NCBI GenBank assembly: GCA_009664345.1
Contig: CP043547.1
Location: forward strand, 124,001-188,000
Source of the DNA: Planctomycetales bacterium 10988
GTDB taxonomy: Bacteria; Planctomycetota; Planctomycetia; Pirellulales; Pb10988
Length of the DNA stretch: 64,000 nt
Direction: 5' to 3'
The notes under the pieces were generated by a model, which was given only the letters and a program-made list of their open reading frames with translations, was not told the DNA's origin and searched no databases. This document shows positions 1 to 64,000 of the stretch, in pieces (position 1 is the stretch's first letter; each line of letters starts with the position of its first letter). The translations under genes and the position numbers were made by a program.

Positions 1-1501
1 CCAAATCCGCCTTAATTTGTAATTCTTCGACCGCTTGCAGCCCTGGATCGAAAAGAATTTGGAAGGGGGTTGCGTTTGTATTGGCCAATTGTTGAGAGGA
101 TTGAACGAACTCATCCACATGTTCCAGCGGACCTGGATAAACGACGAGAACCTCCGCCCCGCGATCGACAAATTCTTGGTAATTCGTAATCAATCGAGAA
201 GTTTGCGTTTGACAATAAGGACAGACAAAACCGGAAAAGCCTCGCATGATGACCAAAACGACATGCTTCTTCCCATAGAACTGACGCAGATCAAACGATT
301 GCCCCTCGCCATCAGTGAAGAGAAGATTGAGTGCTCCGGCATCAATCTCTTGGTTGGTTTGAGCCTCATTATTAAACCCGACTTGAGGGTTGGTCAGCTT
401 CAGATGAGCGAACTCCGGATCGACCTTTCGAGGATTCCATTTGGCAGCCCATTCAGGACGTATGGCATTATTGGCCCACCATTCTTCTTTGACGGGTTCA
501 ACCATCGGGGGCGTGCGAGAGTCAAGGTCCTCGGTTGGAGGAACTTCCACTTGGGGAACGATCGGGGTGTTAGGCTCGGGAGTCGTGGGTCGAATGTTCA
601 ATTCCGAAGCAGGTGGGTCCGGGGTTGGGAGGCTGGTTTCCGGGGTTTCCATCGCTTGTGGTTCCACGGATTCAGGCAAAGATGGTTCAAAGGTTTCAGG
701 AATGGCAGGCTCGACCGGGTTCGTCATTTCCGGGGTTTCCGGCATCGGGTTGGGTGTCTCTGGCTCAACTTGAGGAATGATAGGCTCGGGGGTATTGCGA
801 GTTTCGGGTCGCATCGTTTCGGTCGGTTGAGGAACGACTGGCTCACTCACTTCGGGTTGAATCGGTTCCGGACGAATCGGCTCAGGCTGAATCGGTCGAG
901 GAACATTCGGCTCCGTTTCCGGCTCGATGATCATTTTCTCATCGGTTACTTCCGGTTCCACAATCATGGCGGGATCGGTTACTTCTGGTTCGATGACACT
1001 TTCTGGACCAGCTTCCTCGATCCTCTCCATGAACTCCTCTTCTTGAGGTTCTTCAGGAAACGGCGCTCCGGGTTGGACCCTGATTTCGGGGTTGATGGCC
1101 TTGGGGATGACTGCTTCAGGGCGAACGATTTCGGTTCGAGGCGTCATCGAACGTGGAAGATTCGGCGTCGCAGGTGGCATCGGGCGGACATCGCGAGGAC
1201 GTTGCACCGTTCGCGGGGGGAGGACTTGAACAAATTGACGCTTGACCCATCCCCCGATTTTTGCCCCATCCCGAGAGACATAGGTGCCTAACCATTTCCC
1301 TTCGATTTGCGTGATCTGTAAGGTTTCGCCAGGGCTGAGTTCCGCAACGATTTCATATCCCAACTTGAGTTGAGCTTCCGAAGAGACAATCAAAACCTGA
1401 TTGCCGGGCTTCAACGGAGGTTGCGCGAACAGTATCGAAGAGAAGCTTCCAAGACCAACAAGAAAGCTGAAAAAAGCTAAGCGGTTCAATCGGTTCATCA
1501 T
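1..1501 (-). CDS. secreted SH3/Pro-Glu-rich/peroxiredoxin-like protein (3' end beyond window)
   Basis: This reading frame stays open from an ATG-ATG pair at 1501/1498 to the left edge, so the C-terminus is missing. Seen: a signal peptide (MNRLNRLAFFSFLVGLG..., about 26 residues), an SH3-like domain (about residues 30-95), a linker of roughly 230 residues built of Pro-Glu-Pro-type repeats, and from about residue 390 an AhpC/TSA-like thioredoxin fold with the motif GFVCPYCQTQ. The CPYC pair is the presumed redox-active site of this peroxiredoxin-like group. It probably acts outside the cytoplasmic membrane, the linker tethering or extending the redox domain. The ribosome site is weak, so 1501 versus 1498 is undecided. 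A long plus-strand frame covering 35-1291 is its antisense shadow. The fold assignment is by motif and predicted order; the substrate is unknown. Confidence 0.8.
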   Translation of the reverse strand, partial: MMNRLNRLAFFSFLVGLGSFSSILFAQPPLKPGNQVLIVSSEAQLKLGYEIVAELSPGETLQITQIEGKWLGTYVSRDGAKIGGWVKRQFVQVLPPRTVQRPRDVRPMPPATPNLPRSMTPRTEIVRPEAVIPKAINPEIRVQPGAPFPEEPQEEEFMERIEEAGPESVIEPEVTDPAMIVEPEVTDEKMIIEPETEPNVPRPIQPEPIRPEPIQPEVSEPVVPQPTETMRPETRNTPEPIIPQVEPETPNPMPETPEMTNPVEPAIPETFEPSLPESVEPQAMETPETSLPTPDPPASELNIRPTTPEPNTPIVPQVEVPPTEDLDSRTPPMVEPVKEEWWANNAIRPEWAAKWNPRKVDPEFAHLKLTNPQVGFNNEAQTNQEIDAGALNLLFTDGEGQSFDLRQFYGKKHVVLVIMRGFSGFVCPYCQTQTSRLITNYQEFVDRGAEVLVVYPGPLEHVDEFVQSSQQLANTNATPFQILFDPGLQAVEELQIKADL

Positions 1502-1950
1502 TTCACTCTAAAGAGGCTTCGCGAGGAAATCAGGCTTCTCTTCCAGATAAATTCTTGAATTTTGGGAACAAACCATCTAACAACTATTAGCAGCGTTCTT
1601 TGTCCCAGTTCCATCAAGTTAAAGCGTAAACACTCTATCAATTTACCTTCAGCATCGGCCTTGGTTGTTCGGTTGCAGGGGCGAAACGGAGGACTCTCGG
1701 CAATGATCTCGTTCAACAATTCACAATTTCATGTGATTTTGTCACTTTGAAAGGACAATCTTGTCATGAAAACCATTTTGAACCGAGAATGGGGGCCAGG
1801 TAGGAATCTTCGGTGCCCTTATCCTACCAAATCGCTGCTTGCTTTGACCCTCTATTTCCGTCAATTTATCAAGATTCTCGCCTTACGCAGGGAGCTTATC
1901 GTAATATCTTTTACGATTATAACTCGATTGTAATCACCTGATAGAGAAAA
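1502..1950. other. intergenic region, no gene seen
   Basis: This is a 449-base gap between two minus-strand genes. It has no coding frame with a credible start and codon pattern. A short AT-rich hairpin (6-bp arms TCGTAA/TTACGA) lies at 1899-1916, about 35 bases beyond the stop of the gene at 1951-2520. It lacks a clear U-run, so I do not call it a terminator. The promoter of the gene ending at position 1 should lie in the 1510-1700 part. Confidence 0.5.
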
Positions 1951-2520
1951 TCACGCCTCTTCTTGCGATGTTTTGGTGGCTCGATCTTTTTTTCGGAAAG
2001 GCACCAGCAAGTCGATTCCCCAACAATAACCGGCACTTGCAAGAAGCAGAAGGAATCCAATCACCCAATACCCCCAAAAAGGTTGGAGATAACTTCCAAG
2101 CAAAAAATAGAGAAAGACCACCCCGATCGGCATCACTTTCAACAAGTGGAGCGGGTGAACTTCTTGCAATTTTTCAAGCCAAGGCCGGACCATACGTGCC
2201 CCTTTTTTCCACCAAATTCGAAAACGCCGGGAAGATCGGGAGAAAAAAAAGCCTGCGAGTACCAAAAACACAATGCCTGGCATCAAAGGGAGGACCGATC
2301 CCAACAGGGCCAAGGCTAAACAGAGTGTCCCTAAGATAAAGGCAAGAATGCGCTTAATCGACTCCGCGACGAAAAACAATTTTTCACTCCAAAGGCTCGT
2401 TGTTATGTCATCCAGGGGTGCGTAACGAGCGACCCCTTTCGTCCATCGTCCAAACCCATCTAGTATATATCTATTGCTTTGCAGAGATTTTTCGAGCACT
2501 TTTTCTTCATTCGTTGACAT
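1951..2520 (-). CDS. DUF454/YbaN-like integral membrane protein
   Basis: A 189-residue protein with a soluble N-terminus (about 65 residues). A hydrophobic hairpin follows (ILAFILGTLCLALALLGSVL, then a PLMPG turn, then IVFLVLAGFFFSRSSRRF), and a second pair of membrane segments lies around residues 130-170. The small-loop LP-x-MPG turn followed by FxFSRSS resembles the DUF454/YbaN inner-membrane family, whose function is unknown. The C-terminus is basic (FRKKDRATKT). A GAGGAAG ribosome site precedes the ATG at 2520. It stands divergent from the C45-type hydrolase gene, so the two may share the 2521-2953 control region. A PGPGW-type membrane protein is the alternative family. Confidence 0.7.
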   Translation of the reverse strand: MSTNEEKVLEKSLQSNRYILDGFGRWTKGVARYAPLDDITTSLWSEKLFFVAESIKRILAFILGTLCLALALLGSVLPLMPGIVFLVLAGFFFSRSSRRFRIWWKKGARMVRPWLEKLQEVHPLHLLKVMPIGVVFLYFLLGSYLQPFWGYWVIGFLLLLASAGYCWGIDLLVPFRKKDRATKTSQEEA

Positions 2521-2953
2521 AGCGAAATCTTCCTCTTGACGAGGTCAGTAGAATTAAGAGCGAAACCTGGAACCAAACACTTTGGTTCTTACGAATCGTC
2601 TTGATCAAGAGTTCCATGGCCGAGATTTCTTCTCAAGCGTCCAAATGAAAGACTATTTACAAACCCTAAAAATTTTGCGAGCCCATTCATTCAATAAATC
2701 ACCCTGAATCGTTAGGAACGGAGAGATGGCTAGCTCGGGTTAGCGCATTTTCAGAATTTTTTCAAAATTTCTTGTTTCTACCAGCCTTCTTTGTGTTCAG
2801 AATGAATCTTTCTCAAAGAATCGAACAAAATCTATACCAAAACGAACGAAATTCCCGAACGGAACGGTTTTGCATGTGAAGATTCTGCTTCTAGAACATT
2901 ATGCAAACCGATTCACTTCCAAGGTTCAACCCCATAGGAAACGGAGGTCACTC
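2521..2953. other. divergent intergenic control region
   Basis: These 433 AT-rich bases lie between divergent genes. They must hold promoters for both directions, but I could not pick out a convincing -35/-10 pair. An in-frame upstream extension of the plus gene (2870-2953) is open but lacks a ribosome site. The GGAGG at 2943-2947 places the plus-strand start at 2954. Confidence 0.5.
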
Positions 2954-4186
2954 ATGGCGACGCAAGGATTATTCTTCAACAAAAGTCCTTTGATGACAAA
3001 GGTTTCTGTATTTCATACTTTGTTGTTACTTCTCCTCATTAGTGGACTAAGTTGGGCAAACACAGCCCTTGCCGGAACTCCCATTGCCAGAGAAGGGAAG
3101 GGGTGGCTGGAAAAATCCGGAGACCTTTACATTTTGCATGTCAAAGGCACTCCCTATGAGATAGGTTTTCAGCATGGCCGCCTGTTGAAGGAGGCTTGCC
3201 AAGAAAATATGAGAGTGATTCTCGAAGAAAAGATGAAATCGAAAGACCTGGAGGTGTTCGGTTTTCGCTTTGGGCCAGAGAGTCTCGTTGCTTCGATTAT
3301 TGAACTTCAGAGAAAACATCTACCCGCGTGGTATCTCGAAGAACTGCAAGGCCTAGCCGATGGAAGTGGCATCCCTTTGGAAAAAGTCACCCGAGGGAAT
3401 TTTATTCCGGAGTTATTTCATTGCAGCGGGTTTGCCATTAAAGATACCGCGACCATTGATGGAACACTCTATCATGGCAGGGTTTTGGATTATCCGACGG
3501 ATTGGGAATTGCAAAAACATGCCCTCATCGTGGTGGCTCAGCCGGACGAGGGAATCCCTTGGGTCAATATTACCTTTGCCGGGTTTATTGGCTGTGTGAC
3601 GGGGATGAATGCCGAGCAGATTAGCCTTGGTGAAATGGGCGGCGGAGGGCTTGGCCATTGGGATGGGGTTCCAATGGCGGTCTTGATGCGACAAGCCTTG
3701 CAAGAAGCCACTTCACTTGAAGAGGCATTAGCCGTCTTCCGCGATCAACCGCGAACCTGCCAATATTTCTATGTCGCTGCCGATGGGGAACAAAACCAAG
3801 CGGCCGGATTCGAAGCGTCTTGGAATCGCTTCCAAGCACTCTACCCGGGGGACTCGCATCCTCTTCTTCCGCGACCTGTTCCGGATGCCGTGCTTCTTTC
3901 GGCGGGAAGCCGCTATGATACGCTTGTCGATCGCGTCAAAGCCGGTCTGGGAGAGATCAATGTAACCAAAGCATTACGACTCATGGATCGAGGGGTGGCG
4001 GCGTCGGGCAATTTGCACAATGTCCTCTTCGCCCCCCGAAGTGGAAAATTTTGGGTCAGCTATGCCGGAGAAGACCGGACTCCAGCAGCCGAACGTCCTT
4101 ATCAAGCCTTCGACTTACACGAATTGCTGAAGGCCGAACTCCCCACGCAATTGGCAACTCCGCAGGTTTCCGTTCCTACCCAGTAG
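2954..4186 (+). CDS. secreted C45-family (acyl-CoA:6-APA acyltransferase-like) Ntn hydrolase
   Basis: A 410-residue protein starting at the ATG 6 bases after a strong GGAGG site. The frame is open 28 codons further upstream without a ribosome site, and the ATG at 2993 is a second candidate. Residues 14-42 form a signal peptide ending near NTALA. The conserved core has GxxYEIGxQHG near the N-terminus (residues ~76-84), then the sequence FHCSGFA, where Cys157 is the expected autoproteolytic N-terminal nucleophile. Later motifs GRVLDYP and GCVTGMN match C45 peptidase/acyltransferase-like proteins. Family members hydrolyse or transfer amide-linked acyl groups after self-cleavage before the Cys. 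The natural substrate here is unknown; secretion suggests an extracytoplasmic amidase role. Confidence 0.82.
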   Translation: MATQGLFFNKSPLMTKVSVFHTLLLLLLISGLSWANTALAGTPIAREGKGWLEKSGDLYILHVKGTPYEIGFQHGRLLKEACQENMRVILEEKMKSKDLEVFGFRFGPESLVASIIELQRKHLPAWYLEELQGLADGSGIPLEKVTRGNFIPELFHCSGFAIKDTATIDGTLYHGRVLDYPTDWELQKHALIVVAQPDEGIPWVNITFAGFIGCVTGMNAEQISLGEMGGGGLGHWDGVPMAVLMRQALQEATSLEEALAVFRDQPRTCQYFYVAADGEQNQAAGFEASWNRFQALYPGDSHPLLPRPVPDAVLLSAGSRYDTLVDRVKAGLGEINVTKALRLMDRGVAASGNLHNVLFAPRSGKFWVSYAGEDRTPAAERPYQAFDLHELLKAELPTQLATPQVSVPTQ

Positions 4187-4267
4187 GAGTTTTTCCTGAG
4201 AGGCTTTTCTTTCAAAACGTCGCAACCATCCGGAAGATTGCCATTGTGAGAGAATAAAGAGTGCAAT

Positions 4268-4585
4268 ATGCCCGCTTCGAAGAAAAATCCAGACAAGACT
4301 CCACCCGCTACAACCGTTTCTGAAACAGAACCAGTGCAACGCGTCCAAAACACTCCGGAATTTGCCTACGGCGGCTGGGCCAGGGCGGAGGTTCGACGAC
4401 TGTGGGTCTGTCCACAATGTGGCAATAAATCATGGAAGGGCGGGGAAGTGGCACAGCTCGCCTGTCCATGGTGTCCGCAAGACTCCTCACCCGTTTGGAT
4501 GAAACTCACCCAAGACGAACTTCCCAAACGTCCATTTCCCTATGCACTGCCGACGGACCAAGACGCCGAAGACCTTTATTATTGA
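4268..4585 (+). CDS. small zinc-ribbon protein
   Basis: A 105-residue protein of unknown function. The N-terminal 35 residues are polar and probably disordered. Residues ~47-80 carry two knuckles, VCPQCGN and LACPWCP, arranged as a four-Cys zinc ribbon. The C-terminus is acidic and proline-rich (KRPFPYALPTDQDAEDLYY). It lies 81 bases after the C45-type gene on the same strand and could be co-transcribed, although the gap contains no obvious terminator. The Cys spacing and the AAAGAG site upstream support a real gene. A zinc-dependent binding or adaptor role is inference. Confidence 0.7.
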   Translation: MPASKKNPDKTPPATTVSETEPVQRVQNTPEFAYGGWARAEVRRLWVCPQCGNKSWKGGEVAQLACPWCPQDSSPVWMKLTQDELPKRPFPYALPTDQDAEDLYY

Positions 4586-4871
4586 TGTAACTTACAGAGC
4601 AAATAAAGGAATCAACTTCATGATTTTGTGATAAAATAATAAGCTAGAAAATTTTCTATCCTTCAGAAGTTGATTCGAAATTCTGAAGATAAAAAGATTA
4701 AACATTTGATACCCTCTCAAGGGCTAACTCTATAAATTTCTATAGGGAATGGAAAACGAATTCTTTTACCTCAGAGTTTGATATGCTTGAGTTTTCTTTC
4801 GTTAAGCGGTGTCAGATTGAATAGTTAACAATAACAACAATCATATTTGCTCCGACAACAATTGAATCGGT

Positions 4872-5423
4872 ATGAATGAAGCCTCGAAAGACCCTTCTTT
4901 TACAAGTCGCTTAACCAAAGGCGAAGTGATCGCTCGCCCGATTTGTGACCATTGTGGCTTCATTCATTATCTAAATCCGAAATTGATCGTCGGAGCGGTT
5001 TCTACTTGGAAAAATCAAATCTTGCTCTGCCGTCGCGCTATTGAACCTCGCCGGGGATTTTGGACCATTCCCGCAGGTTTTATGGAATTAAATGAAACCT
5101 CAGAGCAAGGGGCGGCACGCGAAACTTGGGAAGAGGCGACTGCCAAAATTCAAGTGGATTTTCTTTTGGCAACCTATTCCCTTCCACACATTAGCCAAGT
5201 CCATCTTTTGTATGCGGCTCGCCTGCTCAATTCCTCTATAAAGCCGGGGGAAGAAAGTCTTGAAGTTGGTCTCTTTTCACCGGATGAAATTCCTTGGTCG
5301 GAACTCGCTTTTCCCACCGTTGATTGGGTGCTGAAATATTATTTAGCAGATCCATCGAATGCCTTCCGTCCGCCCATGTCCACACCACAGACATATCTGT
5401 CAAAATTAGAAAATAATTCTTAA
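4872..5423 (+). CDS. Nudix hydrolase with N-terminal zinc-knuckle
   Basis: A 183-residue Nudix protein. The Nudix box reads G-F-M-E-L-N-E ... AARETWEEA (about residues 75-97), matching GX5EX7REUXEE, whose Glu residues bind the catalytic Mg2+. Before it, RPICDHCGFIHYLNPK (residues ~23-38) is the short N-terminal zinc-binding segment seen in ADP-ribose/NADH-type Nudix enzymes. Here it has only one CxxC. The likely reaction is hydrolysis of a nucleoside diphosphate linked to X; the substrate cannot be read from sequence. The ribosome site at 4872 is poor. It stands alone, with AT-rich gaps on both sides. Confidence 0.87.
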   Translation: MNEASKDPSFTSRLTKGEVIARPICDHCGFIHYLNPKLIVGAVSTWKNQILLCRRAIEPRRGFWTIPAGFMELNETSEQGAARETWEEATAKIQVDFLLATYSLPHISQVHLLYAARLLNSSIKPGEESLEVGLFSPDEIPWSELAFPTVDWVLKYYLADPSNAFRPPMSTPQTYLSKLENNS

Positions 5424-5791
5424 TTGCAAAAGTTTCGTCGTCCCTTTTTGTTTGAAATCCGTATTCAATCGAGTACATTAAAAAGTGACGATTGAATAAG
5501 AAATGAATGCTGATATCTACTTGCAAAGTGCAGATAATCCCTGCGAACCATTCGCTTCATTTTATTCGCCTCATCCAATTGCAACTGATCCCGATAACAG
5601 CTACAGCCTGAACGATCGGCCTAGTTTTCCAGAAAAAGGGGGTTCTCCCCTCTATCTAGAACACACCAAATTAGTTGTAATCCAAAATAATACATGTTAC
5701 ATATATAGATTCTATTCTGAATTGACAACTTCTAGTTCATACACATTTTCTTCACCTTCCTTTACATCTGTTGCCAGATTGAGATTAATAG
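5424..5791. other. AT-rich leader region of the giant surface-protein gene
   Basis: These 368 AT-rich bases should contain the promoter of the giant gene starting at 5792. A TTGACA hexamer occurs at 5722-5727, but no good -10 is at the right spacing, so I do not call a promoter. An open frame from 5503 (115 codons) overlaps the start of the giant gene out of frame and has no recognisable protein character. Confidence 0.4.
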
Positions 5792-8700
5792 ATGAAACGC
5801 CACCTAAAGAAATTACGCCAGTGGATGGGGTCTTCGAATCAAAGTCGTGATGCATTTCAATTTGGGATTGAATCTTTAGAATCCCGGCAACTCTTGGCCG
5901 CTCAACCTGCCGCTATCCTTGATGTGCCGGATACGGTTCGGCTGGGGGAAGAATTCTCACTGACGGTGGCGTTCGATAATACCTCTCCGACCGATGTTGG
6001 ATACGGTCCTTATATTGATCTGTATCTGCCTCGAACGGGGGTTGATGGGGTCTTCCCCGGTGCGACGCCTGGCGTGGATGAATATGATGGGGTCTCCTTC
6101 AATTCGGCAACTTTCTTAGGGGCGGGCATCACCCCGACCGTTCTGACGTTTGATGCTTTGGGACAAGCCATCCACCCTTATGCGGTGGACAATACCGGCA
6201 ACAATTTGGTAGTGACGGGAACTCCAGGGGATCAACTCCTTGTTTTCCAACTTCCCTTTGGATCGTTTACCGCCGATCAACCTCCAGCGGAACTCACGGT
6301 GAACTTGGCCATGAGTAACTTGGCTGATCTCAATATGCCATTGGGAATTGAGGCAACCGCAGGCTTCCAATTTGGAAATACTCCACTCAACGATTTCTCG
6401 ACCGATCCTTCCATCGTTGGTCCGACTTCGACCGATAGTATTAGCCCGACCTTGTTTGATCTCACCAAGGAATATCTTGGCCCAGAAGATGAAACGGCAA
6501 CCGGCCCGAATTATCCACGGCGATATCGTCTCACTGTAGATGTGGCAGATGGCCAAACCTTGACGAACGTCGCGGTCACGGACCTCCTGCCTGATAATAT
6601 GGCCTTCCTTTCGGTAGTTTCGATCAATGGTGGTGTAAACGGGATGGCTGCCGAATTACCCACCGTTGGGGCTGCGGCAAATGCTCCCGATAATGATTTG
6701 ATCATCCATTTTGATAGCATTACGGGAACCACTTCGGAGGTCGATGCGGAAATCATCTTCGAATTCTTCATTCCGGAATTTGATGCCAATGGCCAGCGAA
6801 TCATCAATGCCAGTTCCGGCGATGACGTCATTTCCGAAAACAATGCTCTGATGGAAGCCCTTTGGGACCCGATCGATGTCCGCGATCAAATGGGTTCGCC
6901 GATTGGGGTTTCTCAAGATGTTGCTGGCCCAGAGCATGTGCTGACAGATAAAGCGATTGCCATTCAAAAAGGGGCCGAGGTGGTGGTGGATGTCGGCACC
7001 CCTGGGATTGATCCCAGAGATATCACGCCTGGCGATGTCGTCGAATATACGCTTGACTTCCAAATCTCCGACTACTTTTCCTTTGAGGACCTCTTTATCA
7101 CAGATGTCTTCTCTGATGGTCAGCGAATTGATAATACCTTCACGCCGACGCTTTCCATCACAGAAAATGGAGTCACGACGAACTACACTTTTACATTGGG
7201 ATCGGATTTCTTCCTGACACTCAATGCCGACAACAATCCGGCGACCCCGGCGACCGATGGCTCGACGGAATTGATCTTCCGTATTTCTGACTTATTGGTT
7301 GCGAACAGTCTTTCCGGGCAAATGATCGGGGGGCTTGTTCCCGATGGGGGAACCGCTAATGATGGGCAAACGCGGGGGTTAATCACCTTCCGCACGGTGG
7401 TTCAAGATGAATACAGTGATACCTATCCTTCCGGCGACCCGGCCCTCAACGAAGGAGATTTCATCACCAATGACGTTACCATTGACGGGGCTGTCCTTGA
7501 TAATGCGACTTTCACTCCAACCGGATTACGTGAAGCAGATGGAAGTGGTGCCCAGCTTGAAGTCCAACGCGGTGAGCTTTCGAAAGAAATCTATGCCGTT
7601 AATGGGGTGATCGGAGACCCACCGATCATCGCTGCCGGGGATACGATCACTTATCGCCTCACCACCACGCTTTCGACGGGGGACTTTGAAGACCTCTCGC
7701 TGACGGACTTCTTGCCGTTGCCGATCTTCTTCGCCGATGATCCCGATGCGGATGGCACCGGCGGTCATACTTGGACCTTGGACGGTTCCGCCGGCTCGAC
7801 ACCGGGAATCGGTCAATATAAGTTTGGGCCTAGTGATAACTTGGCTACGGACTTCCCGACGACCGCGGGGAATGTTGTCATTACGGTCGATCCGGTTTCG
7901 AATAGCCTCCGATTCTTCTTCGGTGATAATGACGACGTCGCCAATCAGCCATTAACGATTGATATTCTCTTCACCGTGGCGGCTTCGACGGAACCTTTCG
8001 CGGATGGGCTCTTCCTTACTAACCAAGTTCGTCAATCGGACTCGAATACCACCAACACCGTCATCAACCGGGATGCCATCGTTCAGTTACAATTGACTGA
8101 ACCTGTGTTGAATATCAACAAAGGGGTCATTGAGGTCGATGACGTTGATACCGTCACCCTTCCGGGAACGATCAATTCAGACTACTTGGCCTCGAACCCC
8201 ATCAATCAATCGGTCGATAACCTAGACGCCGGGGATATCGTGACCTTTGCGATCACGGTCGAGAACACCGGGTCCGGCTTGAACGGTGCTTTCGATATTA
8301 GCGTGATGGATAGTTTCCTTGGTGATGATTATGTCATCCCCGGAGGCGGACTCGATCTCCAAGTCACCCGGGGCGATGGCACCATGCTGTCGTTCACGGA
8401 CCTGGGTGGAGGACTCTTCGGAAGTGGAATTCGGGTCGATGACAGCGTGGGAGCTGGGGCACTCACTGCCTACGATGCGACCAGCGGCACAAATATTCTC
8501 ATCATTACCTACAATCTCGAAGTTGCTGGCGATGTCAATCCTGATCAAGACCTAGAAAACACCGCGACCCTCTTCAATTACTCTGGGGCCGAAGGCGGCG
8601 GGGATTTCACGGACCCTGACGACTTAGAAGCAATGGTCGTCAACAATACGACCGAACTTAATGTCAATAAAGTATTAACTGGCACAAGTCTCAATACCGC

Positions 8701-11700
8701 AAACAATACCAATACGGAAGCGGTCGTCGGCGAAATCATCACCTATACGGTCACGATCGATATTCCCGAAGGGGAAATTGTTGATCTCATCCTTGAGGAT
8801 ACGCTCGATGCTGGGTTGGCCTTCCTCGATATTCTCTCGATCACTCCTAGCTCAGGCGATGTGACTACCAGTGCTGCTGGAGGATTCGCAGGGGTTCAGT
8901 CTGGAGCCGTCTTCTCCGCAGTCGGGGGCGGGACCGCGAATACGGGTCGCCGCATGACACTTGATTTCGAAACGATTACCAACAGCAATACCAACAATGG
9001 GGTTGCAGAGACAATCACGATTGTCTATCGGGCGGTCGTTGTGAACTCAAGTGCTACCAATGTTGGGAATAACAAAAATAACGATGTAGACATCCGATAT
9101 GATAACGCTGATGGAACAACCTTGACCGATTCGGATCAGGCTGCCACGGTTCGCATTCTTGAACCGCTGTTGTCGGTCGATAAAGTTGTCGATCAAACTA
9201 CCGGGGACTCCGGCAACCAAATTGTTTACACCATAACGGTCACAAATCAAGGTGGTGGAAACCGCACGGATGCCTATGATGTGGATCTCGAAGATCTACT
9301 ACCTAGTGATGTCACCTTCGTAAGCCTTGTTCACGTTTCTGGTTTGGTGGCGGATGTGGAGACGCCTGGCTCGAACATCGGATTAACTTGGAATCTTTTC
9401 GGGGAAGGGGCAACCAGCGTCTATGAAATTACGGTTGATGTCAATCCAAACTTGGCTCCGGCAACGGTGATTACGAATACCGCTGATATTGAATGGACGA
9501 GTCTTCCTGGAGATATTACCACTCCGCAATCGACCCATAATCTCTTATCGACGGAACGAACAGGAGATACAGGAGACCCAGGTGGCAATGCGAATGATTA
9601 TAACGATACCGATCCCGCCACCTACACGATTATCGAACCGACCATTGATAAAACGATTCTCAGTACGAGTCGGCCTGACACGGGAACAGGGCAAGGCAAC
9701 CCAAGCCTGGAAGACTTGGCGATTGGGGAAGAAGTCACCTATTTAATTCGTGTCTTTGTCCCAGAAGTTTCAACAAGCCTGGTCATTACCGATGATCTCT
9801 TCCCGAATTCTAATGTTGTGATGGAGTATGTCTCTTCTCAAGTTACCTCCATTGGCGGCAATAGCACGGGTGGAGCAACGAGTGGAGCAACGCTGGGGGT
9901 CACGATGCTCTCTGTGGGAGCTTCTGGAACTTTTGACGCTGGGACCAATACAGTTACCTTCGATTTCGGAACCGCAACCAATACTGCCTCAGGAGCTACT
10001 GCCAGCACGGCAAACAATAACAACTACATCGAGGTGACGGTGACGGCGCGAGTCGCCAATGTCGCTGCGAATGTCAATACAGACGTTCATACCAATGAAG
10101 CCACCGTTACTTACACTGGGGGAAGTGACACAGATACCGAGCGAACCGACATTGTTGAACCGATCTTGAACATCACCAAGGTAGCGAGCACCACAACTCC
10201 GGATGCTGGCGACACCATTACCTATACCGTCACGGTCAGTCATACTGCGGCCTCTCAACTTACTGCTTATGATTTAGTAATCACGGACTTGATCAATGAC
10301 CCAAATTTACAATTGGATGCTGGTTCGGTCGCTGCTTCAGGTGGAACTGTCTCCCTCATGGTTGATCAAGGGAATGATCCTTCAGATACACAAATTGTTA
10401 TTTCGACCGACTCCCTAGCTATTGGGGATACAATTACCATCACGTACGACGTGATTGTCAGTGCGGTTGCTCCACCGAACACAAACTTGGATAACACGGC
10501 AGAAGTGGATTGGGATAATATTCCAAGTTTGCCTGGTGATCCTTATGAACGCCGCGAGACGGATACGGATACCGAGACGGTTATCTCGGCATCTCCGACG
10601 GTCGATAAGACCTTGGCCAGTATTCCGAATCCCACGAGCTTAACCAACACAGGAAGTTCTCAACACGACCCAACTTTGGAAGACCTCGCCATCGGGGAAA
10701 CGGTCACGTATGACATCATCATCACCATTCCAGAAGGGCAGACAACGCTTTCGGTTGAAGATATTCTTCCTGCTGGATTTGATTATGTTTCCCATCAAAT
10801 TTTGGTTTCCGGCACGACGAACCTCTCGTTTACGAATAGTCCTCCGATTTTCAACAATGCGTCAGGTACGCTGACGTTTGATTTTGGTACTGCCACGAAT
10901 GCTCCTGATGGTACGCTGGATGCTGACGACGTAGTCACGATTCGCGTCGTGGCCCTGGTTACAGATGATCCTTCCAATGTGGATGATGCCGACAAGACAA
11001 ATACGGTCAATGTCGATTTCGGCACCGGGATTGTGACCGATACGTTCGATGTGGAAATTGTCGAACCTGTTCTACAGATCGTCAAAACGGTCGATACCGG
11101 AAACACCGACAGCACGATGGCGGATGCCGATGACGAGGTTACTTATACGCTTACCATCTCGCATACTGGAGCCTCGACCTCGGATGCCTTCGACCTAGTG
11201 ATCCAGGACCTCTTGAATGATCCTGATATTGAACTCATCGCCACAACCGTGACCACTTCCGCCGGTACCGTGGTGACTGGAAACACCCCAGGTGACACAA
11301 CGGTCAGAGTGGAAGTTTCCGAGTTGGCGATCGGGGATACGCTTATTATTTCCTTTACTGCCCGTACCTCGATGACCGTGGAAACCGGTGGCGATGTCGA
11401 TAACACCGCGACCGTGGATTTCGATTCTTACCCCGGACCGGGTGGCCGCACAGGCGACGATACGGATTCGGCGGAGATCATTATCTTTTCGAACTCCATC
11501 GCGGGCTTTGTCTATAGCGATGCCGACAATGACGGGGTCTTCGATGGTGGGGAAATGCCGATCTCAGGCATTGAAGTCCGCCTGACCGGAACGGATCACC
11601 TTGGCAATGCGGTGAATCTCACAGCCTTCACTGATGGAACAGGTGCTTACTCCTTTGCTGGGCTACGTCCTTCCGATGCTGCTGGTTACACAATCACCGA

Positions 11701-12046
11701 ATTTGTTCAACCCGCCGGATTTTTGGATGGAACGGATACCCTCGGCAACGGGGGCGGGGTCGCAGGCAATGATGTCTTTACCCAAGTCGTTCTGCCACTC
11801 GGCGAAGAAAATGACTACATCAACTACAACTTCGGAGAGCTGGAGCCAGCGACGATCAGCGGGGTCGTCTATCACGATGCGGATAATGATGGAGTCCAAG
11901 ATGTCGGCGAACCCGGCATCGATGGGGTAACGGTAATCCTTTCCGGAACGAATGACCTGGGGACGATCACCCCGATCGTTTTGGTTACCTCCGGTGGCGG
12001 ATTGTACTCCTTTGGGGATCTTCGTCCTGGTACCAGCCCTTTGTAG
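5792..12046 (+). CDS. giant DUF11/SdrD-B surface protein, N-terminal fragment (interrupted by IS4-family element)
   Basis: This is the 5' part of a giant planctomycete surface protein. It begins MKRHLKKLRQW and reaches FGIESLESRQLLAA at residues 25-38, the LEPR-like N-terminal signature of large planctomycete exported proteins. About ten beta-sandwich domains of roughly 130-190 residues follow. Each starts with a strand like LNINKGV, LSVDKVV or TVDKTLA and then (V/I)TYTVT(I/V), typical of DUF11/isopeptide-type repeats (residues ~210-1890). Two SdrD-B-like domains begin at residue ~1903 (SIAGFVYSDADNDG) and ~2020. At base 12034 the frame enters the insertion element and stops at a TAG inside its left inverted repeat, adding only a few foreign residues. 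Native coding continues at 13587. The fragment keeps its export signal but loses the C-terminal half, so whether it functions is uncertain. An extracellular or adhesive role is inferred from the domains. Confidence 0.9.
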   Translation: MKRHLKKLRQWMGSSNQSRDAFQFGIESLESRQLLAAQPAAILDVPDTVRLGEEFSLTVAFDNTSPTDVGYGPYIDLYLPRTGVDGVFPGATPGVDEYDGVSFNSATFLGAGITPTVLTFDALGQAIHPYAVDNTGNNLVVTGTPGDQLLVFQLPFGSFTADQPPAELTVNLAMSNLADLNMPLGIEATAGFQFGNTPLNDFSTDPSIVGPTSTDSISPTLFDLTKEYLGPEDETATGPNYPRRYRLTVDVADGQTLTNVAVTDLLPDNMAFLSVVSINGGVNGMAAELPTVGAAANAPDNDLIIHFDSITGTTSEVDAEIIFEFFIPEFDANGQRIINASSGDDVISENNALMEALWDPIDVRDQMGSPIGVSQDVAGPEHVLTDKAIAIQKGAEVVVDVGTPGIDPRDITPGDVVEYTLDFQISDYFSFEDLFITDVFSDGQRIDNTFTPTLSITENGVTTNYTFTLGSDFFLTLNADNNPATPATDGSTELIFRISDLLVANSLSGQMIGGLVPDGGTANDGQTRGLITFRTVVQDEYSDTYPSGDPALNEGDFITNDVTIDGAVLDNATFTPTGLREADGSGAQLEVQRGELSKEIYAVNGVIGDPPIIAAGDTITYRLTTTLSTGDFEDLSLTDFLPLPIFFADDPDADGTGGHTWTLDGSAGSTPGIGQYKFGPSDNLATDFPTTAGNVVITVDPVSNSLRFFFGDNDDVANQPLTIDILFTVAASTEPFADGLFLTNQVRQSDSNTTNTVINRDAIVQLQLTEPVLNINKGVIEVDDVDTVTLPGTINSDYLASNPINQSVDNLDAGDIVTFAITVENTGSGLNGAFDISVMDSFLGDDYVIPGGGLDLQVTRGDGTMLSFTDLGGGLFGSGIRVDDSVGAGALTAYDATSGTNILIITYNLEVAGDVNPDQDLENTATLFNYSGAEGGGDFTDPDDLEAMVVNNTTELNVNKVLTGTSLNTANNTNTEAVVGEIITYTVTIDIPEGEIVDLILEDTLDAGLAFLDILSITPSSGDVTTSAAGGFAGVQSGAVFSAVGGGTANTGRRMTLDFETITNSNTNNGVAETITIVYRAVVVNSSATNVGNNKNNDVDIRYDNADGTTLTDSDQAATVRILEPLLSVDKVVDQTTGDSGNQIVYTITVTNQGGGNRTDAYDVDLEDLLPSDVTFVSLVHVSGLVADVETPGSNIGLTWNLFGEGATSVYEITVDVNPNLAPATVITNTADIEWTSLPGDITTPQSTHNLLSTERTGDTGDPGGNANDYNDTDPATYTIIEPTIDKTILSTSRPDTGTGQGNPSLEDLAIGEEVTYLIRVFVPEVSTSLVITDDLFPNSNVVMEYVSSQVTSIGGNSTGGATSGATLGVTMLSVGASGTFDAGTNTVTFDFGTATNTASGATASTANNNNYIEVTVTARVANVAANVNTDVHTNEATVTYTGGSDTDTERTDIVEPILNITKVASTTTPDAGDTITYTVTVSHTAASQLTAYDLVITDLINDPNLQLDAGSVAASGGTVSLMVDQGNDPSDTQIVISTDSLAIGDTITITYDVIVSAVAPPNTNLDNTAEVDWDNIPSLPGDPYERRETDTDTETVISASPTVDKTLASIPNPTSLTNTGSSQHDPTLEDLAIGETVTYDIIITIPEGQTTLSVEDILPAGFDYVSHQILVSGTTNLSFTNSPPIFNNASGTLTFDFGTATNAPDGTLDADDVVTIRVVALVTDDPSNVDDADKTNTVNVDFGTGIVTDTFDVEIVEPVLQIVKTVDTGNTDSTMADADDEVTYTLTISHTGASTSDAFDLVIQDLLNDPDIELIATTVTTSAGTVVTGNTPGDTTVRVEVSELAIGDTLIISFTARTSMTVETGGDVDNTATVDFDSYPGPGGRTGDDTDSAEIIIFSNSIAGFVYSDADNDGVFDGGEMPISGIEVRLTGTDHLGNAVNLTAFTDGTGAYSFAGLRPSDAAGYTITEFVQPAGFLDGTDTLGNGGGVAGNDVFTQVVLPLGEENDYINYNFGELEPATISGVVYHDADNDGVQDVGEPGIDGVTVILSGTNDLGTITPIVLVTSGGGLYSFGDLRPGTSPL
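12024..12033. repeat. 10-bp target-site duplication, left copy
   Basis: GTCCTGGTAC stands directly before the left inverted repeat of the IS4-family element and again directly after the right one. It encodes part of the conserved LRPGTYTVTE motif of the surface protein, so the duplication arose at insertion. Confidence 0.97.
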
Positions 12047-12052
12047 CTGTCA
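12034..12052. repeat. left terminal inverted repeat of IS4-family element
   Basis: These 19 bases are a perfect inverse match to 13558-13576. The repeat contains the TGA of the transposase (12050-12052, minus) and the TAG (12044-12046, plus) that ends the interrupted surface-protein frame. Confidence 0.96.
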
Positions 12053-13435
12053 CTTTTTGGTGGGCTCGGATGTTCGTTCTTCGAGGATGCGGGCGGTGGA
12101 GACATGCCTACGATGTTTTTTGTTCATCTTCGAGGGTGGCTTCTTTTTGGGGCCGCGGGGATGTTTGCGGAACGCCGGCAGCCGAATCTGCTGGGCGGCC
12201 TCACGCAGAAGCTCGGCCATTTGCCGCGGTGTGCGGTCAGCGAACTGCTCTGTCCAGAACTCGCCCGGCAGCACGATCATCATGCCTCGCCAGGTTCCGG
12301 CGACCTCGTCCGCCAGGTAGTAGCCGGAGACTTCGTGGTTGATCTTTTCCGCTCCGTGCTCCCCTCGCAACGCCGCCTTGACGGTGCTCAGCACGTTGTA
12401 CGCGGTCAGGGCCATCGCGAAGGCGAACAATGCCGCCCTCGGGTAGCAGAGCGTTTGCAGCTCGCCTTCGAGGGTGGCCTCCAGCTCTTGAAAGGCGGTC
12501 TCGATCGTCCAGCGACGGCGGTAAATCTCGGCGATTCGGCAGGCGTCGATCGACTCCGGCAAGTTCGTCAGCACGTGCAGCTCGGTGTCACCGTCGCGGG
12601 TCGGCTCGTCGAGCAGCACCGAAATCCGCCGCACGGGCCAAGGCTCTTTTTCTCTCGGCAGCAATCGCAGCGGCTGCTCGAACACGCTGCCGGTCTCGAT
12701 CTTTCCGGCCTCGCGGCGTTCGCCCTGCAGCTCCCCTCGCAACGCCTGTTTGTGCTGGCGGATGATAAAACTGCCGCCACGATCGGCAATTCCCGCGAGG
12801 AAATCCATCGTGCAAAAGTTCCGATCGGCGACGAGGCAATCGCCCCGCTCGACGGTCGGCAGGACTTGCGGCAGCAGGCGGCGTTCTTGAGCATGCCCGT
12901 CTTCGCAAGGAAACACGTCGATCGCCAGCATCCGCTCCGGGTCGAGCAGCACCAGCGAATGCCCCGGCAGCGGGGCGGCATTCCGGCTCCGCAACTCCTT
13001 GAGCCGGCGATCGGTCCGGCGAAGGTGGTTGCCATCGAGGATTTTGACGCGGTACCCTGGCAGCCACGGCGGCAGGGTCCCTTCGGTGTGGTCGACGATC
13101 TCCGCCAGCCGAGTCGCCGTCTCGCGGACCAGCGTTCGAGTGACGCCGGGTTCGATGCCCCGGAGCTTGTCGTACAGCGGCTTGATCGTCACCGCGATGG
13201 CCTCGGAATTCGCCTGAAACGCCGCATGCATCGAGGGCCGCACGCCGCAAACGACCGTCCCCATCAGGTCAGCGACGAGCGAAAAAGCCAACGCACTGGG
13301 CCGCTGGCGGACGGCGGTCTCGGCGAAGAGTTGGTCCAGCCGCTCGGCGGAAAGCACGTTTTCCATCGTCGCCCGGACCATCACCGTCACCGGAGATTGT
13401 TTGACAAACAGGTCGAAGACTTCTGAGAGGATCAT
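12050..13435 (-). CDS. IS4-family DDE transposase
   Basis: A 461-residue transposase (DDE_Tnp_1 type). The start ATG at 13435 (MILSEVFDLFVKQ) lies 7 bases after AGGAGG; the frame is open further upstream without support. The catalytic acidic residues appear in order: ILDGNHLRRTDRR (first Asp), CLVADRNFCTMDF (second Asp) and YRRRWTIETAFQELE (Glu, in the Y-R-E signature of IS4 elements, with Glu where many members have the final Lys). It would cut and paste the element in which it lies. No frameshift or stop is seen, so it is likely active. The long plus-strand frame at 12104-13426 is an antisense shadow produced by high G+C. Confidence 0.93.
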   Translation of the reverse strand: MILSEVFDLFVKQSPVTVMVRATMENVLSAERLDQLFAETAVRQRPSALAFSLVADLMGTVVCGVRPSMHAAFQANSEAIAVTIKPLYDKLRGIEPGVTRTLVRETATRLAEIVDHTEGTLPPWLPGYRVKILDGNHLRRTDRRLKELRSRNAAPLPGHSLVLLDPERMLAIDVFPCEDGHAQERRLLPQVLPTVERGDCLVADRNFCTMDFLAGIADRGGSFIIRQHKQALRGELQGERREAGKIETGSVFEQPLRLLPREKEPWPVRRISVLLDEPTRDGDTELHVLTNLPESIDACRIAEIYRRRWTIETAFQELEATLEGELQTLCYPRAALFAFAMALTAYNVLSTVKAALRGEHGAEKINHEVSGYYLADEVAGTWRGMMIVLPGEFWTEQFADRTPRQMAELLREAAQQIRLPAFRKHPRGPKKKPPSKMNKKHRRHVSTARILEERTSEPTKK

Positions 13436-13557
13436 CACGTGACCTCCTGGAGGCGGAAATGCAGGACTAATCGCAGATTCAACAGATAGTAAAAGAGCAC
13501 CGATAACAAGTAGAACCGATTTCGCAACCCCTAAAAGCCCCTCCAAGCTGCCAGCAA

Positions 13558-13576
13558 TGACAGCTACAAAGGGCTG
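13558..13576. repeat. right terminal inverted repeat of IS4-family element
   Basis: A perfect inverse copy of the left 19-bp terminus. The 122 bases between it and the transposase start hold the ribosome site and presumably the transposase promoter. Confidence 0.96.
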
Positions 13577-13586
13577 GTCCTGGTAC
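13577..13586. repeat. 10-bp target-site duplication, right copy
   Basis: A second copy of GTCCTGGTAC. Joining base 12033 directly to base 13587 restores an uninterrupted reading frame across the site (LRPGTYTVTE). Confidence 0.97.
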
Positions 13587-13593
13587 CTATACC

Positions 13594-16500
13594 GTGACGG
13601 AATTCCAACCGGGCGGATATCTCGATGGCATTGACACCTTGGGAACCGTCGGGGGAACTCCGGAAGGGAACGATACGGTCAATGATGTGTTTTCCTCCAT
13701 CGATCTCGTCGCCGGCGATGATGGCATCAATTACAACTTCGGTGAATTGATTCCCGCCACGATTAGCGGAACGGTCTTCAATGACAATAATAACGACGGA
13801 ATCCAAAACGGGGCCGATGCCGGAATCCCAGGCGTGACGGTTACCTTAACGGGTACCAATGACCTGGGAACGATTACCCCGATTGTGGTCATGACCGACG
13901 GTAGCGGAAATTACAGCTTCGAGAACTTACGACCTGGCGAATATATCGTCACCGAAACGCAGCCGGCTACCCATCTTGATGGCATTGACACCCTGGGAAC
14001 CATCGGCGGAACCCCCGAGGGGAATGACACGGTTAATGATGTCTTCTCCGCCATTACCATCAATTCCGATGACGATGGCATCAATTACGACTTCGCGGAA
14101 ATCTTGCCCTCGACGATTAGCGGACGAGTCTTTAACGATATTAATAACGACGGCATTCAAAACGGGGCCGATGCCGGAATCGCGGGTGTCTTGATCACGT
14201 TGACCGGGACCGATGACCTGGGCAATGCCGTCAACCTCACCGATACCACCGATGGAAACGGCGACTATTCCTTCGCTGATCTGCGGCCTGGGCAATACAC
14301 CATCACGGAAACCCAACCGGCAACGCATCTCGATGGCATCGATACCGTCGGAACCGTCAACGGACTTACCGAAGGGGTCAACTCCTCCAACGATGTCTTC
14401 TCTCAGATTGATCTGACTCCCGATGATACAGGTCTCAATTATAACTTTGCGGAAATCTTACCGGCATCCATTGCTGGAACCGTCTATGAAGACCTCAACA
14501 ATAATGGAATTCAAGACGGTGGGGAACTTGGCATTCCCGGTGCAACCGTCACTTTGAGCGGAACGAACGACCTGGGTGCCATCACTCCGATTGTGGTCAT
14601 GACCGATGGCAACGGGGACTATCTCTTCGACAACCTCCGACCGGGAGAATATACGGTCACCGAAACGCAACCCGCCGGTTATCTGGATGGGCTTGATAGT
14701 CCGGGTACCGTCAATGGAATTCCCGATGGTACGAACAGTGCCAACGATGTCATCTCCGCCATCACGCTGACGACGGATGATACCGCAGTTGAATACAACT
14801 TCGGCGAACTGCCTCCTTCTTCGATCTCTGGAACCGTCTTTGATGATCTCAATAACGACGGTATCCAAAACGGGGCCGAAGTCGGAATCCAAGGAGTAAC
14901 GATCTTCCTTTCCGGCACGGATGACTTGGGTGCGGTCAACTTGGTCGCCACGACTGATATCAACGGGGACTACAGCTTCGATAATCTTCGTCCTGGAGAA
15001 TATACCGTTACCGAAGTCCAACCAATCGCCTATCTCGACGGCATCGATTCGTTAGGGACAGTCGGCGGGGTTCCCGAAGGGGACGATTCCGTGAACGATG
15101 TGTTCTCCTCCATTAACTTGGGAACCGACGATGATGGCATTGAGTATAACTTTGGCGAACTGCAACCTGCGAGCATTACCGGCGTCGTCTATCACGATGC
15201 CAATAACAACGGTGCTCAAGATGGTGGCGAGTTCGGAATTCAAAACGTCTTTGTCACCTTGACCGGGACGAATGACCTAGGATCGATCGGTTCCATCGTC
15301 GTGCAAACCGACATCAATGGAATCTTCACATTCGATAATCTGCGACCTGGGGAATACACCATTACCGAATCACAACCGTCGGATTATCTCGATGGAATCG
15401 ACACGCTCGGTACGGTTGATGGAACTCCTGAAGGAAATGCCGCGGTCAACGATGTCTTCTCTTCAGTTGACTTGATGGCTGGAGATGATGGGATCAACTA
15501 CCTCTTCGGGGAGCTTCTTCCGAACTCCATTTCCGGAACTGTCTTCAGTGACCTCAATAACAATGGGATTCAAGATGGTGGTGAAATGGGAATCCCCGGT
15601 GTTACGGTTACCTTGACCGGGACCGATGACATGGGTGCGATTTCACCCATTATTGTCACGACGAATCCTTTGGGTGAGTACATCTTCGAAGACCTGCGAC
15701 CAGGAACTTACACGGTCACGGAAACCCAGCCTGGTGGTTATCTCGACGGGATCGATACCGTCGGAAGCCTGGGTGGAAACGACACGGTGAACGATGTCTT
15801 CTCGAATATTGTTGTCCTCACCGACGACGAAGGCATCAACTACAACTTCGGCGAAGTCCTACCTTCCACCATTTCCGGAACCGTCTTCAATGACGAGAAC
15901 AACGACGGAATCCAAAACGGAGCCGATGCCGGTATTCCTGGTGTCACAGTTACCTTGACTGGAACCGATGATCTGGGCAACGCCGTCAATCTTACCGACA
16001 CGACCGATGGCAACGGCGATTACTCCTTCACCGATCTGCGACCAGGCGAGTACACCCTCACCGAAACCCAACCGGCCTCCCATCTGGATGGCATCGACAC
16101 CCTCGGAACCGTCAATGGTTTGACTGACGGAAACGACACCGTCAATGATGTCTTCTCGGAAATCACGTTGACGCCGGACGACACCGGGTTGGATTACGAT
16201 TTCGCTGAAATCTTGGCTTCCACCATTTCTGGAACCGTCTTCAATGATGAAAACAATGACGGAATCCAAAACGGAGCCGATGCCGGAATCGCGGGTGTTC
16301 TAATCACGTTGACCGGAACGGATGATCTGGGTAACGCTGTCAACCTTACTGACACAACGGATGGAAACGGCGATTACTCCTTCACCGATTTGCGACCCGG
16401 CGAATATACCCTCACCGAAACCCAACCGGCCTCGCATCTGGATGGCATCGACACCCTCGGAACTGTCAACGGTTTGACCGATGGAAACGACACCGTCAAT

Positions 16501-19500
16501 GATGTCTTCTCGGAAATCACGTTGACGCCGGACGACACCGGGTTGGATTACGATTTCGCTGAAATCTTGGCTTCCACCATTTCTGGAACCGTCTATGAAG
16601 ACCTGAATAATAATGGCATTCAAGATGGCGGTGAACTCGGTATCCCAGGGGTAACCGTCACGCTTACCGGAACGAATGACCTAGGGGTGATCACTCCGAT
16701 TGTGGTCATGACCGATGGCAACGGGGACTATCTCTTCGACAATTTGCGACCGGGTGAATATGTCATCACGGAAACGCAAGCTGCGGGTTATCTGGATGGG
16801 CTTGATACTCCTGGCACCGTCAACGGAATTCCCGATGGTACGAACAGTGCCAATGACGTCATCTCTGCAGTCACGCTGACTCCAGACGACACGGCGGTTG
16901 AGTATAACTTCGGCGAACTTCCACCTTCCTCGATTACCGGGACCGTCTTCAACGATCTCAATAACAATGGGATTCAAGACGGAGGCGAACTGGGAATTCC
17001 CGGCGTGACGGTCACGCTCACTGGAACGAATGACCTGGGGACCATTACTCCCATCGTGATTATGACCGATGGCAACGGCGATTACCTCTTCGATAATCTC
17101 CGACCCGGCGAATACACAGTCACCGAAACCCAGCCGGCCTCCCATCTCGACGGCATCGATACTCTCGGGACCGTTGGAGGAACGCCCAATGGAAATGATA
17201 CCGTCAACGATGTCTTCTCCGAAATTATGCTCGGCACCGATGACGACGGCATTGAGTACAACTTCGCTGAAATCTTGGCATCGACCATTTCCGGAACTGT
17301 CTTCAATGACGAGAACAACGACGGAATCCAAAACGGAGCCGATGCCGGAATCGCAGGCGTGTTGATCACGTTGACCGGAACCGATGATCTAGGCAATGCC
17401 GTCAACCTCACCGACACCACCGATGGGAACGGTGATTACTCTTTCACTGATCTGCGACCCGGCGAGTATACCCTCACCGAAACCCAACCGGCTTCGCATC
17501 TCGATGGCATCGATACCCTCGGTACCGTCAACGGTTTGACTGACGGAAATGATACGATCAACGATGTCTTCTCCGAAATCACGTTGACACCGGATGATAC
17601 CGGAATCGATTATGATTTCGCTGAAATCTTGGCATCGACCATTTCCGGAACCGTCTTCAATGATGAAAACAACGACGGAATCCAAAACGGAGCCGATGCC
17701 GGAATCGCAGGCGTCCTGATCACGTTGACCGGAACGGATGATCTAGGCAATGCCGTCAACCTCACCGATACCACCGATGGCAACGGCGACTACTCCTTCA
17801 CCGATTTGCGACCGGGCGAATATACCCTCACCGAAACCCAACCGGCCTCCCATCTCGACGGCATCGATACTCTCGGGACCGTCAATGGTTTGACTGAAGG
17901 AAACGACACCGTCAATGATGTCTTCTCGGAAATCACGTTGACACCGGATGATACCGGGTTGGATTACGACTTCGCCGAAATCTTGGCTTCCACCATTTCC
18001 GGAACCGTATTCAATGACGAGAACAACGACGGAATCCAAAATGGAGCCGATGCCGGAATCGCAGGCGTGTTGATTACGTTGACTGGAACCGATGACCTGG
18101 GCAACGCCGTTAACCTCACCGACACCACCGATGGCAACGGCGATTATTCCTTCACTGATCTGCGACCGGGTGAATATACCCTCACCGAAACCCAACCGGC
18201 CTCGCATCTTGATGGCATCGACACCCTCGGTACCGTCAACGGTTTGACTGACGGAAACGACACCGTCAATGATGTCTTCTCGGAAATCACGTTGACACCG
18301 GACGACACCGGGTTGGATTACGATTTCGCTGAAATCTTGGCTTCCACCATTTCTGGAACCGTCTTCAATGACGACAATAACGACGGAATCCAAAACGGGG
18401 CAGATGCCGGAATCGCAGGAGTCACGGTTACCTTGACCGGAACCGATGACCTGGGCAATGCCGTCAATCTCACCGACACGACCGATGGCAACGGCGATTA
18501 CTCCTTCACCGATCTGCGACCCGGCGAGTATACCCTCACCGAAACCCAACCGGCTTCGCATCTGGATGGCATCGACACCCTCGGAACCGTCAATGGTTTG
18601 ACCGACGGAAATGACACCGTCAACGATGTCTTCTCCGAAATCACGTTGACGCCCGATGATACCGGGCTGGATTATGACTTCGCCGAAATCTTGGCTTCCA
18701 CCATTTCTGGAACGGTCTTCAATGACGAGAACAACGACGGAATCCAAAACGGAGCCGATGCTGGAATCGCGGGTGTTCTAATCACGTTGACCGGAACCGA
18801 TGACCTGGGCAACGCCGTTAACCTCACCGACACCACCGATGGCAATGGCGATTATTCTTTCACTGATCTACGACCCGGCGAGTATACCCTCACAGAAACC
18901 CAACCGGCTTCGCATCTGGATGGCATCGACACTCTCGGAACCGTCAACGGTTTGACTGACGGAAACGACACCGTCAACGATGTCTTCTCCGAAATCACGT
19001 TGACGCCGGATGATACCGGACTCGATTACGACTTCGCCGAAATCTTGGCATCGACCATTTCCGGAACCGTCTTCGAGGACGACAATAATGACGGGATTCA
19101 AAATGGTCCGGATGCCGGAATCGCGGGTGTGTTGATTACCTTGACCGGAACCGATGACCTGGGCAATGCCGTCAATCTTACAGATACGACCGATGCGAAC
19201 GGCGATTACTCCTTCACCAATCTGCGACCTGGTGAATACACACTCACGGAAACGCAGCCACCTGTCTATCTTGATGGCATCGACACCCTCGGAACCGTCA
19301 ATGGCCTGACCGAAGGAAGTTACACGGTGAACGATGTCTTCGCCGAAATCACGTTGACGCCGGATGATACCGGACTCGATTACGACTTCGCCGAGATTCT
19401 TCCTTCTTCGCTTAGCGGAACGGTCTTCGATGATCTCAACAATAACGGCGTTCAAGATGGCGGCGAACTCGGCATTCCGGGGGTAACCGTCACACTTACT

Positions 19501-22500
19501 GGAACCGATGACCTCGGTGCCGTTAGTCAGACGATCCTAACCGATGCGAATGGGAACTATTCCTTCACCGATTTGCGACCCGGCGAGTATACCGTTACTG
19601 AGACGCAGGCGACCGGTTATCTTGATGGCATCGACACTTTGGGGACCGTTGGCGGAACTCCGAATGGAAATGATACTGTCAACGATGAGTTCTCCGCAGT
19701 CATGCTCGGCACCGGTGATGACGGCATCGACTACGATTTTGCGGAACTCCAACCGGCCTCGATCAGCGGAACGGTCTTCGATGATCTCAATAACAACGGC
19801 ATTCAAGATGGTGGAGAACTTGGCATCCCCGGAGTCACCGTAACTCTGACGGGCACGAATGACTTCGGCACCATTACCCCGATCGTCTTGATGACCGACG
19901 CGAATGGCAATTACATCTTCGAGAACCTACGACCGGGCGATTACACCGTCACCGAAACCCAACCCGCCGGATACCTTGATGGGATCGATACCGTGGGAAG
20001 TGAAGGGGGCATCGGTACTGTTAATGACGTAACTTCCGCCATTTCGATTTCCGCTGGAGAAGATGGGGTCAATTACAATTTCGCGGAACTCCAACCCGCC
20101 TCGATTAGTGGAACGGTCTTCGACGATACAAATAATGACGGCATTCAAAATGGTGGAGAAATCGGTATCCCCGGAGTCACGGTGACCCTGACGGGCACGA
20201 ATGACTTCGGCACCATCACCCCGATCGTCTTGATGACCGATGCCAATGGCAATCACATCTTCGAGGACCTGCGACCGGGCGATTACACTGTTACTGAAAC
20301 GCAACCTGCCGGATACCTCGACGGGATCGATACCGTGGGAAGTGAAGGAGGAAACGGAACCGTCAATGATGTGACTTCCGACATCTCCATCGTGGCCGGG
20401 GAAGATGGCGTCAACTATAACTTCGCCGAACTCCAACCCGCTTCGCTGGCCGGAACGGTCTTCGATGATCTGAATAACAACGGGATTCAAGACGGCGGCG
20501 AACCGGGAATTCCTGGCGTCACCGTGACTCTCACCGGGATTAATGACTTCGGTACAATCACCCCGCAGGTCTTGACGACGGACGCAAACGGAAACTACAT
20601 CTTTGAAAACCTGCGTCCTGGAACGTATGTCGTTACCGAGGACCAACCCTCTGGATACCTCGATGGGATTGATACCGTCGGAAGCGAAGGTGGGGACGGA
20701 ACCGTCAACGATGTGACCTCAGGAATCCCGATCGAAACAGGTGATACCGCGGTCGAATACAACTTTGCGGAACTTCGACCGAGCAGTATTTCGGGAACGG
20801 TTTATCTCGACGTCAATAACAATCAAACGCAAGACCCGACCGAGCCGGGCTTGGGTGGCGTTGAAGTGACCTTGACCGGAACGGATGACTTAGGCAATCC
20901 CGTCAATACGACGATTATCACGAATCCGGATGGCACGTACACCTTCGATGAGCTTCGACCTGGAACCTACACGGTCACCGAAACGCAGCCGACCGGACTG
21001 CTTGATGGGGAAGAGAATGTCGGAACGGCCGGAGGAAACCTGCTCCCGCCGGACACCATCAACACCATTACTTTGGTTCCCGACACGCAGGGAATCGAAT
21101 ACGACTTCGCCGAGCTTCCCCCCAGTAGCTTGGCCGGCACGGTCTTTGATGATCTCGATAATGATGGAATTCAAGACCCAGGTGAGCCCGGACTCGAAGG
21201 CGTTACGATTACCTTGATCGGAACAGACGATCGAGGAAACCCGGTTCAACTCCAAGTTCAAACGGATGCTGACGGGAACTACCTCTTCGAAAACTTGCGT
21301 CCCGGCGAATACATCCTCTTGGAAGCCCAACCGGATGGCTTCTTGGATGGGATTGATACGATCGGCTCGATCGGCGGGACGCTCTTTGATGATGAAGTTC
21401 GTCTCACCATCGTGCCAGGCCAGGACGGCGTTGAATATAACTTCGGGGAACTTCAACCGGCTTCCCTTTCCGGGCAGGTTTACGAAGACCGCATCAACAA
21501 CGGGGTTTTCGACCCGATTGATAATCCGATCGCCGGGGTCACGATCACCTTGATGGGGACCGATGACCGAGGCACCCTCGTTCACCTGACCACGACGACA
21601 GATTCCAATGGAAACTATCTCTTTGAGAACCTTCGACCAGGTACTTATTCCATCACGGAAACGCAACCGGTCGGCTTCTTGGATGGGAAAGATCAACTTG
21701 GTTCCTTGGGCGGTCAATATAATGTCAATGACCGGTTCGATGGGATCGTTCTCACCCCAGGTGACAACGGAACGGATTACGATTTCGCCGATTTGCTGCC
21801 GAACTTGATTTCGGGTACGGTCTATCAGGACTTCAATACAAATGGAATCCAAGACGCTGGCGAACCGGGCATTTCCGGGGTAACCCTCAACCTGACCGGG
21901 ATCGACGACCTTGGCAACAATGTTACGCTAACCACGGTAACCGATGCGGATGGGAACTATCTCTTCCAAGACCTTCGCCTCGGAACCTATGCGGTCACTG
22001 AAATTCAACCAACGGACTTTGTCGATGGACTTGAAACTCCAGGCACACTAGGCGGGGTGGTTGTCGGTGACAATACGATTGCTCAAATCGTCTTGACAAT
22101 CGATGACTCACGTTCCTTTGAGAATAACTTCGGCGAGTTGGGGGCATTGACTCCGATCCCGAATCCTTTACCCGCTCCAACGCCTCCGACGGATATCACT
22201 ATCCCTTCGCCGGTGCCTGATCCGGAAGGAAGACCAGAAGAATTTATTCCTTACTACGCACGGGACACCGGACCTCGACCGGACTTCTATAGTTCGCAGC
22301 AGGAATTTTTGGTGGCCTATCAAATTTCCTCACCGAACGGACGTAATCTCCGGATGGTCATGACCAGCGATACCAATAAGATTATGGCCGCGGTCGTGCG
22401 AATCGAAGGAAGCGAACTCCCCGATGGCTTCTATCGTGTGCAAGTCATCCGCGGTGGAAACGATGTCTTGGAATTCGAAAAAGGTCGACCGCTGTTGGTC

Positions 22501-23166
22501 GTCTATAAGTTGGACCAGGAAGGCGGCCGAGAAATCCGCCGCGTGTTGCAACTTCCTTCCAATCGACCTTTGGATGCCGTAGATGAACTTCTGGGAAGTG
22601 GCGAATATGATCCAGGCTGGTACCGCATTCGTGTCCTTGCCCAAGGGGACGAAGTGGTTGAAATGGAAAAAGGCTCCATCGGAGAGGTTCGCCTCATCGC
22701 CGAGCGACTCCGCTCCCAAGCTGGAACGCCGATCGAAGAGATTCTTGACTGGAACTCGAACGACATCGAACAGGCGGTTTCCTATATCATGGGTGCTCAG
22801 GACTTGCCGCCGGGATACTATCGCGTCCGTGTTGTGGAAGGCGGCAATGCCGAACGAACCTTCTTCAAACCAGGCGTCGGCGAAGAAGGAACCGTCGATC
22901 CAGATAAACAACAATCTTCCAAAGGTGCTCCCGTACCGGCCAACAAAGGGGCCAACCTGGGAACACCGCGCGATGAAGTCTTCTCCGAATTGGGCAAATC
23001 TTCCAGCAATCAAGTGAAGGAAGTTTCCCTCGAAGAATTCTCCATCTCGGTCCTAGGCATCGGGGTCGCCACGGCGTTTGCCACCAACCGAACTCGCAAC
23101 GCCTGGAAGTCGGAAGTGGATGCTTTCATGGAAAAAGCTCCTTGGGATGACATCCGCTGGAACTAA
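13594..23166 (+). CDS. giant SdrD-B repeat surface protein, C-terminal fragment
   Basis: This is the 3' part of the split gene. It is open from the target duplication onward; 13594 is merely an in-frame GTG without ribosome site, so it may not be translated, and it lacks an export signal. It has 24 complete SdrD-B-like domains of 114-118 residues. Each starts like TISGTVFNDxNNDGIQNG, where the D-x-N-x-D/N-G loop is the expected Ca2+ site, and continues TLTGTxDLG, DGNGDYSF and LRPGEYTVTETQP. After a Pro-rich hinge (PAPTPPTD) come three copies of an unrecognised module (GFYRVQV, GWYRIRV, GYYRVRV). Near the end a short hydrophobic stretch (SISVLGIGVATAFA) followed by TNRTRNAWK may be an anchor. 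Joined to the N-terminal part without the insertion, the protein has 5,273 residues. In staphylococcal SdrD such domains form stiff Ca2+-dependent stalks; a similar stalk role here is inference. Confidence 0.9.
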   Translation: MTEFQPGGYLDGIDTLGTVGGTPEGNDTVNDVFSSIDLVAGDDGINYNFGELIPATISGTVFNDNNNDGIQNGADAGIPGVTVTLTGTNDLGTITPIVVMTDGSGNYSFENLRPGEYIVTETQPATHLDGIDTLGTIGGTPEGNDTVNDVFSAITINSDDDGINYDFAEILPSTISGRVFNDINNDGIQNGADAGIAGVLITLTGTDDLGNAVNLTDTTDGNGDYSFADLRPGQYTITETQPATHLDGIDTVGTVNGLTEGVNSSNDVFSQIDLTPDDTGLNYNFAEILPASIAGTVYEDLNNNGIQDGGELGIPGATVTLSGTNDLGAITPIVVMTDGNGDYLFDNLRPGEYTVTETQPAGYLDGLDSPGTVNGIPDGTNSANDVISAITLTTDDTAVEYNFGELPPSSISGTVFDDLNNDGIQNGAEVGIQGVTIFLSGTDDLGAVNLVATTDINGDYSFDNLRPGEYTVTEVQPIAYLDGIDSLGTVGGVPEGDDSVNDVFSSINLGTDDDGIEYNFGELQPASITGVVYHDANNNGAQDGGEFGIQNVFVTLTGTNDLGSIGSIVVQTDINGIFTFDNLRPGEYTITESQPSDYLDGIDTLGTVDGTPEGNAAVNDVFSSVDLMAGDDGINYLFGELLPNSISGTVFSDLNNNGIQDGGEMGIPGVTVTLTGTDDMGAISPIIVTTNPLGEYIFEDLRPGTYTVTETQPGGYLDGIDTVGSLGGNDTVNDVFSNIVVLTDDEGINYNFGEVLPSTISGTVFNDENNDGIQNGADAGIPGVTVTLTGTDDLGNAVNLTDTTDGNGDYSFTDLRPGEYTLTETQPASHLDGIDTLGTVNGLTDGNDTVNDVFSEITLTPDDTGLDYDFAEILASTISGTVFNDENNDGIQNGADAGIAGVLITLTGTDDLGNAVNLTDTTDGNGDYSFTDLRPGEYTLTETQPASHLDGIDTLGTVNGLTDGNDTVNDVFSEITLTPDDTGLDYDFAEILASTISGTVYEDLNNNGIQDGGELGIPGVTVTLTGTNDLGVITPIVVMTDGNGDYLFDNLRPGEYVITETQAAGYLDGLDTPGTVNGIPDGTNSANDVISAVTLTPDDTAVEYNFGELPPSSITGTVFNDLNNNGIQDGGELGIPGVTVTLTGTNDLGTITPIVIMTDGNGDYLFDNLRPGEYTVTETQPASHLDGIDTLGTVGGTPNGNDTVNDVFSEIMLGTDDDGIEYNFAEILASTISGTVFNDENNDGIQNGADAGIAGVLITLTGTDDLGNAVNLTDTTDGNGDYSFTDLRPGEYTLTETQPASHLDGIDTLGTVNGLTDGNDTINDVFSEITLTPDDTGIDYDFAEILASTISGTVFNDENNDGIQNGADAGIAGVLITLTGTDDLGNAVNLTDTTDGNGDYSFTDLRPGEYTLTETQPASHLDGIDTLGTVNGLTEGNDTVNDVFSEITLTPDDTGLDYDFAEILASTISGTVFNDENNDGIQNGADAGIAGVLITLTGTDDLGNAVNLTDTTDGNGDYSFTDLRPGEYTLTETQPASHLDGIDTLGTVNGLTDGNDTVNDVFSEITLTPDDTGLDYDFAEILASTISGTVFNDDNNDGIQNGADAGIAGVTVTLTGTDDLGNAVNLTDTTDGNGDYSFTDLRPGEYTLTETQPASHLDGIDTLGTVNGLTDGNDTVNDVFSEITLTPDDTGLDYDFAEILASTISGTVFNDENNDGIQNGADAGIAGVLITLTGTDDLGNAVNLTDTTDGNGDYSFTDLRPGEYTLTETQPASHLDGIDTLGTVNGLTDGNDTVNDVFSEITLTPDDTGLDYDFAEILASTISGTVFEDDNNDGIQNGPDAGIAGVLITLTGTDDLGNAVNLTDTTDANGDYSFTNLRPGEYTLTETQPPVYLDGIDTLGTVNGLTEGSYTVNDVFAEITLTPDDTGLDYDFAEILPSSLSGTVFDDLNNNGVQDGGELGIPGVTVTLTGTDDLGAVSQTILTDANGNYSFTDLRPGEYTVTETQATGYLDGIDTLGTVGGTPNGNDTVNDEFSAVMLGTGDDGIDYDFAELQPASISGTVFDDLNNNGIQDGGELGIPGVTVTLTGTNDFGTITPIVLMTDANGNYIFENLRPGDYTVTETQPAGYLDGIDTVGSEGGIGTVNDVTSAISISAGEDGVNYNFAELQPASISGTVFDDTNNDGIQNGGEIGIPGVTVTLTGTNDFGTITPIVLMTDANGNHIFEDLRPGDYTVTETQPAGYLDGIDTVGSEGGNGTVNDVTSDISIVAGEDGVNYNFAELQPASLAGTVFDDLNNNGIQDGGEPGIPGVTVTLTGINDFGTITPQVLTTDANGNYIFENLRPGTYVVTEDQPSGYLDGIDTVGSEGGDGTVNDVTSGIPIETGDTAVEYNFAELRPSSISGTVYLDVNNNQTQDPTEPGLGGVEVTLTGTDDLGNPVNTTIITNPDGTYTFDELRPGTYTVTETQPTGLLDGEENVGTAGGNLLPPDTINTITLVPDTQGIEYDFAELPPSSLAGTVFDDLDNDGIQDPGEPGLEGVTITLIGTDDRGNPVQLQVQTDADGNYLFENLRPGEYILLEAQPDGFLDGIDTIGSIGGTLFDDEVRLTIVPGQDGVEYNFGELQPASLSGQVYEDRINNGVFDPIDNPIAGVTITLMGTDDRGTLVHLTTTTDSNGNYLFENLRPGTYSITETQPVGFLDGKDQLGSLGGQYNVNDRFDGIVLTPGDNGTDYDFADLLPNLISGTVYQDFNTNGIQDAGEPGISGVTLNLTGIDDLGNNVTLTTVTDADGNYLFQDLRLGTYAVTEIQPTDFVDGLETPGTLGGVVVGDNTIAQIVLTIDDSRSFENNFGELGALTPIPNPLPAPTPPTDITIPSPVPDPEGRPEEFIPYYARDTGPRPDFYSSQQEFLVAYQISSPNGRNLRMVMTSDTNKIMAAVVRIEGSELPDGFYRVQVIRGGNDVLEFEKGRPLLVVYKLDQEGGREIRRVLQLPSNRPLDAVDELLGSGEYDPGWYRIRVLAQGDEVVEMEKGSIGEVRLIAERLRSQAGTPIEEILDWNSNDIEQAVSYIMGAQDLPPGYYRVRVVEGGNAERTFFKPGVGEEGTVDPDKQQSSKGAPVPANKGANLGTPRDEVFSELGKSSSNQVKEVSLEEFSISVLGIGVATAFATNRTRNAWKSEVDAFMEKAPWDDIRWN
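15868..19407 (+). repeat. ten-unit array with exact 354-bp period
   Basis: Unit starts (codon for the first Thr/Ser of TISGTVF) fall at 15868, 16222, 16576, 16930, 17284, 17638, 17992, 18346, 18700 and 19054, every 354 bases, ending at 19407. Units 1-2 and 5-9 share long identical stretches. The constant 118-codon length contrasts with 342-351 bp in the neighbouring units and suggests recent amplification by recombination. Confidence 0.9.
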
Positions 23167-23208
23167 AAAGTAATTTTAGGTTTCCTTCGACTACAAACTT
23201 TTATCAAT

Positions 23209-23212
23209 AAGT
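23209..23212. repeat. probable 4-bp target duplication, left (IS5-like element)
   Basis: AAGT occurs immediately outside the left end and again at 24753-24756 outside the right end. The shared bases can be extended to TAAGTAG if the element's terminal AG is counted, so the exact boundary is slightly ambiguous. Confidence 0.7.
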
Positions 23213-23233
23213 AGTCCTCCCTGAAAAAGTCTT
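23213..23233. repeat. left inverted repeat of IS5-like element
   Basis: The first 16 bases, AGTCCTCCCTGAAAAA, match the complement of the right end with one mismatch (C against G at position 5). Confidence 0.75.
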
Positions 23234-23344
23234 AAAAATTCAATTTTTCCTGGGTATGATAGCTTTAACACCGGCGAAGGGTAGGGTAAACTTTGCCAGG
23301 ATTTTCGGCCTTGACCTTGCAAACCTTGCAAACGGAGAACGGTG

Positions 23345-24714
23345 ATGAAGCCGCCTTTGAACCCAGAGTCGAACCAGCAGGACCTGTTTCGGGCGTCGTT
23401 CGAGCAGATTCTCAACCCCGAGCATCCGCTTGTTCGTCTCGCCGAGCGGATCGATTGGCGGCGGTTTGAGGCGGCGTTCGAGGGCTGTTATGCCGCCGAC
23501 TTCGGGGCTCCGGCGAAGGCCACCCGGCTGATGGTCGGGCTGCATTATCTCAAGCACGCCTTCGGCGAGTCGGACGAATCGCTGCTGGATCGTTGGGTGG
23601 AAAACCCGTACTGGCAGTGCTTTTGCGGCTTCACGACGATGCAACATGTGCCGCCGATTCATCCCACCGCGCTCATCAAATGGCGGCAACGCGTCGGGGC
23701 CGAACGGCTGCAACAGCTGCTGGAAGAGACCCTCGCTCTGGCCGTTCGTAGCAAGCAAGTCCGGCCTCAAGAGCTGCGGCAGGTCACCGTCGACACGACC
23801 GTGCAGGAGAAAAATATCACGCCGCCGACTCGAAGTTGCTGCTGAAGGCGATCCACAAACTCGGCAAGGCGGCCAAAACGCGGGGCATTCGCCTGCGGCA
23901 ATCGTATGTCAACGTCGCCAAGCAGGCCGCCCTGCAAGCGAGTCGTTATGCCCACGCCAAGCAGTTCAAGCGGATGCGACGCCGCCTCAAAAAGCTCCGC
24001 ACTTGCCTCGGTCGGGTGATCCGCGACGTCCGCCGCAAGCAGCCGAAGCCCGATTTTTCCCTGGAAAAACTGCTGTTCTTGTGCGAACGCGTCCACCGGC
24101 AGCAGCCGCATGATAAGCAAAAACTCTACAGCCTCCACGAGCCGGAGGTGGTTTGCATCAGCAAAGGCAAGGCCCACCGGCGGTACGAATTCGGGCAAAA
24201 GATCGCCCTCGCGACGAGCAATCGCGGCAATTGGGTCGTCGGCGTGCGGCTGTGCGAGGGCAATCCGTACGACGGCCACACCCTCGCCGCGACGCTGCAA
24301 ACGGTCGAGTCGACGACCGGCCAAGCGGTGAGCGACGCCTTCGTTGACAAGGGATATCGCGGCCATGATTACCGTGGTCCAGCGAGGGTTCACTTGGCCG
24401 GCAGCAGCACGCGAGGCCTGAGTCGGACCCAGAAAAAACGCCGCCGACGCCGCAACGCGATCGAGCCAAAGATCGGCCACCTCAAGTCGGACCACCTTCT
24501 GGGACGTTGCTTTCTCAAGGGCTTGGCCGGTGACGCGATCAACGCGGTCTTGGCTGGAGCGGCGGCGAACATCCGAAAACTACTTTTGGCTTTCGGGCCT
24601 GCGCGGATTGGTTGGCCGTGGCAACAGCTCGCCCTGCTCCTCAAGCTCCTCAAAGAAGCGTTTACCTGCCCAGCAATGGCTCCCCCCCGAACCCGCACTC
24701 CCCTCCTCGCTTGA
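23345..24714 (+). pseudogene. IS5-family transposase, frameshifted
   Basis: The 5' frame (ATG 23345, alternative GTG 23342, GGAG upstream) gives an N-terminal DUF772-like region (PLVRLAERIDWRRFE... GLHYLKHAFGESDE) and the first catalytic Asp in VTVDTTVQEKNIT, then stops at 23845 after an out-of-register tail. The remaining protein is in the -1 frame: 23836-24714 encodes DSKLLLKAIHKLGK, the second Asp in SDAFVDKGYRGHDY and the Glu in NAIEPKIGHLKSD. Comparison with the family pattern EKNITxPxDxKLL suggests four bases are missing near 23820-23826. Homologous IS5 transposases are one continuous protein, so this copy is probably inactive. A run GAAAAAT lies just before the break, but a programmed -1 shift there would give a product one residue shorter than the family pattern. 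A sequencing error cannot be excluded. Confidence 0.85.
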
Positions 24715-24729
24715 TAAAAGCGAGAAAAA

Positions 24730-24752
24730 AAGACCTTTTTTCAGGGACGACT
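24730..24752. repeat. right inverted repeat of IS5-like element
   Basis: Read from the outer end, AGTCGTCCCTGAAAAAAGG pairs with the left terminus. The sequence AAGT follows at 24753-24756 as the probable right target duplication. Confidence 0.75.
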
Positions 24753-24853
24753 AAGTAGAATATGATTCAAGAATAGAAGAATTGCTTGAGAGGAGATCGC
24801 TTTGAGCTTCAATCCGGATGTGACGCTTTAAAGCGGAGGGAAAAATATCAATA

Positions 24854-24979
24854 TTACTTCTTCTTTGATTTACTGATGAGTTCGTTATGGATTGAAGTAA
24901 GAATATAGGCGGAATAAATATTGACGACCGTAAGAAACGCAATAACAAGCAGGAAGCTGAAATCGTAAAAGTTGTCCAT
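24854..24979 (-). CDS. small single-span membrane protein
   Basis: A 41-residue ORF with AAGGA seven bases before its ATG at 24979. The protein is MDNFYDFSFLLVIAFLTVVN and then IYSAYILTSIHNEL, ending SKSKKK. It has one hydrophobic helix and a short, strongly basic tail, consistent with an inner-membrane micropeptide. It lies 114 bases downstream of the ABC ATPase gene on the same strand, so it could be the last gene of that unit. I do not recognise a family. Support comes from the ribosome site, the codon-clean membrane helix and the charged tail; chance is still possible at this length. Confidence 0.5.
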   Translation of the reverse strand: MDNFYDFSFLLVIAFLTVVNIYSAYILTSIHNELISKSKKK

Positions 24980-25093
24980 GTATCAAATCCTTAAAGTTTG
25001 GGATGAAGTATTAAAGATCGTGTGAGGAGTGTATTGAAAATAGATGCTTTGAAGCACGAAACTATCCGCATTATAAAAACTTAATTTCTTAAA

Positions 25094-26248
25094 TTAAAGG
25101 CCTATTTCAATTCGCATACCAGTTCTTTTATGAAACCAATGTATTTTTTTTATTGAGCATCGCACGATCACCTTTTCGCCAACATTCGCCGGATAAGTAG
25201 CTAAAGTATCTACACGAAGCTTGAGTACTTTATCCATACTTGAAAGACGGTAAAGTGTAGAATTGGCTCCGGTTTCTGTTGAGTTTAATTCGATAGGTGC
25301 AGAAACAAGAAAACCTCTCGTAGGAGGATCGATTCCTTGCTTTGATTCCTCGATTGTAATCATTTCCAAATCGTGCGGATCAATTCCAATCACAAAGCTT
25401 TCAGAAAGTTCTTTGCGCGTTGTTAATTTTTTATAGTCATCATCCTCAAGTTGAAAGAGTGTCCTGTTAGAAACAGAGTGAACTAGACAAGGCTCTGAAG
25501 GATGAAGTCTTAACGAAAGAAAATTCATGGTTGGGAAGCAAATCGATTTTGCTACTTCAATGTGTTCAGGGAAATTTTGTAGCTCGTAATAGGTTCCACA
25601 TTGTTTCAATTCCCCTCCGCTAAGCACAATCATTTGGTCAGCCAGTGACTTGGCAACTTGAGGTTCATGCGAAACCAGCAATGTAATTCCGCGACCTTTT
25701 CTTGAGCGAATTAAATCTGCTAGCTCTTGTCGGAGATGTTCTTTTTGATAAAGGTCCAAGTTTGTAAACGGCTCGTCAAGTAATAATATCTCGGGTTGAT
25801 TTAACCAAGATTTCGCCAAAGCAATACGCTGCCGCTGCCCCGAAGAGACCTGATGTGGATAGCGATCTAATAAGTCTTGTAGTTGAAAGCGTTCAATCGT
25901 TTCTTTTTTTCTAGCAAGTAATGTTTTCTTTTTCTGACGCAATACTGTCAGCTGTTTTTCAATTTTCCAGAAAGGATAAAGTGCGGCATTGTGAGATACC
26001 CAACCTATATTTCTTTTCCAAGGGGGACTCTTTTGAAAGGATGAGGTCTGAAAGGAAATGGACCCAGAAGTCGGTTTTAAAAGTCCAGCGATGATTTTTA
26101 ATAGAGTTGTTTTTCCGCAACCATTTGGCCCAATACAGGCCATCGTCTCTCCAGGATGAATCGTAAGATCGATCTTTGTTAACGCATTGACCTTATTTGG
26201 ATACGTCTTTGATATTTCTTTAAGAATTAAAGGATTTGAATTGTTCAT
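25094..26248 (-). CDS. ABC transporter ATP-binding protein with C-terminal TOBE-like domain
   Basis: A 384-residue ATPase. Walker A is GPNGCGKTT (residues ~37-45), the signature is VSSGQRQRIALAK (usually LSGGQ), Walker B is ILLLDEPF and the switch His is in LLVSHEP. The ATPase core ends near residue 225. The remaining 160 residues resemble the regulatory OB/TOBE domains of CUT1/MalK- and sulfate/molybdate-type importers (VIGIDPHDLEM..., then VGEKVIVRCS). Such proteins power substrate import together with two permease subunits and a binding protein, none of which are in this window. No ribosome site precedes the ATG at 26248. The next gene upstream on the same strand is a MazG-like gene, 36 bases away. 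The substrate is unknown. Confidence 0.85.
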   Translation of the reverse strand: MNNSNPLILKEISKTYPNKVNALTKIDLTIHPGETMACIGPNGCGKTTLLKIIAGLLKPTSGSISFQTSSFQKSPPWKRNIGWVSHNAALYPFWKIEKQLTVLRQKKKTLLARKKETIERFQLQDLLDRYPHQVSSGQRQRIALAKSWLNQPEILLLDEPFTNLDLYQKEHLRQELADLIRSRKGRGITLLVSHEPQVAKSLADQMIVLSGGELKQCGTYYELQNFPEHIEVAKSICFPTMNFLSLRLHPSEPCLVHSVSNRTLFQLEDDDYKKLTTRKELSESFVIGIDPHDLEMITIEESKQGIDPPTRGFLVSAPIELNSTETGANSTLYRLSSMDKVLKLRVDTLATYPANVGEKVIVRCSIKKIHWFHKRTGMRIEIGL

Positions 26249-26284
26249 ACGGAAGTGACTTGTAAGAACGGGGTGATGAAAAGT

Positions 26285-26686
26285 TTACTCGTCGAGATTT
26301 TTATCTGGTTTCGGCATCTCCGTTGGTTCAGGCTTAGGAGCTGAAGGCTGGGCTTGAAGCTTTGGATTTTTATGATGGCGATCGTGATCTCGATGCGTTT
26401 TTTTATGGAGATTTTTTTCAAATGCTTCTGTCAAAGAAACACCGGTTTGATTTGCTAAACAGATCAGCACAAAAAGGACATCTGCCATTTCATCCGCTAA
26501 TAGGTGCGGGTCTTCATCTTTTTTAAAACTTTGATCCCCATAAGTTCGTGAAAGGATGCGGGACATCTCGCCTACTTCTTCAATCAGCTGTGCAAGATTA
26601 GTTAACTCGGAAAAATAACGAACTCCGAATTGTTGAATCCATTGATCAACGCGTTGTTGGGCTTCTTCCAAAGTTAACGAACTCAT
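26285..26686 (-). CDS. MazG-like nucleotide pyrophosphohydrolase
   Basis: A 133-residue protein starting at the ATG 26686 (MSSLTLEEAQQRVDQ), preceded by AGGA at seven bases. An upstream in-frame start at 26773 would overlap the kinase gene and is rejected. The MazG fold is shown by LIEEVGEMSRIL (EExxE metal ligands) and LLADEMADVLFVLICLAN (ExxD). Family members hydrolyse NTPs or dNTPs to the monophosphate and PPi, acting in pool cleansing. After residue ~100 comes a low-complexity His/Lys/Pro tail (HRDHDRHHKN..., PKPEPTEMPKPD) that the family does not normally have. It sits between the kinase (40 bases upstream) and the ABC ATPase and is probably co-transcribed with them. Confidence 0.85.
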   Translation of the reverse strand: MSSLTLEEAQQRVDQWIQQFGVRYFSELTNLAQLIEEVGEMSRILSRTYGDQSFKKDEDPHLLADEMADVLFVLICLANQTGVSLTEAFEKNLHKKTHRDHDRHHKNPKLQAQPSAPKPEPTEMPKPDKNLDE

Positions 26687-26726
26687 AACATTCCTATATT
26701 TACGAAAATGTTTCTTTACGAATTTA

Positions 26727-29012
26727 TTAATACTGATCGGAGCGATACATATTGGCCCCGTATGAGCTATCACTTTTTGTTAACACGGTGAGAGTTTGGT
26801 TAAGCAGATGGGCAACCCAAAGTGCAATCCCAAAGCCTACTGCTCCCAATGTAATCAAGGCGGTGACTAAAATACGAAATGTATCATAACTATCGACCTC
26901 CTCCGGGCCAATGAGCACGATTGAAATCGCAGCCACAAGCGGAATCGTCCCGGCACAAAATTGAATGAGACGCATTCTAGGATTTGCCCAGCGTAACTCT
27001 TCTTTTGCTACTTTTCTTGGAGAACGGATGCCCATTAATAAACGGGGATAGCCGATTCTCAAGGCAAAAAATTCAATTCCAAAATAGCAATAGGTTAACG
27101 CGATTAACCCGCTGATGGTAAAAGAGCTGATGAAATGAAAGAAGACCGTCAGCGAAATCGGTCCTTCTTCGAGATGGAGTGCTAAGGGAAATATAAGTCC
27201 ACCAGGTAACCAGCCAAGGCAAGAAACAATGATGACCCAAGTCGAATAGGAAATTAATTCATTACGTAAATAGTCCTGCTCATCTAAGGTTGTTAATCCT
27301 TCATCTTTCATCTTGGGCCAGATTCGATAGAAAGGTTTTAACTTCCAAATGAGTGTAAGTACACAAAGGGGATAAACTAGTAAATTATAAACGGCAACCA
27401 TTCGGCTGAAACTAAGTTGTTGAGCAGCGGTCAGATCGCCCACAATAAAAAGTGTATTGTAACTTATGTTGACAATACTTCCGACCAGGTGCGGCCAAAT
27501 TGCCAAGATGACGATTGCCCAACCCGGATGCCGAACAAAAAATCGGGCGATTCTTCCTAGTGGAGGGAGTTGGTTTTCGAGGGTTCGTAACTCGCGAGCC
27601 CCATGAAGAGCATCTGCAAGTTCCTTTGCCTCTTGAAATCGATTTTTGGGGTCGGGTTGTAAACACTTTCGAATAGTTAGATCGAGGGCTTCGGAGACCT
27701 CTGGCCGAATCGCTTTGGGAGAAGGAAGCGTGGATCGGCGTGTATTTGCAAAGCGAAACAGGGTTTCACTGACTTCCGAACTAGGGACATCGATAAAAGG
27801 TAATCGCCCAGCGGCTAATTCAAAAAGGGTGACCCCCAAAGAGTAGATATCACTTTGTTGATTCACGACTTCCGGGCGGGCTTCATGAGCGGGATTGAAG
27901 GCGTCCAGGTGTTCCGGCGACATATAAGCGATACTTCCCCCGAACATCCCCGCAGACGTTTCTCCCATCGGATGCGAGTCGATGGAGAGATTGAAATCCG
28001 CCAGATAAGGTCGGCCATACTGACTTACCAAAATATTATCCGGCTTAATATCGCGGTGAAGAACGGTTTGGCTATGGGCAAAGGTCAGTGCTTCCGCCAC
28101 ACGACTACCCAGCCAGCAGACGGCACCCGTCCAATCTTCGTCCGATAGCTGTTCGCGTTCTCGTAAGGCAGTCGTTTGCAACAGGGTCGGATGTTCACTT
28201 AAGTCATCCAAAACACTCAAAAAACCACTGCCCGAAAACGGTATCTCAGAATGGCTGTTTAGATAAGAAATCGCTCGACCAAGCGTTGTCCCTGGAATAT
28301 ACTGCATACAAAGGAGGCGTAAGTTCCGCTCTGGATCGACGGACTCAGAGAAAACTTGTACAATATGATCATGTTCAAGACTTGCCATCGTCCGGGCTTC
28401 GGTGCCGTAATCGGTCGAAATTTTCAACGCGACTTGCCGACGAAGTGAACGCTGATGGGCAAGGAAAACCTTGGCAAAACTTCCTTCCCCAAGGAGCGTT
28501 AAGAGTTCAAATTCGTCTAGCTCTTCCCCAGGTTGGAGATGTTTCGTCGGTTGATGTGAAACGAGAGCCGTCGAAGCCCCGTTCCAACGGCGGGCCAGAG
28601 ACAGAACATGCGATTTCTGATTCGGAAAATTCCCGCAATATTCCTCAATACTACTGGAACATCCATACTGACAGGCCACGCGGTAGGCTTCGTAGATTAA
28701 ATCGGGAGGAAGGGTGTCTTTGTCTCCGAGGTCTTGATATTCCTGACAATATTCTTCGAGCGAAGATTGATTCCCTTTTTCCCAACGATGTTGCAAGTCT
28801 GCCTTGATGAGTTCAACCAAAGCCGCCCGATGCAGAGAAGGATCGATATCAGCGACATAATCCTTTAAATTTTTGGGGCAATCTTCCTTCCAGTCCTCTA
28901 AGAGAGCTTGAAGGCAGGCTTCGATCGACCCCAACGCCTGAGTCGAGGCAAAATGAATTGCAGTTCTCTCGGGCGCAGGCTCTTGAGAGGTCATGCTATG
29001 AGATCGATCCAT
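26727..29012 (-). CDS. membrane Ser/Thr protein kinase (Hanks type)
   Basis: A 761-residue protein. Residues 1-165 are a soluble helical N-terminus seen in planctomycete kinases. The kinase domain spans about 170-480, with the glycine loop GEGSFAKV, the catalytic lysine in VALKIS, the catalytic loop HRDIKPDN (Asp321) and the APE-like SPEHLD. The Mg2+-binding DFG is changed to DFN (Asp339-Asn341). An insertion of about 60 residues precedes the catalytic loop. After residue 490 come about six predicted membrane helices (e.g. WAIVILAIWPHLVG, STWVIIVSCLGWLPGG, ILVTALITLGAVGFG), so the kinase faces the cytoplasm with a C-terminal membrane anchor or sensor. Its signal and substrates are unknown. 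It is first in a minus-strand unit with the MazG-like and ABC genes, divergent from glcD. Confidence 0.9.
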   Translation of the reverse strand: MDRSHSMTSQEPAPERTAIHFASTQALGSIEACLQALLEDWKEDCPKNLKDYVADIDPSLHRAALVELIKADLQHRWEKGNQSSLEEYCQEYQDLGDKDTLPPDLIYEAYRVACQYGCSSSIEEYCGNFPNQKSHVLSLARRWNGASTALVSHQPTKHLQPGEELDEFELLTLLGEGSFAKVFLAHQRSLRRQVALKISTDYGTEARTMASLEHDHIVQVFSESVDPERNLRLLCMQYIPGTTLGRAISYLNSHSEIPFSGSGFLSVLDDLSEHPTLLQTTALREREQLSDEDWTGAVCWLGSRVAEALTFAHSQTVLHRDIKPDNILVSQYGRPYLADFNLSIDSHPMGETSAGMFGGSIAYMSPEHLDAFNPAHEARPEVVNQQSDIYSLGVTLFELAAGRLPFIDVPSSEVSETLFRFANTRRSTLPSPKAIRPEVSEALDLTIRKCLQPDPKNRFQEAKELADALHGARELRTLENQLPPLGRIARFFVRHPGWAIVILAIWPHLVGSIVNISYNTLFIVGDLTAAQQLSFSRMVAVYNLLVYPLCVLTLIWKLKPFYRIWPKMKDEGLTTLDEQDYLRNELISYSTWVIIVSCLGWLPGGLIFPLALHLEEGPISLTVFFHFISSFTISGLIALTYCYFGIEFFALRIGYPRLLMGIRSPRKVAKEELRWANPRMRLIQFCAGTIPLVAAISIVLIGPEEVDSYDTFRILVTALITLGAVGFGIALWVAHLLNQTLTVLTKSDSSYGANMYRSDQY

Positions 29013-29414
29013 TGAACTTGCGTCCTAGCAGAGAGCATGATGAATTCGTCATATGATTATAATTCTATGAGATCGATTTGAAGTCGGCTGAACAAGTGAC
29101 TAGAAAAACATTTTCAAATCGTTTCCCATTATTTCAATCCTGACCACCATCGATTACCTTGAGATCCAGTAATCAAAACCTAGCAATTACAGTTTAACAT
29201 TTGACAAAAGGGGCTTCCAAGAAAGTTTCGCCCACCGAAAAATTCTCTTCTTAATATAGGACCTCTTGTTAAAAACAGAAGGCCTACAGATTGCTAAGAG
29301 CCCGTGATTAAAACATTCAGATATAGATAACACCTGGGAAAGATGACTCTCAAGGAACTGTTGACCACAAGCTCAAAAAATGATTATCTCAAACGTGAAA
29401 CAAAATAGCTACAT
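29013..29414. other. divergent intergenic region between kinase and glcD
   Basis: These 402 AT-rich bases lie between divergent genes. A TTGACA hexamer lies at 29201-29206 on the plus strand but has no good -10 at 17 bases, and no operator-like palindrome stood out. The true glcD start is uncertain (see that entry), so part of 29415-29505 may also be leader. Confidence 0.45.
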
Positions 29415-30956
29415 TTGAATCTTCTGATTGCCGATTTCCAACAATCGCTCAGCTATATTTTCGACAGAAGAACTTTACTCAAGCAAAATAGTGATAGGTT
29501 GCTCGTGGAAACGCTTTCGCAAACATCATCCTTGCCCCTCCTTGAAGCGAAATTTACGGAACTCCTTGGCAAAGATAGAGTTCTCACCTCCCCCTCTGAA
29601 CGATTGGTTTATGAATGTGATGGTTTTACTCTAGAAAAAAATATACCAGATCTTGTTGTCCTTCCCGAAACTACCGAAGAAGTCGTCGCAATTGTCAAGT
29701 TATGTAATGAATATCAAGTACCTTTCTTGCCACGTGGAGCGGGCACAAGTCTAGCGGGCGGCTGCTTCCCCTTTGATGGCGGCGTGATGATCGTCTTGAC
29801 CCGCATGAAAAAAATCATCGAGCTTCAGGTGCGTGATCGGTATGCCGTCGTGCAACCGGGGGTCATCAATAGCGCATTGACCAGAGCACTTCAAGGTACA
29901 GGTTATCATTATGCTCCCGACCCTTCGAGTCAAATCGCTTGCACCATCGGCGGGAATGTCGCTACGAATTCCGGGGGGCCTCATACTTTAAAATATGGCG
30001 TGACCGTCAATCATATCCTCGGTCTTGAGATCGTCCTGCATGATGGAAGCATTCTGGAGTTAGGCGGTCCAACAGGCGAACAATTCGGTCCCGATTTGAT
30101 TAGTGTTTTTGTGGGAAGTGAAGGGACTTTTGGCATCTGTACCAAAGTTTGGGTGCGGCTGACACCCGACCCAGAAGCGAGAAAAACCGTCTTGGCTGTC
30201 TTCGATGATATGGATAATGCCACCGAGGCCATTAGTGAAATTATCGGCCAAGGAATCATCCCCGCGGCTATGGAAATGATGGACCAAGGAATTACCCAAG
30301 CGGTTGAAGAGGCATTTCATTTTGGTTTTCCAACAGATGCAAAGGCCGTCGTAATTATCGAAATTGATGGCCTCCAAGCGGGACTTCAAGAACAACAAGA
30401 TGCGATTCTTAAAATCTGCCAGGACTTCGGAGCAAGAGAAGTTCGCCATGCTCAAACCGAGGCCGAACGACTGCAAATCTGGCAAGCTCGTAAAAAGGCC
30501 TTCGGGGCAATCGGACGATTGAGTTCTAGCTTTTGCACGCAAGATGGCGTAGTTCCCCGGACGAAACTCCCCGAAATGTTACGTCAAGTCGCTGCTGTTT
30601 CAGAAAAATACGGTCTGAGGATTGTCAACGTTTTTCATGCAGGAGACGGAAATATTCATCCGATCTTGTTATTTGATGAACGTGATGAAGAACAGGTCCG
30701 TCAAGTTTTGGAAGCCTCGGACGAAATCCTAGAAACTTGCTTGGACCTCGGTGGTACCGTGACAGGGGAGCATGGCATCGGGATCGAAAAATTAAGCTTT
30801 ATGCCCAGGATGTTTACGGAGACCGATTTAGCTGTCATGAAGAATGTCAAAGAAGTCTTTAATCCAAGCCAATTACTTAGTCCGAAAAAAAAGCTTCCTT
30901 CTGAAGACATCAAAGAATTAAAACGTCTAAAACCCGGTCGACATGCACCTCATTAA
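29415..30956 (+). CDS. glcD: glycolate/lactate oxidase FAD subunit GlcD
   Basis: An FAD-linked oxidase of up to 513 residues. The PCMH-type FAD domain is shown by LVVLPETTEEVVAIVKLCNE, PRGAGTSLAGGC and GGNVATNSGGPHTLKYGVT. The C-terminal FAD-oxidase domain has NVFHAGDGNIHP and TVTGEHGIGIEKL. GlcD, with GlcE and GlcF, oxidises glycolate to glyoxylate and often D-lactate to pyruvate, passing electrons to the membrane quinone pool. No ATG precedes the conserved region; TTG 29415, TTG 29499 and GTG 29505 are candidates. The conserved part begins near LLEAKFTELLG, so a start at 29499-29505 fits the family length better. First of three genes glcDEF. Confidence 0.93.
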   Translation: MNLLIADFQQSLSYIFDRRTLLKQNSDRLLVETLSQTSSLPLLEAKFTELLGKDRVLTSPSERLVYECDGFTLEKNIPDLVVLPETTEEVVAIVKLCNEYQVPFLPRGAGTSLAGGCFPFDGGVMIVLTRMKKIIELQVRDRYAVVQPGVINSALTRALQGTGYHYAPDPSSQIACTIGGNVATNSGGPHTLKYGVTVNHILGLEIVLHDGSILELGGPTGEQFGPDLISVFVGSEGTFGICTKVWVRLTPDPEARKTVLAVFDDMDNATEAISEIIGQGIIPAAMEMMDQGITQAVEEAFHFGFPTDAKAVVIIEIDGLQAGLQEQQDAILKICQDFGAREVRHAQTEAERLQIWQARKKAFGAIGRLSSSFCTQDGVVPRTKLPEMLRQVAAVSEKYGLRIVNVFHAGDGNIHPILLFDERDEEQVRQVLEASDEILETCLDLGGTVTGEHGIGIEKLSFMPRMFTETDLAVMKNVKEVFNPSQLLSPKKKLPSEDIKELKRLKPGRHAPH

Positions 30957-31094
30957 CAAATAAACTGAGTGGAAGCGGTCAACGCCATAGAGCTTTCAAA
31001 CAAAGTTTGGAGAGCGAAAACACTTAATTAAATCATTCATAAATGGTGATTGTCCAACTTGTAATCTCCATCATCCAAAAGAATCCCAGTAAGT

Positions 31095-32363
31095 ATGCAG
31101 ACCTTGACCCCCGAAACCCCTTCAGACTTAGTGGAACTCATTCACAAATCTGCCACTTCGCAAACAAAACTTCGTATCGGCACCCATCAACCTATTCAAC
31201 AGTCCGAAGTTGAACAGAGTCGATTGGTTAATATTTCAAAACTCAACCAACTCGTGGAGCATTCTACAAGAGACCTTACGATTATTGTGGAAGCAGGAAT
31301 GACCTTCCAAAAATTTTATGAAAAGCTTGCCCAACAGAATCAATGGTTGCCGGTGAACGTTCCCGCCCCTGAAACGACAACCATTGGAAGTCTCATTGCA
31401 GCGAACTATGCAGGCCCTCTTCAGTTGAAACATGGAACGGTGCGAGATTATCTTCTAGGGATCAAAGCCATTGATGGAAATGGGAACTATTTTAAAGCAG
31501 GTGGCAAAGTTGTTAAGAATGTCGCAGGTTACGATCTTTCACGCCTTTTAATTGGCTCACAAGGAACATTGGCCGCCATTACTGAAGCAACCTTTCATGT
31601 GAAGCCTTTACCCCCAAGAAAAAGTTGGATTGTGATCGCCTGTCAAACATGGTCCATCGCCGAATCGTTGATCGAATTTTGTTTAAATGCTTCCTGGCAA
31701 CCATCGGCGATTGAATTACTCACCGGAAAAACCTGGTTAGAGAAGAGCTATCTTCCAACAACCGACAAACAAAAGACAACTTGTTATTTAGCGATTTGCT
31801 TAACAGGGGCTGCCTCAGAAATCGATTTTATCTTAGAAGAATTGAATCCTTGGGAAACTCATTCGGAAGTGAATTCTCAATCTCAAATAGACGAACAATA
31901 CCTAGAGACCATCGAAACAGAATTGATAGAATTTGCCTCTCCGAAACCTGAAGCTTGGATTTTTCAATGTCACATTCGACCGAAACAGATTGTTTACTTC
32001 ACAGAGGTCTGTAAAAAATATTTCCCAACGGGCTCTTTTCAAGCCCACGCCGGGAACGGGATTTTAAATATCCAATTATCTGAAGAGTGCTCGATAGATT
32101 CTTTTAAAACATCCTTTAAAAAGATAGAGCAAGAGCTGTCAAAATATTATCAATCCAAGATAAATTTTCGATTATTACAAGCACCGCACAGTATTCCAAT
32201 GGCTGAGATACGATCCGGTTTCCAGTATCCACAGGCAGCCATCATGCATAAGATGAATCGCTTGTTGAAAGAGCGATTCGATCCAAATTTTATTTTGCAG
32301 ACAAATAATCCCATCTATGAAGCTACCGCAGCCTATTTAAATGAAACGGCAACGAAAGCATGA
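31095..32363 (+). CDS. glcE: glycolate oxidase FAD-binding subunit GlcE
   Basis: A 422-residue protein. The second FAD-binding subunit of glycolate oxidase is shown by LRIGTHQPIQQ, FQKFYEKLAQQNQWLPVNVP, TTIGSLIAANYAGPLQLKHG and GGKVVKNVAGYDLSRLLIGSQGTL. It is about 70 residues longer than E. coli GlcE, mainly in the C-terminal half. It starts 138 bases after glcD and overlaps glcF by four bases (ATGA), so the last two genes are translationally coupled. It works with GlcD and GlcF at the membrane. Alternative family members of similar fold act on other 2-hydroxy acids; the gene order makes GlcE the clear choice. Confidence 0.92.
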   Translation: MQTLTPETPSDLVELIHKSATSQTKLRIGTHQPIQQSEVEQSRLVNISKLNQLVEHSTRDLTIIVEAGMTFQKFYEKLAQQNQWLPVNVPAPETTTIGSLIAANYAGPLQLKHGTVRDYLLGIKAIDGNGNYFKAGGKVVKNVAGYDLSRLLIGSQGTLAAITEATFHVKPLPPRKSWIVIACQTWSIAESLIEFCLNASWQPSAIELLTGKTWLEKSYLPTTDKQKTTCYLAICLTGAASEIDFILEELNPWETHSEVNSQSQIDEQYLETIETELIEFASPKPEAWIFQCHIRPKQIVYFTEVCKKYFPTGSFQAHAGNGILNIQLSEECSIDSFKTSFKKIEQELSKYYQSKINFRLLQAPHSIPMAEIRSGFQYPQAAIMHKMNRLLKERFDPNFILQTNNPIYEATAAYLNETATKA

Positions 32364-33733
32364 GTGTTAAAGAATCCTTAAATGTAGAAGCTCCACAACT
32401 GTCAGCCCCTACCTCTACTGAGAAAAAATCATGTTCACAGTCAGCTGTCAGTTTTGATACAAAAGTCAACTATGATCGTTTCTTGGACTGTATTCATTGC
32501 GGACTCTGTACGGCAACTTGTCCTACTTATGTTGAACTCGGCAACGAGAACGATGGGCCTCGAGGGCGAATACATTTAATGCGGGCGGTGACCGATGAAA
32601 GGGTTGAACTTTCCCCACAAATTCGTCAACACTTGGATTTGTGTTTAGACTGTCGAGCTTGTGAAACCGCCTGCCCGTCCGGTGTTAAATATGGAGAAAT
32701 CATTGAACCGTTCCGTAGTGCCTTGGCTGAAAAAGATCGGAATGACGGCAAAAAGCTTGATCTATTTCATCGGTTAATTCTGTTTAAACTTTTTCCATCC
32801 GCAAAGCTCACGCGACTATCTTTAATACCTGCTCGCATCGCTCAGTCGATTAAACTTGATCAGTGGTTTTTAAACTCGCCCCTTAAAAAATTGTTGCCAA
32901 AGAAGATTCTCGCGCTGACAGAAATGCTTCCCCCGTTAGGTGCGAATTTACCATCGTTACCGACTCACTTGCCGGCGAAAGGGAAACAGCGTGCAAAGGT
33001 AGCTTTGTTTACAGGGTGTGTGGCTGATGCGGTCTTCCGTTCAACTCATTGGGCGACCGCGAGGGTGCTTCAGGAAAATGGTTGCGAAGTTGTCGTTCCT
33101 AAAAATCAGACCTGCTGTGGGGCGATTCATGTTCACTCGGGCCAGGAAGATCAAGCCCGTCCTTATCTTGAAGCAAATTTAACAGCATTCGAAGACCCTT
33201 CCATCGACGCGATAATCGTAAACGTGGCTGGCTGCGGGGCAATGCTCAAGGAATACCATCACCATTTTAAAGAAACAACTGACCAAAAAAGACTAAAAAC
33301 GTTTATGTCAAAAGTGAAAGATGTTCATGAGTTTCTTGATGAGTTAGGAGTCATTCCGCCCAAAGGTAGAATTGAAGCAACGGCCACGTATCACGATGCG
33401 TGTCATCTTCGCCATGCTCAACAAATCGCAGCGGCACCTCGGAACTTACTCAATCAAATTCCCGGTTTAAAATTAATTCCACTCCCTGAGTCCGAACTAT
33501 GTTGTGGAGCAGCCGGTACCTATAATCTGACACAACCCGAGATGGCAAATCGGTTAGGGGTTCGAAAGATTGAGAATGTGAAAAGGACGGATGCGGAACT
33601 TTTATTAGCAGCGAATGCAGGTTGCTTGCTTCAGTTACATAAAGTAGCGAAACAACAACATTTAAATAGTTGGATCGGTCACCCCATCGACTTACTAGAC
33701 CTGAGTTATCAACAAAAACAGCCCAAGCTCTAA
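32360..33733 (+). CDS. glcF: glycolate oxidase iron-sulfur subunit GlcF
   Basis: A 457-residue protein with two N-terminal [4Fe-4S] motifs, CIHCGLCTATCP and CLDCRACETACPSGV (residues ~44-110). Two CCG-type domains follow (CTGCVAD... CCGAIHVHSG, then ACHLRHAQQ... CCGAAGTYN), the pattern of GlcF and lactate-utilisation subunits. It takes electrons from the FAD subunits to the quinone pool. The first ~40 residues are a non-conserved extension. Its stop codon lies inside the hairpin that terminates the oncoming microcompartment operon (33717-33753). Confidence 0.93.
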   Translation: MSVKESLNVEAPQLSAPTSTEKKSCSQSAVSFDTKVNYDRFLDCIHCGLCTATCPTYVELGNENDGPRGRIHLMRAVTDERVELSPQIRQHLDLCLDCRACETACPSGVKYGEIIEPFRSALAEKDRNDGKKLDLFHRLILFKLFPSAKLTRLSLIPARIAQSIKLDQWFLNSPLKKLLPKKILALTEMLPPLGANLPSLPTHLPAKGKQRAKVALFTGCVADAVFRSTHWATARVLQENGCEVVVPKNQTCCGAIHVHSGQEDQARPYLEANLTAFEDPSIDAIIVNVAGCGAMLKEYHHHFKETTDQKRLKTFMSKVKDVHEFLDELGVIPPKGRIEATATYHDACHLRHAQQIAAAPRNLLNQIPGLKLIPLPESELCCGAAGTYNLTQPEMANRLGVRKIENVKRTDAELLLAANAGCLLQLHKVAKQQHLNSWIGHPIDLLDLSYQQKQPKL

Positions 33734-33753
33734 TAGATAGAACTCGGGCTGTT
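33717..33753 (-). terminator. rho-independent terminator of the microcompartment operon
   Basis: Arms 33717-33731 and 33739-33753 pair over 15 positions with two imperfect pairs (core AACAGCCC/GGGCTGTT) around a 7-base loop. Read on the minus strand the hairpin is followed by TTTTTG, the usual U-tract. It lies 22 bases after the last gene of the minus-strand operon and overlaps the glcF stop codon. It may also slow plus-strand transcription, although the plus side lacks a U-run. Confidence 0.8.
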
Positions 33754-33774
33754 ATACTGTGTTAAAAATTATAT

Positions 33775-34707
33775 TTAGACAGATTGCGAAATCTTTTGGA
33801 AAGTTTGTTCCAAGACCGAAGCACTTTTTCGCAAACCTTGAATTTCTTTAGGCCATAGATCAATTTCAAGGGTATTAATCACACCTTTTGCCCCGACAAC
33901 TGTCGGCACCGATAAAGAAACGTCACGAATTCCGTAACAACCGGTTTGCCAGCTAGAGACCGGTAAAATTGCGTGACTGTTGAGAGCAATTGCTTCAATC
34001 ACCCTTTGTATGGCGATTCCTACCGCGAAGCCTGCCCCGCCCTTCTTCTTAATTACTTCCGCACCAGAGCCTTTGGTTCGAGTAAACAACTCGTTTGCAA
34101 GCGAATTTGTCCAACCAGGATATTTTTCTAAAGGGAGTCCGGCCACGGTAGCACTGGACCAGATAGGAACCATGCTGTCGCCATGTTCCCCTAAAATTAA
34201 TGCTGAAACTTGCGTTGGGGGAACATCCATTTGTCGAGCGATTAAACTACAAAACCGAATCGTATCTAACTGTGTACCTAATCCCATCACTTGATGAGAG
34301 GGTAGATCAAGCATTTTAACAGCTAAACTTGTTAATAAGTCAACTGGGTTGGAAACCACCACGATTTTCGCACATGACTTGTATCCGACTTTTTTAACTT
34401 CATCAAGAATGCTGATAAACAGAGCAACATTTCGATTGATCAAATCAAGCCGACTTTCATCGGGTTTGCGACGGAGTCCCGCAGTAATACAAATGACATC
34501 AGAATCTGACACTTGTTCATAGCTACCGGAATAAATTTTTTGATCAGCGATCAAAGGCGAGCCATGAAGTAAATCAAGTGCCTGTCCTTCAGCCATTTCT
34601 TGATTGACATCAAGTAAAGCAATTTCTTTAACAACTTTACCAGTCTGTAAAGCGAAGGCTGTACAAGAACCAACCAGCCCCCCTGCTCCGATAATACTAA
34701 CTTTCAT
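33775..34707 (-). CDS. lactate/malate dehydrogenase family enzyme of the microcompartment
   Basis: A 310-residue NAD-dependent 2-hydroxyacid dehydrogenase fold. The Rossmann motif is GAGGLVGS, Asp33 (LLDVN) favours NAD, the active-site pair Asp/His is in LDTIRF and GEHGDS, and the loop reads TAGLRRKPDESR. The position that is Gln in lactate dehydrogenases and Arg in malate dehydrogenases (102 in the usual numbering) is Arg80 here. It is last in the microcompartment operon, 30 bases after the aldolase. In PVM-type compartments this gene is expected to reoxidise NADH, probably by reducing lactaldehyde to propanediol; that role is inferred from context. No targeting peptide is obvious at either end. 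Confidence 0.9.
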   Translation of the reverse strand: MKVSIIGAGGLVGSCTAFALQTGKVVKEIALLDVNQEMAEGQALDLLHGSPLIADQKIYSGSYEQVSDSDVICITAGLRRKPDESRLDLINRNVALFISILDEVKKVGYKSCAKIVVVSNPVDLLTSLAVKMLDLPSHQVMGLGTQLDTIRFCSLIARQMDVPPTQVSALILGEHGDSMVPIWSSATVAGLPLEKYPGWTNSLANELFTRTKGSGAEVIKKKGGAGFAVGIAIQRVIEAIALNSHAILPVSSWQTGCYGIRDVSLSVPTVVGAKGVINTLEIDLWPKEIQGLRKSASVLEQTFQKISQSV

Positions 34708-34737
34708 TCCCTATTCCTTTTGCTGACAAATTAAAAT

Positions 34738-35610
34738 TTATCTTGATTTCAAAGCCGTGAGGACTTGGTCCGTGATGAGTTGAACTAATTGCTCTTCACT
34801 GAGGGAAGAGGTTTCTTCCTTTTTCTCAGCAACAAACGTCTGTTCTTTCTTCATTGGAGGTGGCGGAGCAAAAGCCCGAGTACCGACACCGCTTTCTTCC
34901 CACCGATCACGAAAAACATCATTTGCACAGATGTCACAATCTTTCATCTCTGGTGCTAAGCGGGGATCATCAAAGCCAAATCGTTGTTTAAGTTTTAAGA
35001 GTTCACGACTCTTTTGTTCGTTTAAATACGTTAACGGCCCGAGGCTTCGAGCAAGCATTAACATTCGACAATAAGAATCGAGAATTTCAGTCCACCAATA
35101 AGCTTGTTCTACACTATTGCCCCAACTGACAGTTCCATGATTGGCTAAAATCGCCACACTCGCTTTGTGTACAAAAGGTCGAATAGTATCCGCAAAACCT
35201 TGAGCACCAGGAGTTTCATATTGAGTAATAGGAACTTCGCCTAAAAAGACTTCTACTTCAGGTAACACACATTGTGGAATCGCTTCACGGGCGATGGCAA
35301 AAGCCGTTGCGTGGGGAGGGTGACAATGAACGACACTTTTAACATCTGATCGTTCTTTCATAATGGTTAAGTGAAGTAAGATTTCACTTGTTCGTTTTTT
35401 CTTGCCGGCAAGTTGATTCCCATCTAAATCAACAATACAAAGATCATCCGGTTCCATGAAACCTTTACATATACCGGTTGGCGTACAAAGGACTTCATTC
35501 TCACCCAAGCGAAAGGAAATATTTCCATCATTCGCAGCCGCAAACTGACGATTGTAAATCCGCCTACCAATTTCACAGATCTCTTGTTTAACCTGATAAA
35601 GATTAACCAT
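34738..35610 (-). CDS. class II aldolase (L-fuculose/rhamnulose-1-phosphate aldolase type) with C-terminal targeting helix
   Basis: A 290-residue protein. The class II aldolase/adducin fold shows NDGNISFRLGENEVL, TPTGICKGF, the metal-binding HCHPP and LANHGTVSWG, with the third His-type ligand in that segment. It is expected to split L-fuculose- or L-rhamnulose-1-phosphate into DHAP and L-lactaldehyde. The last ~55 residues are an extension not needed for catalysis: a Pro-rich and charged linker (FAPPPPMKKE) and a final amphipathic helix (EEQLVQLITDQVLTALKS) like the encapsulation peptides of microcompartment cargo. That places the enzyme in the lumen. Substrate choice between fucose and rhamnose derivatives cannot be decided by eye. 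Confidence 0.9.
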   Translation of the reverse strand: MVNLYQVKQEICEIGRRIYNRQFAAANDGNISFRLGENEVLCTPTGICKGFMEPDDLCIVDLDGNQLAGKKKRTSEILLHLTIMKERSDVKSVVHCHPPHATAFAIAREAIPQCVLPEVEVFLGEVPITQYETPGAQGFADTIRPFVHKASVAILANHGTVSWGNSVEQAYWWTEILDSYCRMLMLARSLGPLTYLNEQKSRELLKLKQRFGFDDPRLAPEMKDCDICANDVFRDRWEESGVGTRAFAPPPPMKKEQTFVAEKKEETSSLSEEQLVQLITDQVLTALKSR

Positions 35611-35711
35611 AAAGATTCTCCTAGTCAGAAAGTTTATTTATAGTGAAAGGACAGGCGATAATAATGAATTTTTTTCTATCATCGTTGTCCTTAAGATTCG
35701 CAATGAATAGC

Positions 35712-35999
35712 TTAGTCTTCGGATATCTCTAATTGATCTATGATCAAAGATATCGATGCATCTATCGGTTTTAGATTCTTTTTAAAAGGCATAGCCGCTT
35801 CCGCACCTTCGCTGACCCCTACTAGTTGTTGATTTCCCGCCCCTAAGTAATCTAATGCCACAAAAGCGTCCTCCACTTGGTTCGAATGATTTTTTATATC
35901 CTCCAACTTCAAAGGGGAAACAAGCAATAAACTATATCCCTTTAAAGAATCATGGGAACGCTGAAGCGTGACGTTTCCGATTACTTTTCCTATACGCAT
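35712..35999 (-). CDS. microcompartment shell vertex protein (BMC-P, EutN/CcmL type)
   Basis: A 95-residue pentamer-forming shell protein. The start is ATG 35999 (MRIGKVIGNVTL), the standard family start; the longer frame to 36032 is rejected because it overlaps the upstream gene. EutN/CcmL features are GKVIGNVTLQRSH, YSLLLVSPL, FVALDYLGAGNQQLVGVSEGAEAA. Pentamers cap the vertices of the icosahedral shell. It follows the unknown gene 36008-36757 by eight bases. One of three BMC-P genes here, matching the set of three known in PVM-type loci. Confidence 0.93.
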   Translation of the reverse strand: MRIGKVIGNVTLQRSHDSLKGYSLLLVSPLKLEDIKNHSNQVEDAFVALDYLGAGNQQLVGVSEGAEAAMPFKKNLKPIDASISLIIDQLEISED

Positions 36000-36007
36000 G
36001 CCAAACT

Positions 36008-36757
36008 CTAACTCGTAATGATTTGTAAACACATCTGATTTAACAGATAGGGTGAAATCAACTTTGGATTCATTATATATAGAGGCGAAGTCAGTTCCTT
36101 CTTCGCCAATGCGACCTCCCCCAAATTTCGGAGGTAAACAGCCCCAAATTTATAATTTTGATTGCTAAGGGAAGTAATAAGAAATGGGGTGTCCGTCAGC
36201 AAAATACCTGCGGCATCGGTATGAATAACCTGGCTACATAGATCCTCGACCATCTGAGACGGTCCAATATTTGCTAACTGTTGCGTGTCAATTCGTTTAG
36301 AGGCTAGCGAAGACAGAATACCTTGCATTGAAAATCCAGAGACTAGATTTCCAATGAGAAGTTTTTTATTTTCATTAATCTTTGAGGTTAAACTTTCCTG
36401 CAATACATTGACCTTCTTATCACGAAGGATATCTCTGGCAGAAGGAGTAATCACAGCATTCTGTGGAATCAAAACTTTTGTGACTTTACCACTTAAATAG
36501 TTGTGAAGGACGGAAGCAGTAATTACTTTTTCAAAGATCTTTACAGTGTGAACTTGAGTACCGAGATTGATAGTTGAGCTAAGTTTATTGGAAGAATTTT
36601 GTTTCTCATGTTTAGGTTTACAGGAACAAGGGTCTGACTTTTTTTCGCCAGAACAACCACAGGTAGTCGACTTAGGTTGCAAGATAGAAGATTGAAGAAT
36701 CTGCCGAACGATTGCTTCAATTTCTTCTCGACGAATTGGAAGAGTTGTTTGACTCAT
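36008..36757 (-). CDS. microcompartment-associated protein with encapsulation helix and CxC cluster (unknown function)
   Basis: A 249-residue protein whose ATG (36757) overlaps the stop of the preceding BMC-P gene by four bases (ATGA). Residues 8-24 (IRREEIEAIVRQILQSS) form an amphipathic helix like cargo-targeting peptides. Residues 32-47 hold a Cys cluster, C33-x-C35-x8-C44-x-C46, possibly a metal or Fe-S site. After a polar linker the body contains VITPSARDILRDKKV, a motif reminiscent of the EutT/cobalamin adenosyltransferase-like region, but no full family match is evident. The C-terminal half is alpha/beta. Its position among shell genes indicates a lumenal or shell-associated part of the compartment. 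I do not know its reaction. Confidence 0.8.
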   Translation of the reverse strand: MSQTTLPIRREEIEAIVRQILQSSILQPKSTTCGCSGEKKSDPCSCKPKHEKQNSSNKLSSTINLGTQVHTVKIFEKVITASVLHNYLSGKVTKVLIPQNAVITPSARDILRDKKVNVLQESLTSKINENKKLLIGNLVSGFSMQGILSSLASKRIDTQQLANIGPSQMVEDLCSQVIHTDAAGILLTDTPFLITSLSNQNYKFGAVYLRNLGEVALAKKELTSPLYIMNPKLISPYLLNQMCLQIITS

Positions 36758-37014
36758 GAATCTGGAAAACCTAACACAGTCCATCGGACAGGAGAATCAT
36801 CTCTGCCTAGTAACTCACGAATATACTTACCATCACTTGTTAAAATGACTTGTTCACCAATACGGGCACCAAGGCTATCGATCGCCAATAATGGATAGCC
36901 ATCGGGGCTTTGTTTATCAGCAAGCAGTGGTTGAATACATAAAAGTTTCCATCCCGATATGGAAGGATGTTTCACTGACGAAGTCGCTAGCCCACAAACT
37001 TTTCCTAAAATCAT
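36754..37014 (-). CDS. microcompartment shell vertex protein (BMC-P)
   Basis: An 86-residue EutN/CcmL-type protein: MILGKVCGLATSSVKHPSIS, WKLLCIQPL, LLAIDSLGARIGEQVILTSDGKYIREL. The pattern ALDxxGA(G)xGE is kept with Ser and Arg substitutions. It lies between the aldehyde dehydrogenase (21 bases upstream) and the Cys-cluster protein (4-base overlap), so the three are translated as one unit. It is the shortest of the three vertex proteins. Confidence 0.92.
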   Translation of the reverse strand: MILGKVCGLATSSVKHPSISGWKLLCIQPLLADKQSPDGYPLLAIDSLGARIGEQVILTSDGKYIRELLGRDDSPVRWTVLGFPDS

Positions 37015-37035
37015 CGCACTTCTATTTATGACTGT

Positions 37036-38520
37036 TTAAGGGTTGCCAATGATACGTAAGTCGTCAACTAAAGAGCATCGCCGTTCGCGAGTAAAAGTGA
37101 GCGGAGTAGTAACACCTTCTCCGGTAGGAGTGGCAATCGAGTAGGAGATGTAGCCTTCTCCTCCAACTCCTAAAGAAGCAAAACAAGGTCCATTTTTGAC
37201 AAATAATGTCGTATCCAATGCTCGACCCATCATTGTCATATTGCGAACATTATTTGAATGAATCATTGCGGTATGACGGAAACCATGCTCGTAAAACTTT
37301 GCTTTATAAATGGCTTCTTCAACATCCGATGTTTTTATAATCGGGACAAAAGGCATCATCTGTTCGACAGGAACAAAAGGATTGGTCTCGTCCACAACTC
37401 CAAAAAGCAAGGGTATATCACTTGATAGATTTACACCTGCTGCTTCTGCCAAGACCCGAGCATCTTGGCCAATGAATTCCTTTGCCGCAACCTGTTTACG
37501 TTTTGCACCTTCACCTACTTCAGTAATTGCTTGACTTACAAGCCTTTGAATTTGGTTCTCTTGAAGTTGGAAAGCACCTTCCATCTCCATTGCCTTAAGA
37601 AAAGCGTCGAAAACTTCGGCAACAACAAAGACTTCTTTTTCCGCAATACAAAGTAAGTTGTTGTCATAGCTGGCTCCGTCAATGATGGACCTGGCAGCTC
37701 TTCTTAAGTCCGCTGTTTCATCCACAACGACAGGAGGGTTCCCCGGTCCGGCCACAACGGCTCGCTTTCCACTATTTAAAGCAGCCTTGGCGACAGCAGG
37801 TCCGCCCGTTACACAAATCATCGAAACATCGCGATGTTTAAAGATAGTTTCAGCTGTTACTAAAGTCGGCTCTTCGATGACACAAATGAGATTATCAATT
37901 CCAATATCTTTACGAATTGCTTGGTTGTAACGACGAACGCCTTCTGCAGCGACACGTTTTCCACTTGGATGTGGATTGACTACCAAGGTATTTCCCCCGG
38001 CAATCATACTAATTGCGTTCCCTGTGATCGTAGGGAGGGAGTGTGTAACCGGAGTAATGGCACCGATGACACCAAAGGGAGCACGTTCAATAATAGCTAA
38101 ACCGTGGTCGCCGCTATAAACATCACTTTTTAAAAATTCAACCCCAGGAGTTCGAGTGCCAAGTGTCAGAAGTTTTTCGATCTTATGCTCAAGCCGCCCG
38201 ATCTTTGTCTCATTCATCTCCATCGTACCAAGTTCGGTACTTTGATCGATTGCAATCCGACGGATGTGATCAATGATTCGCTTTCGCGTTTCAATCCCAC
38301 CATCGCTCAACTGTTCGAATGCAACTCTTGCAGCTTGAATCGCTTCTTCTGCAGATTGAAAAACGCCATTTCTGCCGTCGAAAGAAGTATTCGATGTTGC
38401 CACTGGGGCGGGCGTACTGCGTAGAGGCTGGCTTGTAGGAGAGGTTGAGCTTTGGTGAGAGTCAATTTGTTGTAACACCTTTTCAACGACATCTCGAATC
38501 ATTAATTCAGTTGACTGCAT
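37036..38520 (-). CDS. CoA-acylating aldehyde dehydrogenase of the microcompartment (PduP/EutE type)
   Basis: A 494-residue enzyme starting at ATG 38520 (MQSTELMIRDVV) after GGGA. Residues 3-17 (STELMIRDVVEKVLQ) are an encapsulation-peptide-like helix, followed by a Ser/Pro linker to residue ~55. The catalytic domain shows APFGVIGAITPVTHSLPT, NTLVVNPHPSGK, GGPAVAKAAL and the catalytic Cys in SYDNNLLCIAEKE. PduP/EutE-type enzymes convert an aldehyde plus CoA and NAD+ to acyl-CoA; here lactaldehyde to lactyl-CoA is expected. Upstream lies a BMC-P gene (67 bases), downstream another BMC-P (21 bases). The NADH formed would be recycled by the dehydrogenase at 33775-34707. Confidence 0.95.
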   Translation of the reverse strand: MQSTELMIRDVVEKVLQQIDSHQSSTSPTSQPLRSTPAPVATSNTSFDGRNGVFQSAEEAIQAARVAFEQLSDGGIETRKRIIDHIRRIAIDQSTELGTMEMNETKIGRLEHKIEKLLTLGTRTPGVEFLKSDVYSGDHGLAIIERAPFGVIGAITPVTHSLPTITGNAISMIAGGNTLVVNPHPSGKRVAAEGVRRYNQAIRKDIGIDNLICVIEEPTLVTAETIFKHRDVSMICVTGGPAVAKAALNSGKRAVVAGPGNPPVVVDETADLRRAARSIIDGASYDNNLLCIAEKEVFVVAEVFDAFLKAMEMEGAFQLQENQIQRLVSQAITEVGEGAKRKQVAAKEFIGQDARVLAEAAGVNLSSDIPLLFGVVDETNPFVPVEQMMPFVPIIKTSDVEEAIYKAKFYEHGFRHTAMIHSNNVRNMTMMGRALDTTLFVKNGPCFASLGVGGEGYISYSIATPTGEGVTTPLTFTRERRCSLVDDLRIIGNP

Positions 38521-38587
38521 ATTTAATCCCAACTTTTTCTAACACGTCTCTTTGAAAAGCAATTACAATTATTGACCGTTTAATTAA

Positions 38588-38893
38588 CTATCGATTGTAA
38601 ACACAAAGTTTTTCTACATGAACTTTATCCACGATGCCGAGTACGACACAATCGATAGGTAGCGTTTTGGTTTCCTCCGTGAAACGGGCACTTGAGCCTT
38701 GGGAAATAAGTACCAAGTCACCTTCTCCGGCTCCAATCGGATCCACCGAGATAAAAGTTCTGCCAGTAGTCGTTAAACTATCTCTAGAAGCGGACTCTAA
38801 TCGATACGGTTCAACTACTAACAGTTTTTGACCAACCATTGATTGAACTTTGTGGGTGGAGACGACACTGCCAACAACTTTTGCCAAGAACAT
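38588..38893 (-). CDS. microcompartment shell vertex protein (BMC-P)
   Basis: A 101-residue EutN/CcmL-type protein starting at ATG 38893 (MFLAKVVGSVVSTHK), four bases after the ackA stop; the longer frame to 38932 is rejected. Typical features are GQKLLVVEPY, FISVDPIGAGEGDLVLISQGSSAR, and the C-terminal VVLGIVDKVHVE. It is one base-tight partner of ackA, so both are translated together. Confidence 0.93.
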   Translation of the reverse strand: MFLAKVVGSVVSTHKVQSMVGQKLLVVEPYRLESASRDSLTTTGRTFISVDPIGAGEGDLVLISQGSSARFTEETKTLPIDCVVLGIVDKVHVEKLCVYNR

Positions 38894-38897
38894 TAGC

Positions 38898-40082
38898 TTA
38901 TTCCTCAAGTAAATTCTTGGCTTGTCTGGCAACTACAAGCTCTTCATTAGTAGGAATGACCCAGATGGCGGTCTTACTCGTAGATGTAGAAATTTGCATT
39001 TCTCCACTAACGTTTGAGTTTAACACACTGTCTAGTTCAATCCCGAGAAAATTTAAATCATTGCAAATAGAGGAACGAATGTTTGTACCTTTTTCTCCGA
39101 TCCCTCCGGAAAAAATTAAAGCATCAGCTCCGCCCAATTCCACTAAATAGGCACCTATAAAATGACGCACGCTCGTAATAAAAGCATCCAAGGCGAGTTG
39201 TGCTTCATCGTTTCCTTCAGCAGCGGCTTGTTCCAGATCTCGCACATCTCCACTCACTTGACTTAGTCCTAACAGCCCACTTTTTGTAGCAAGTTGATTT
39301 AGAATTTCATCTAATGAGCAACCCGTCCCTTTCATCAGAACCGGGAGTGCAAAAGGATCAAAATCACCACATCGATTGTTATGAAACAAGCCCGTCTGAG
39401 GACTCATCCCCATGCTTGTAGCGATACTTTCCCCTTGGAAACTTGCACAAACTGAACTTGAACCACCGAGATGACAAGTGATCACTTTTAAATCATTTCT
39501 ATTTAAAAGTTCTTGTGCTCGCTGATTTAGATAACGATGGCTCGCTCCGTGAAATCCCCATTTTCGAATTCCGAACTTTGTATCCCACTCTCTGGGTGCA
39601 GCATAGAGTCGATTCTTTAAAGGGATTGTCGCATGATAGCCAGTTTCAAAAGCAGCAATTAAAGGAATCTCAGGTAGGTTCTCTGACAGTTGTCGCATGG
39701 CGGCGATATAGGGGGGATTATGTGCAGGGGCAACAGGGGACACTCGGTCCATCTCTTGAAGAACTTCTTCAGTCACCCGAACGACTCCACTGATTTTCCC
39801 TCCATGCACAGCTTTAAATCCGATCGCCTTTACCTCGGATGCATCTTGAAGAATCGGCTGATCACCTTCGGTTAGCTGTTCTAAACAGAGCTTTACTGCC
39901 GTTGCATGATTAGGAACCGTGTGCGTCATCTCTGTTTTTTTGCCATTCACCAGCAGAAAGCAATCACTCTGATCCGCTCCAATTCGTTCAACTCCTCCTT
40001 GTGCAAGCTGTGATTCATGATCCATATCGAAGAGTCGATATTTAAAGCTTGTTGATCCTAAATTGGCAACTAAAAGTTTCAT
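38898..40082 (-). CDS. ackA: acetate kinase family enzyme of the microcompartment
   Basis: A 394-residue ASKHA-fold kinase. Diagnostic parts are the N-terminal phosphate loop VANLGSTSFKYRLFD, VHGGKISGVVRVTEE, APAHNPPYIAAM, FHGASHRYL, HLGGSSSVCA, TGLFHNNRCGDFDPFA and FSGGIGEKG. It transfers phosphate from an acyl phosphate to ADP. Beside PduL and the aldehyde dehydrogenase the substrate is probably lactyl-phosphate as well as acetyl-phosphate, giving lactate and ATP. Residue changes such as ANLGSTSFK for the usual NSGSSSLK set it apart from housekeeping AckA. It lies between BMC-H and BMC-P genes and is four bases from the latter. No encapsulation helix is visible. Confidence 0.93.
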   Translation of the reverse strand: MKLLVANLGSTSFKYRLFDMDHESQLAQGGVERIGADQSDCFLLVNGKKTEMTHTVPNHATAVKLCLEQLTEGDQPILQDASEVKAIGFKAVHGGKISGVVRVTEEVLQEMDRVSPVAPAHNPPYIAAMRQLSENLPEIPLIAAFETGYHATIPLKNRLYAAPREWDTKFGIRKWGFHGASHRYLNQRAQELLNRNDLKVITCHLGGSSSVCASFQGESIATSMGMSPQTGLFHNNRCGDFDPFALPVLMKGTGCSLDEILNQLATKSGLLGLSQVSGDVRDLEQAAAEGNDEAQLALDAFITSVRHFIGAYLVELGGADALIFSGGIGEKGTNIRSSICNDLNFLGIELDSVLNSNVSGEMQISTSTSKTAIWVIPTNEELVVARQAKNLLEE

Positions 40083-40181
40083 TGACGTTAACGTATCCTT
40101 ACTATGTTAACAAAATTCAACGGAGTAGAGCTTGATGCTTTCTTCAGCGATTTAACGATTAACTTCTGACATTTCAACTCT

Positions 40182-40448
40182 TTAGAGATAGGCTTCTTCA
40201 ATTCCTTGAGCGGGACGCGGAATAATGTGACTGGCGACAAGCTCACCAATTTGAGAGGCGGCATTGGCACCGGTTTCCACAGCAGCGCGAACGCTTCCTA
40301 CATCCCCTTTGACAATGGTCGTCACATAGCCACCACCAATTTGGACTTGTTTAACAATGCGAACGTTGGCAGCTTTTGCCATCGCATCAGTGGCTTCTAC
40401 CAGAGCAACTAAACCTTTAGTTTCCAACATTCCAATGGCTTCTTGCAT
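40182..40448 (-). CDS. microcompartment shell hexamer protein (BMC-H)
   Basis: An 88-residue Pfam00936-type protein: MQEAIGMLETKGLVALVEATDAM, AANVRIVKQVQIGGGYVTTIVKGDVGSVRAAVETGA, and IPRPAQGIEE. Hexamers tile the flat faces of the shell. The pore-loop sequence is IGGGYV. It is shorter at the C-terminus than its neighbour at 40495-40800 and closely related to it, so the pair arose by duplication or by long co-evolution in PVM-type loci. Confidence 0.96.
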   Translation of the reverse strand: MQEAIGMLETKGLVALVEATDAMAKAANVRIVKQVQIGGGYVTTIVKGDVGSVRAAVETGANAASQIGELVASHIIPRPAQGIEEAYL

Positions 40449-40494
40449 GATTATACTTTCTATAGTTTTATAATTTTTATTGATGGAAAGGTTG

Positions 40495-40800
40495 TTAAGC
40501 GGTGATCGAAGAGGAGGTGCTTTCCGGTTGGGGAAGGATCGAATTCAAGTCTTCGTGGGGTCGAGGAATGACTTGAACACTGACAACTTCACCAATTCGG
40601 CTGGCGGCATTTGCACCAGCATCCGTGGCGGCTTTGACAGCGGCTACATCTCCGGTCACAAAAGCGGTAACAAGTCCGCTTCCAATTTTCTGCCAACCCA
40701 TGAATTCGACATTGGCTGCTTTCATCATTGCGTCAGAGGCTTCCACCAAGGTGATAAAGCCTTTGACCTCAATCATCCCTACCGCTTCCATTTGAGCCAT
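40495..40800 (-). CDS. microcompartment shell hexamer protein (BMC-H)
   Basis: A 101-residue Pfam00936-type protein starting at ATG 40800 ([15 protein letters not shown]). The core has [16 protein letters not shown], the pore loop [31 protein letters not shown] and IPRPHEDL. After the BMC fold it has a 15-residue Ser/Thr/Pro tail ([12 protein letters not shown]) that the second BMC-H lacks. The pore loop GSG versus GGG suggests different pores in the two hexamers. The upstream GTG at 40809 is a less likely start. Confidence 0.95.
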
Positions 40801-40904
40801 TCTTTTCACTTTCTAAAGAAGGAGTTTGAAGTTACTCTTTAAGTTAAATAATGTTGAATTGTAAAACGTATCAAAACTAAAAAAATTCTACAGACGGTTA
40901 ATTT

Positions 40905-41567
40905 CTATTTAAAAAGTTCCATCTTCACGGCACGATCGACTTGGGCTGCGTTCCCTTCGTCGGTATCAAGATGTACTTCAAGTTTAGCTGCCGGATCGAC
41001 ACGCACTAAAAGTTCTTCATAAACAGTTGAACAAGTTGCAGAGTGAATTCTTAAATTAATTCGATCCCCATTTTGCACTCCATAATAGGCTGCATCCTGA
41101 TCATTCATGTGAACATGTCGTTCTGCTCGAATGACACCCTCGGTTAACTCTACCGCACCTTTTGGGCCAACGAGAACACAACCGGGAGTGTCAGAAATTT
41201 TTCCACTCGCTCGAACAGGGGCATCGATTCCAAGACTAATCGAATCGGTAAAGGCAAGTTCAACCTGGCTGTGCGGACGGGTTGGGCCAAGTACTCGAAC
41301 GCTTGGAAGCATACGTTTTCTTGGGCCAATAATCATGACGGTTTGTTCGGCTGCGTAGAAACCATCTTGATAAAGCGGTTTCATTGGGACTAGCTTTTGG
41401 CCTTTTCCAAATAATTTTTCGACATGATCGTCAGTTAAATGAACGTGTCTCGCGGAAATGCTAACAACTAATTTTGGTTTTGTTCCTGGTGAAGTGGAGC
41501 CATTTTTTAAGGCTTGACGAACGAGTTGTTCAATGAGGTCTCGCTGTGTCGCTGTGACGGAAGCCAT
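40905..41567 (-). CDS. pduL: phosphotransacylase PduL
   Basis: A 220-residue PduL-type phosphotransacylase. Zinc-binding His motifs [10 protein letters not shown] and RAERHVHMN are present, with [15 protein letters not shown] and [11 protein letters not shown]. Residues ~4-20 ([17 protein letters not shown]) form an amphipathic helix followed by a Ser/Gly/Pro linker, the usual encapsulation peptide of compartment PduL. It converts acyl-CoA plus phosphate to acyl-phosphate and frees CoA inside the shell; here lactyl-CoA is the expected substrate, inferred from neighbours. It is the first enzyme gene of the operon, 102 bases after the DeoR gene. Confidence 0.95.
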
Positions 41568-41669
41568 ACCGTGTTCCCTATTACAAAACTATTTTGATCG
41601 GTTAACTCAAATAAATGAATTTTCTTATAGTGTAAAGTTTAATCGCTTCCAACTATGGGAAGTAAACTA

Positions 41670-42443
41670 TCAATTTGTCTCTTCATCATCCGCGATGATT
41701 AATTCAATTCCAGCGGAGCGTATTTTTTTTCGCCATTCTTCTGACAGATGATTATCAACTACCATCCAGTCTACGTTATTTAAAGCAGTCAGGTAGGCTA
41801 AATTTTGATGTCCAAATTTGCTACTATCTGCCACGATGATCACTTCCTCTGCTGCCTCGATCATGGCACGTTCGGTCTCGACTAATAAATAGTTGCGATT
41901 AAACAAGCCTTGTTCCGTGATGCCACTAGCGCTCATGATCGTTTTACGAACTCGAATCTCTTTCAACATCGCTTTGGCGTGAGGACCGAGGGCAACGCCG
42001 GTTTTGGGATAAACATATCCTCCGACAAGTACCAAATCCGTGTGTGGGTCTGAAGCAAAGAGATTCGCCACCGGAAGACTATTGGTTACCACTTGGAGGG
42101 GGCGACCCACCAGTAATTGAGCGACCTCATACGTTGTGCTTCCTCCGTCAAAGAGGACCGTGTCTCCTTCTTGGACTAGGTTCTTAGCGACATTGGCAAT
42201 GGTTTGTTTTCTCTGCAGGTGACGAGGTAGATGCCCTTCAAATTGAGAAATCTTCGAGGTGGGGCCTACATAATAGACACCACCATGGGTCCGTTTGGTT
42301 GAGCCGGTTTCCTCCAGATGTTCCAAATCCCTCCGAATCGTTGATTCCGAGACGTGGAGCAATTCAGCGAGTTGCTGGGGAGAAGCAAAACCCTGACGAC
42401 GCACATAACTCAGCAATTGGTTTCGACGCTCTTCTGCCAACAA
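41670..42443 (-). CDS. DeoR-family transcriptional regulator of the microcompartment operon
   Basis: A 257-residue DeoR-type regulator. The N-terminal winged helix-turn-helix has ERRNQLLSYVRRQGFASPQQL and HVSESTIRRDLEHLEETG, followed by RTHGGVYYV. The C-terminal DeoRC sensor domain has VQEGDTVLFDGGSTTYEVAQLL, VVTNSLPVANLF, LVGGYVYPKTGVALGP and VIIVADSSKFG. DeoR proteins are usually repressors relieved by a sugar phosphate. As first gene of the operon it probably senses a deoxysugar phosphate and controls its own promoter; the palindromes upstream are candidate operators. Confidence 0.94.
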   Translation of the reverse strand: MLAEERRNQLLSYVRRQGFASPQQLAELLHVSESTIRRDLEHLEETGSTKRTHGGVYYVGPTSKISQFEGHLPRHLQRKQTIANVAKNLVQEGDTVLFDGGSTTYEVAQLLVGRPLQVVTNSLPVANLFASDPHTDLVLVGGYVYPKTGVALGPHAKAMLKEIRVRKTIMSASGITEQGLFNRNYLLVETERAMIEAAEEVIIVADSSKFGHQNLAYLTALNNVDWMVVDNHLSEEWRKKIRSAGIELIIADDEETN

Positions 42444-42488
42444 TAACGGACTCCATTCAATCAGTCGATGACAATTTTTGAGTGATTA

Positions 42489-42504
42489 TGACAGAATATT
42501 GTCA
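42489..42504. promoter_or_regulatory. candidate operator palindrome near deoR start
   Basis: TGACAGAATATTGTCA has perfect TGACA/TGTCA arms and a near-symmetric centre. It lies 46 bases before the regulator's ATG, where a repressor site would overlap the promoter or leader. Assignment to the DeoR protein is inference. Confidence 0.35.
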
Positions 42505-42802
42505 AGTTGCAATTAGAATTTAGATAAAATAGCAAGAATATTAGAATGTTGAGGTTCTTGGGAAATGATATAATTGTGCCAAAACTACCAAGATATCGAA
42601 TCACGATTATCCGCAAAAGGGAAGAGAGTCTTTCCTTAAGCATCTAACAATAGCCCATAATGTTAACTTAGGCAAATTAAAAAATATTTTCAGGCTTGTT
42701 TAGTAAGATAAGGTCCGCTGTTCATGCACTTTAGAAATGGGTCAAACGGGAAGATTCTCGAGCAGCAGGGGCTTTAGAATGTGAAATCATGAATAAATAC
42801 CT

Positions 42803-42831
42803 TCACATGATGAAATTATTTCTTCATGTGA
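42803..42831. promoter_or_regulatory. 29-bp near-perfect palindrome
   Basis: Arms beginning TCACATGA and ending TCATGTGA are symmetric over 29 positions apart from three self-mismatched positions, two outer and the centre. It lies 43 bases after the ftsQ-like stop and 360 bases before the DeoR start. It may be a regulator site or the hairpin end of the upstream transcript; it has no U-tract on the minus strand. Confidence 0.4.
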
Positions 42832-42873
42832 TGAGAAGGTACTAGGCAGGGAATCTTGCTTTGGAACGCTCTA

Positions 42874-43851
42874 TTACAGAGTATCCTGAGAGGGGAGTTT
42901 TTGCGGAGAGTCGGTGAGGCGAGGTGAAATCAAGATCTTTTGAGGTGAGCGGAGGTCAAGGTCTTGCGGTTGCTGCGGATGTTCAAGCGAACCATACGTT
43001 TGTAGGTAATCCAAAAGACGCTGAAGCTTTACAATGGGTGAAGGTTCGTCCGAATCGGAGCGATTGGGTGGTTCTCCCCAGAAAACTCTCGTTCGGCCCG
43101 ATTGCGAGACCAAATAGTACCAATAGTGGAAATTTGTCTGACCTTGAGAGAAATGTTTCGCCGGGACAATTCGTGCCAGGCCTAGCTTTTGCCAATCTCG
43201 GACTAAATAACTGGAGATCGCCGCGGCTTCCGTGACCATTTGATTGCCCCAATTTTTACCCACCCTTTCTGGTAAAGAGCCTGGATCATTCAGCCGAGGA
43301 TAGGCCATTGCGTCCTTGGGCGTGAAATCGACGCTTGGCAAAAGGACTCCAGACGGGTCCACCGGATAAAGACCGCCGGGAACTTCAACCATGAGAACCG
43401 GGGTTCGATAATCCAACTCCACTTGAGCGGTTGAAGGATACCGAAATTGAACCTTTTTAACGGTCTTTACCCAGGGATGGAAAGCGAACGCAGAAGCGAT
43501 CTGTTCCAGTTCCCCTGAATCTAAGAGCGAAATCGTTTGAGAAAAGCCGTGATTTTTTAGCACCTCGTCCTTCACATCGGCCCTGATCCAATTGGGAGGA
43601 GAGGTGACTTCAAGGTTCTTGGGAAGGGTCCGATACGCCGATTGTTCGGTGAAGGTCTCTTGCCAAGATTCTTGAGTAGCATACAGAAATGAAGCAAACC
43701 CAATCGCGAAGATGGCGAGGGGAAGTAAGACTCGCAAGCAAGAACGTATGGAAAGTGGATTCGCTCGCTCTTCCTTGACTGCGACGGAAGTGGCAGGCTT
43801 CGCAGTTTTTTTCTTGCGAGGAGGAGAGGTTTTCTTCTTGCGTTGAGCCAT
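42874..43851 (-). CDS. ftsQ: FtsQ/DivIB-like cell-division protein
   Basis: A 325-residue protein with a Lys/Arg/Pro-rich cytoplasmic tail (residues 1-35), one membrane helix (LRVLLPLAIFAIGFASFLYA) and a periplasmic part. The first periplasmic region (SLLDSGELEQIASAFAFHPWVKTVKKVQFRYPSTAQVELDYRTPV) is POTRA-like, with WVxxV and the strand pattern of FtsQ. A beta domain (YPVDPSGVLLP) and a polar tail follow. FtsQ links early and late divisome proteins; many planctomycetes lack FtsZ, so the role here may differ. It follows murB (123-base gap), the gene order of the dcw cluster, which supports the call. AAGGA precedes the ATG at 43851. Confidence 0.72.
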   Translation of the reverse strand: MAQRKKKTSPPRKKKTAKPATSVAVKEERANPLSIRSCLRVLLPLAIFAIGFASFLYATQESWQETFTEQSAYRTLPKNLEVTSPPNWIRADVKDEVLKNHGFSQTISLLDSGELEQIASAFAFHPWVKTVKKVQFRYPSTAQVELDYRTPVLMVEVPGGLYPVDPSGVLLPSVDFTPKDAMAYPRLNDPGSLPERVGKNWGNQMVTEAAAISSYLVRDWQKLGLARIVPAKHFSQGQTNFHYWYYLVSQSGRTRVFWGEPPNRSDSDEPSPIVKLQRLLDYLQTYGSLEHPQQPQDLDLRSPQKILISPRLTDSPQKLPSQDTL

Positions 43852-43974
43852 CCGAGTTCCATCCTTGATACGAAAAGGGGTTATCCTCTTTATCGTATTT
43901 CAGACAGCTCGAACGTGAGAAGAATCAGAAAAAATTTCAAATTTGTCTAAAGACTAAAAAACCACACAACGCAC

Positions 43975-44853
43975 TTACCAAATCGTTGGCTGAACTTCAA
44001 GCTCTATTCCGCTACGGTCGGAAACCTGTTGAGTTACCAACTCGATCAGTCGGAGCGTATCCTCAAAGGAGGCGTTTTCATGAAAGAGGAAGAAATTCGC
44101 GTGGCGATCGCTGACTTCCACTTCCCCAACTCGGGTGCCTTTGAGTTGAGCCTGCTCAATGAGCATCGCCGCATCCATCCCCGGCGGGTCTTTGAAGATG
44201 AGGCAAAGTCCTTCATCGGCGACAGGTTGGCTCGCTTTCGTAACGATCCATTGCTTTTGAAGACGACGTGTTAGTTCTTGGGGGTCTTCTTCAGAGAGAT
44301 GAAATTCCGCGGAGAGAATGACCAATTCATCGAGGCTGCTTTTTCGGTAGGAGAAAACGAGGTCTTCCTTGCTATGGACAATAATTTCTCCCGAGGTGGT
44401 CATGACCGTGGCTTGTTTGGTCCATTGACCAATGTCTCCGTTTCGTGCTCCGGTATTTCCGCGTAAGGCTCCGCCAACGGTGCCAGGGATTCCAACCAGC
44501 GATTCGAGCCCGCTGAGTCCTTTGCCAACAGCGAAAGAGATTAAATCGCCTAACTTCATGCCACCAGCGGCTTTGAGGCGATTGCCTTGGGTGTTGGCTT
44601 CGGTGAAAACAGGAGCTGTCAACCGTAAAACAACACCGGGAACCCCCCGATCATGGACAAGAAGATTGGAGCCACTTCCAAGAATGCGGATTGGGAGTTG
44701 TTCCTCCCTTGCTCGTTTGACAACTCCAGTCAAAGCATCGACGGTTTGGGGAGCAATCAAATATTGAGCAGGACCGCCCAAGTGAGACCAAGTGATTGTA
44801 CTTAGCGGGACGTCCGTTTGGACTTGAGCATCGAATTCAGAAAACGGATTCAT
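43975..44853 (-). CDS. murB: UDP-N-acetylenolpyruvoylglucosamine reductase
   Basis: A 292-residue type I/II-like MurB that reduces UDP-GlcNAc-enolpyruvate to UDP-MurNAc with NADPH and FAD in peptidoglycan synthesis. FAD-binding motifs are LGGPAQYLIAP, RILGSGSNLLVHDRGVPG and LVGIPGTVGGALRGNTGA; the substrate motif is FSYRKSS and the C-terminal Glu is in IELEVQP. The segment that holds the catalytic Ser/Cys in MurB (usually AG-S/C-x-FKNP) reads GLCLIFKDPPG: Cys217 is one residue earlier than expected and Leu218 occupies the aligned position. Neighbour to the ftsQ-like gene. Otherwise a typical length. Confidence 0.93.
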   Translation of the reverse strand: MNPFSEFDAQVQTDVPLSTITWSHLGGPAQYLIAPQTVDALTGVVKRAREEQLPIRILGSGSNLLVHDRGVPGVVLRLTAPVFTEANTQGNRLKAAGGMKLGDLISFAVGKGLSGLESLVGIPGTVGGALRGNTGARNGDIGQWTKQATVMTTSGEIIVHSKEDLVFSYRKSSLDELVILSAEFHLSEEDPQELTRRLQKQWIVTKASQPVADEGLCLIFKDPPGMDAAMLIEQAQLKGTRVGEVEVSDRHANFFLFHENASFEDTLRLIELVTQQVSDRSGIELEVQPTIW

Positions 44854-45060
44854 TCAGTCAACTTCCCTGTCTTGGGCTCTTTATATTGATAGTGTTTCTA
44901 CCAAACCAAGATAGAACCCGATCCTCCACGGAAGATATCAATGGCCTATCGATTCTGGCTCATGGTAGATTGAGTGACGATAGAATGGTTTTACTTTTGA
45001 GTGAATCATAGGAAAAAACGAGAGAAGGTGTCAATCAGCTTCCCTGCTGCTTGCCGCAAA

Positions 45061-46368
45061 TTACGGTGAAATTGTGGCGGAACCAGAGAGAAAGTCTCGC
45101 ATTTCCTCGAAATAATTCGGATAGGTTTTCACGGTGCAGCCCGGATCAAGAATGATCACTCCAGGCACCCGCAAGCCAGCAAGGGCAAAACTCATGGCCA
45201 TTCGATGGTCGTTATAGGTATGGATTTCTGCTCCATGAAGCTTCGTAGGGTGAATGATCAGGCCATCTTCAAAGCCTTCAGCCTGACCCCCAAGCTTTTG
45301 GATTTCATTGACGACGGCTGAAATCCGATCTGTTTCTTTATGTCGAATATGCCCAACCCCGGTGATTTTTGTTGGTCCCTCGGCAAAAAGAGCCACCACA
45401 GCCAAGGTCATGACCGTATCGCTAATGTCGTTCATATCGATCTCAATGCCATGAAGTTTCCTTCCCTCCACGGAAATCCGATCGGCTTCCCAAGTCACTT
45501 CACAACCCATTTGCTGGAGAGCAGCGACGAATTCCACATCTCCTTGAAGGCTTGTTTTGGAAAGCCCAGTTACTGTCACCGATCCCTGGGTAATTGCTGA
45601 GGCGGCGAAGAAATAACTTGCGGCCGAGGCATCTGGTTCAATTTCATAAGTTCTTGCTTGATAATAACTTGTAGGGATTTGATAGGAGAGAGGAACGCCT
45701 GAATCGTCGGTTTGAAAACTTGGCGATGTCCCAAAAGCTTCCATCACCGCACAGGTCATCTCTACATATGGGATCGAAACCAGCCCGCCTTCAAGTTCAA
45801 TATCGAGAGGCTGTTGCGCATAAGGAGCAACCATTAACAGCCCGCTGAGATATTGGCTTGAGATGTCCCCACGGAGGTGAATCTTTCCTCCTTGGATACC
45901 AGAGGTTTCAATTTGCACCGGTGGGCAACCGTTTTCGTGGAGGCTCGTTGCCTCGACTCCGGTTTGAGTGAGGGCATCCAACAGGTCTTTAATTGGGCGT
46001 TCACGCATTCGGGCGATGCCGTCGAGAGAGTAGGTGCCTTTTCCTAAACTGACATAGGGAACGAGAAAACGCATACTCGTTCCGCTATTTTCCACGAAGA
46101 GATCGGCTTCCGCACAAGGAGGCCCCGAAGGAACTCCCTGCACGATTAAGCGGTGATTTTGCCAATCCGGTTCGATTTCGACGCCTAGCTTTTGCAGGCA
46201 ATCTGCCATCACCCTAGTGTCTTCACTATCCAAAACACCTTGCAATTCCGTCCGACCGTCTGCCAAAGCAGCACAAATCAGAGCTCGGTTGGTAAGACTT
46301 TTCGAGCCTGGAGGGCGAACGATTCCATGAACGGGACCGGTAGGTTGGAAACTCTCTGTTTCCGGCAT
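45061..46368 (-). CDS. aroA: 3-phosphoshikimate 1-carboxyvinyltransferase (EPSP synthase)
   Basis: A 435-residue enzyme of the shikimate pathway. It joins shikimate-3-phosphate and PEP to EPSP. Motifs are PPGSKSLTNRALICAALADG, VENSGTSMRFL, RMRERPIKDLLDAL, DISSQYLSGLLMVAPYA, DASAASYFFAA, VGHIRHKETDRI and YNDHRMAMSFALAG. The start at 46368 follows TTAGG. It lies 70 bases after the PQQ-propeller gene on the same strand. aroB lies 10 kb away on the same strand; the two are not one operon. Confidence 0.96.
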   Translation of the reverse strand: MPETESFQPTGPVHGIVRPPGSKSLTNRALICAALADGRTELQGVLDSEDTRVMADCLQKLGVEIEPDWQNHRLIVQGVPSGPPCAEADLFVENSGTSMRFLVPYVSLGKGTYSLDGIARMRERPIKDLLDALTQTGVEATSLHENGCPPVQIETSGIQGGKIHLRGDISSQYLSGLLMVAPYAQQPLDIELEGGLVSIPYVEMTCAVMEAFGTSPSFQTDDSGVPLSYQIPTSYYQARTYEIEPDASAASYFFAASAITQGSVTVTGLSKTSLQGDVEFVAALQQMGCEVTWEADRISVEGRKLHGIEIDMNDISDTVMTLAVVALFAEGPTKITGVGHIRHKETDRISAVVNEIQKLGGQAEGFEDGLIIHPTKLHGAEIHTYNDHRMAMSFALAGLRVPGVIILDPGCTVKTYPNYFEEMRDFLSGSATISP

Positions 46369-46438
46369 GAGTAGACCTAACTATTCAAAGGATAGGAAGT
46401 TACAAAAGTGGTGTGAGCATGAGCATTCTCAAGAAGGA

Positions 46439-47698
46439 CTAATTTGCAATCTTCCAGAGATGCTGATCGCTTCGTACATAGATTGCTCCATCGGCAACCG
46501 CAGGAGTGCAAAGAATCGTTTCTCCCAGTTGATTGGTTTCTAGAACCTCCCCTTCTTCTTTACTGAGCTTGACGACTTTCCCTTCGCCATCTTCATTTAT
46601 CGCAAAAAGATGTCCTGACACAATGACCGGAGTGCCGCTGTAGGGGCCTCGAACACGACCACGCCAGATGATTTCACCCGTTTCGGCATCCGCACAGTTG
46701 AGAACTCCGGCGGAATTAATCGTGAGAACCATGCCTTCGTAATAAAGCGGACTTGCGGTAGAAGCAGCCAAGCGGGCTTGGTGCCATTCTTCATTAACAA
46801 ACGCGGTTTGGCTGATGTCGCCAGGAACCGCCTCAGAGCTGGGAAGCGGCAGGGCGATGATTCCCGGACGTCCGCCGCGGCCGAGAGGTACGAAAATTCG
46901 TTTTTCTCCCAAGACTGCTGAAGGGATCGTCGAGCAATCCCCTTGGTATTCCCAAGCCAACTCACCCGACGAGACGACGTACGCGGACAGTTTCTCCCCG
47001 GATTGAAGAAAAACAAGCGCGTCTTTCGAGTCCTTCATAGGCATAAGCACCGGCGAAGTCCAATTGGCCAAACGAGGACGTTCAACAACCCAGCGATTGG
47101 TGCCGTTCTTGGTATTGATGCCGAGGGCTAGCGATTGGCTATCATTTTCGATTTGAGCAATGACGGTTTTGCCATGCACAACCAAAGAAGAAGCCATGCC
47201 TAGGCTATTGCTGGCGTTGGGATAATCGAAAGTCAGGCCGCGGAACCAAACCAAATTGCCTGCTAAATCCAAACAAATCAAGTCATTCGTCGAATACAGA
47301 GCAAAGAGATGCTTGCCATCGCTGACCGGAGTTGGGGCGGCGACTCTTGTTTTTTCATGGCAAAGAGTTCGTCCAGTCGCCCAGAACGATCGTTCCCATT
47401 GAAGGGAGCCATCCTGTTGCGAATAGCTCATCACATGTAATCGATCTTGCTTTTCACCAGTGCAAGCAGTGAGGATCACCTGATCGCCGACCAGAATAGG
47501 GCTAGAGAGTCCGGTCCCCGTAAGTTCGGTTTTCCAGGCAATGTTTTTGCCACTGGCTCCATCCCAAGTGAGCGGGGGAAGTTTCTCGGTGGGTGCAACT
47601 CCTTGCTGTTGCGGGCCGCGAAATGCCAACCAATCCGCACCTAACAGACCAAGGCAACAAGGAATTAGCAACAGAGAAAAGAGACGAGCAGGTACCAT
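46439..47698 (-). CDS. secreted PQQ-like beta-propeller protein
   Basis: A 419-residue protein starting at ATG 47698 (MVPARLFSLLLIPCCLGLLG), with a signal peptide. The body is a WD/PQQ-type propeller: repeats such as ENIAWKTELTGTGLSSPILVGDQVIL, GNLVWFRGL, SGELAWEYQGD and TGEIIWRGRVRGPYSGTPV. It begins DWLAFRGPQQQG, the standard opening of a large planctomycete family. No PQQ dehydrogenase active-site domain is visible, so a scaffold or binding role is more likely than catalysis. It is the last of three secreted-protein genes in a row (with 47782-48933 and 49014-51059). Confidence 0.87.
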   Translation of the reverse strand: MVPARLFSLLLIPCCLGLLGADWLAFRGPQQQGVAPTEKLPPLTWDGASGKNIAWKTELTGTGLSSPILVGDQVILTACTGEKQDRLHVMSYSQQDGSLQWERSFWATGRTLCHEKTRVAAPTPVSDGKHLFALYSTNDLICLDLAGNLVWFRGLTFDYPNASNSLGMASSLVVHGKTVIAQIENDSQSLALGINTKNGTNRWVVERPRLANWTSPVLMPMKDSKDALVFLQSGEKLSAYVVSSGELAWEYQGDCSTIPSAVLGEKRIFVPLGRGGRPGIIALPLPSSEAVPGDISQTAFVNEEWHQARLAASTASPLYYEGMVLTINSAGVLNCADAETGEIIWRGRVRGPYSGTPVIVSGHLFAINEDGEGKVVKLSKEEGEVLETNQLGETILCTPAVADGAIYVRSDQHLWKIAN

Positions 47699-47781
47699 AT
47701 TCCGTTCTCCCAAAAGATAAGTCTCTTTGATGGATCGCTTGGTAATAGGAAGTTGAATCGTAATTACTGGAGAGTTTGAGA

Positions 47782-48933
47782 TTAACGAAAATCTTCTACG
47801 GGAGGTTCAAGCCGAGTTGTCGAGAGGATCGCCGTCCCGGTCACATCACAGACGCGAACTTGAAATTCCCAATCTTGTGCCCAATGTTCGTCCTGCTCGT
47901 TTTGCAAAACTTTCAGCAAGATCTCATTCTTTCCCTCTTTGAAAGTCGCATCCATTCGATATTGATCCATGGCCATCCCACGGTGATATTCTTCTCTGGA
48001 GAAGATCAGCTCCCCATTGACCCAGAGCTTCCAAGCGGTTTTGCAACCAATTCGAATCTCGATTGGCTGAGCGGCTTCGCTCGTGAACTCCGTAAAAGCA
48101 TAGGCTGCCGAGCCTTTGAATTTTCCCAAAGCTTCATTCAAATTAACAATGCCATAGTCATCATAGGTCTGATGTGGCACCCAAACGGCTATGCCTTCTT
48201 TGCCCTGATGGGAAATCGAGAGATCGACCTCTTCCTCAGGGGGATAAACCGCATCGAAGCCGACAAGGTTTTCGTTATTGAAAGGACCGATCAGGTGCCA
48301 TGTCATCAGGAATCCAAAATGGCGAGGCAAATCGACCTTTTGTCCCATCGACTCAAGGATTTCGGAAAGCTCCTTCACTTGTACTTCGGATCGAGCACTG
48401 AGCATGGCTCGTTGGTAGAGTTGTAGCTTTTGTTCTTCGTCGGTTGCGGCTTCGGCTTGCTCCATCAGATGAGCAACCGCCTCCCGACGCATATCCGTAC
48501 TGGGATCATCGAGCGATGCGGGGATGATCTCTTTCTCCAACTCTGGCTTGACCTTGATCAAATACTCATAGGCCAAGCGGCGAGCGGCGGGATTGTTCTC
48601 CATGTTATTGAAGAAGGCCCGCAGAGATTTAACCGGCAAAGTCCCTTGCTCTTCGAGTAGTCGCGCCGCCAAGGTTTCGAACGTCCCACGAATCCAATTG
48701 GCTGCCAAAGGGTTTGCTTCATTTAAAGCATTGAGCAACGGCGAGAGGGCCGACGCATCGCTTTCCATCAAGGCTTGCGTGGCCTGTGCAGCCTTTCGAT
48801 TCCCTTTCCCTTCAGGTCCAACATTGAGGAGGTCTTGTATGAGTGCATCCGTGGAAGTCTCGGCATGACTGACCGAAATGGAACCAACAAGCAACATCAT
48901 CGCCAGGCAGAAGGCCCAAGAAAGTCGATTCAT
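47782..48933 (-). CDS. secreted protein with HEAT-like helices and C-terminal jelly-roll
   Basis: A 383-residue protein with a signal peptide (AFCLAMMLLVGSISVSHA). Residues ~30-195 are helical repeats resembling HEAT units (RKAAQATQALMESDASALSPLLNALNE, then ARRLAYEYLIKVKPELEKEI). Residues ~205-383 form a beta-rich domain: TWHLIGPFNNENLVGFDAVYPPE, a core WKLWVNGELIFSREEYHRGM, and KEGKNEILLKVLQNEQ, similar to lectin/galactose-binding-like domains common in planctomycetes. No catalytic motif is seen. It lies 80 bases after the TPR gene and 83 bases before the PQQ gene. It may bind carbohydrates or scaffold an envelope complex; this is inference. Confidence 0.75.
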   Translation of the reverse strand: MNRLSWAFCLAMMLLVGSISVSHAETSTDALIQDLLNVGPEGKGNRKAAQATQALMESDASALSPLLNALNEANPLAANWIRGTFETLAARLLEEQGTLPVKSLRAFFNNMENNPAARRLAYEYLIKVKPELEKEIIPASLDDPSTDMRREAVAHLMEQAEAATDEEQKLQLYQRAMLSARSEVQVKELSEILESMGQKVDLPRHFGFLMTWHLIGPFNNENLVGFDAVYPPEEEVDLSISHQGKEGIAVWVPHQTYDDYGIVNLNEALGKFKGSAAYAFTEFTSEAAQPIEIRIGCKTAWKLWVNGELIFSREEYHRGMAMDQYRMDATFKEGKNEILLKVLQNEQDEHWAQDWEFQVRVCDVTGTAILSTTRLEPPVEDFR

Positions 48934-49013
48934 GAGAATTCTCTCTGATCAGCAAGGGGATAAAAACGCAAGGAGGCAAAATGTTCACAAAGCCCGATGG
49001 AGCAAATCATGGC

Positions 49014-51059
49014 TTACTGGTTGATCGCAGCAAGAGGTTGGGGGTCGAGCCGCAGGCTTTTGCGAACGGTTTGGTACAATCGATCATAGCGTTGTAACCA
49101 GACTTCGCCACCCAAAGTGGGCTCGCGTCGGTATAAATTTTCGATCGTGTCGGCAATTTTCTGGACATTTTCGGGCTGTTCGCGGAGCAAGGCGATTCGA
49201 TATTGACAATAGAGTAACTGATAACGTGCTTCGGAAAAGACTTCCTGGAACTTACTATTGGTTCTCGCCCGGGAGGTGAGTGTCGACCAGCCCCAGATCA
49301 ATTTTTCACCGGATGTCTCTAAGCCTTTACTCGTTGGAGAAGACCCTTCCACCGCTTGCTCATAACGCTGAATGGCAACGCGGATTTCATTATCGCTTTG
49401 CAGACGACGGGCCCAATCTTGATAGATTTCCGCCCCTGTTTGTTGGGCTTCCAAGTTTTGCGGGTAGGCTTCCAGTACTAAAATCAACGGCGATAACGCT
49501 TCTTCAAATTTTCCTAATCGCTGATAGGTCTGAGCGAGGCGAATTTGGATGCCGGCTAGATAGCGTTCCGTTGTAAAGTTAGGATCGGCTTCCGTCTTGC
49601 TGAGAATCGTTTCATAAATCGTTGCCGCGAGTTGATAGGCTTTGGCGGTACCCTCTTCCAACAACACTCCATCAGCATCGCGTTCTTTTGCAATTCTCTG
49701 GGAAGTCGTTCCAATCCAACTCAAGGATCCGAATTTCAAATCCTTACCCTGTTCGGCGATTTGAGACAGAAGCGCGGTCAATCCATTCAACGTTCCCTTC
49801 ATGGAATCAGGCGTTGCCCCTTGGTCGCGGAGTTCTTCCAGCTTGTCCGACATTTGCTTTGCCAGACTGAGTTGCATGGCGATCATCGCTTCTGGAGTTT
49901 GATTCTCTCCAGCCAAAAGTTCCAACATTTCTTTGGCTTTTTCGTATTGTTCCGTTCCTAGATACATCTCCATCGAGACCTTATAGATCTCTTGTTGGAG
50001 AGTCCGATTGGTCGGCCCTTTGATCGCGGGATGATTTGCACGAGCGAGGGGAAGCAGCCCTTTCTGTGGTGTTTCTATGAGTCGTTCCGCGAAATCAAAT
50101 TGACCTTCTTGATTATAAATCTGTGCCAAGGCCAGTTCCGCGGACACGAGTGTGTAGGTTGGTTGAGCGGCAAGTCGTCGAAAAGCAATGGCAGCTTCCG
50201 AGAGAGATTCTTTTAGTTGGGTACGCTGTGCCTGAGAGGATGCCGGATCGGCATTTTCCCCCGCATCTCTTTGTGCTTTGATAAAGTCCGCATAATCCGC
50301 GAGGGCAAGTTTGGTCAGAATCTCCGCGCGTCGCAATGAATCTTTCGGTAGTTTTTGTGCAATATCTCGGGCTTGTTGACGATCTCCCAGCACCAACGCA
50401 ACATCCGCCAATCGAGTCCAAGCTTCCTTTCCTAAATCCGTATCCGACCAGCGGGTTCCAATGTATTCGATGAAGGAAGCCATCATCGGAGCAACTTCTT
50501 TTTTCTCATCATCTTGAACTTGATTAAAGACTTGAAAGTACGCATACATTGTGGCCCGAGCGGATTGAATTGAATAAGGGTGCTCCGGAAATTCTCGGGA
50601 TAGATATTCCCCTAACACTTGGGCTTCGCGAAAGTCTTTTGCTTTATAGGCATAGATGGTTAAGCGATAGAGGGCCGTACAAACAAGCTCTTCATTGGCT
50701 TGTTTCGGATTGTTTAAATTTGCGATCGCGGCTTGATAGAATTTTCTAGAAACGCTTCCAGATTCGGAGGCAACTTTTCGAAGTTTATCGATCTCATTCG
50801 CTTTGGCAACCTTTAAACGGATCATTGCGTCCGCTTCTTGTCCTTCTTGCAAAGCTTGATCCGCTCGCTCTGCTGCCTTTTCAAAATCAAGTTCAACATC
50901 TTGATGGAGACTTTTAAAATGATTTTGAAGTGATTTAAATTCTATTTTATAACTTTGTGAATAGCCTACTTGCGGGAGGATCAATCCAACAGCGAACAAA
51001 ACATAATAGAATAAAATAATAGATTTCTGTCTTCCGGGGAACACTTGTTGAGAAAACAT
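49014..51059 (-). CDS. exported tetratricopeptide-repeat protein
   Basis: A 681-residue protein with an N-terminal signal or anchor (SIILFYYVLFAVGLILPQVGYSQ). The rest is almost entirely paired helices with TPR spacing, for example YRLTIYAYKAKDFREAQVLGEYLSREFPEHPY, LALAQIYNQEGQFDFAERLIE and AQTYQRLGKFEEALSPLILVLEAYPQNLEAQ. TPR proteins assemble complexes; here the location is outside the cytoplasmic membrane. It is first of the three secreted genes in tandem. No partner can be named from the sequence. Confidence 0.83.
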   Translation of the reverse strand: MFSQQVFPGRQKSIILFYYVLFAVGLILPQVGYSQSYKIEFKSLQNHFKSLHQDVELDFEKAAERADQALQEGQEADAMIRLKVAKANEIDKLRKVASESGSVSRKFYQAAIANLNNPKQANEELVCTALYRLTIYAYKAKDFREAQVLGEYLSREFPEHPYSIQSARATMYAYFQVFNQVQDDEKKEVAPMMASFIEYIGTRWSDTDLGKEAWTRLADVALVLGDRQQARDIAQKLPKDSLRRAEILTKLALADYADFIKAQRDAGENADPASSQAQRTQLKESLSEAAIAFRRLAAQPTYTLVSAELALAQIYNQEGQFDFAERLIETPQKGLLPLARANHPAIKGPTNRTLQQEIYKVSMEMYLGTEQYEKAKEMLELLAGENQTPEAMIAMQLSLAKQMSDKLEELRDQGATPDSMKGTLNGLTALLSQIAEQGKDLKFGSLSWIGTTSQRIAKERDADGVLLEEGTAKAYQLAATIYETILSKTEADPNFTTERYLAGIQIRLAQTYQRLGKFEEALSPLILVLEAYPQNLEAQQTGAEIYQDWARRLQSDNEIRVAIQRYEQAVEGSSPTSKGLETSGEKLIWGWSTLTSRARTNSKFQEVFSEARYQLLYCQYRIALLREQPENVQKIADTIENLYRREPTLGGEVWLQRYDRLYQTVRKSLRLDPQPLAAINQ

Positions 51060-51121
51060 GGGGGAACGTTCTCCTCTCTATGAATAACTGTCAATAACTC
51101 GCTCTATATTGAGTTAAATTT

Positions 51122-52003
51122 TTATTTCGTTGTCGATCGTGAAAGTAAATATTCAATAACAAGTTTACCAATGTCGATTCGGTGGGCTTCCGCCAAGGCT
51201 CTCCAGCCAGGAACGGCGTTCACTTCGAGTACATACTCTGTTTTATCCGGAGTGGTGATGATATCCACACCCAAGAAATCAGAACTGATCTGCTGGGCAA
51301 CGTTCTTCGCAATGGCTTCAATTCTAGGCTGATTGACTGCCTCGGCGACCGCTCCACGGCTACAATTCGTTCGCCAATCCGTTGAGGACTTACGCCGAAT
51401 TGTAAAACAGTGCGAACCTAAAAGAAACACCCTATAATCATAACCAGGGTGAGGCAGAAAGGTTTGTAAATAAATGACACTTTGTATTTGAGTAAGCGAC
51501 TTAAAAACTCTCCAAGCCATATCCTCATCTTGAACTCGAACAAGGCCGCGACCTTCTGCCCCGAAGACAGGCTTCACAACGACGTCAGGTCCAAGCTGAT
51601 GATAAGCCAACATCGCTTCTTCCACACTTTGACAAACCATCGTTGGAGGAACTTGAATCCCGGCTTGTTCCAATCTTGCCAAAGCTAAATATTTATCAAC
51701 AGCGACTTCCAAGACTTTGGGCGGGTTCAATACTGGAATATTTAAAGCTTCTAATTGTGCTAATAAATTAAGTCGAAAGACAATTTGCTCCAAGCTACCC
51801 GGAGGCATGCTTCGAACCAAGATGACCTTGGCTTTTGTTAAATCGAGATCACCAGAAACCCCTTTGGAAAGACTCTTCGTTCCTAAACTTCCCGCCAAGC
51901 GTGTAAAAGGTGCTGGAATTACCGGACAGGAAAAGGATTTACCCGCCCTTTCAAGGTCTTGTACATACCAACTACGAGGGCTTCCTAAAACAATTAGCGA
52001 CAT
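51122..52003 (-). CDS. RimK-like ATP-grasp ligase
   Basis: A 293-residue ATP-grasp enzyme. ATP-binding motifs are VVVKPVFGAEGRGLVRV, VIYLQTFLPHPGYDYRVFLLG, and the Mg2+-binding DFLGVDIITT... EYVLEVNAVPGW. An N-terminal substrate domain precedes (LGSPRSWYVQDLERAGK... KVILVRSMPPGS). RimK-like enzymes add glutamates to acceptors such as ribosomal protein S6, coenzyme F420 or tetrahydromethanopterin; in planctomycetes a RimK-type ligase for tetrahydromethanopterin is a fair guess. The acceptor cannot be read here, and no other C1-pathway genes are nearby. Confidence 0.85.
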   Translation of the reverse strand: MSLIVLGSPRSWYVQDLERAGKSFSCPVIPAPFTRLAGSLGTKSLSKGVSGDLDLTKAKVILVRSMPPGSLEQIVFRLNLLAQLEALNIPVLNPPKVLEVAVDKYLALARLEQAGIQVPPTMVCQSVEEAMLAYHQLGPDVVVKPVFGAEGRGLVRVQDEDMAWRVFKSLTQIQSVIYLQTFLPHPGYDYRVFLLGSHCFTIRRKSSTDWRTNCSRGAVAEAVNQPRIEAIAKNVAQQISSDFLGVDIITTPDKTEYVLEVNAVPGWRALAEAHRIDIGKLVIEYLLSRSTTK

Positions 52004-52061
52004 TGTAAATACTTTAATAATTGAAAGATTTGATGAATATTTAATTTGTCAAAGCCAAGTT

Positions 52062-52379
52062 TCAAACCTTCGTTAATATGGCCAATGCCGGGAGTGTCAG
52101 AAACAGAAGATGTAATAAAATATTGGCGCCAAACGGCGTTCCGTAATTTAAATTATTCCTGGAGATCGTCACAAAAGGCAACGTAAAAGTAAGGATAATT
52201 GAGAAAACAAACATTGTATAAATTATGACACTCAATAGTGATTGCTCAGCTTGAGTGATCCGTTCAAGTTCTAAAATAAAAAAGCAGACAGTCATCGTTG
52301 CCCAGGCGTGCAGCTTTACTTGAAAACTTGTAAGCACATCGGGAGTGATCATACGTTCTTCTGAAAAAGAGAATTTCAT
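52062..52379 (-). CDS. small three-span membrane protein, unknown
   Basis: A 105-residue protein with three predicted membrane helices: VKLHAWATMTVCFFILEL, LLSVIIYTMFVFSIILTFTLPF and GANILLHLLFLTLPALAIL. The first 20 residues are soluble. GAGAG lies eight bases before the ATG. It stands between shc (129 bases upstream) and the RimK-like gene (58 bases downstream). The family is not recognised; the clean alternation of hydrophobic helices supports a real gene. Confidence 0.6.
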   Translation of the reverse strand: MKFSFSEERMITPDVLTSFQVKLHAWATMTVCFFILELERITQAEQSLLSVIIYTMFVFSIILTFTLPFVTISRNNLNYGTPFGANILLHLLFLTLPALAILTKV

Positions 52380-52508
52380 TGAAAACTCTCGGGGGGACTG
52401 ACATTCAGCGAAAAAAAATACCAGGAGAAAAAATCCCCTGGTATCTGTTGATTCTAATTACAACTTTAGCTTCACTCGGTCGCTTTCGCAACTTATTTCG
52501 CGGTTTCT

Positions 52509-54704
52509 CTAACGAGTTGTCTCACAGCAAACAGCGAGTCGCGGCCGTGTTTTATAGTCAACCGTTAAATCCGAGCAACTAGCACGGAGCCAACGCGAGA
52601 GTGCCATCAACGGGAAATAAAGCGGATACAGATGGTAGCGAAGATAAAAGACTTGCGGAAACCCGGTTCCGGTGAACTCTTCTTCGGTCCAGCTTCCGTC
52701 GTTGTTTTGATGGGTGGCTAGCCATTGAATTCCTCGGCGAACCGTTTCGCTTTCGGCTTCGCCAGCCGCAATCAGACCTAAGAGTGCCCAAGCGGTTTGA
52801 CTGGCCGTGGCTTCCCCGATTCCCTTTTGTCTCAGATCGCCATAGCTTTCTGGTGATTCTCCCCAACCTCCCGACGGTTGCTGAGTGCAGCGGAGCCATT
52901 CGACGCCGGCCCGAATCATGGGATGATCTTGAGGGAAGTCGATCGCCGCCAGCCCTTGGAGAACTTGCCAAGTACCATAAATATAGTTCACGCCCCAGCG
53001 ACCGAACCAACTGCCGTCGGCTTCCTGGGTTTGTTCCAAGTAGGCAACCGCTCGATTGACGGCGGAGTGCCCAAGGCGTTTGCCTCGTTTTCCCAAGAGC
53101 TCCAGAATACGGGCCGTCAGGTCTGGCGTGCTTGGATCATTCATAGCGTTGTGATCGGCAAAAGGAAGCGAAGAGAGCATTTCTCGATGATTGTTGCGGT
53201 CGAAAGCTCCCCAACCACCATCGCTATTTTGCATGGCATAAAGCCACTTTTCACCGCGATCCAACGCGAGATCGATTCGGTCTTGCCAGGCTTCGTCATC
53301 TTCCAAGGCAGATTCGTCTGCGTCGTAACCTTCTTCTTCGTAAAGGTTTAAGTCCGCGGGAAAGAGACCTTCGTGTGCCCAAGCTTCTTGACGTTTGCCA
53401 ACCAGGTCCTGTTGTCGCATCAAGGCCATCATCACCATGGCGGTGTCGTCAGTATCAGGATAATAAGCATTCGCATGCTCGAAGCACCAGCCGCCCGGTT
53501 CGGCCGTGACGGTCTCTGACCAATCCCCTTTCGTAAGCACTTGTTTATCCAGTAGCCAAGCAGCGGACTTCTTCAAGGCTTCATGATCTGCCCAAACCCC
53601 GCTATCGCTGAGGGCAACCGAAGCAATCGCGGTATCCCAAACCGGAGATTCACACGGTTGGACGCGGAGCGTATCTTCTTCTTCGATGATCAATTTTTCG
53701 AGTTGAGCATAAGAGTATTTTTGTTCGGGCGAATCTTTCGCATAGCCGAGGACATCAAAAATGATGATGCTCCACAGAATCGAGGGGAAAATCGCCCCGA
53801 GTCCATCACTATTTTCAAAGCGTTCTCGCATCCAGGCTTCAGCCTTTTTCAAGGCGATCTTTTGCAATGGCACGCATTTTTTCTTTTCGAGCCATTTATA
53901 AAGGCGATCGAACTGGTAGGCAGCTTTTCCTACCAAACGACTGAGCCGACTGGCTTCCCCGGGGTATTTCGGAACAGGCCAATGCTCCGGTGAGCGGATG
54001 AAGAGTTCGCGAATGCCTTCCGATGGCGAAATTTTTCGGCAAGGCTTCAAGGCAGTCATGACCGACATCGGGACAACCATGGTTCTCGCCCAGGAACTCA
54101 TTGCATAGAGAGAAATGGGAAGCCACTTCGGCAGCAGCATCAATTCCGTGGGAATCGCAGGGCAGTCACGATATTCGATTTGCCCAAGAAATGCTAAATA
54201 GAAACGTGTAAAGGTATTGACTTCATCAGCACCACCAGCGGCCAGAATTGCTCGGCGAGCTTGTTGCAAGGCTTCGGAAGAAGGATCGTGCCCGGTGAGC
54301 TTTAAGGCAAAATACGCCTTCACACTGGCACTGATATTCATCGGACCGCCAGGATACAGCGACCAGCCCCCTTCATCGTTTTGTTTCTTGAGAAGATAAT
54401 TCGCAGCTTTTTTAGCTCGTTCGCCGCGTTCATGACCGAGATAAGCCTGAAGAAGAATGAATTCACTTTCGAGAATCGTGTCGCCTTCGAGTTCTCCTTG
54501 CCAGTAGCCTTCGGGCTTTTGTTCACTGAGCAGAAGATAGCGACTGAGGCCGACAGAACGCCGGGCTTGTTCGAAGAGCTTGACTTTATCCGTTTCCGCA
54601 GGGTGAAACGTGTTGTCTTGCGAGAAGGGAGAGGTTTCCTCTACTTGCTGGGATTCTGATTGGGGATCCCAAGCGACGATCCGCCCGTTCCAGGTGGTAT
54701 TCAT
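52509..54704 (-). CDS. shc: squalene-hopene cyclase
   Basis: A 731-residue class II triterpene cyclase that turns squalene into hopene/hopanol, membrane-associated. The acid catalyst DTDD (Asp417-Asp420, in YYPDTDDTAMV) is intact. QW repeats include QKPEGYWQGELEGD, KKQNDEGGWSLYPGGPM, MQNSDGGWGAFDRNN and TQQPSGGWGES, QNNDGSWTEEEFTGTGFP. It is about 80 residues longer than usual, owing to an N-terminal extension (1-60) and an acidic insert after the DTDD region (YEEEGYDADESALEDDEAW). Its product fits hopanoid-containing planctomycete membranes. No squalene-synthesis genes lie within the window. Confidence 0.96.
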   Translation of the reverse strand: MNTTWNGRIVAWDPQSESQQVEETSPFSQDNTFHPAETDKVKLFEQARRSVGLSRYLLLSEQKPEGYWQGELEGDTILESEFILLQAYLGHERGERAKKAANYLLKKQNDEGGWSLYPGGPMNISASVKAYFALKLTGHDPSSEALQQARRAILAAGGADEVNTFTRFYLAFLGQIEYRDCPAIPTELMLLPKWLPISLYAMSSWARTMVVPMSVMTALKPCRKISPSEGIRELFIRSPEHWPVPKYPGEASRLSRLVGKAAYQFDRLYKWLEKKKCVPLQKIALKKAEAWMRERFENSDGLGAIFPSILWSIIIFDVLGYAKDSPEQKYSYAQLEKLIIEEEDTLRVQPCESPVWDTAIASVALSDSGVWADHEALKKSAAWLLDKQVLTKGDWSETVTAEPGGWCFEHANAYYPDTDDTAMVMMALMRQQDLVGKRQEAWAHEGLFPADLNLYEEEGYDADESALEDDEAWQDRIDLALDRGEKWLYAMQNSDGGWGAFDRNNHREMLSSLPFADHNAMNDPSTPDLTARILELLGKRGKRLGHSAVNRAVAYLEQTQEADGSWFGRWGVNYIYGTWQVLQGLAAIDFPQDHPMIRAGVEWLRCTQQPSGGWGESPESYGDLRQKGIGEATASQTAWALLGLIAAGEAESETVRRGIQWLATHQNNDGSWTEEEFTGTGFPQVFYLRYHLYPLYFPLMALSRWLRASCSDLTVDYKTRPRLAVCCETTR

Positions 54705-55192
54705 TCTTCCATCCTTGAAGAAAGGTATCGGAGGCTTCTCCTTAGCCTCACACGCAAATTGACAGGAAAGGATCGATACTCTAGGTAATCCTCACCGGCC
54801 GTTCAAGCCCATCTCTGGCGACTTTAGTCAAAACAAATTGTTTTTTGAAAAAGTTCGCGCTGGGCAACTACAAACTGCGTAAGTTAGTCAACCTACCAGG
54901 TTATGAGAAGTTTCTTTTCCGCTGCTTTTAGAGTTTGTGGTCAAAGGTAATTTGGAAATCACGTCTTCAAGTGTTTACGTGGTTTTCATGGATTTCGACC
55001 ACTGGTTCTAAGAAAGGAACTTCTGCGATTGCCCCGAAAGACTCCTCCTGTATGACACATTCTTTCTGGATTTCAAGAGATAAAGTGATAATTTTTTCCG
55101 GGTGTTCCCTTCCCCAGAGAGTTCCGTAAAATGAACGACTTGCTAAAGAAGACCACCTCCATACTTCTGAACTTAGGGCGAGAAAGAACGCA
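54705..55192. other. divergent intergenic region between shc and the DapA-family gene
   Basis: These 488 bases lie between divergent genes, with no gene seen. A TTGACA(17)TAGGTA pair occurs on the plus strand at 54759-54787, but it is 400 bases from the next start and its -10 is poor; I leave it uncalled. A GAGAAAG site precedes the plus gene. Confidence 0.45.
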
Positions 55193-56125
55193 ATGGCTAA
55201 CGATAAATCTCCGCTTTCCGGTATTTTTACCCCGAATTTGACGCTGGTTGATGAAAAGGGACAAGTCCTCGAAGAGGAGCTACGCCGCTATACCGATTGG
55301 CTCATCGACAAGGGCGTTCATGGCCTCTACCCGAACGGTTCGACCGGGGAGTTTACGCGTTTTCGTCCTGAAGAACGGCGGCGAATTGCCACAATCATCG
55401 CTGAGCAAACCGCCGGGCGCGTCCCGATCTTGGCGGGAGCCGCGGAAGAAAATCTGCAAGAAACCCTCAAAACATGCGAGTTTTACGCAGAATTAGGCGT
55501 GCGAGCCGTCGCCGTGGTTTCGCCCTTTTATTACAAGCTAAGCCCGGATGCGGTTTATGCCTACTTCGCGGAAATCGGGAAGAACTCGCCAATCGATGTG
55601 ACGCTTTACAATATTCCGATGTTCGCTTCGCCGATTGATGTGCCGACGGTGCAGCGATTGAGCGAAGAATATCCCCGCATTATCGGGATCAAAGATTCCT
55701 CCGGCGACCTGCCGCACATGATGCGGATGATTCAAGCCGTGCGGCCCAATCGTCCTGACTTTACCTTTATGACGGGTTGGGATGCCGCTCTCTTGCCGAT
55801 GCTCTTGATGGGTTGTAATGGTGGAACGAATGCCACCAGCGGAATCGCCCCGGAATGGACCAAGCAACTCTTTGAAGATGCCACCAGCGGAAACTTTGAA
55901 GCAGCGAAAGCGATGCAATATCGCATTCTTCAACTCTTCGATCGCGCGATCGGCACCGGTGATTTTCCCGACGGATTCCGGGTCGCTTTGCAACTTCGTG
56001 GCTTCAAAACCGGCTGGGGACGCCAACCGCAAACCGCTGCCCAGAAACAACAATTAGAAGAATTGCGAGGAATCCTTGCTCCGCTTCTCGATGAAACCGC
56101 GATCAGTGAAGCCTTGCATTCTTAA
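55193..56125 (+). CDS. DapA/NAL-family class I aldolase (dihydrodipicolinate synthase-like)
   Basis: A 310-residue TIM-barrel aldolase. The Schiff-base Lys is in GIKDSSGD, the Tyr in LYNIPMF, and the carboxylate-binding loop in [11 protein letters not shown]. Family members condense or split pyruvate with an aldehyde (lysine synthesis, sialic acid cleavage, keto-deoxy sugar acids). The loop GSTGEF and the length fit either DapA or the sugar-acid aldolases; the standard DapA triad is not fully recognisable, so the substrate is left open. It stands convergent with aroB, 15 bases apart. Confidence 0.87.
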
Positions 56126-56126
56126 A

Positions 56127-56150
56127 AAGTACTTTTGTTTTTAAGTACTT
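56127..56150. terminator. possible bidirectional hairpin between convergent genes
   Basis: Two copies of the self-complementary AAGTACTT (56127-56134, 56143-56150) form a stem around TTGTTTTT, spanning the end of aroB and the gap to the plus gene. It is AT-rich and has only a short U-run, so the call is weak. Confidence 0.35.
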
Positions 56151-57286
56151 CTTGCGGCCATCTCTTCCAAAAAGTTAAGCAAGTCTTCTTGCGCGACATC
56201 CTTAACCAACTCGACATGCCCAAGACGGGTCGGAAGAATCAAGCGGAGGGAGCCAAGCTCGTTCTTTTTATCCTTTTGCATCACCTTGAGAATGGCACTC
56301 GGATCGAAGGAAGGGGGCTTTGTGGGAAGGCCGATCGCTGCAAGAAGTTGATATTGTCGCTTTGTCACTTCGGCGTCGATCATTCCTCGGCGTTCGGCAT
56401 AACGCGAGGCCAGAATCATTCCAATCGAAACGGCCTCGCCATGGACAAGGTCTTCGTAATCGGCAAGCCGTTCAAAGGCATGGCCGAAGGTATGTCCATA
56501 GTTCAGAATTGCCCGAAGTCCGGTAGTTTCTCGCTCATCTTCCCGCACGACGTCTGCCTTTAATTCGCAAGATCGGCGGATGATATGTTGGAGAACATGG
56601 GCTTCGCGTTGCTGAATTTCATCTAAATGTGATTCAAGATAGGCAAAGAACTCTTCATCGAGAATCACGCCATATTTGACAACTTCCGCCAAACCGGCCC
56701 GATATTCCCGCTCAGGCAGGGAATTGAGAACCTCCGTATCAATAATCACGGCTTTAGGTTGCCAAAAGGCCCCGACCATATTTTTGGCCTGTGGCAGATT
56801 GATCCCGACTTTTCCACCTACGGAGCTATCGACTTGAGCCAGAAGGCTGGTCGGAATCTGGACGAAGGGAATCCCTCTCGTATAGCTGGCCGCGACAAAA
56901 CCCGCTAAGTCACCGATAACTCCGCCACCGAGGGCAATCATGACCGTCTTGCGATCTGCCCCTAAATCCGCCATTTGCTCCAATAAGGAACCATATAATT
57001 CCACGCATTTGGAGGCTTCTCCGGCGGGAATGACCAATAGATCAATCGAAAGATCGTTCTCGGCTAAGCTTTCGCAGAGTTTATAGCCCAGGGTTTCTTC
57101 AAGATTTTCATCGGTCATTACGACCACATGACCAGCTTCTGGGCATGCTTGAGCGAAGATTTCCCCCACTTCCGCAAAGATTTGGGTTCCGATCACGATG
57201 GGGTAGGACCGATCGGCCAATTCTACCGGAAGCGTTTGCCAAGCTGGTTCCTCGTTTTGGTCGTCAGCGGTGCCAAATCCTATCAT
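56141..57286 (-). CDS. aroB: 3-dehydroquinate synthase
   Basis: A 381-residue NAD- and metal-dependent enzyme that cyclises DAHP to 3-dehydroquinate, the second step of the shikimate pathway. Motifs are GGGVIGDLAGFVAASYTRGIPFVQIPTSLLAQVDSSVGGK, EVVKYGVILD and the metal site NYGHTFGHAFERL. It follows the small gene 57308-57556 by 21 bases. The N-terminal 15 residues before PVELADRSYPIVIG are non-conserved. Confidence 0.96.
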   Translation of the reverse strand: MIGFGTADDQNEEPAWQTLPVELADRSYPIVIGTQIFAEVGEIFAQACPEAGHVVVMTDENLEETLGYKLCESLAENDLSIDLLVIPAGEASKCVELYGSLLEQMADLGADRKTVMIALGGGVIGDLAGFVAASYTRGIPFVQIPTSLLAQVDSSVGGKVGINLPQAKNMVGAFWQPKAVIIDTEVLNSLPEREYRAGLAEVVKYGVILDEEFFAYLESHLDEIQQREAHVLQHIIRRSCELKADVVREDERETTGLRAILNYGHTFGHAFERLADYEDLVHGEAVSIGMILASRYAERRGMIDAEVTKRQYQLLAAIGLPTKPPSFDPSAILKVMQKDKKNELGSLRLILPTRLGHVELVKDVAQEDLLNFLEEMAARST

Positions 57287-57307
57287 TTGCGTTCAACTTC
57301 TCTATTA

Positions 57308-57556
57308 TTATTTGACTTCGGTTTCTGCTGCCGTTGCTTCGAGCCGTTGCAAATCGCCCTCGGTTACCGTGATTTGGCGACAAAAACCCGTGTGCATCCG
57401 GACATATTCTAAATGTTCAACTTGGTCGGGCTGGGCATGCAATTGACTTTCGATTTTTAACTTATCAAGAGGGTTCCGGTCACTTAATTCCGGCGGCCAA
57501 ACCGTTCGCTGCTCCATGACCAGACTTTCTCGATAGGGATCAAAACGATCTGTCAT
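57308..57556 (-). CDS. small conserved-looking protein upstream of aroB
   Basis: An 82-residue protein starting at ATG 57556 (MTDRFDPYRESLVMEQ), with AAGGGTGAG upstream; the frame open to 57712 has no start support. It is polar, without membrane segment or Cys pair (one Cys only), and contains VWPPELSDRNPLDKLKIESQLHAQPDQVEHLEYVRMHTGF. I do not recognise it. Close spacing to aroB suggests co-expression. Confidence 0.65.
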   Translation of the reverse strand: MTDRFDPYRESLVMEQRTVWPPELSDRNPLDKLKIESQLHAQPDQVEHLEYVRMHTGFCRQITVTEGDLQRLEATAAETEVK

Positions 57557-57812
57557 AGTGTGCTCACCCTTGAAAAAGAATACACTAATTAACAATGTGT
57601 CTACAAACAACGAATCTAAACACTGGAAATGCCCCGATTTTACCTTCTTGACGCAAAAATACGACCGGCAGTTCTCAGGATCTCTAAAAAGTGTGAAAGT
57701 TCTTCGGTTCAAGGATAGAGATAGAAGAAGGTTTGACCGATTGTGATGAAAGATTTTGAAGATTGTTGATCATTTTTGACGGAATAACTGCACGCGAATG
57801 GGATAAAGAAGT

Positions 57813-58346
57813 ATGAGCGATTCAACATTTAAGCCACCGACGCGGTATCCTGGAGGTGGAAAATTTGTGGTCCTATTATTAATGGGCATCTGTCTTTTCA
57901 TTGCGGGCTTCGGCTGGTGGTACCAAGTACAAAATCAGCAGCAGGTTCTCCGCTGGTTGGGGCCAGAAAACGCGGAACTTGTGCAACATGGCACCAAGGT
58001 AACGGCCACGAAGTTAAAAAAAACGACCGGGGAGGTAGCCAGCGATTCTTCCAAGTCAGAATCCGACCCAACGATCGAGATTACTAAAGCGGGGGGATTT
58101 TCGCATATGCGTCTCTTACTCCTGCGAGATTCAACTTATTATTGGCAAGAAAAGATCGAGGAAACCCCGGCTTGGGAATATCTGTGCCGCTTCTCGGACG
58201 AAAACGGCAGGAGTTTTGAATTATTAATCGATCCGGCAACGGGGAGTTTCCAAGTTCCCGGCAATCATCGAATCTTGCGTTGTAAGCCTGCTTTTCAAGA
58301 GTTTTTAGAGACCTTCTTTCAGGAGCAATTTTGGAAATTTCTCTGA
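57813..58346 (+). CDS. single-span membrane protein, unknown
   Basis: A 177-residue protein. A polar N-terminus (MSDSTFKPPTRYPGGGK) leads to one helix (FVVLLLMGICLFIAGFGWWY), then a coil-like region (QVQNQQQVLRWLGPENAEL), a Ser/Lys/Thr-rich linker and a beta-rich C-terminal domain (GGFSHMRLLLLRDSTYYWQEKIEE, FELLIDPATGSFQVPG). Likely an inner-membrane protein with an extracytoplasmic domain. No family recognised. It precedes the OleBC fusion by 121 bases on the same strand. Confidence 0.7.
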   Translation: MSDSTFKPPTRYPGGGKFVVLLLMGICLFIAGFGWWYQVQNQQQVLRWLGPENAELVQHGTKVTATKLKKTTGEVASDSSKSESDPTIEITKAGGFSHMRLLLLRDSTYYWQEKIEETPAWEYLCRFSDENGRSFELLIDPATGSFQVPGNHRILRCKPAFQEFLETFFQEQFWKFL

Positions 58347-58467
58347 GTTGGAAAGAATTGAAATTTCAAAGCTTGATTTCTAAGCGGGCCATTTTGAAAA
58401 GCACCGAGGTCAAGTATGATCTTGGCAACCGTTTCATCCGCATCCTACCCAAATAGAACGTAGCCGT

Positions 58468-61191
58468 ATGTCGCCCTCCTCTGCCAATTCGTCTTTCCAG
58501 CCTTCCTCTTCTTCATGGCGGGAGGAATACCCCTTTCAGTCTCACTTCCTTGATTTAGAAGGGGTGAAATACCATTATTTGGATGAATCCCCGGCCTCGA
58601 ACTCCCCGAAAGCCTCCCCGCTGTTGATGGTTCATGGCAATCCGACTTGGTCCTTTTATTATCGAAATCTCGTCAAGGCATTTGCGCCTAAACATCGGGT
58701 AGTTGTCCCGGATCACGTTGGTTGTGGATTGTCCGATAAGCCACAAGAGTACGAATACCGCTTGGCACGGCATATTGAAAATATTTGTAAGCTCATTGAA
58801 TATTTGGACTTACAAGATATTTGGCTAGCCGTCCATGACTGGGGAGGGGCAATCGGTTTGGGGGCCGCAGTTGAAATGCCAGAGCGTTTTTCCCGGCTGA
58901 CCCTCTTCAATACAGCAGCCTATCGAGATCGGCGAATTCCTCTGCGGATTCGAGTTTGTCGTATGCCGTACTTCGGAGAATCGGCGGTCAGAAAGGGAAA
59001 TGCTTTCGCTCGGGCCGCCCTGACGATGGCCACGAACAAGCCTGAGCGAATGACGCCAACGGTTCAGGCCGGACTTCTCGCACCCTATGACAATTGGGAA
59101 AACCGCGTCGCAATTCAACGATTCGTCGAAGATATTCCGCTGAATGTCAATCACCCCAGTTATTGCCGTTTGCAACAGGTAGAAGCCGGTCTGGCGAAGC
59201 TCCAGCATTTGCCTTGTCAGTTGATTTGGGGAATGCAAGATTGGTGCTTTTCTCCCCATTTTCTGAAGCGGTTTAAAACCGAATTCTTTCCTGACGCGGA
59301 AGTACATCGCTTTGAGCAGGCGGGCCATTATATCGTGGAGGATGCCCACGAAGAGATTGTTCCGTTGATGGAGTCTTTTTATGAGAAAGAGACGGAGTCA
59401 GAGCATCACGAAACAACCAAGCCAAGTTCTCCACTTCCCTCGGTTTCAACGATTTCTTGGTTGACGAAGCGACATTATCCTGAGGCAGACCCAACGATTC
59501 ATGGCAATCAGCGGGAAGAGCCATCCCAGAAGATCGGAAATATCGCTCAACTCTTGGAGCAACAGGCGAAAGCTCGCCCAAATGCCTTGGCCATCGCCGC
59601 TCCGGGGAAACGGAATTCAGAAGGAATCCGACAATATGAAACCCTGACCTACGCCGAGTTGGACACCTTGAGCCATTATTTTGCGGTGAATTTACTGGCT
59701 TCCGGGATTCCCCGAGGCTCGCGATTGGCCCTTATGGTTCGCTTTGGTCCTGAATTTATCATCGCCACCTTCGGTTTACTGAAAGCGGGCTTCGTGGTCA
59801 TTTTGATCGACCCGGCGATGGGAATTCGCCCCATGGTCAAATGTCTCGAAGAGGCGAAACCCGCCGGATTTGTAGCCATTCCGACGGTTCACAAAGTAGT
59901 AAGAATCTTGAAGAAACGCTTCCCAGAAGCCAAATGGAATGTCACCGTTGGGAAGAGTCTGTTCTCGAAAAATCCTACCTTTGATCAGCTTTTACAAAAG
60001 CCATCCGGCGACTTAACTCTCGAAAGAACAAAGAGTTCCGATCCGGCAGCGATTATCTTTACAAGTGGCTCGACCGGAACACCCAAAGGGGTTGAATACC
60101 GACATGCGAACTTTGCGGCTCAGGTAACAGAGATTCAATCCCGCTTTGCCATCGAGCCCGGTGAGATTAATTTGCCGGGATTTCCGCTCTTTGGACTCTT
60201 TGATGCAGCCATGGGGGTGACGACGATCCTTCCTGATATGGACCCGACCCGGCCAGCCAAGGTGAATCCGGCCAAGATCATCGAGGCGATGAACGACTGG
60301 CGAACAACGCAGGCCTTTGGCTCACCTGCCATGTGGCATCGAATCGGGGATTATTGCCAATCACATGGCACGAAAATGCCAATGCAAAGGGTTCTCTCCG
60401 CCGGGGCTCCGGTTCCGCCGAAAACTTTGAGAAAAATCACCGAAGCCCTGCCTGATAAAGGATTAATGCACACACCTTATGGGGCTACGGAGTCTTTGCC
60501 AGTGGCAAGTATCGATTCCGAAACCGTGCTTCAGGAAACAGCGGGAGCAACGAGCAAAGGGGCGGGAACGTGCGTCGGTTCCAAATTTCCGGGGATTCAG
60601 TGGAATATTATCGAAATTGTGGAAGGCCCCTTGACCGAAGAGTCGATCAATCCACTTCCTCACGGGGAAATTGGTGAGTTGATGGTTCAAGGCGATGTCG
60701 TGACTCCGTCCTATTTCCGCAAGCCAGAGGCAACCGAAAAAGCCAAGGTCTGGATTGATGGCAAATGTTGGCACCGCATGGGAGATGCCGGCTATCTGGA
60801 TAAAGAAGGACGCTTTTGGTTCTGTGGGCGGATCGCACATCGAGTGAAAACAGCGGATCGAATCCTCTATCCGGTTCCACTCGAAGGGATTTTCAATCAA
60901 CATCCAAAAGTTTATCGCTCTGCCCTGGTCGGGGTCGGCACCTTTGGAACGCAAGTTCCTGTGCTGGTCGTGGAAACTTATCCAAATCAGAAGCCTAAAT
61001 CCCTAGCCCAAAAGAACAAATTAATTCTCGAATTGCAAGAAATCGCCATGCAGCACGAGGAAACCAAAGCGATTCAATACTATTTGCTCCACCCTTCGTT
61101 TCCTGTGGATATTCGCCATAATGCCAAGATCTTCCGGGAAAAAATCGCGCTCTGGGCTACCAAACATCTCAAGTTACCAGGGACTGAATAA
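58468..61191 (+). CDS. oleBC: OleB-OleC fusion (beta-lactone decarboxylase / beta-lactone synthetase)
   Basis: A 907-residue fusion. Residues ~25-310 are an alpha/beta-hydrolase of haloalkane-dehalogenase type: VHGNPTWSFYYRNL, DHVGCGLSDKP, nucleophile Asp124 in VHDWGGAIG and the catalytic His in EQAGHYIVED. In OleB this Asp attacks a beta-lactone and releases CO2 and a cis-olefin. After a Ser/Pro/Thr linker (~310-345), residues ~350-907 are an AMP-dependent ligase: FTSGSTGTPKGVEYRHANF (from residue 531), PYGATESLP and MGDAGYLDKEGRFWFCGR. In OleC it forms the beta-lactone from a beta-hydroxy acid. OleBC fusions are known in this pathway of long-chain olefin synthesis. OleA and OleD are absent from the window. 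The fusion call rests on order and motifs. Confidence 0.9.
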   Translation: MSPSSANSSFQPSSSSWREEYPFQSHFLDLEGVKYHYLDESPASNSPKASPLLMVHGNPTWSFYYRNLVKAFAPKHRVVVPDHVGCGLSDKPQEYEYRLARHIENICKLIEYLDLQDIWLAVHDWGGAIGLGAAVEMPERFSRLTLFNTAAYRDRRIPLRIRVCRMPYFGESAVRKGNAFARAALTMATNKPERMTPTVQAGLLAPYDNWENRVAIQRFVEDIPLNVNHPSYCRLQQVEAGLAKLQHLPCQLIWGMQDWCFSPHFLKRFKTEFFPDAEVHRFEQAGHYIVEDAHEEIVPLMESFYEKETESEHHETTKPSSPLPSVSTISWLTKRHYPEADPTIHGNQREEPSQKIGNIAQLLEQQAKARPNALAIAAPGKRNSEGIRQYETLTYAELDTLSHYFAVNLLASGIPRGSRLALMVRFGPEFIIATFGLLKAGFVVILIDPAMGIRPMVKCLEEAKPAGFVAIPTVHKVVRILKKRFPEAKWNVTVGKSLFSKNPTFDQLLQKPSGDLTLERTKSSDPAAIIFTSGSTGTPKGVEYRHANFAAQVTEIQSRFAIEPGEINLPGFPLFGLFDAAMGVTTILPDMDPTRPAKVNPAKIIEAMNDWRTTQAFGSPAMWHRIGDYCQSHGTKMPMQRVLSAGAPVPPKTLRKITEALPDKGLMHTPYGATESLPVASIDSETVLQETAGATSKGAGTCVGSKFPGIQWNIIEIVEGPLTEESINPLPHGEIGELMVQGDVVTPSYFRKPEATEKAKVWIDGKCWHRMGDAGYLDKEGRFWFCGRIAHRVKTADRILYPVPLEGIFNQHPKVYRSALVGVGTFGTQVPVLVVETYPNQKPKSLAQKNKLILELQEIAMQHEETKAIQYYLLHPSFPVDIRHNAKIFREKIALWATKHLKLPGTE

Positions 61192-61208
61192 TAGCAAGGC
61201 TTCTATTA
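61189..61208. terminator. weak hairpin between convergent genes
   Basis: TAATAG and CTATTA (61189-61194, 61203-61208) pair around an 8-base loop across the stops of the OleBC fusion and the PQQ-propeller gene. Six AT-rich pairs and no U-run; low confidence. Confidence 0.25.
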
Positions 61209-62429
61209 CTCAGAAGGTTTTCCAAAACAGTAGAGCAAAGAGCCAGTGCGAACAAGGAAAGCTCCGGGGATGGCAGCCACGCCGTAAATGCGGTCTTCAA
61301 CTTCCAAAGGATTTTCCGCAAGGATTTCAGACTCATCGCCCGCTTTCATCACCACGGTGGTGCCTTCCTTTGTGAAGAAATAAATACGATCCCCGCTGGC
61401 AATCGGCGAAGCCCAGCAAGAATCCGGCAGCCGTTGATTCCAGACTTCTTCCCCATCCTCAAGTTGAAGACAGGTCGCAACCCCTGAGCGATTGACCATA
61501 TAAATTCGATCGCGATAGACGAGCGGTGAACTGAAAGAGACGGTCGCTTTTCGCGCGGTCCAAAGAAGCTCCGGCTGCATGGTGATGTTCTTCAATGGAA
61601 GAGCGGAATTGTTGCCAGGATCGCCGGAAGCGATGATCATTACTTCTCCGTTGACGGTGGGCGACGGCACCGTGTTCCCTTCAAAACCATCCAACTTCCA
61701 CAATTCTTTGCCGTTCTCCAGATCGTAGGCGGCAACTTCTCCCGACGAACTGGTGAGAATATATTGTTTTCCATTCAATTTAATCGCTACGGGAGAACTC
61801 CAGCTTGCTCCGGTCGTTCTGTCTGTCTTCCAAAGTGTCTCGCCGGTTTTTTTGTGAACCGCCAATAAATAAGATTGCCCTCCATGGTCGATTTGAAGGA
61901 TGACCCGATTGCCAACCAAAATCGGTGAAGTCCCCAGACCATGATTTCCGTCGATGGGCCCATATAATTCTGTTAGGTTCTTGGACCATTGCACTTCTCC
62001 GGCGTGAGTGAAACAGAACAGATCGCCACTTTCGAAAAAGACATACACTCCTGCCGCATCCACGACCGGAGTAGGAGCACCACGGCTGTGATAATCATCA
62101 TTTTTTTGTAAGGCGCTGGCGGGGAGAACTTTCTTCCAAGCCTCAGTTCCGTCCTTGCAGCGGAAGGCAAATACCCATAGATTTTCCTTGTCATCTCCTT
62201 CAACAGAGGTCAAATAGACCATTTCTTCCCAAACAACAGGGCTAGATTGTCCGTATCCAATAAGTTCGGCTTTCCATGCCAAATTTTCTTCCGCAGACCA
62301 TTTGAGTGGCAAAGAAGGTTGAGAAGCCAAGCTGGTTCCATTGCCTCGAAACGCGGTCCAGGCTTCCTCTGCCTGAAGGGATTGAACACTAAAGAGCAGA
62401 AGAACAACTGTGCAAAAAAAAGTTTTCAT
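61206..62429 (-). CDS. secreted PQQ-like beta-propeller protein
   Basis: A 407-residue protein starting at ATG 62429 (MKTFFCTVVLLLFSVQSLQA), a signal peptide; the upstream extension is rejected. It opens AWTAFRGNGTS, as in the gene at 46439-47698, and has propeller repeats (ENLAWKAELIGYGQSSPVVWEE, GEVQWSKNLTELYGPIDGNHG, GETLWKTDRTTGASWSSPVA, NGKELWKLDGFEGNTVPSP). Two members of this family occur within 16 kb. Secreted; no catalytic residues identified. It is divergent from the thioredoxin gene. Confidence 0.87.
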   Translation of the reverse strand: MKTFFCTVVLLLFSVQSLQAEEAWTAFRGNGTSLASQPSLPLKWSAEENLAWKAELIGYGQSSPVVWEEMVYLTSVEGDDKENLWVFAFRCKDGTEAWKKVLPASALQKNDDYHSRGAPTPVVDAAGVYVFFESGDLFCFTHAGEVQWSKNLTELYGPIDGNHGLGTSPILVGNRVILQIDHGGQSYLLAVHKKTGETLWKTDRTTGASWSSPVAIKLNGKQYILTSSSGEVAAYDLENGKELWKLDGFEGNTVPSPTVNGEVMIIASGDPGNNSALPLKNITMQPELLWTARKATVSFSSPLVYRDRIYMVNRSGVATCLQLEDGEEVWNQRLPDSCWASPIASGDRIYFFTKEGTTVVMKAGDESEILAENPLEVEDRIYGVAAIPGAFLVRTGSLLYCFGKPSE

Positions 62430-62613
62430 TCGAGGCGGGTATCCCTGGCTAGAAGGCGAAATGATTTTTGTGAAAGATAAAGACAATTTAAATAAGTGAG
62501 ATTCTGTTGTCTAGGATCACTAAGAGTTTGCCATCTTATGATTGTTCATCTTGAAAGCGACTTGAGAACCTAACCAACAAAGATTTACTCCCCCCTTCCC
62601 AAAGGAAAAATTG

Positions 62614-63087
62614 ATGCAAATCCGTACTGGCTCGATGGTTGTAGGAACACTGCTAGCTGGCTTGCTTGTGATGGGAACGCTTGGCTGTTTCAATCCGAAC
62701 GACGCTTTTCAAGCTCTGGACTCTGTGTCCGGCAATGAGCGATCCCCTGAGGTTGCCAAAAAAATCGGGGCTCCTGTCAAACTTACCGCTGACAACTTTC
62801 AACAGGAAGTCGTCAATGCCGATCAAGTTGTCTTGATTGACTTTTATGCCGATTGGTGCGGACCTTGTCGTTCCATGGAGCCGATCGTCAGCGACTTGGC
62901 CTCGGATTACAAAGGCAAGCTGATTGTTGGAAAGGTCGATGTCGATAAAGAGCAGGCCTTGTCGCAACGAATGGGGATACAAGGACTTCCAACTTTTCTT
63001 TTGGTCAAGAATGGAAAAGTGGTGAAAAAATTTGTCGGCTCGCGTCCTCGTTCGGAATTAGAAGCTCAAATCAAAAAACATCTCTAA
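62614..63087 (+). CDS. exported thioredoxin-like protein
   Basis: A 157-residue protein starting at ATG 62614, seven bases after AAGGA (a TTG lies just before it). A signal-type N-terminus (TGSMVVGTLLAGLLVMGTLGC) ends in a Cys that may be lipidated, although TLGC is not a perfect lipobox. The thioredoxin domain has FYADWCGPCRSM (Cys82, Cys85) and the cis-Pro in GLPTFLLVKNGK. It would reduce or exchange disulfides outside the cytoplasm, held at the membrane. A terminator follows at 63119-63155. Confidence 0.92.
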   Translation: MQIRTGSMVVGTLLAGLLVMGTLGCFNPNDAFQALDSVSGNERSPEVAKKIGAPVKLTADNFQQEVVNADQVVLIDFYADWCGPCRSMEPIVSDLASDYKGKLIVGKVDVDKEQALSQRMGIQGLPTFLLVKNGKVVKKFVGSRPRSELEAQIKKHL

Positions 63088-63118
63088 AATTCGCTTAACA
63101 CTTTCGACCGAACGCCTA

Positions 63119-63155
63119 AAATAAGAGCAATCCTCCTTCGGGAGTTCTCTTATTT
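63119..63155 (+). terminator. rho-independent terminator after the thioredoxin gene
   Basis: An inner CTCC-TTCG-GGAG hairpin with a stable TTCG loop is enclosed by AAATAAGAG/CTCTTATTT arms, with short asymmetric internal bulges. It lies 32 bases after the thioredoxin stop. The right arm supplies a T-rich stretch. The symmetric outer arms could act in both directions. Confidence 0.75.
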
Positions 63156-63254
63156 CCGATCATTCTATGGAATGAAAGCAATAGACAAGCCAGCCGGCAT
63201 CCAGTCCCCCTTGCTGGAGAAGCTTGGCTTTGATGAAAAATCAGTAGGCGTCGT

Positions 63255-63947
63255 ATGAAACTTTTGCGTATTTTAACCGTGATTCTCGCTTGTATGATTC
63301 TCCTTCTCTGCGGGAGCCTGATTGGCGCTTATTCAGCGAGTCAAGTCGAGCCGGAATTTTATCAACAGGTAATCCAAGAAGATCCTATCAAATTGGAAGA
63401 GGCAGGCGATGAACTAGAGGCAAAGACCTCCGCACTGGCCAGCCTTACCGATCGGCCTGGGACATGGCAAGCCTCTTTCACACAACGTCAAATCAATGGT
63501 TGGTTGGCCTCGGACTTGCCTGAAAAGCACCCTGATTTACTTCCCAAAAACATCCAGGATCCCAGAGTGGTTCTGGCTCCCGACGTGGTCAAAGTTGCCT
63601 GTCGCATGGAGCAAAACGGGGTTAGTTCGGTGATTTGGCTCGAATCGGAAGTCTTTTTGACCGATGAACGCGAACTAGCGATCCGTATTCGTTCATTGAA
63701 AGCTGGTGCCCTGCCGATGCCGACAAGCGTGCTCCTCGAACAACTCGATCAGGAATTCGAAAAGCTTTCTGTTTCGATTCGTCGAATTCAAAGTGAAGGG
63801 AAACAGACCTTGTTAATTAAACTTCCCAGAGCGAAAGAAGGAGTTTTCTCCCGAGAAATCGGTCAGCTAGAGGTACGAGAGGAAGAAGTGTTTATTGCCG
63901 GCAAGACGACTGATGAGAATCAAGAGACTACGGATCCAACCGAGTAA
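63255..63947 (+). CDS. exported or membrane-anchored protein, unknown
   Basis: A 230-residue protein with an N-terminal helix (ILTVILACMILLLCGSLIGAYSAS) acting as signal or anchor, then a mixed alpha/beta body (WQASFTQRQINGWLASDLPEKHPDLLP, VVLAPDVVKVACRMEQNGVSSVIWLESEVFL, LAIRIRSLKAGALPMP). The C-terminus is acidic and polar. No conserved motif recognised; one lone Cys lies in the body. It follows the thioredoxin gene by 167 bases, with the terminator between them, so separate transcription is likely. Confidence 0.7.
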   Translation: MKLLRILTVILACMILLLCGSLIGAYSASQVEPEFYQQVIQEDPIKLEEAGDELEAKTSALASLTDRPGTWQASFTQRQINGWLASDLPEKHPDLLPKNIQDPRVVLAPDVVKVACRMEQNGVSSVIWLESEVFLTDERELAIRIRSLKAGALPMPTSVLLEQLDQEFEKLSVSIRRIQSEGKQTLLIKLPRAKEGVFSREIGQLEVREEEVFIAGKTTDENQETTDPTE

Positions 63948-64000
63948 AGCTCCAGGCCGCTGCCGATTCCATCTCTTTTACTAATTGAAAAGTTCCTCGG
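63928..64000 (-). CDS. possible 3' end of a minus-strand gene continuing beyond the window
   Basis: From the right edge an open frame reads ...FQLVKEMESAAAWSFTRLDP before a TAG at 63928-63930. It looks protein-like but is only 24 codons and overlaps the preceding plus gene by 20 bases, so chance is possible. Sequence beyond 64000 is needed to decide. Confidence 0.3.
   Translation of the reverse strand, partial: RGTFQLVKEMESAAAWSFTRLDP

Follow-up and report, generated by a model that had tools for sequence, protein, structure and literature searches.

A gene without a name lies among the shell genes of a microcompartment operon of Planctomycetales bacterium 10988, and the question raised by this locus is what its product contributes to the organelle and why it carries a four-cysteine motif. 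The window analysed here is the whole stretch of 64,000 nucleotides around this operon. The open reading frame proposed in an earlier note on the sequence is confirmed, with the addition of the strand, which that note did not give: the gene (for protein X, 249 amino acids plus stop) is read from 36757 to 36008 on the minus strand, and a plus-strand reading of the same interval was rejected because of stops throughout. The start ATG of X and the stop of the BMC-P gene upstream (37014-36754) share four bases (ATGA), and the likeliest start of the BMC-P gene that follows is the ATG at 35999, which leaves a gap of 8 bases after X. The tight coupling to shell genes described in the earlier note therefore holds on both sides, both neighbours being EutN/CcmL (PF03319) genes. 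The only Pfam match to full-length X was a sub-threshold IMCp hit, dismissed as chance. No significant relative was found in PDB sequence searches with whole X or its TPxAR module (see below), and a search of viral contigs gave no viral or phage relatives.

The operon comprises genes for a DeoR regulator, PduL, two BMC-H, AckA, BMC-P, an aldehyde dehydrogenase (AldDH), BMC-P, X, BMC-P, a class II aldolase and a lactate dehydrogenase (LDH), where the two BMC-H genes and the DeoR gene were identified by reading of open reading frames only (Table 1). All components of the PVM gene set are present (class II aldolase, AldDH, PduL, AckA, LDH, BMC-P and BMC-H), and the locus is of the PVM type, the planctomycete fucose/rhamnose microcompartment (PMC4207490, PMC8217296). 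The pvm cluster of Planctopirus limnophila shares the class II aldolase, AldDH, PduL, AckA, LDH, BMC-H and three BMC-P genes. This setting supports the earlier assignment of X to a compartment and the statement that no B12-dependent enzyme is encoded here. Convergent with the operon, at 29415-33733 on the plus strand, are three genes resembling glycolate/lactate oxidase subunits (two FAD proteins and an Fe-S protein), which, as read from the open reading frames, may oxidise lactate from the PVM pathway.

Table 1. Features of the PVM locus in the window and of related loci (positions in the window unless a locus is named)
Feature	Position	Strand	Basis
X, PVM microcompartment accessory protein, 249 aa	36008..36757	-	ORF; same slot in 46/57 genomes of order
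X: N-terminal encapsulation-type amphipathic helix, residues 10-25	36683..36730	-	AlphaFold2; family consensus
X: CxC-x8-CxC tag (C33, C35, C44, C46) in disordered linker	36620..36661	-	
X: TPxAR module, ~55 aa, residues 68-124	36386..36556	-	common to PduM, EutT, EutQ, TIGR02536
X: RpiB/LacAB-fold domain without catalytic residues, residues 128-249	36011..36376	-	Foldseek, VIA-align, PF02502, catalytic audit
BMC-P (EutN/CcmL) shell gene upstream of X	36754..37014	-	PF03319 E 2.5e-19
BMC-P (EutN/CcmL) shell gene downstream of X	35712..35999	-	PF03319 E 3.3e-20
Third BMC-P shell gene	38588..38932	-	PF03319 E 1e-27
Acylating AldDH, N-terminal encapsulation helix; linker without CxC here	37036..38532	-	
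Class II aldolase, PVM signature enzyme, C-terminal encapsulation-type helix; no CxC tag here	34738..35610	-	PF00596 E 4.9e-49
PduL phosphate acyltransferase; without the C-terminal CxC tag of most PVM PduLs	40905..41567	-	PF06130
Lactate/malate dehydrogenase	33775..34707	-	
Acetate/propionate kinase	38898..40082	-	TIGR00016 E 7.8e-113
Shortened X genes, only helix and TPxAR left, RpiB-fold domain deleted	L094:9644-9904, L100:6217-6459, L108:5818-6069, L110:462-817		
Protein Y	L126:7894-9168; also L117, L120, L122, L127, L128, L131, L132, L142, L150, L160, L195, L235		
Rahnella EP-bearing flavoprotein, TPxAR C-terminus, between pduL and BMC-P gene	L248:4067-4762 (Rahnella plasmid)		

The survey of relatives covered 57 genomes of the order Pirellulales. 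For a search of genome contigs the conserved aldolase served as query, the alignment of the X family being too variable for this purpose. BMC-P genes were found in 56 genomes, nearly always exactly three, and the remaining genome has none. A single-sequence search with X gave a match in 36/57 genomes; inspection of the space that separates the second BMC-P gene from the third found X in 46, a shortened form in five and no X in five (G004, G007, G021, G025 and G032). The shortened forms comprise four proteins of 81-118 amino acids (in G005, G023, G047 and G052) and one internal deletion (locus L104 of G029). In the latter, the deletion has taken out the TPxAR module and fused the helix of X with the final part of the RpiB-like domain, and the gene is perhaps decaying. 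Outside the order, members of the X family occur throughout a second taxonomic family within the class and also in planctomycetes that are more distantly related. X evolves fast: across 49 loci its median identity is 28-33%, whereas that of the aldolase is 78% and that of the neighbouring BMC-P proteins 51-53%. It is not essential everywhere, since lineages that lack the gene retain the locus.

An AlphaFold2 model built from 30 homologues (pLDDT 82) divides X into a helix (residues 10-25), a disordered linker (27-67, pLDDT mostly below 50) and two ordered regions (70-120 and 128-249). The helix follows a family consensus, IExIVREVLARL, in which V17 and V20 are kept in at least 90% of the 30 homologues. 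Both the model and the family pattern support the cargo-type helix that had been read from the sequence.

A structural search, as the earlier note had advised, brought an unforeseen result for residues 128-249. With Foldseek the top 34 matches of the X model were all RpiB/LacAB proteins (probability 1.00), and VIA-align gave Z 16.1 to RpiB/LacAB with an rmsd of 1.9 over 120 residues, compared with 8.2 for the best chain outside that family. Sequence profiles agree with this assignment: PF02502 matches 19/30 X homologues at E<0.1 (one of them above the cut-off, at E 7.7e-7, the window protein not being matched), hhalign gives E 7e-8, and in the reverse search a profile of the X family retrieves true RpiBs. 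The likeness extends to the structural signature ANR..GVRA..N, whose N, R, A and N are retained at 78-95% in the X family. However, the catalytic Cys, His and Asp and the GTG loop of RpiB/LacAB are lost, and the domain is fused to microcompartment modules. When 132 X-family domains were aligned with 13 RpiBs from this order, the CGTG Cys proved to be present in 3/132 X-family domains, while the active-site His and the glycine of the GTG loop are present in none of the 132; the catalytic Asp and the phosphate-binding residues are likewise lacking (3/120 in the tally), and the YPD Tyr occurs in 0/108. The protein of the window is among the more degenerate, lacking both R200 and N225, which are kept by at least 90% of homologues. 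With the fold kept and the catalytic residues lost, the C-terminal domain is an RpiB-fold pseudoenzyme.

Between linker and pseudoenzyme domain lies the TPxAR module, which models well alone (pLDDT 92) but resembles no solved fold significantly (best Foldseek E 0.06, not used). The module contains the motif VITPSARD, which had been described as cobalamin adenosyltransferase-like. This impression came from a real resemblance, as TPxAR is common to EutT: the N-terminal TPSAR segment of EutT was matched at E 7e-6 when 11 eut proteins were searched. However, the match of the EutT model to the X family is limited to residues 13-45 of 267 positions, ahead of the catalytic part, and no Pfam adenosyltransferase match was found for X or its homologues, the corresponding part of X being the RpiB fold. 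X differs from EutT further in its Cys arrangement and in belonging to a locus without a B12 enzyme. X was thus rejected as a cobalamin adenosyltransferase, its catalytic part being missing, and no B12 chemistry needs to be implied. Among 69 family members, NCBIfam matches to the module were to TIGR02536 (54/69), the two PduM models (30/69 and 23/69), EutT (6) and EutQ (2). In PduM and in TIGR02536, an ethanolamine utilisation protein, the match lies at the extreme C-terminus; in EutT and EutQ it comes first. It also forms the C-terminus (E 5e-10) of an EP-bearing 'flavoprotein' in a Rahnella microcompartment locus, a protein that, like X, begins with an EP-like helix and whose gene sits between pduL and the BMC-P gene; in both this flavoprotein and TIGR02536, the second domain and the order of modules differ from those of X. 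The evolutionarily shortened forms of X retain only the helix and this module, and TPxAR seems to be general to microcompartment accessory proteins.

X therefore consists of helix, linker, TPxAR module and an RpiB-fold domain whose active site is lost, and its gene occupies a fixed slot between pentamer genes. The known protein that it most calls to mind is PduM, a low-abundance, EP-bearing structural protein whose loss causes core and shell to separate (PMC9132943, PMC12108088). Both have an encapsulation-type N-terminal helix, a TPxAR-type segment (C-terminal in PduM) and an adjoining BMC-P gene, the pduM gene of Kosakonia lying between pduL and a BMC-P gene, and enzyme activity is expected of neither. 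In contrast, the middle domain of PduM is absent from X, which adds the RpiB-fold domain and, here, the Cys tag. By score X stands outside the PduM family: the best X homologue reaches 20 bits against cut-offs of 50 and 179 for the PduM models (TIGR04493, NF011957), the match is limited to the last 26-42 residues (a similarity of about 40 residues), and a single annotated PduM matches TPxAR at only E 0.2. Because of its architecture, its gene position and the absence of an active site, X is best read as the PVM counterpart of PduM in role. On balance X is probably a non-catalytic assembly adaptor of the PVM organelle which, in this organism, also bears the single CxC tag of the organelle. The helix would dock X to the core of enzymes in the manner of an encapsulation peptide, TPxAR would act as a microcompartment-specific interaction domain, and the pseudo-RpiB domain would serve as a dispensable scaffold or dimeriser. 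In this way X would help to join core to shell, as PduM does in Pdu organelles, with its flexible linker in Planctomycetales bacterium 10988 presenting the one CxC tag.

The Cys motif of X (C33-G-C35-x8-C44-S-C46) exceeds chance expectation, two or more CxC arising in 0.5% of shuffles of a protein with the composition of X. Its spacing shows a candidate likeness to that of the SEC-C zinc motif, CxCx8C[HC]; Pfam SEC-C gave no match in a search with the whole of X. The earlier note had named cysteines not conserved in homologues as evidence against its proposed metal or redox component, and at the linker site this is indeed the case: CxC occurs there in two lineages only, that of the window and that of L007 and L214. 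A putative metal or redox role for the tag is still plausible since CxC tags recur elsewhere, at the C-terminus in one clade of X and on other cargo, one per locus. In one clade of 15 loci, whose monophyly has a support of 0.994, X carries CxC at the C-terminus instead (e.g. CGCKGH, CACKTHTH); the tag of L187, CPCGGPKPEACSCTTHQH, closely resembles that of the window protein, CGCSGEKKSDPCSCKPKH.

Outside X, tags were found on four proteins: PduL carries them at its C-terminus, AldDH in its EP linker, protein Y close to its C-terminal end and, in distant loci, the aldolase ahead of its C-terminal helix. PVM PduLs usually end in CxC with His or Lys (CKCKHS, CACKH, CGCHQ, CACGH), as in L196-L213 and L119-L192 (most Pirellulaceae-type loci) and in all 16 readable Planctomycetaceae-type loci. 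As a small non-PVM control, six PduLs from microcompartment or plasmid contexts were sought, and a CxC tail was present in 0/4 that could be read to the C-terminus. Protein Y, a class-I-aldolase-like protein of 425 amino acids encoded downstream of many PVM loci, has weak NCBIfam and no Pfam matches. It bears double CxC tags, its C-terminal helix is conserved, and it may be a cargo enzyme of PVM organelles that has escaped recognition. Discarded from the tags were CxC upstream of real start codons (L158, L161, L174, L202 and L206) or in spurious open reading frames, and a CPCG motif in L182 and L215, which lies in a large unrelated open reading frame, was set aside. His is found within or at most six residues after 65/89 tags, where the 89 include one artefact that was discarded. 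The census took in 79 loci in which PduL, AldDH and aldolase are all readable, and at first gave one tagged protein in 75/79, none in 4/79 and two in 0/79. For L116, one of the four untagged loci, a tagged Y is encoded at another place in the genome, which raises the exactly-one total to 76/79; L189 is undecidable and the other two, in G016 and G042, are true exceptions. The bearers in the 76 loci are the PduL C-terminus (48), Y (12), X (8), the AldDH linker (4) and the aldolase (4). In the two exceptions (L215 and L234, of one family) no CxC occurs on PduL, AldDH, X, aldolase or Y, so that either they are real exceptions or a sixth tagged protein is still to be found.

Other roles for X fare differently against these data. 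Its RpiB/LacAB fold might suggest an active ketose/aldose isomerase feeding the aldolase, as RpiBs truly occur in SPU microcompartments, where they are intact enzymes and genuine members (PMC8217296, PMC4207490); the catalytic audit makes this barely credible, two intact RpiBs are encoded elsewhere in the same genome, and the reading was rejected because the catalytic parts are missing. Improbable, if less so, is a sugar-phosphate sensor whose RpiB-like pocket would bind a sugar phosphate or lactaldehyde adduct without turnover and adjust core or shell. Retention of the fold through long divergence and of the four pocket-region residues would fit it, but RpiB's GTG anion loop and its C-terminal Arg/His are missing from the family, R200 and N225 are further losses in the window protein, and several lineages have deleted the whole domain. 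That X is itself the metal or redox component, its four-Cys linker holding Zn, Cu or Fe-S and carrying electrons or metal, is unlikely too: the motif is above chance, the linker is disordered and therefore free to bind, and similar tags with a nearby His are widespread on PVM cargo, yet nearly all homologues lack Cys at this site, which thus cannot be the core function of the family, and the presence of the tag on PduL in most loci shows that it is not specific to X.

The tag pattern was also weighed against chance. Column shuffles gave a mean of 42 exactly-one loci and none of 20000 reached 75, while the tag pattern requires about nine changes on the tree, and simulation along it with the observed number of changes matched the exactly-one count in 6.5% of runs (P 0.065). 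In the same simulation only 1.0% gave no doubles together with as few untagged loci (P 0.010). The tag windows for census and simulation were set after the pattern had been noticed, and with about nine changes the evidence is suggestive, not conclusive: a chance origin is moderately unlikely (P about 0.01-0.07). An accident of descent, in which a few independent gains and losses by luck never overlapped, would draw on the small number of changes and on the simulations that do reach the count. It is nevertheless rather doubtful: few runs also combine a lack of doubles with as few untagged loci, the tag sites on other enzymes of a locus are almost without CxC, and X has gained the tag by three separate changes at two sites, linker and tail.

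The other reading, to which we give an even chance, is that each planctomycete PVM organelle has one mobile CxC(-His) tag, which is required on some cargo protein though on none in particular, acts in trans for the lumen and has moved among at least five unrelated proteins. Since most relatives carry it on PduL, Y, AldDH or the aldolase, the tag would serve the whole organelle and not its bearer. It might buffer metal for two zinc enzymes, PduL and class II aldolase, act as a thiol guard for CoA or against aldehyde (aldehyde scavenging), or be the single anchor, through metal or a disulfide, that ties the core to the shell. The likeliest chemistry is a putative binding of metal (Zn) or thiols in the lumen. 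As class II aldolases and PduL are zinc enzymes, a metal buffer or a metal cross-link is putatively favoured. PduL holds two zinc ions (PMC4784909). The metal or redox idea of the earlier note probably survives in this recast form, as one mobile Cys tag per organelle that is predicted to be metal- or thiol-active.

If these readings are true, a PVM gene without a name codes for a PduM-like adaptor, and TPxAR would be a marker of accessory proteins across many microcompartment types. The tag would also offer a short natural label for engineered compartments, and its rule is testable in Planctopirus limnophila, for which rhamnose-inducible genetics exists (PMC11958385). The tag pattern would then be a rule of organelle function independent of the protein that bears the tag, a form of trans-acting lumen function (metal, thiol or anchoring) that is hard to detect gene by gene.
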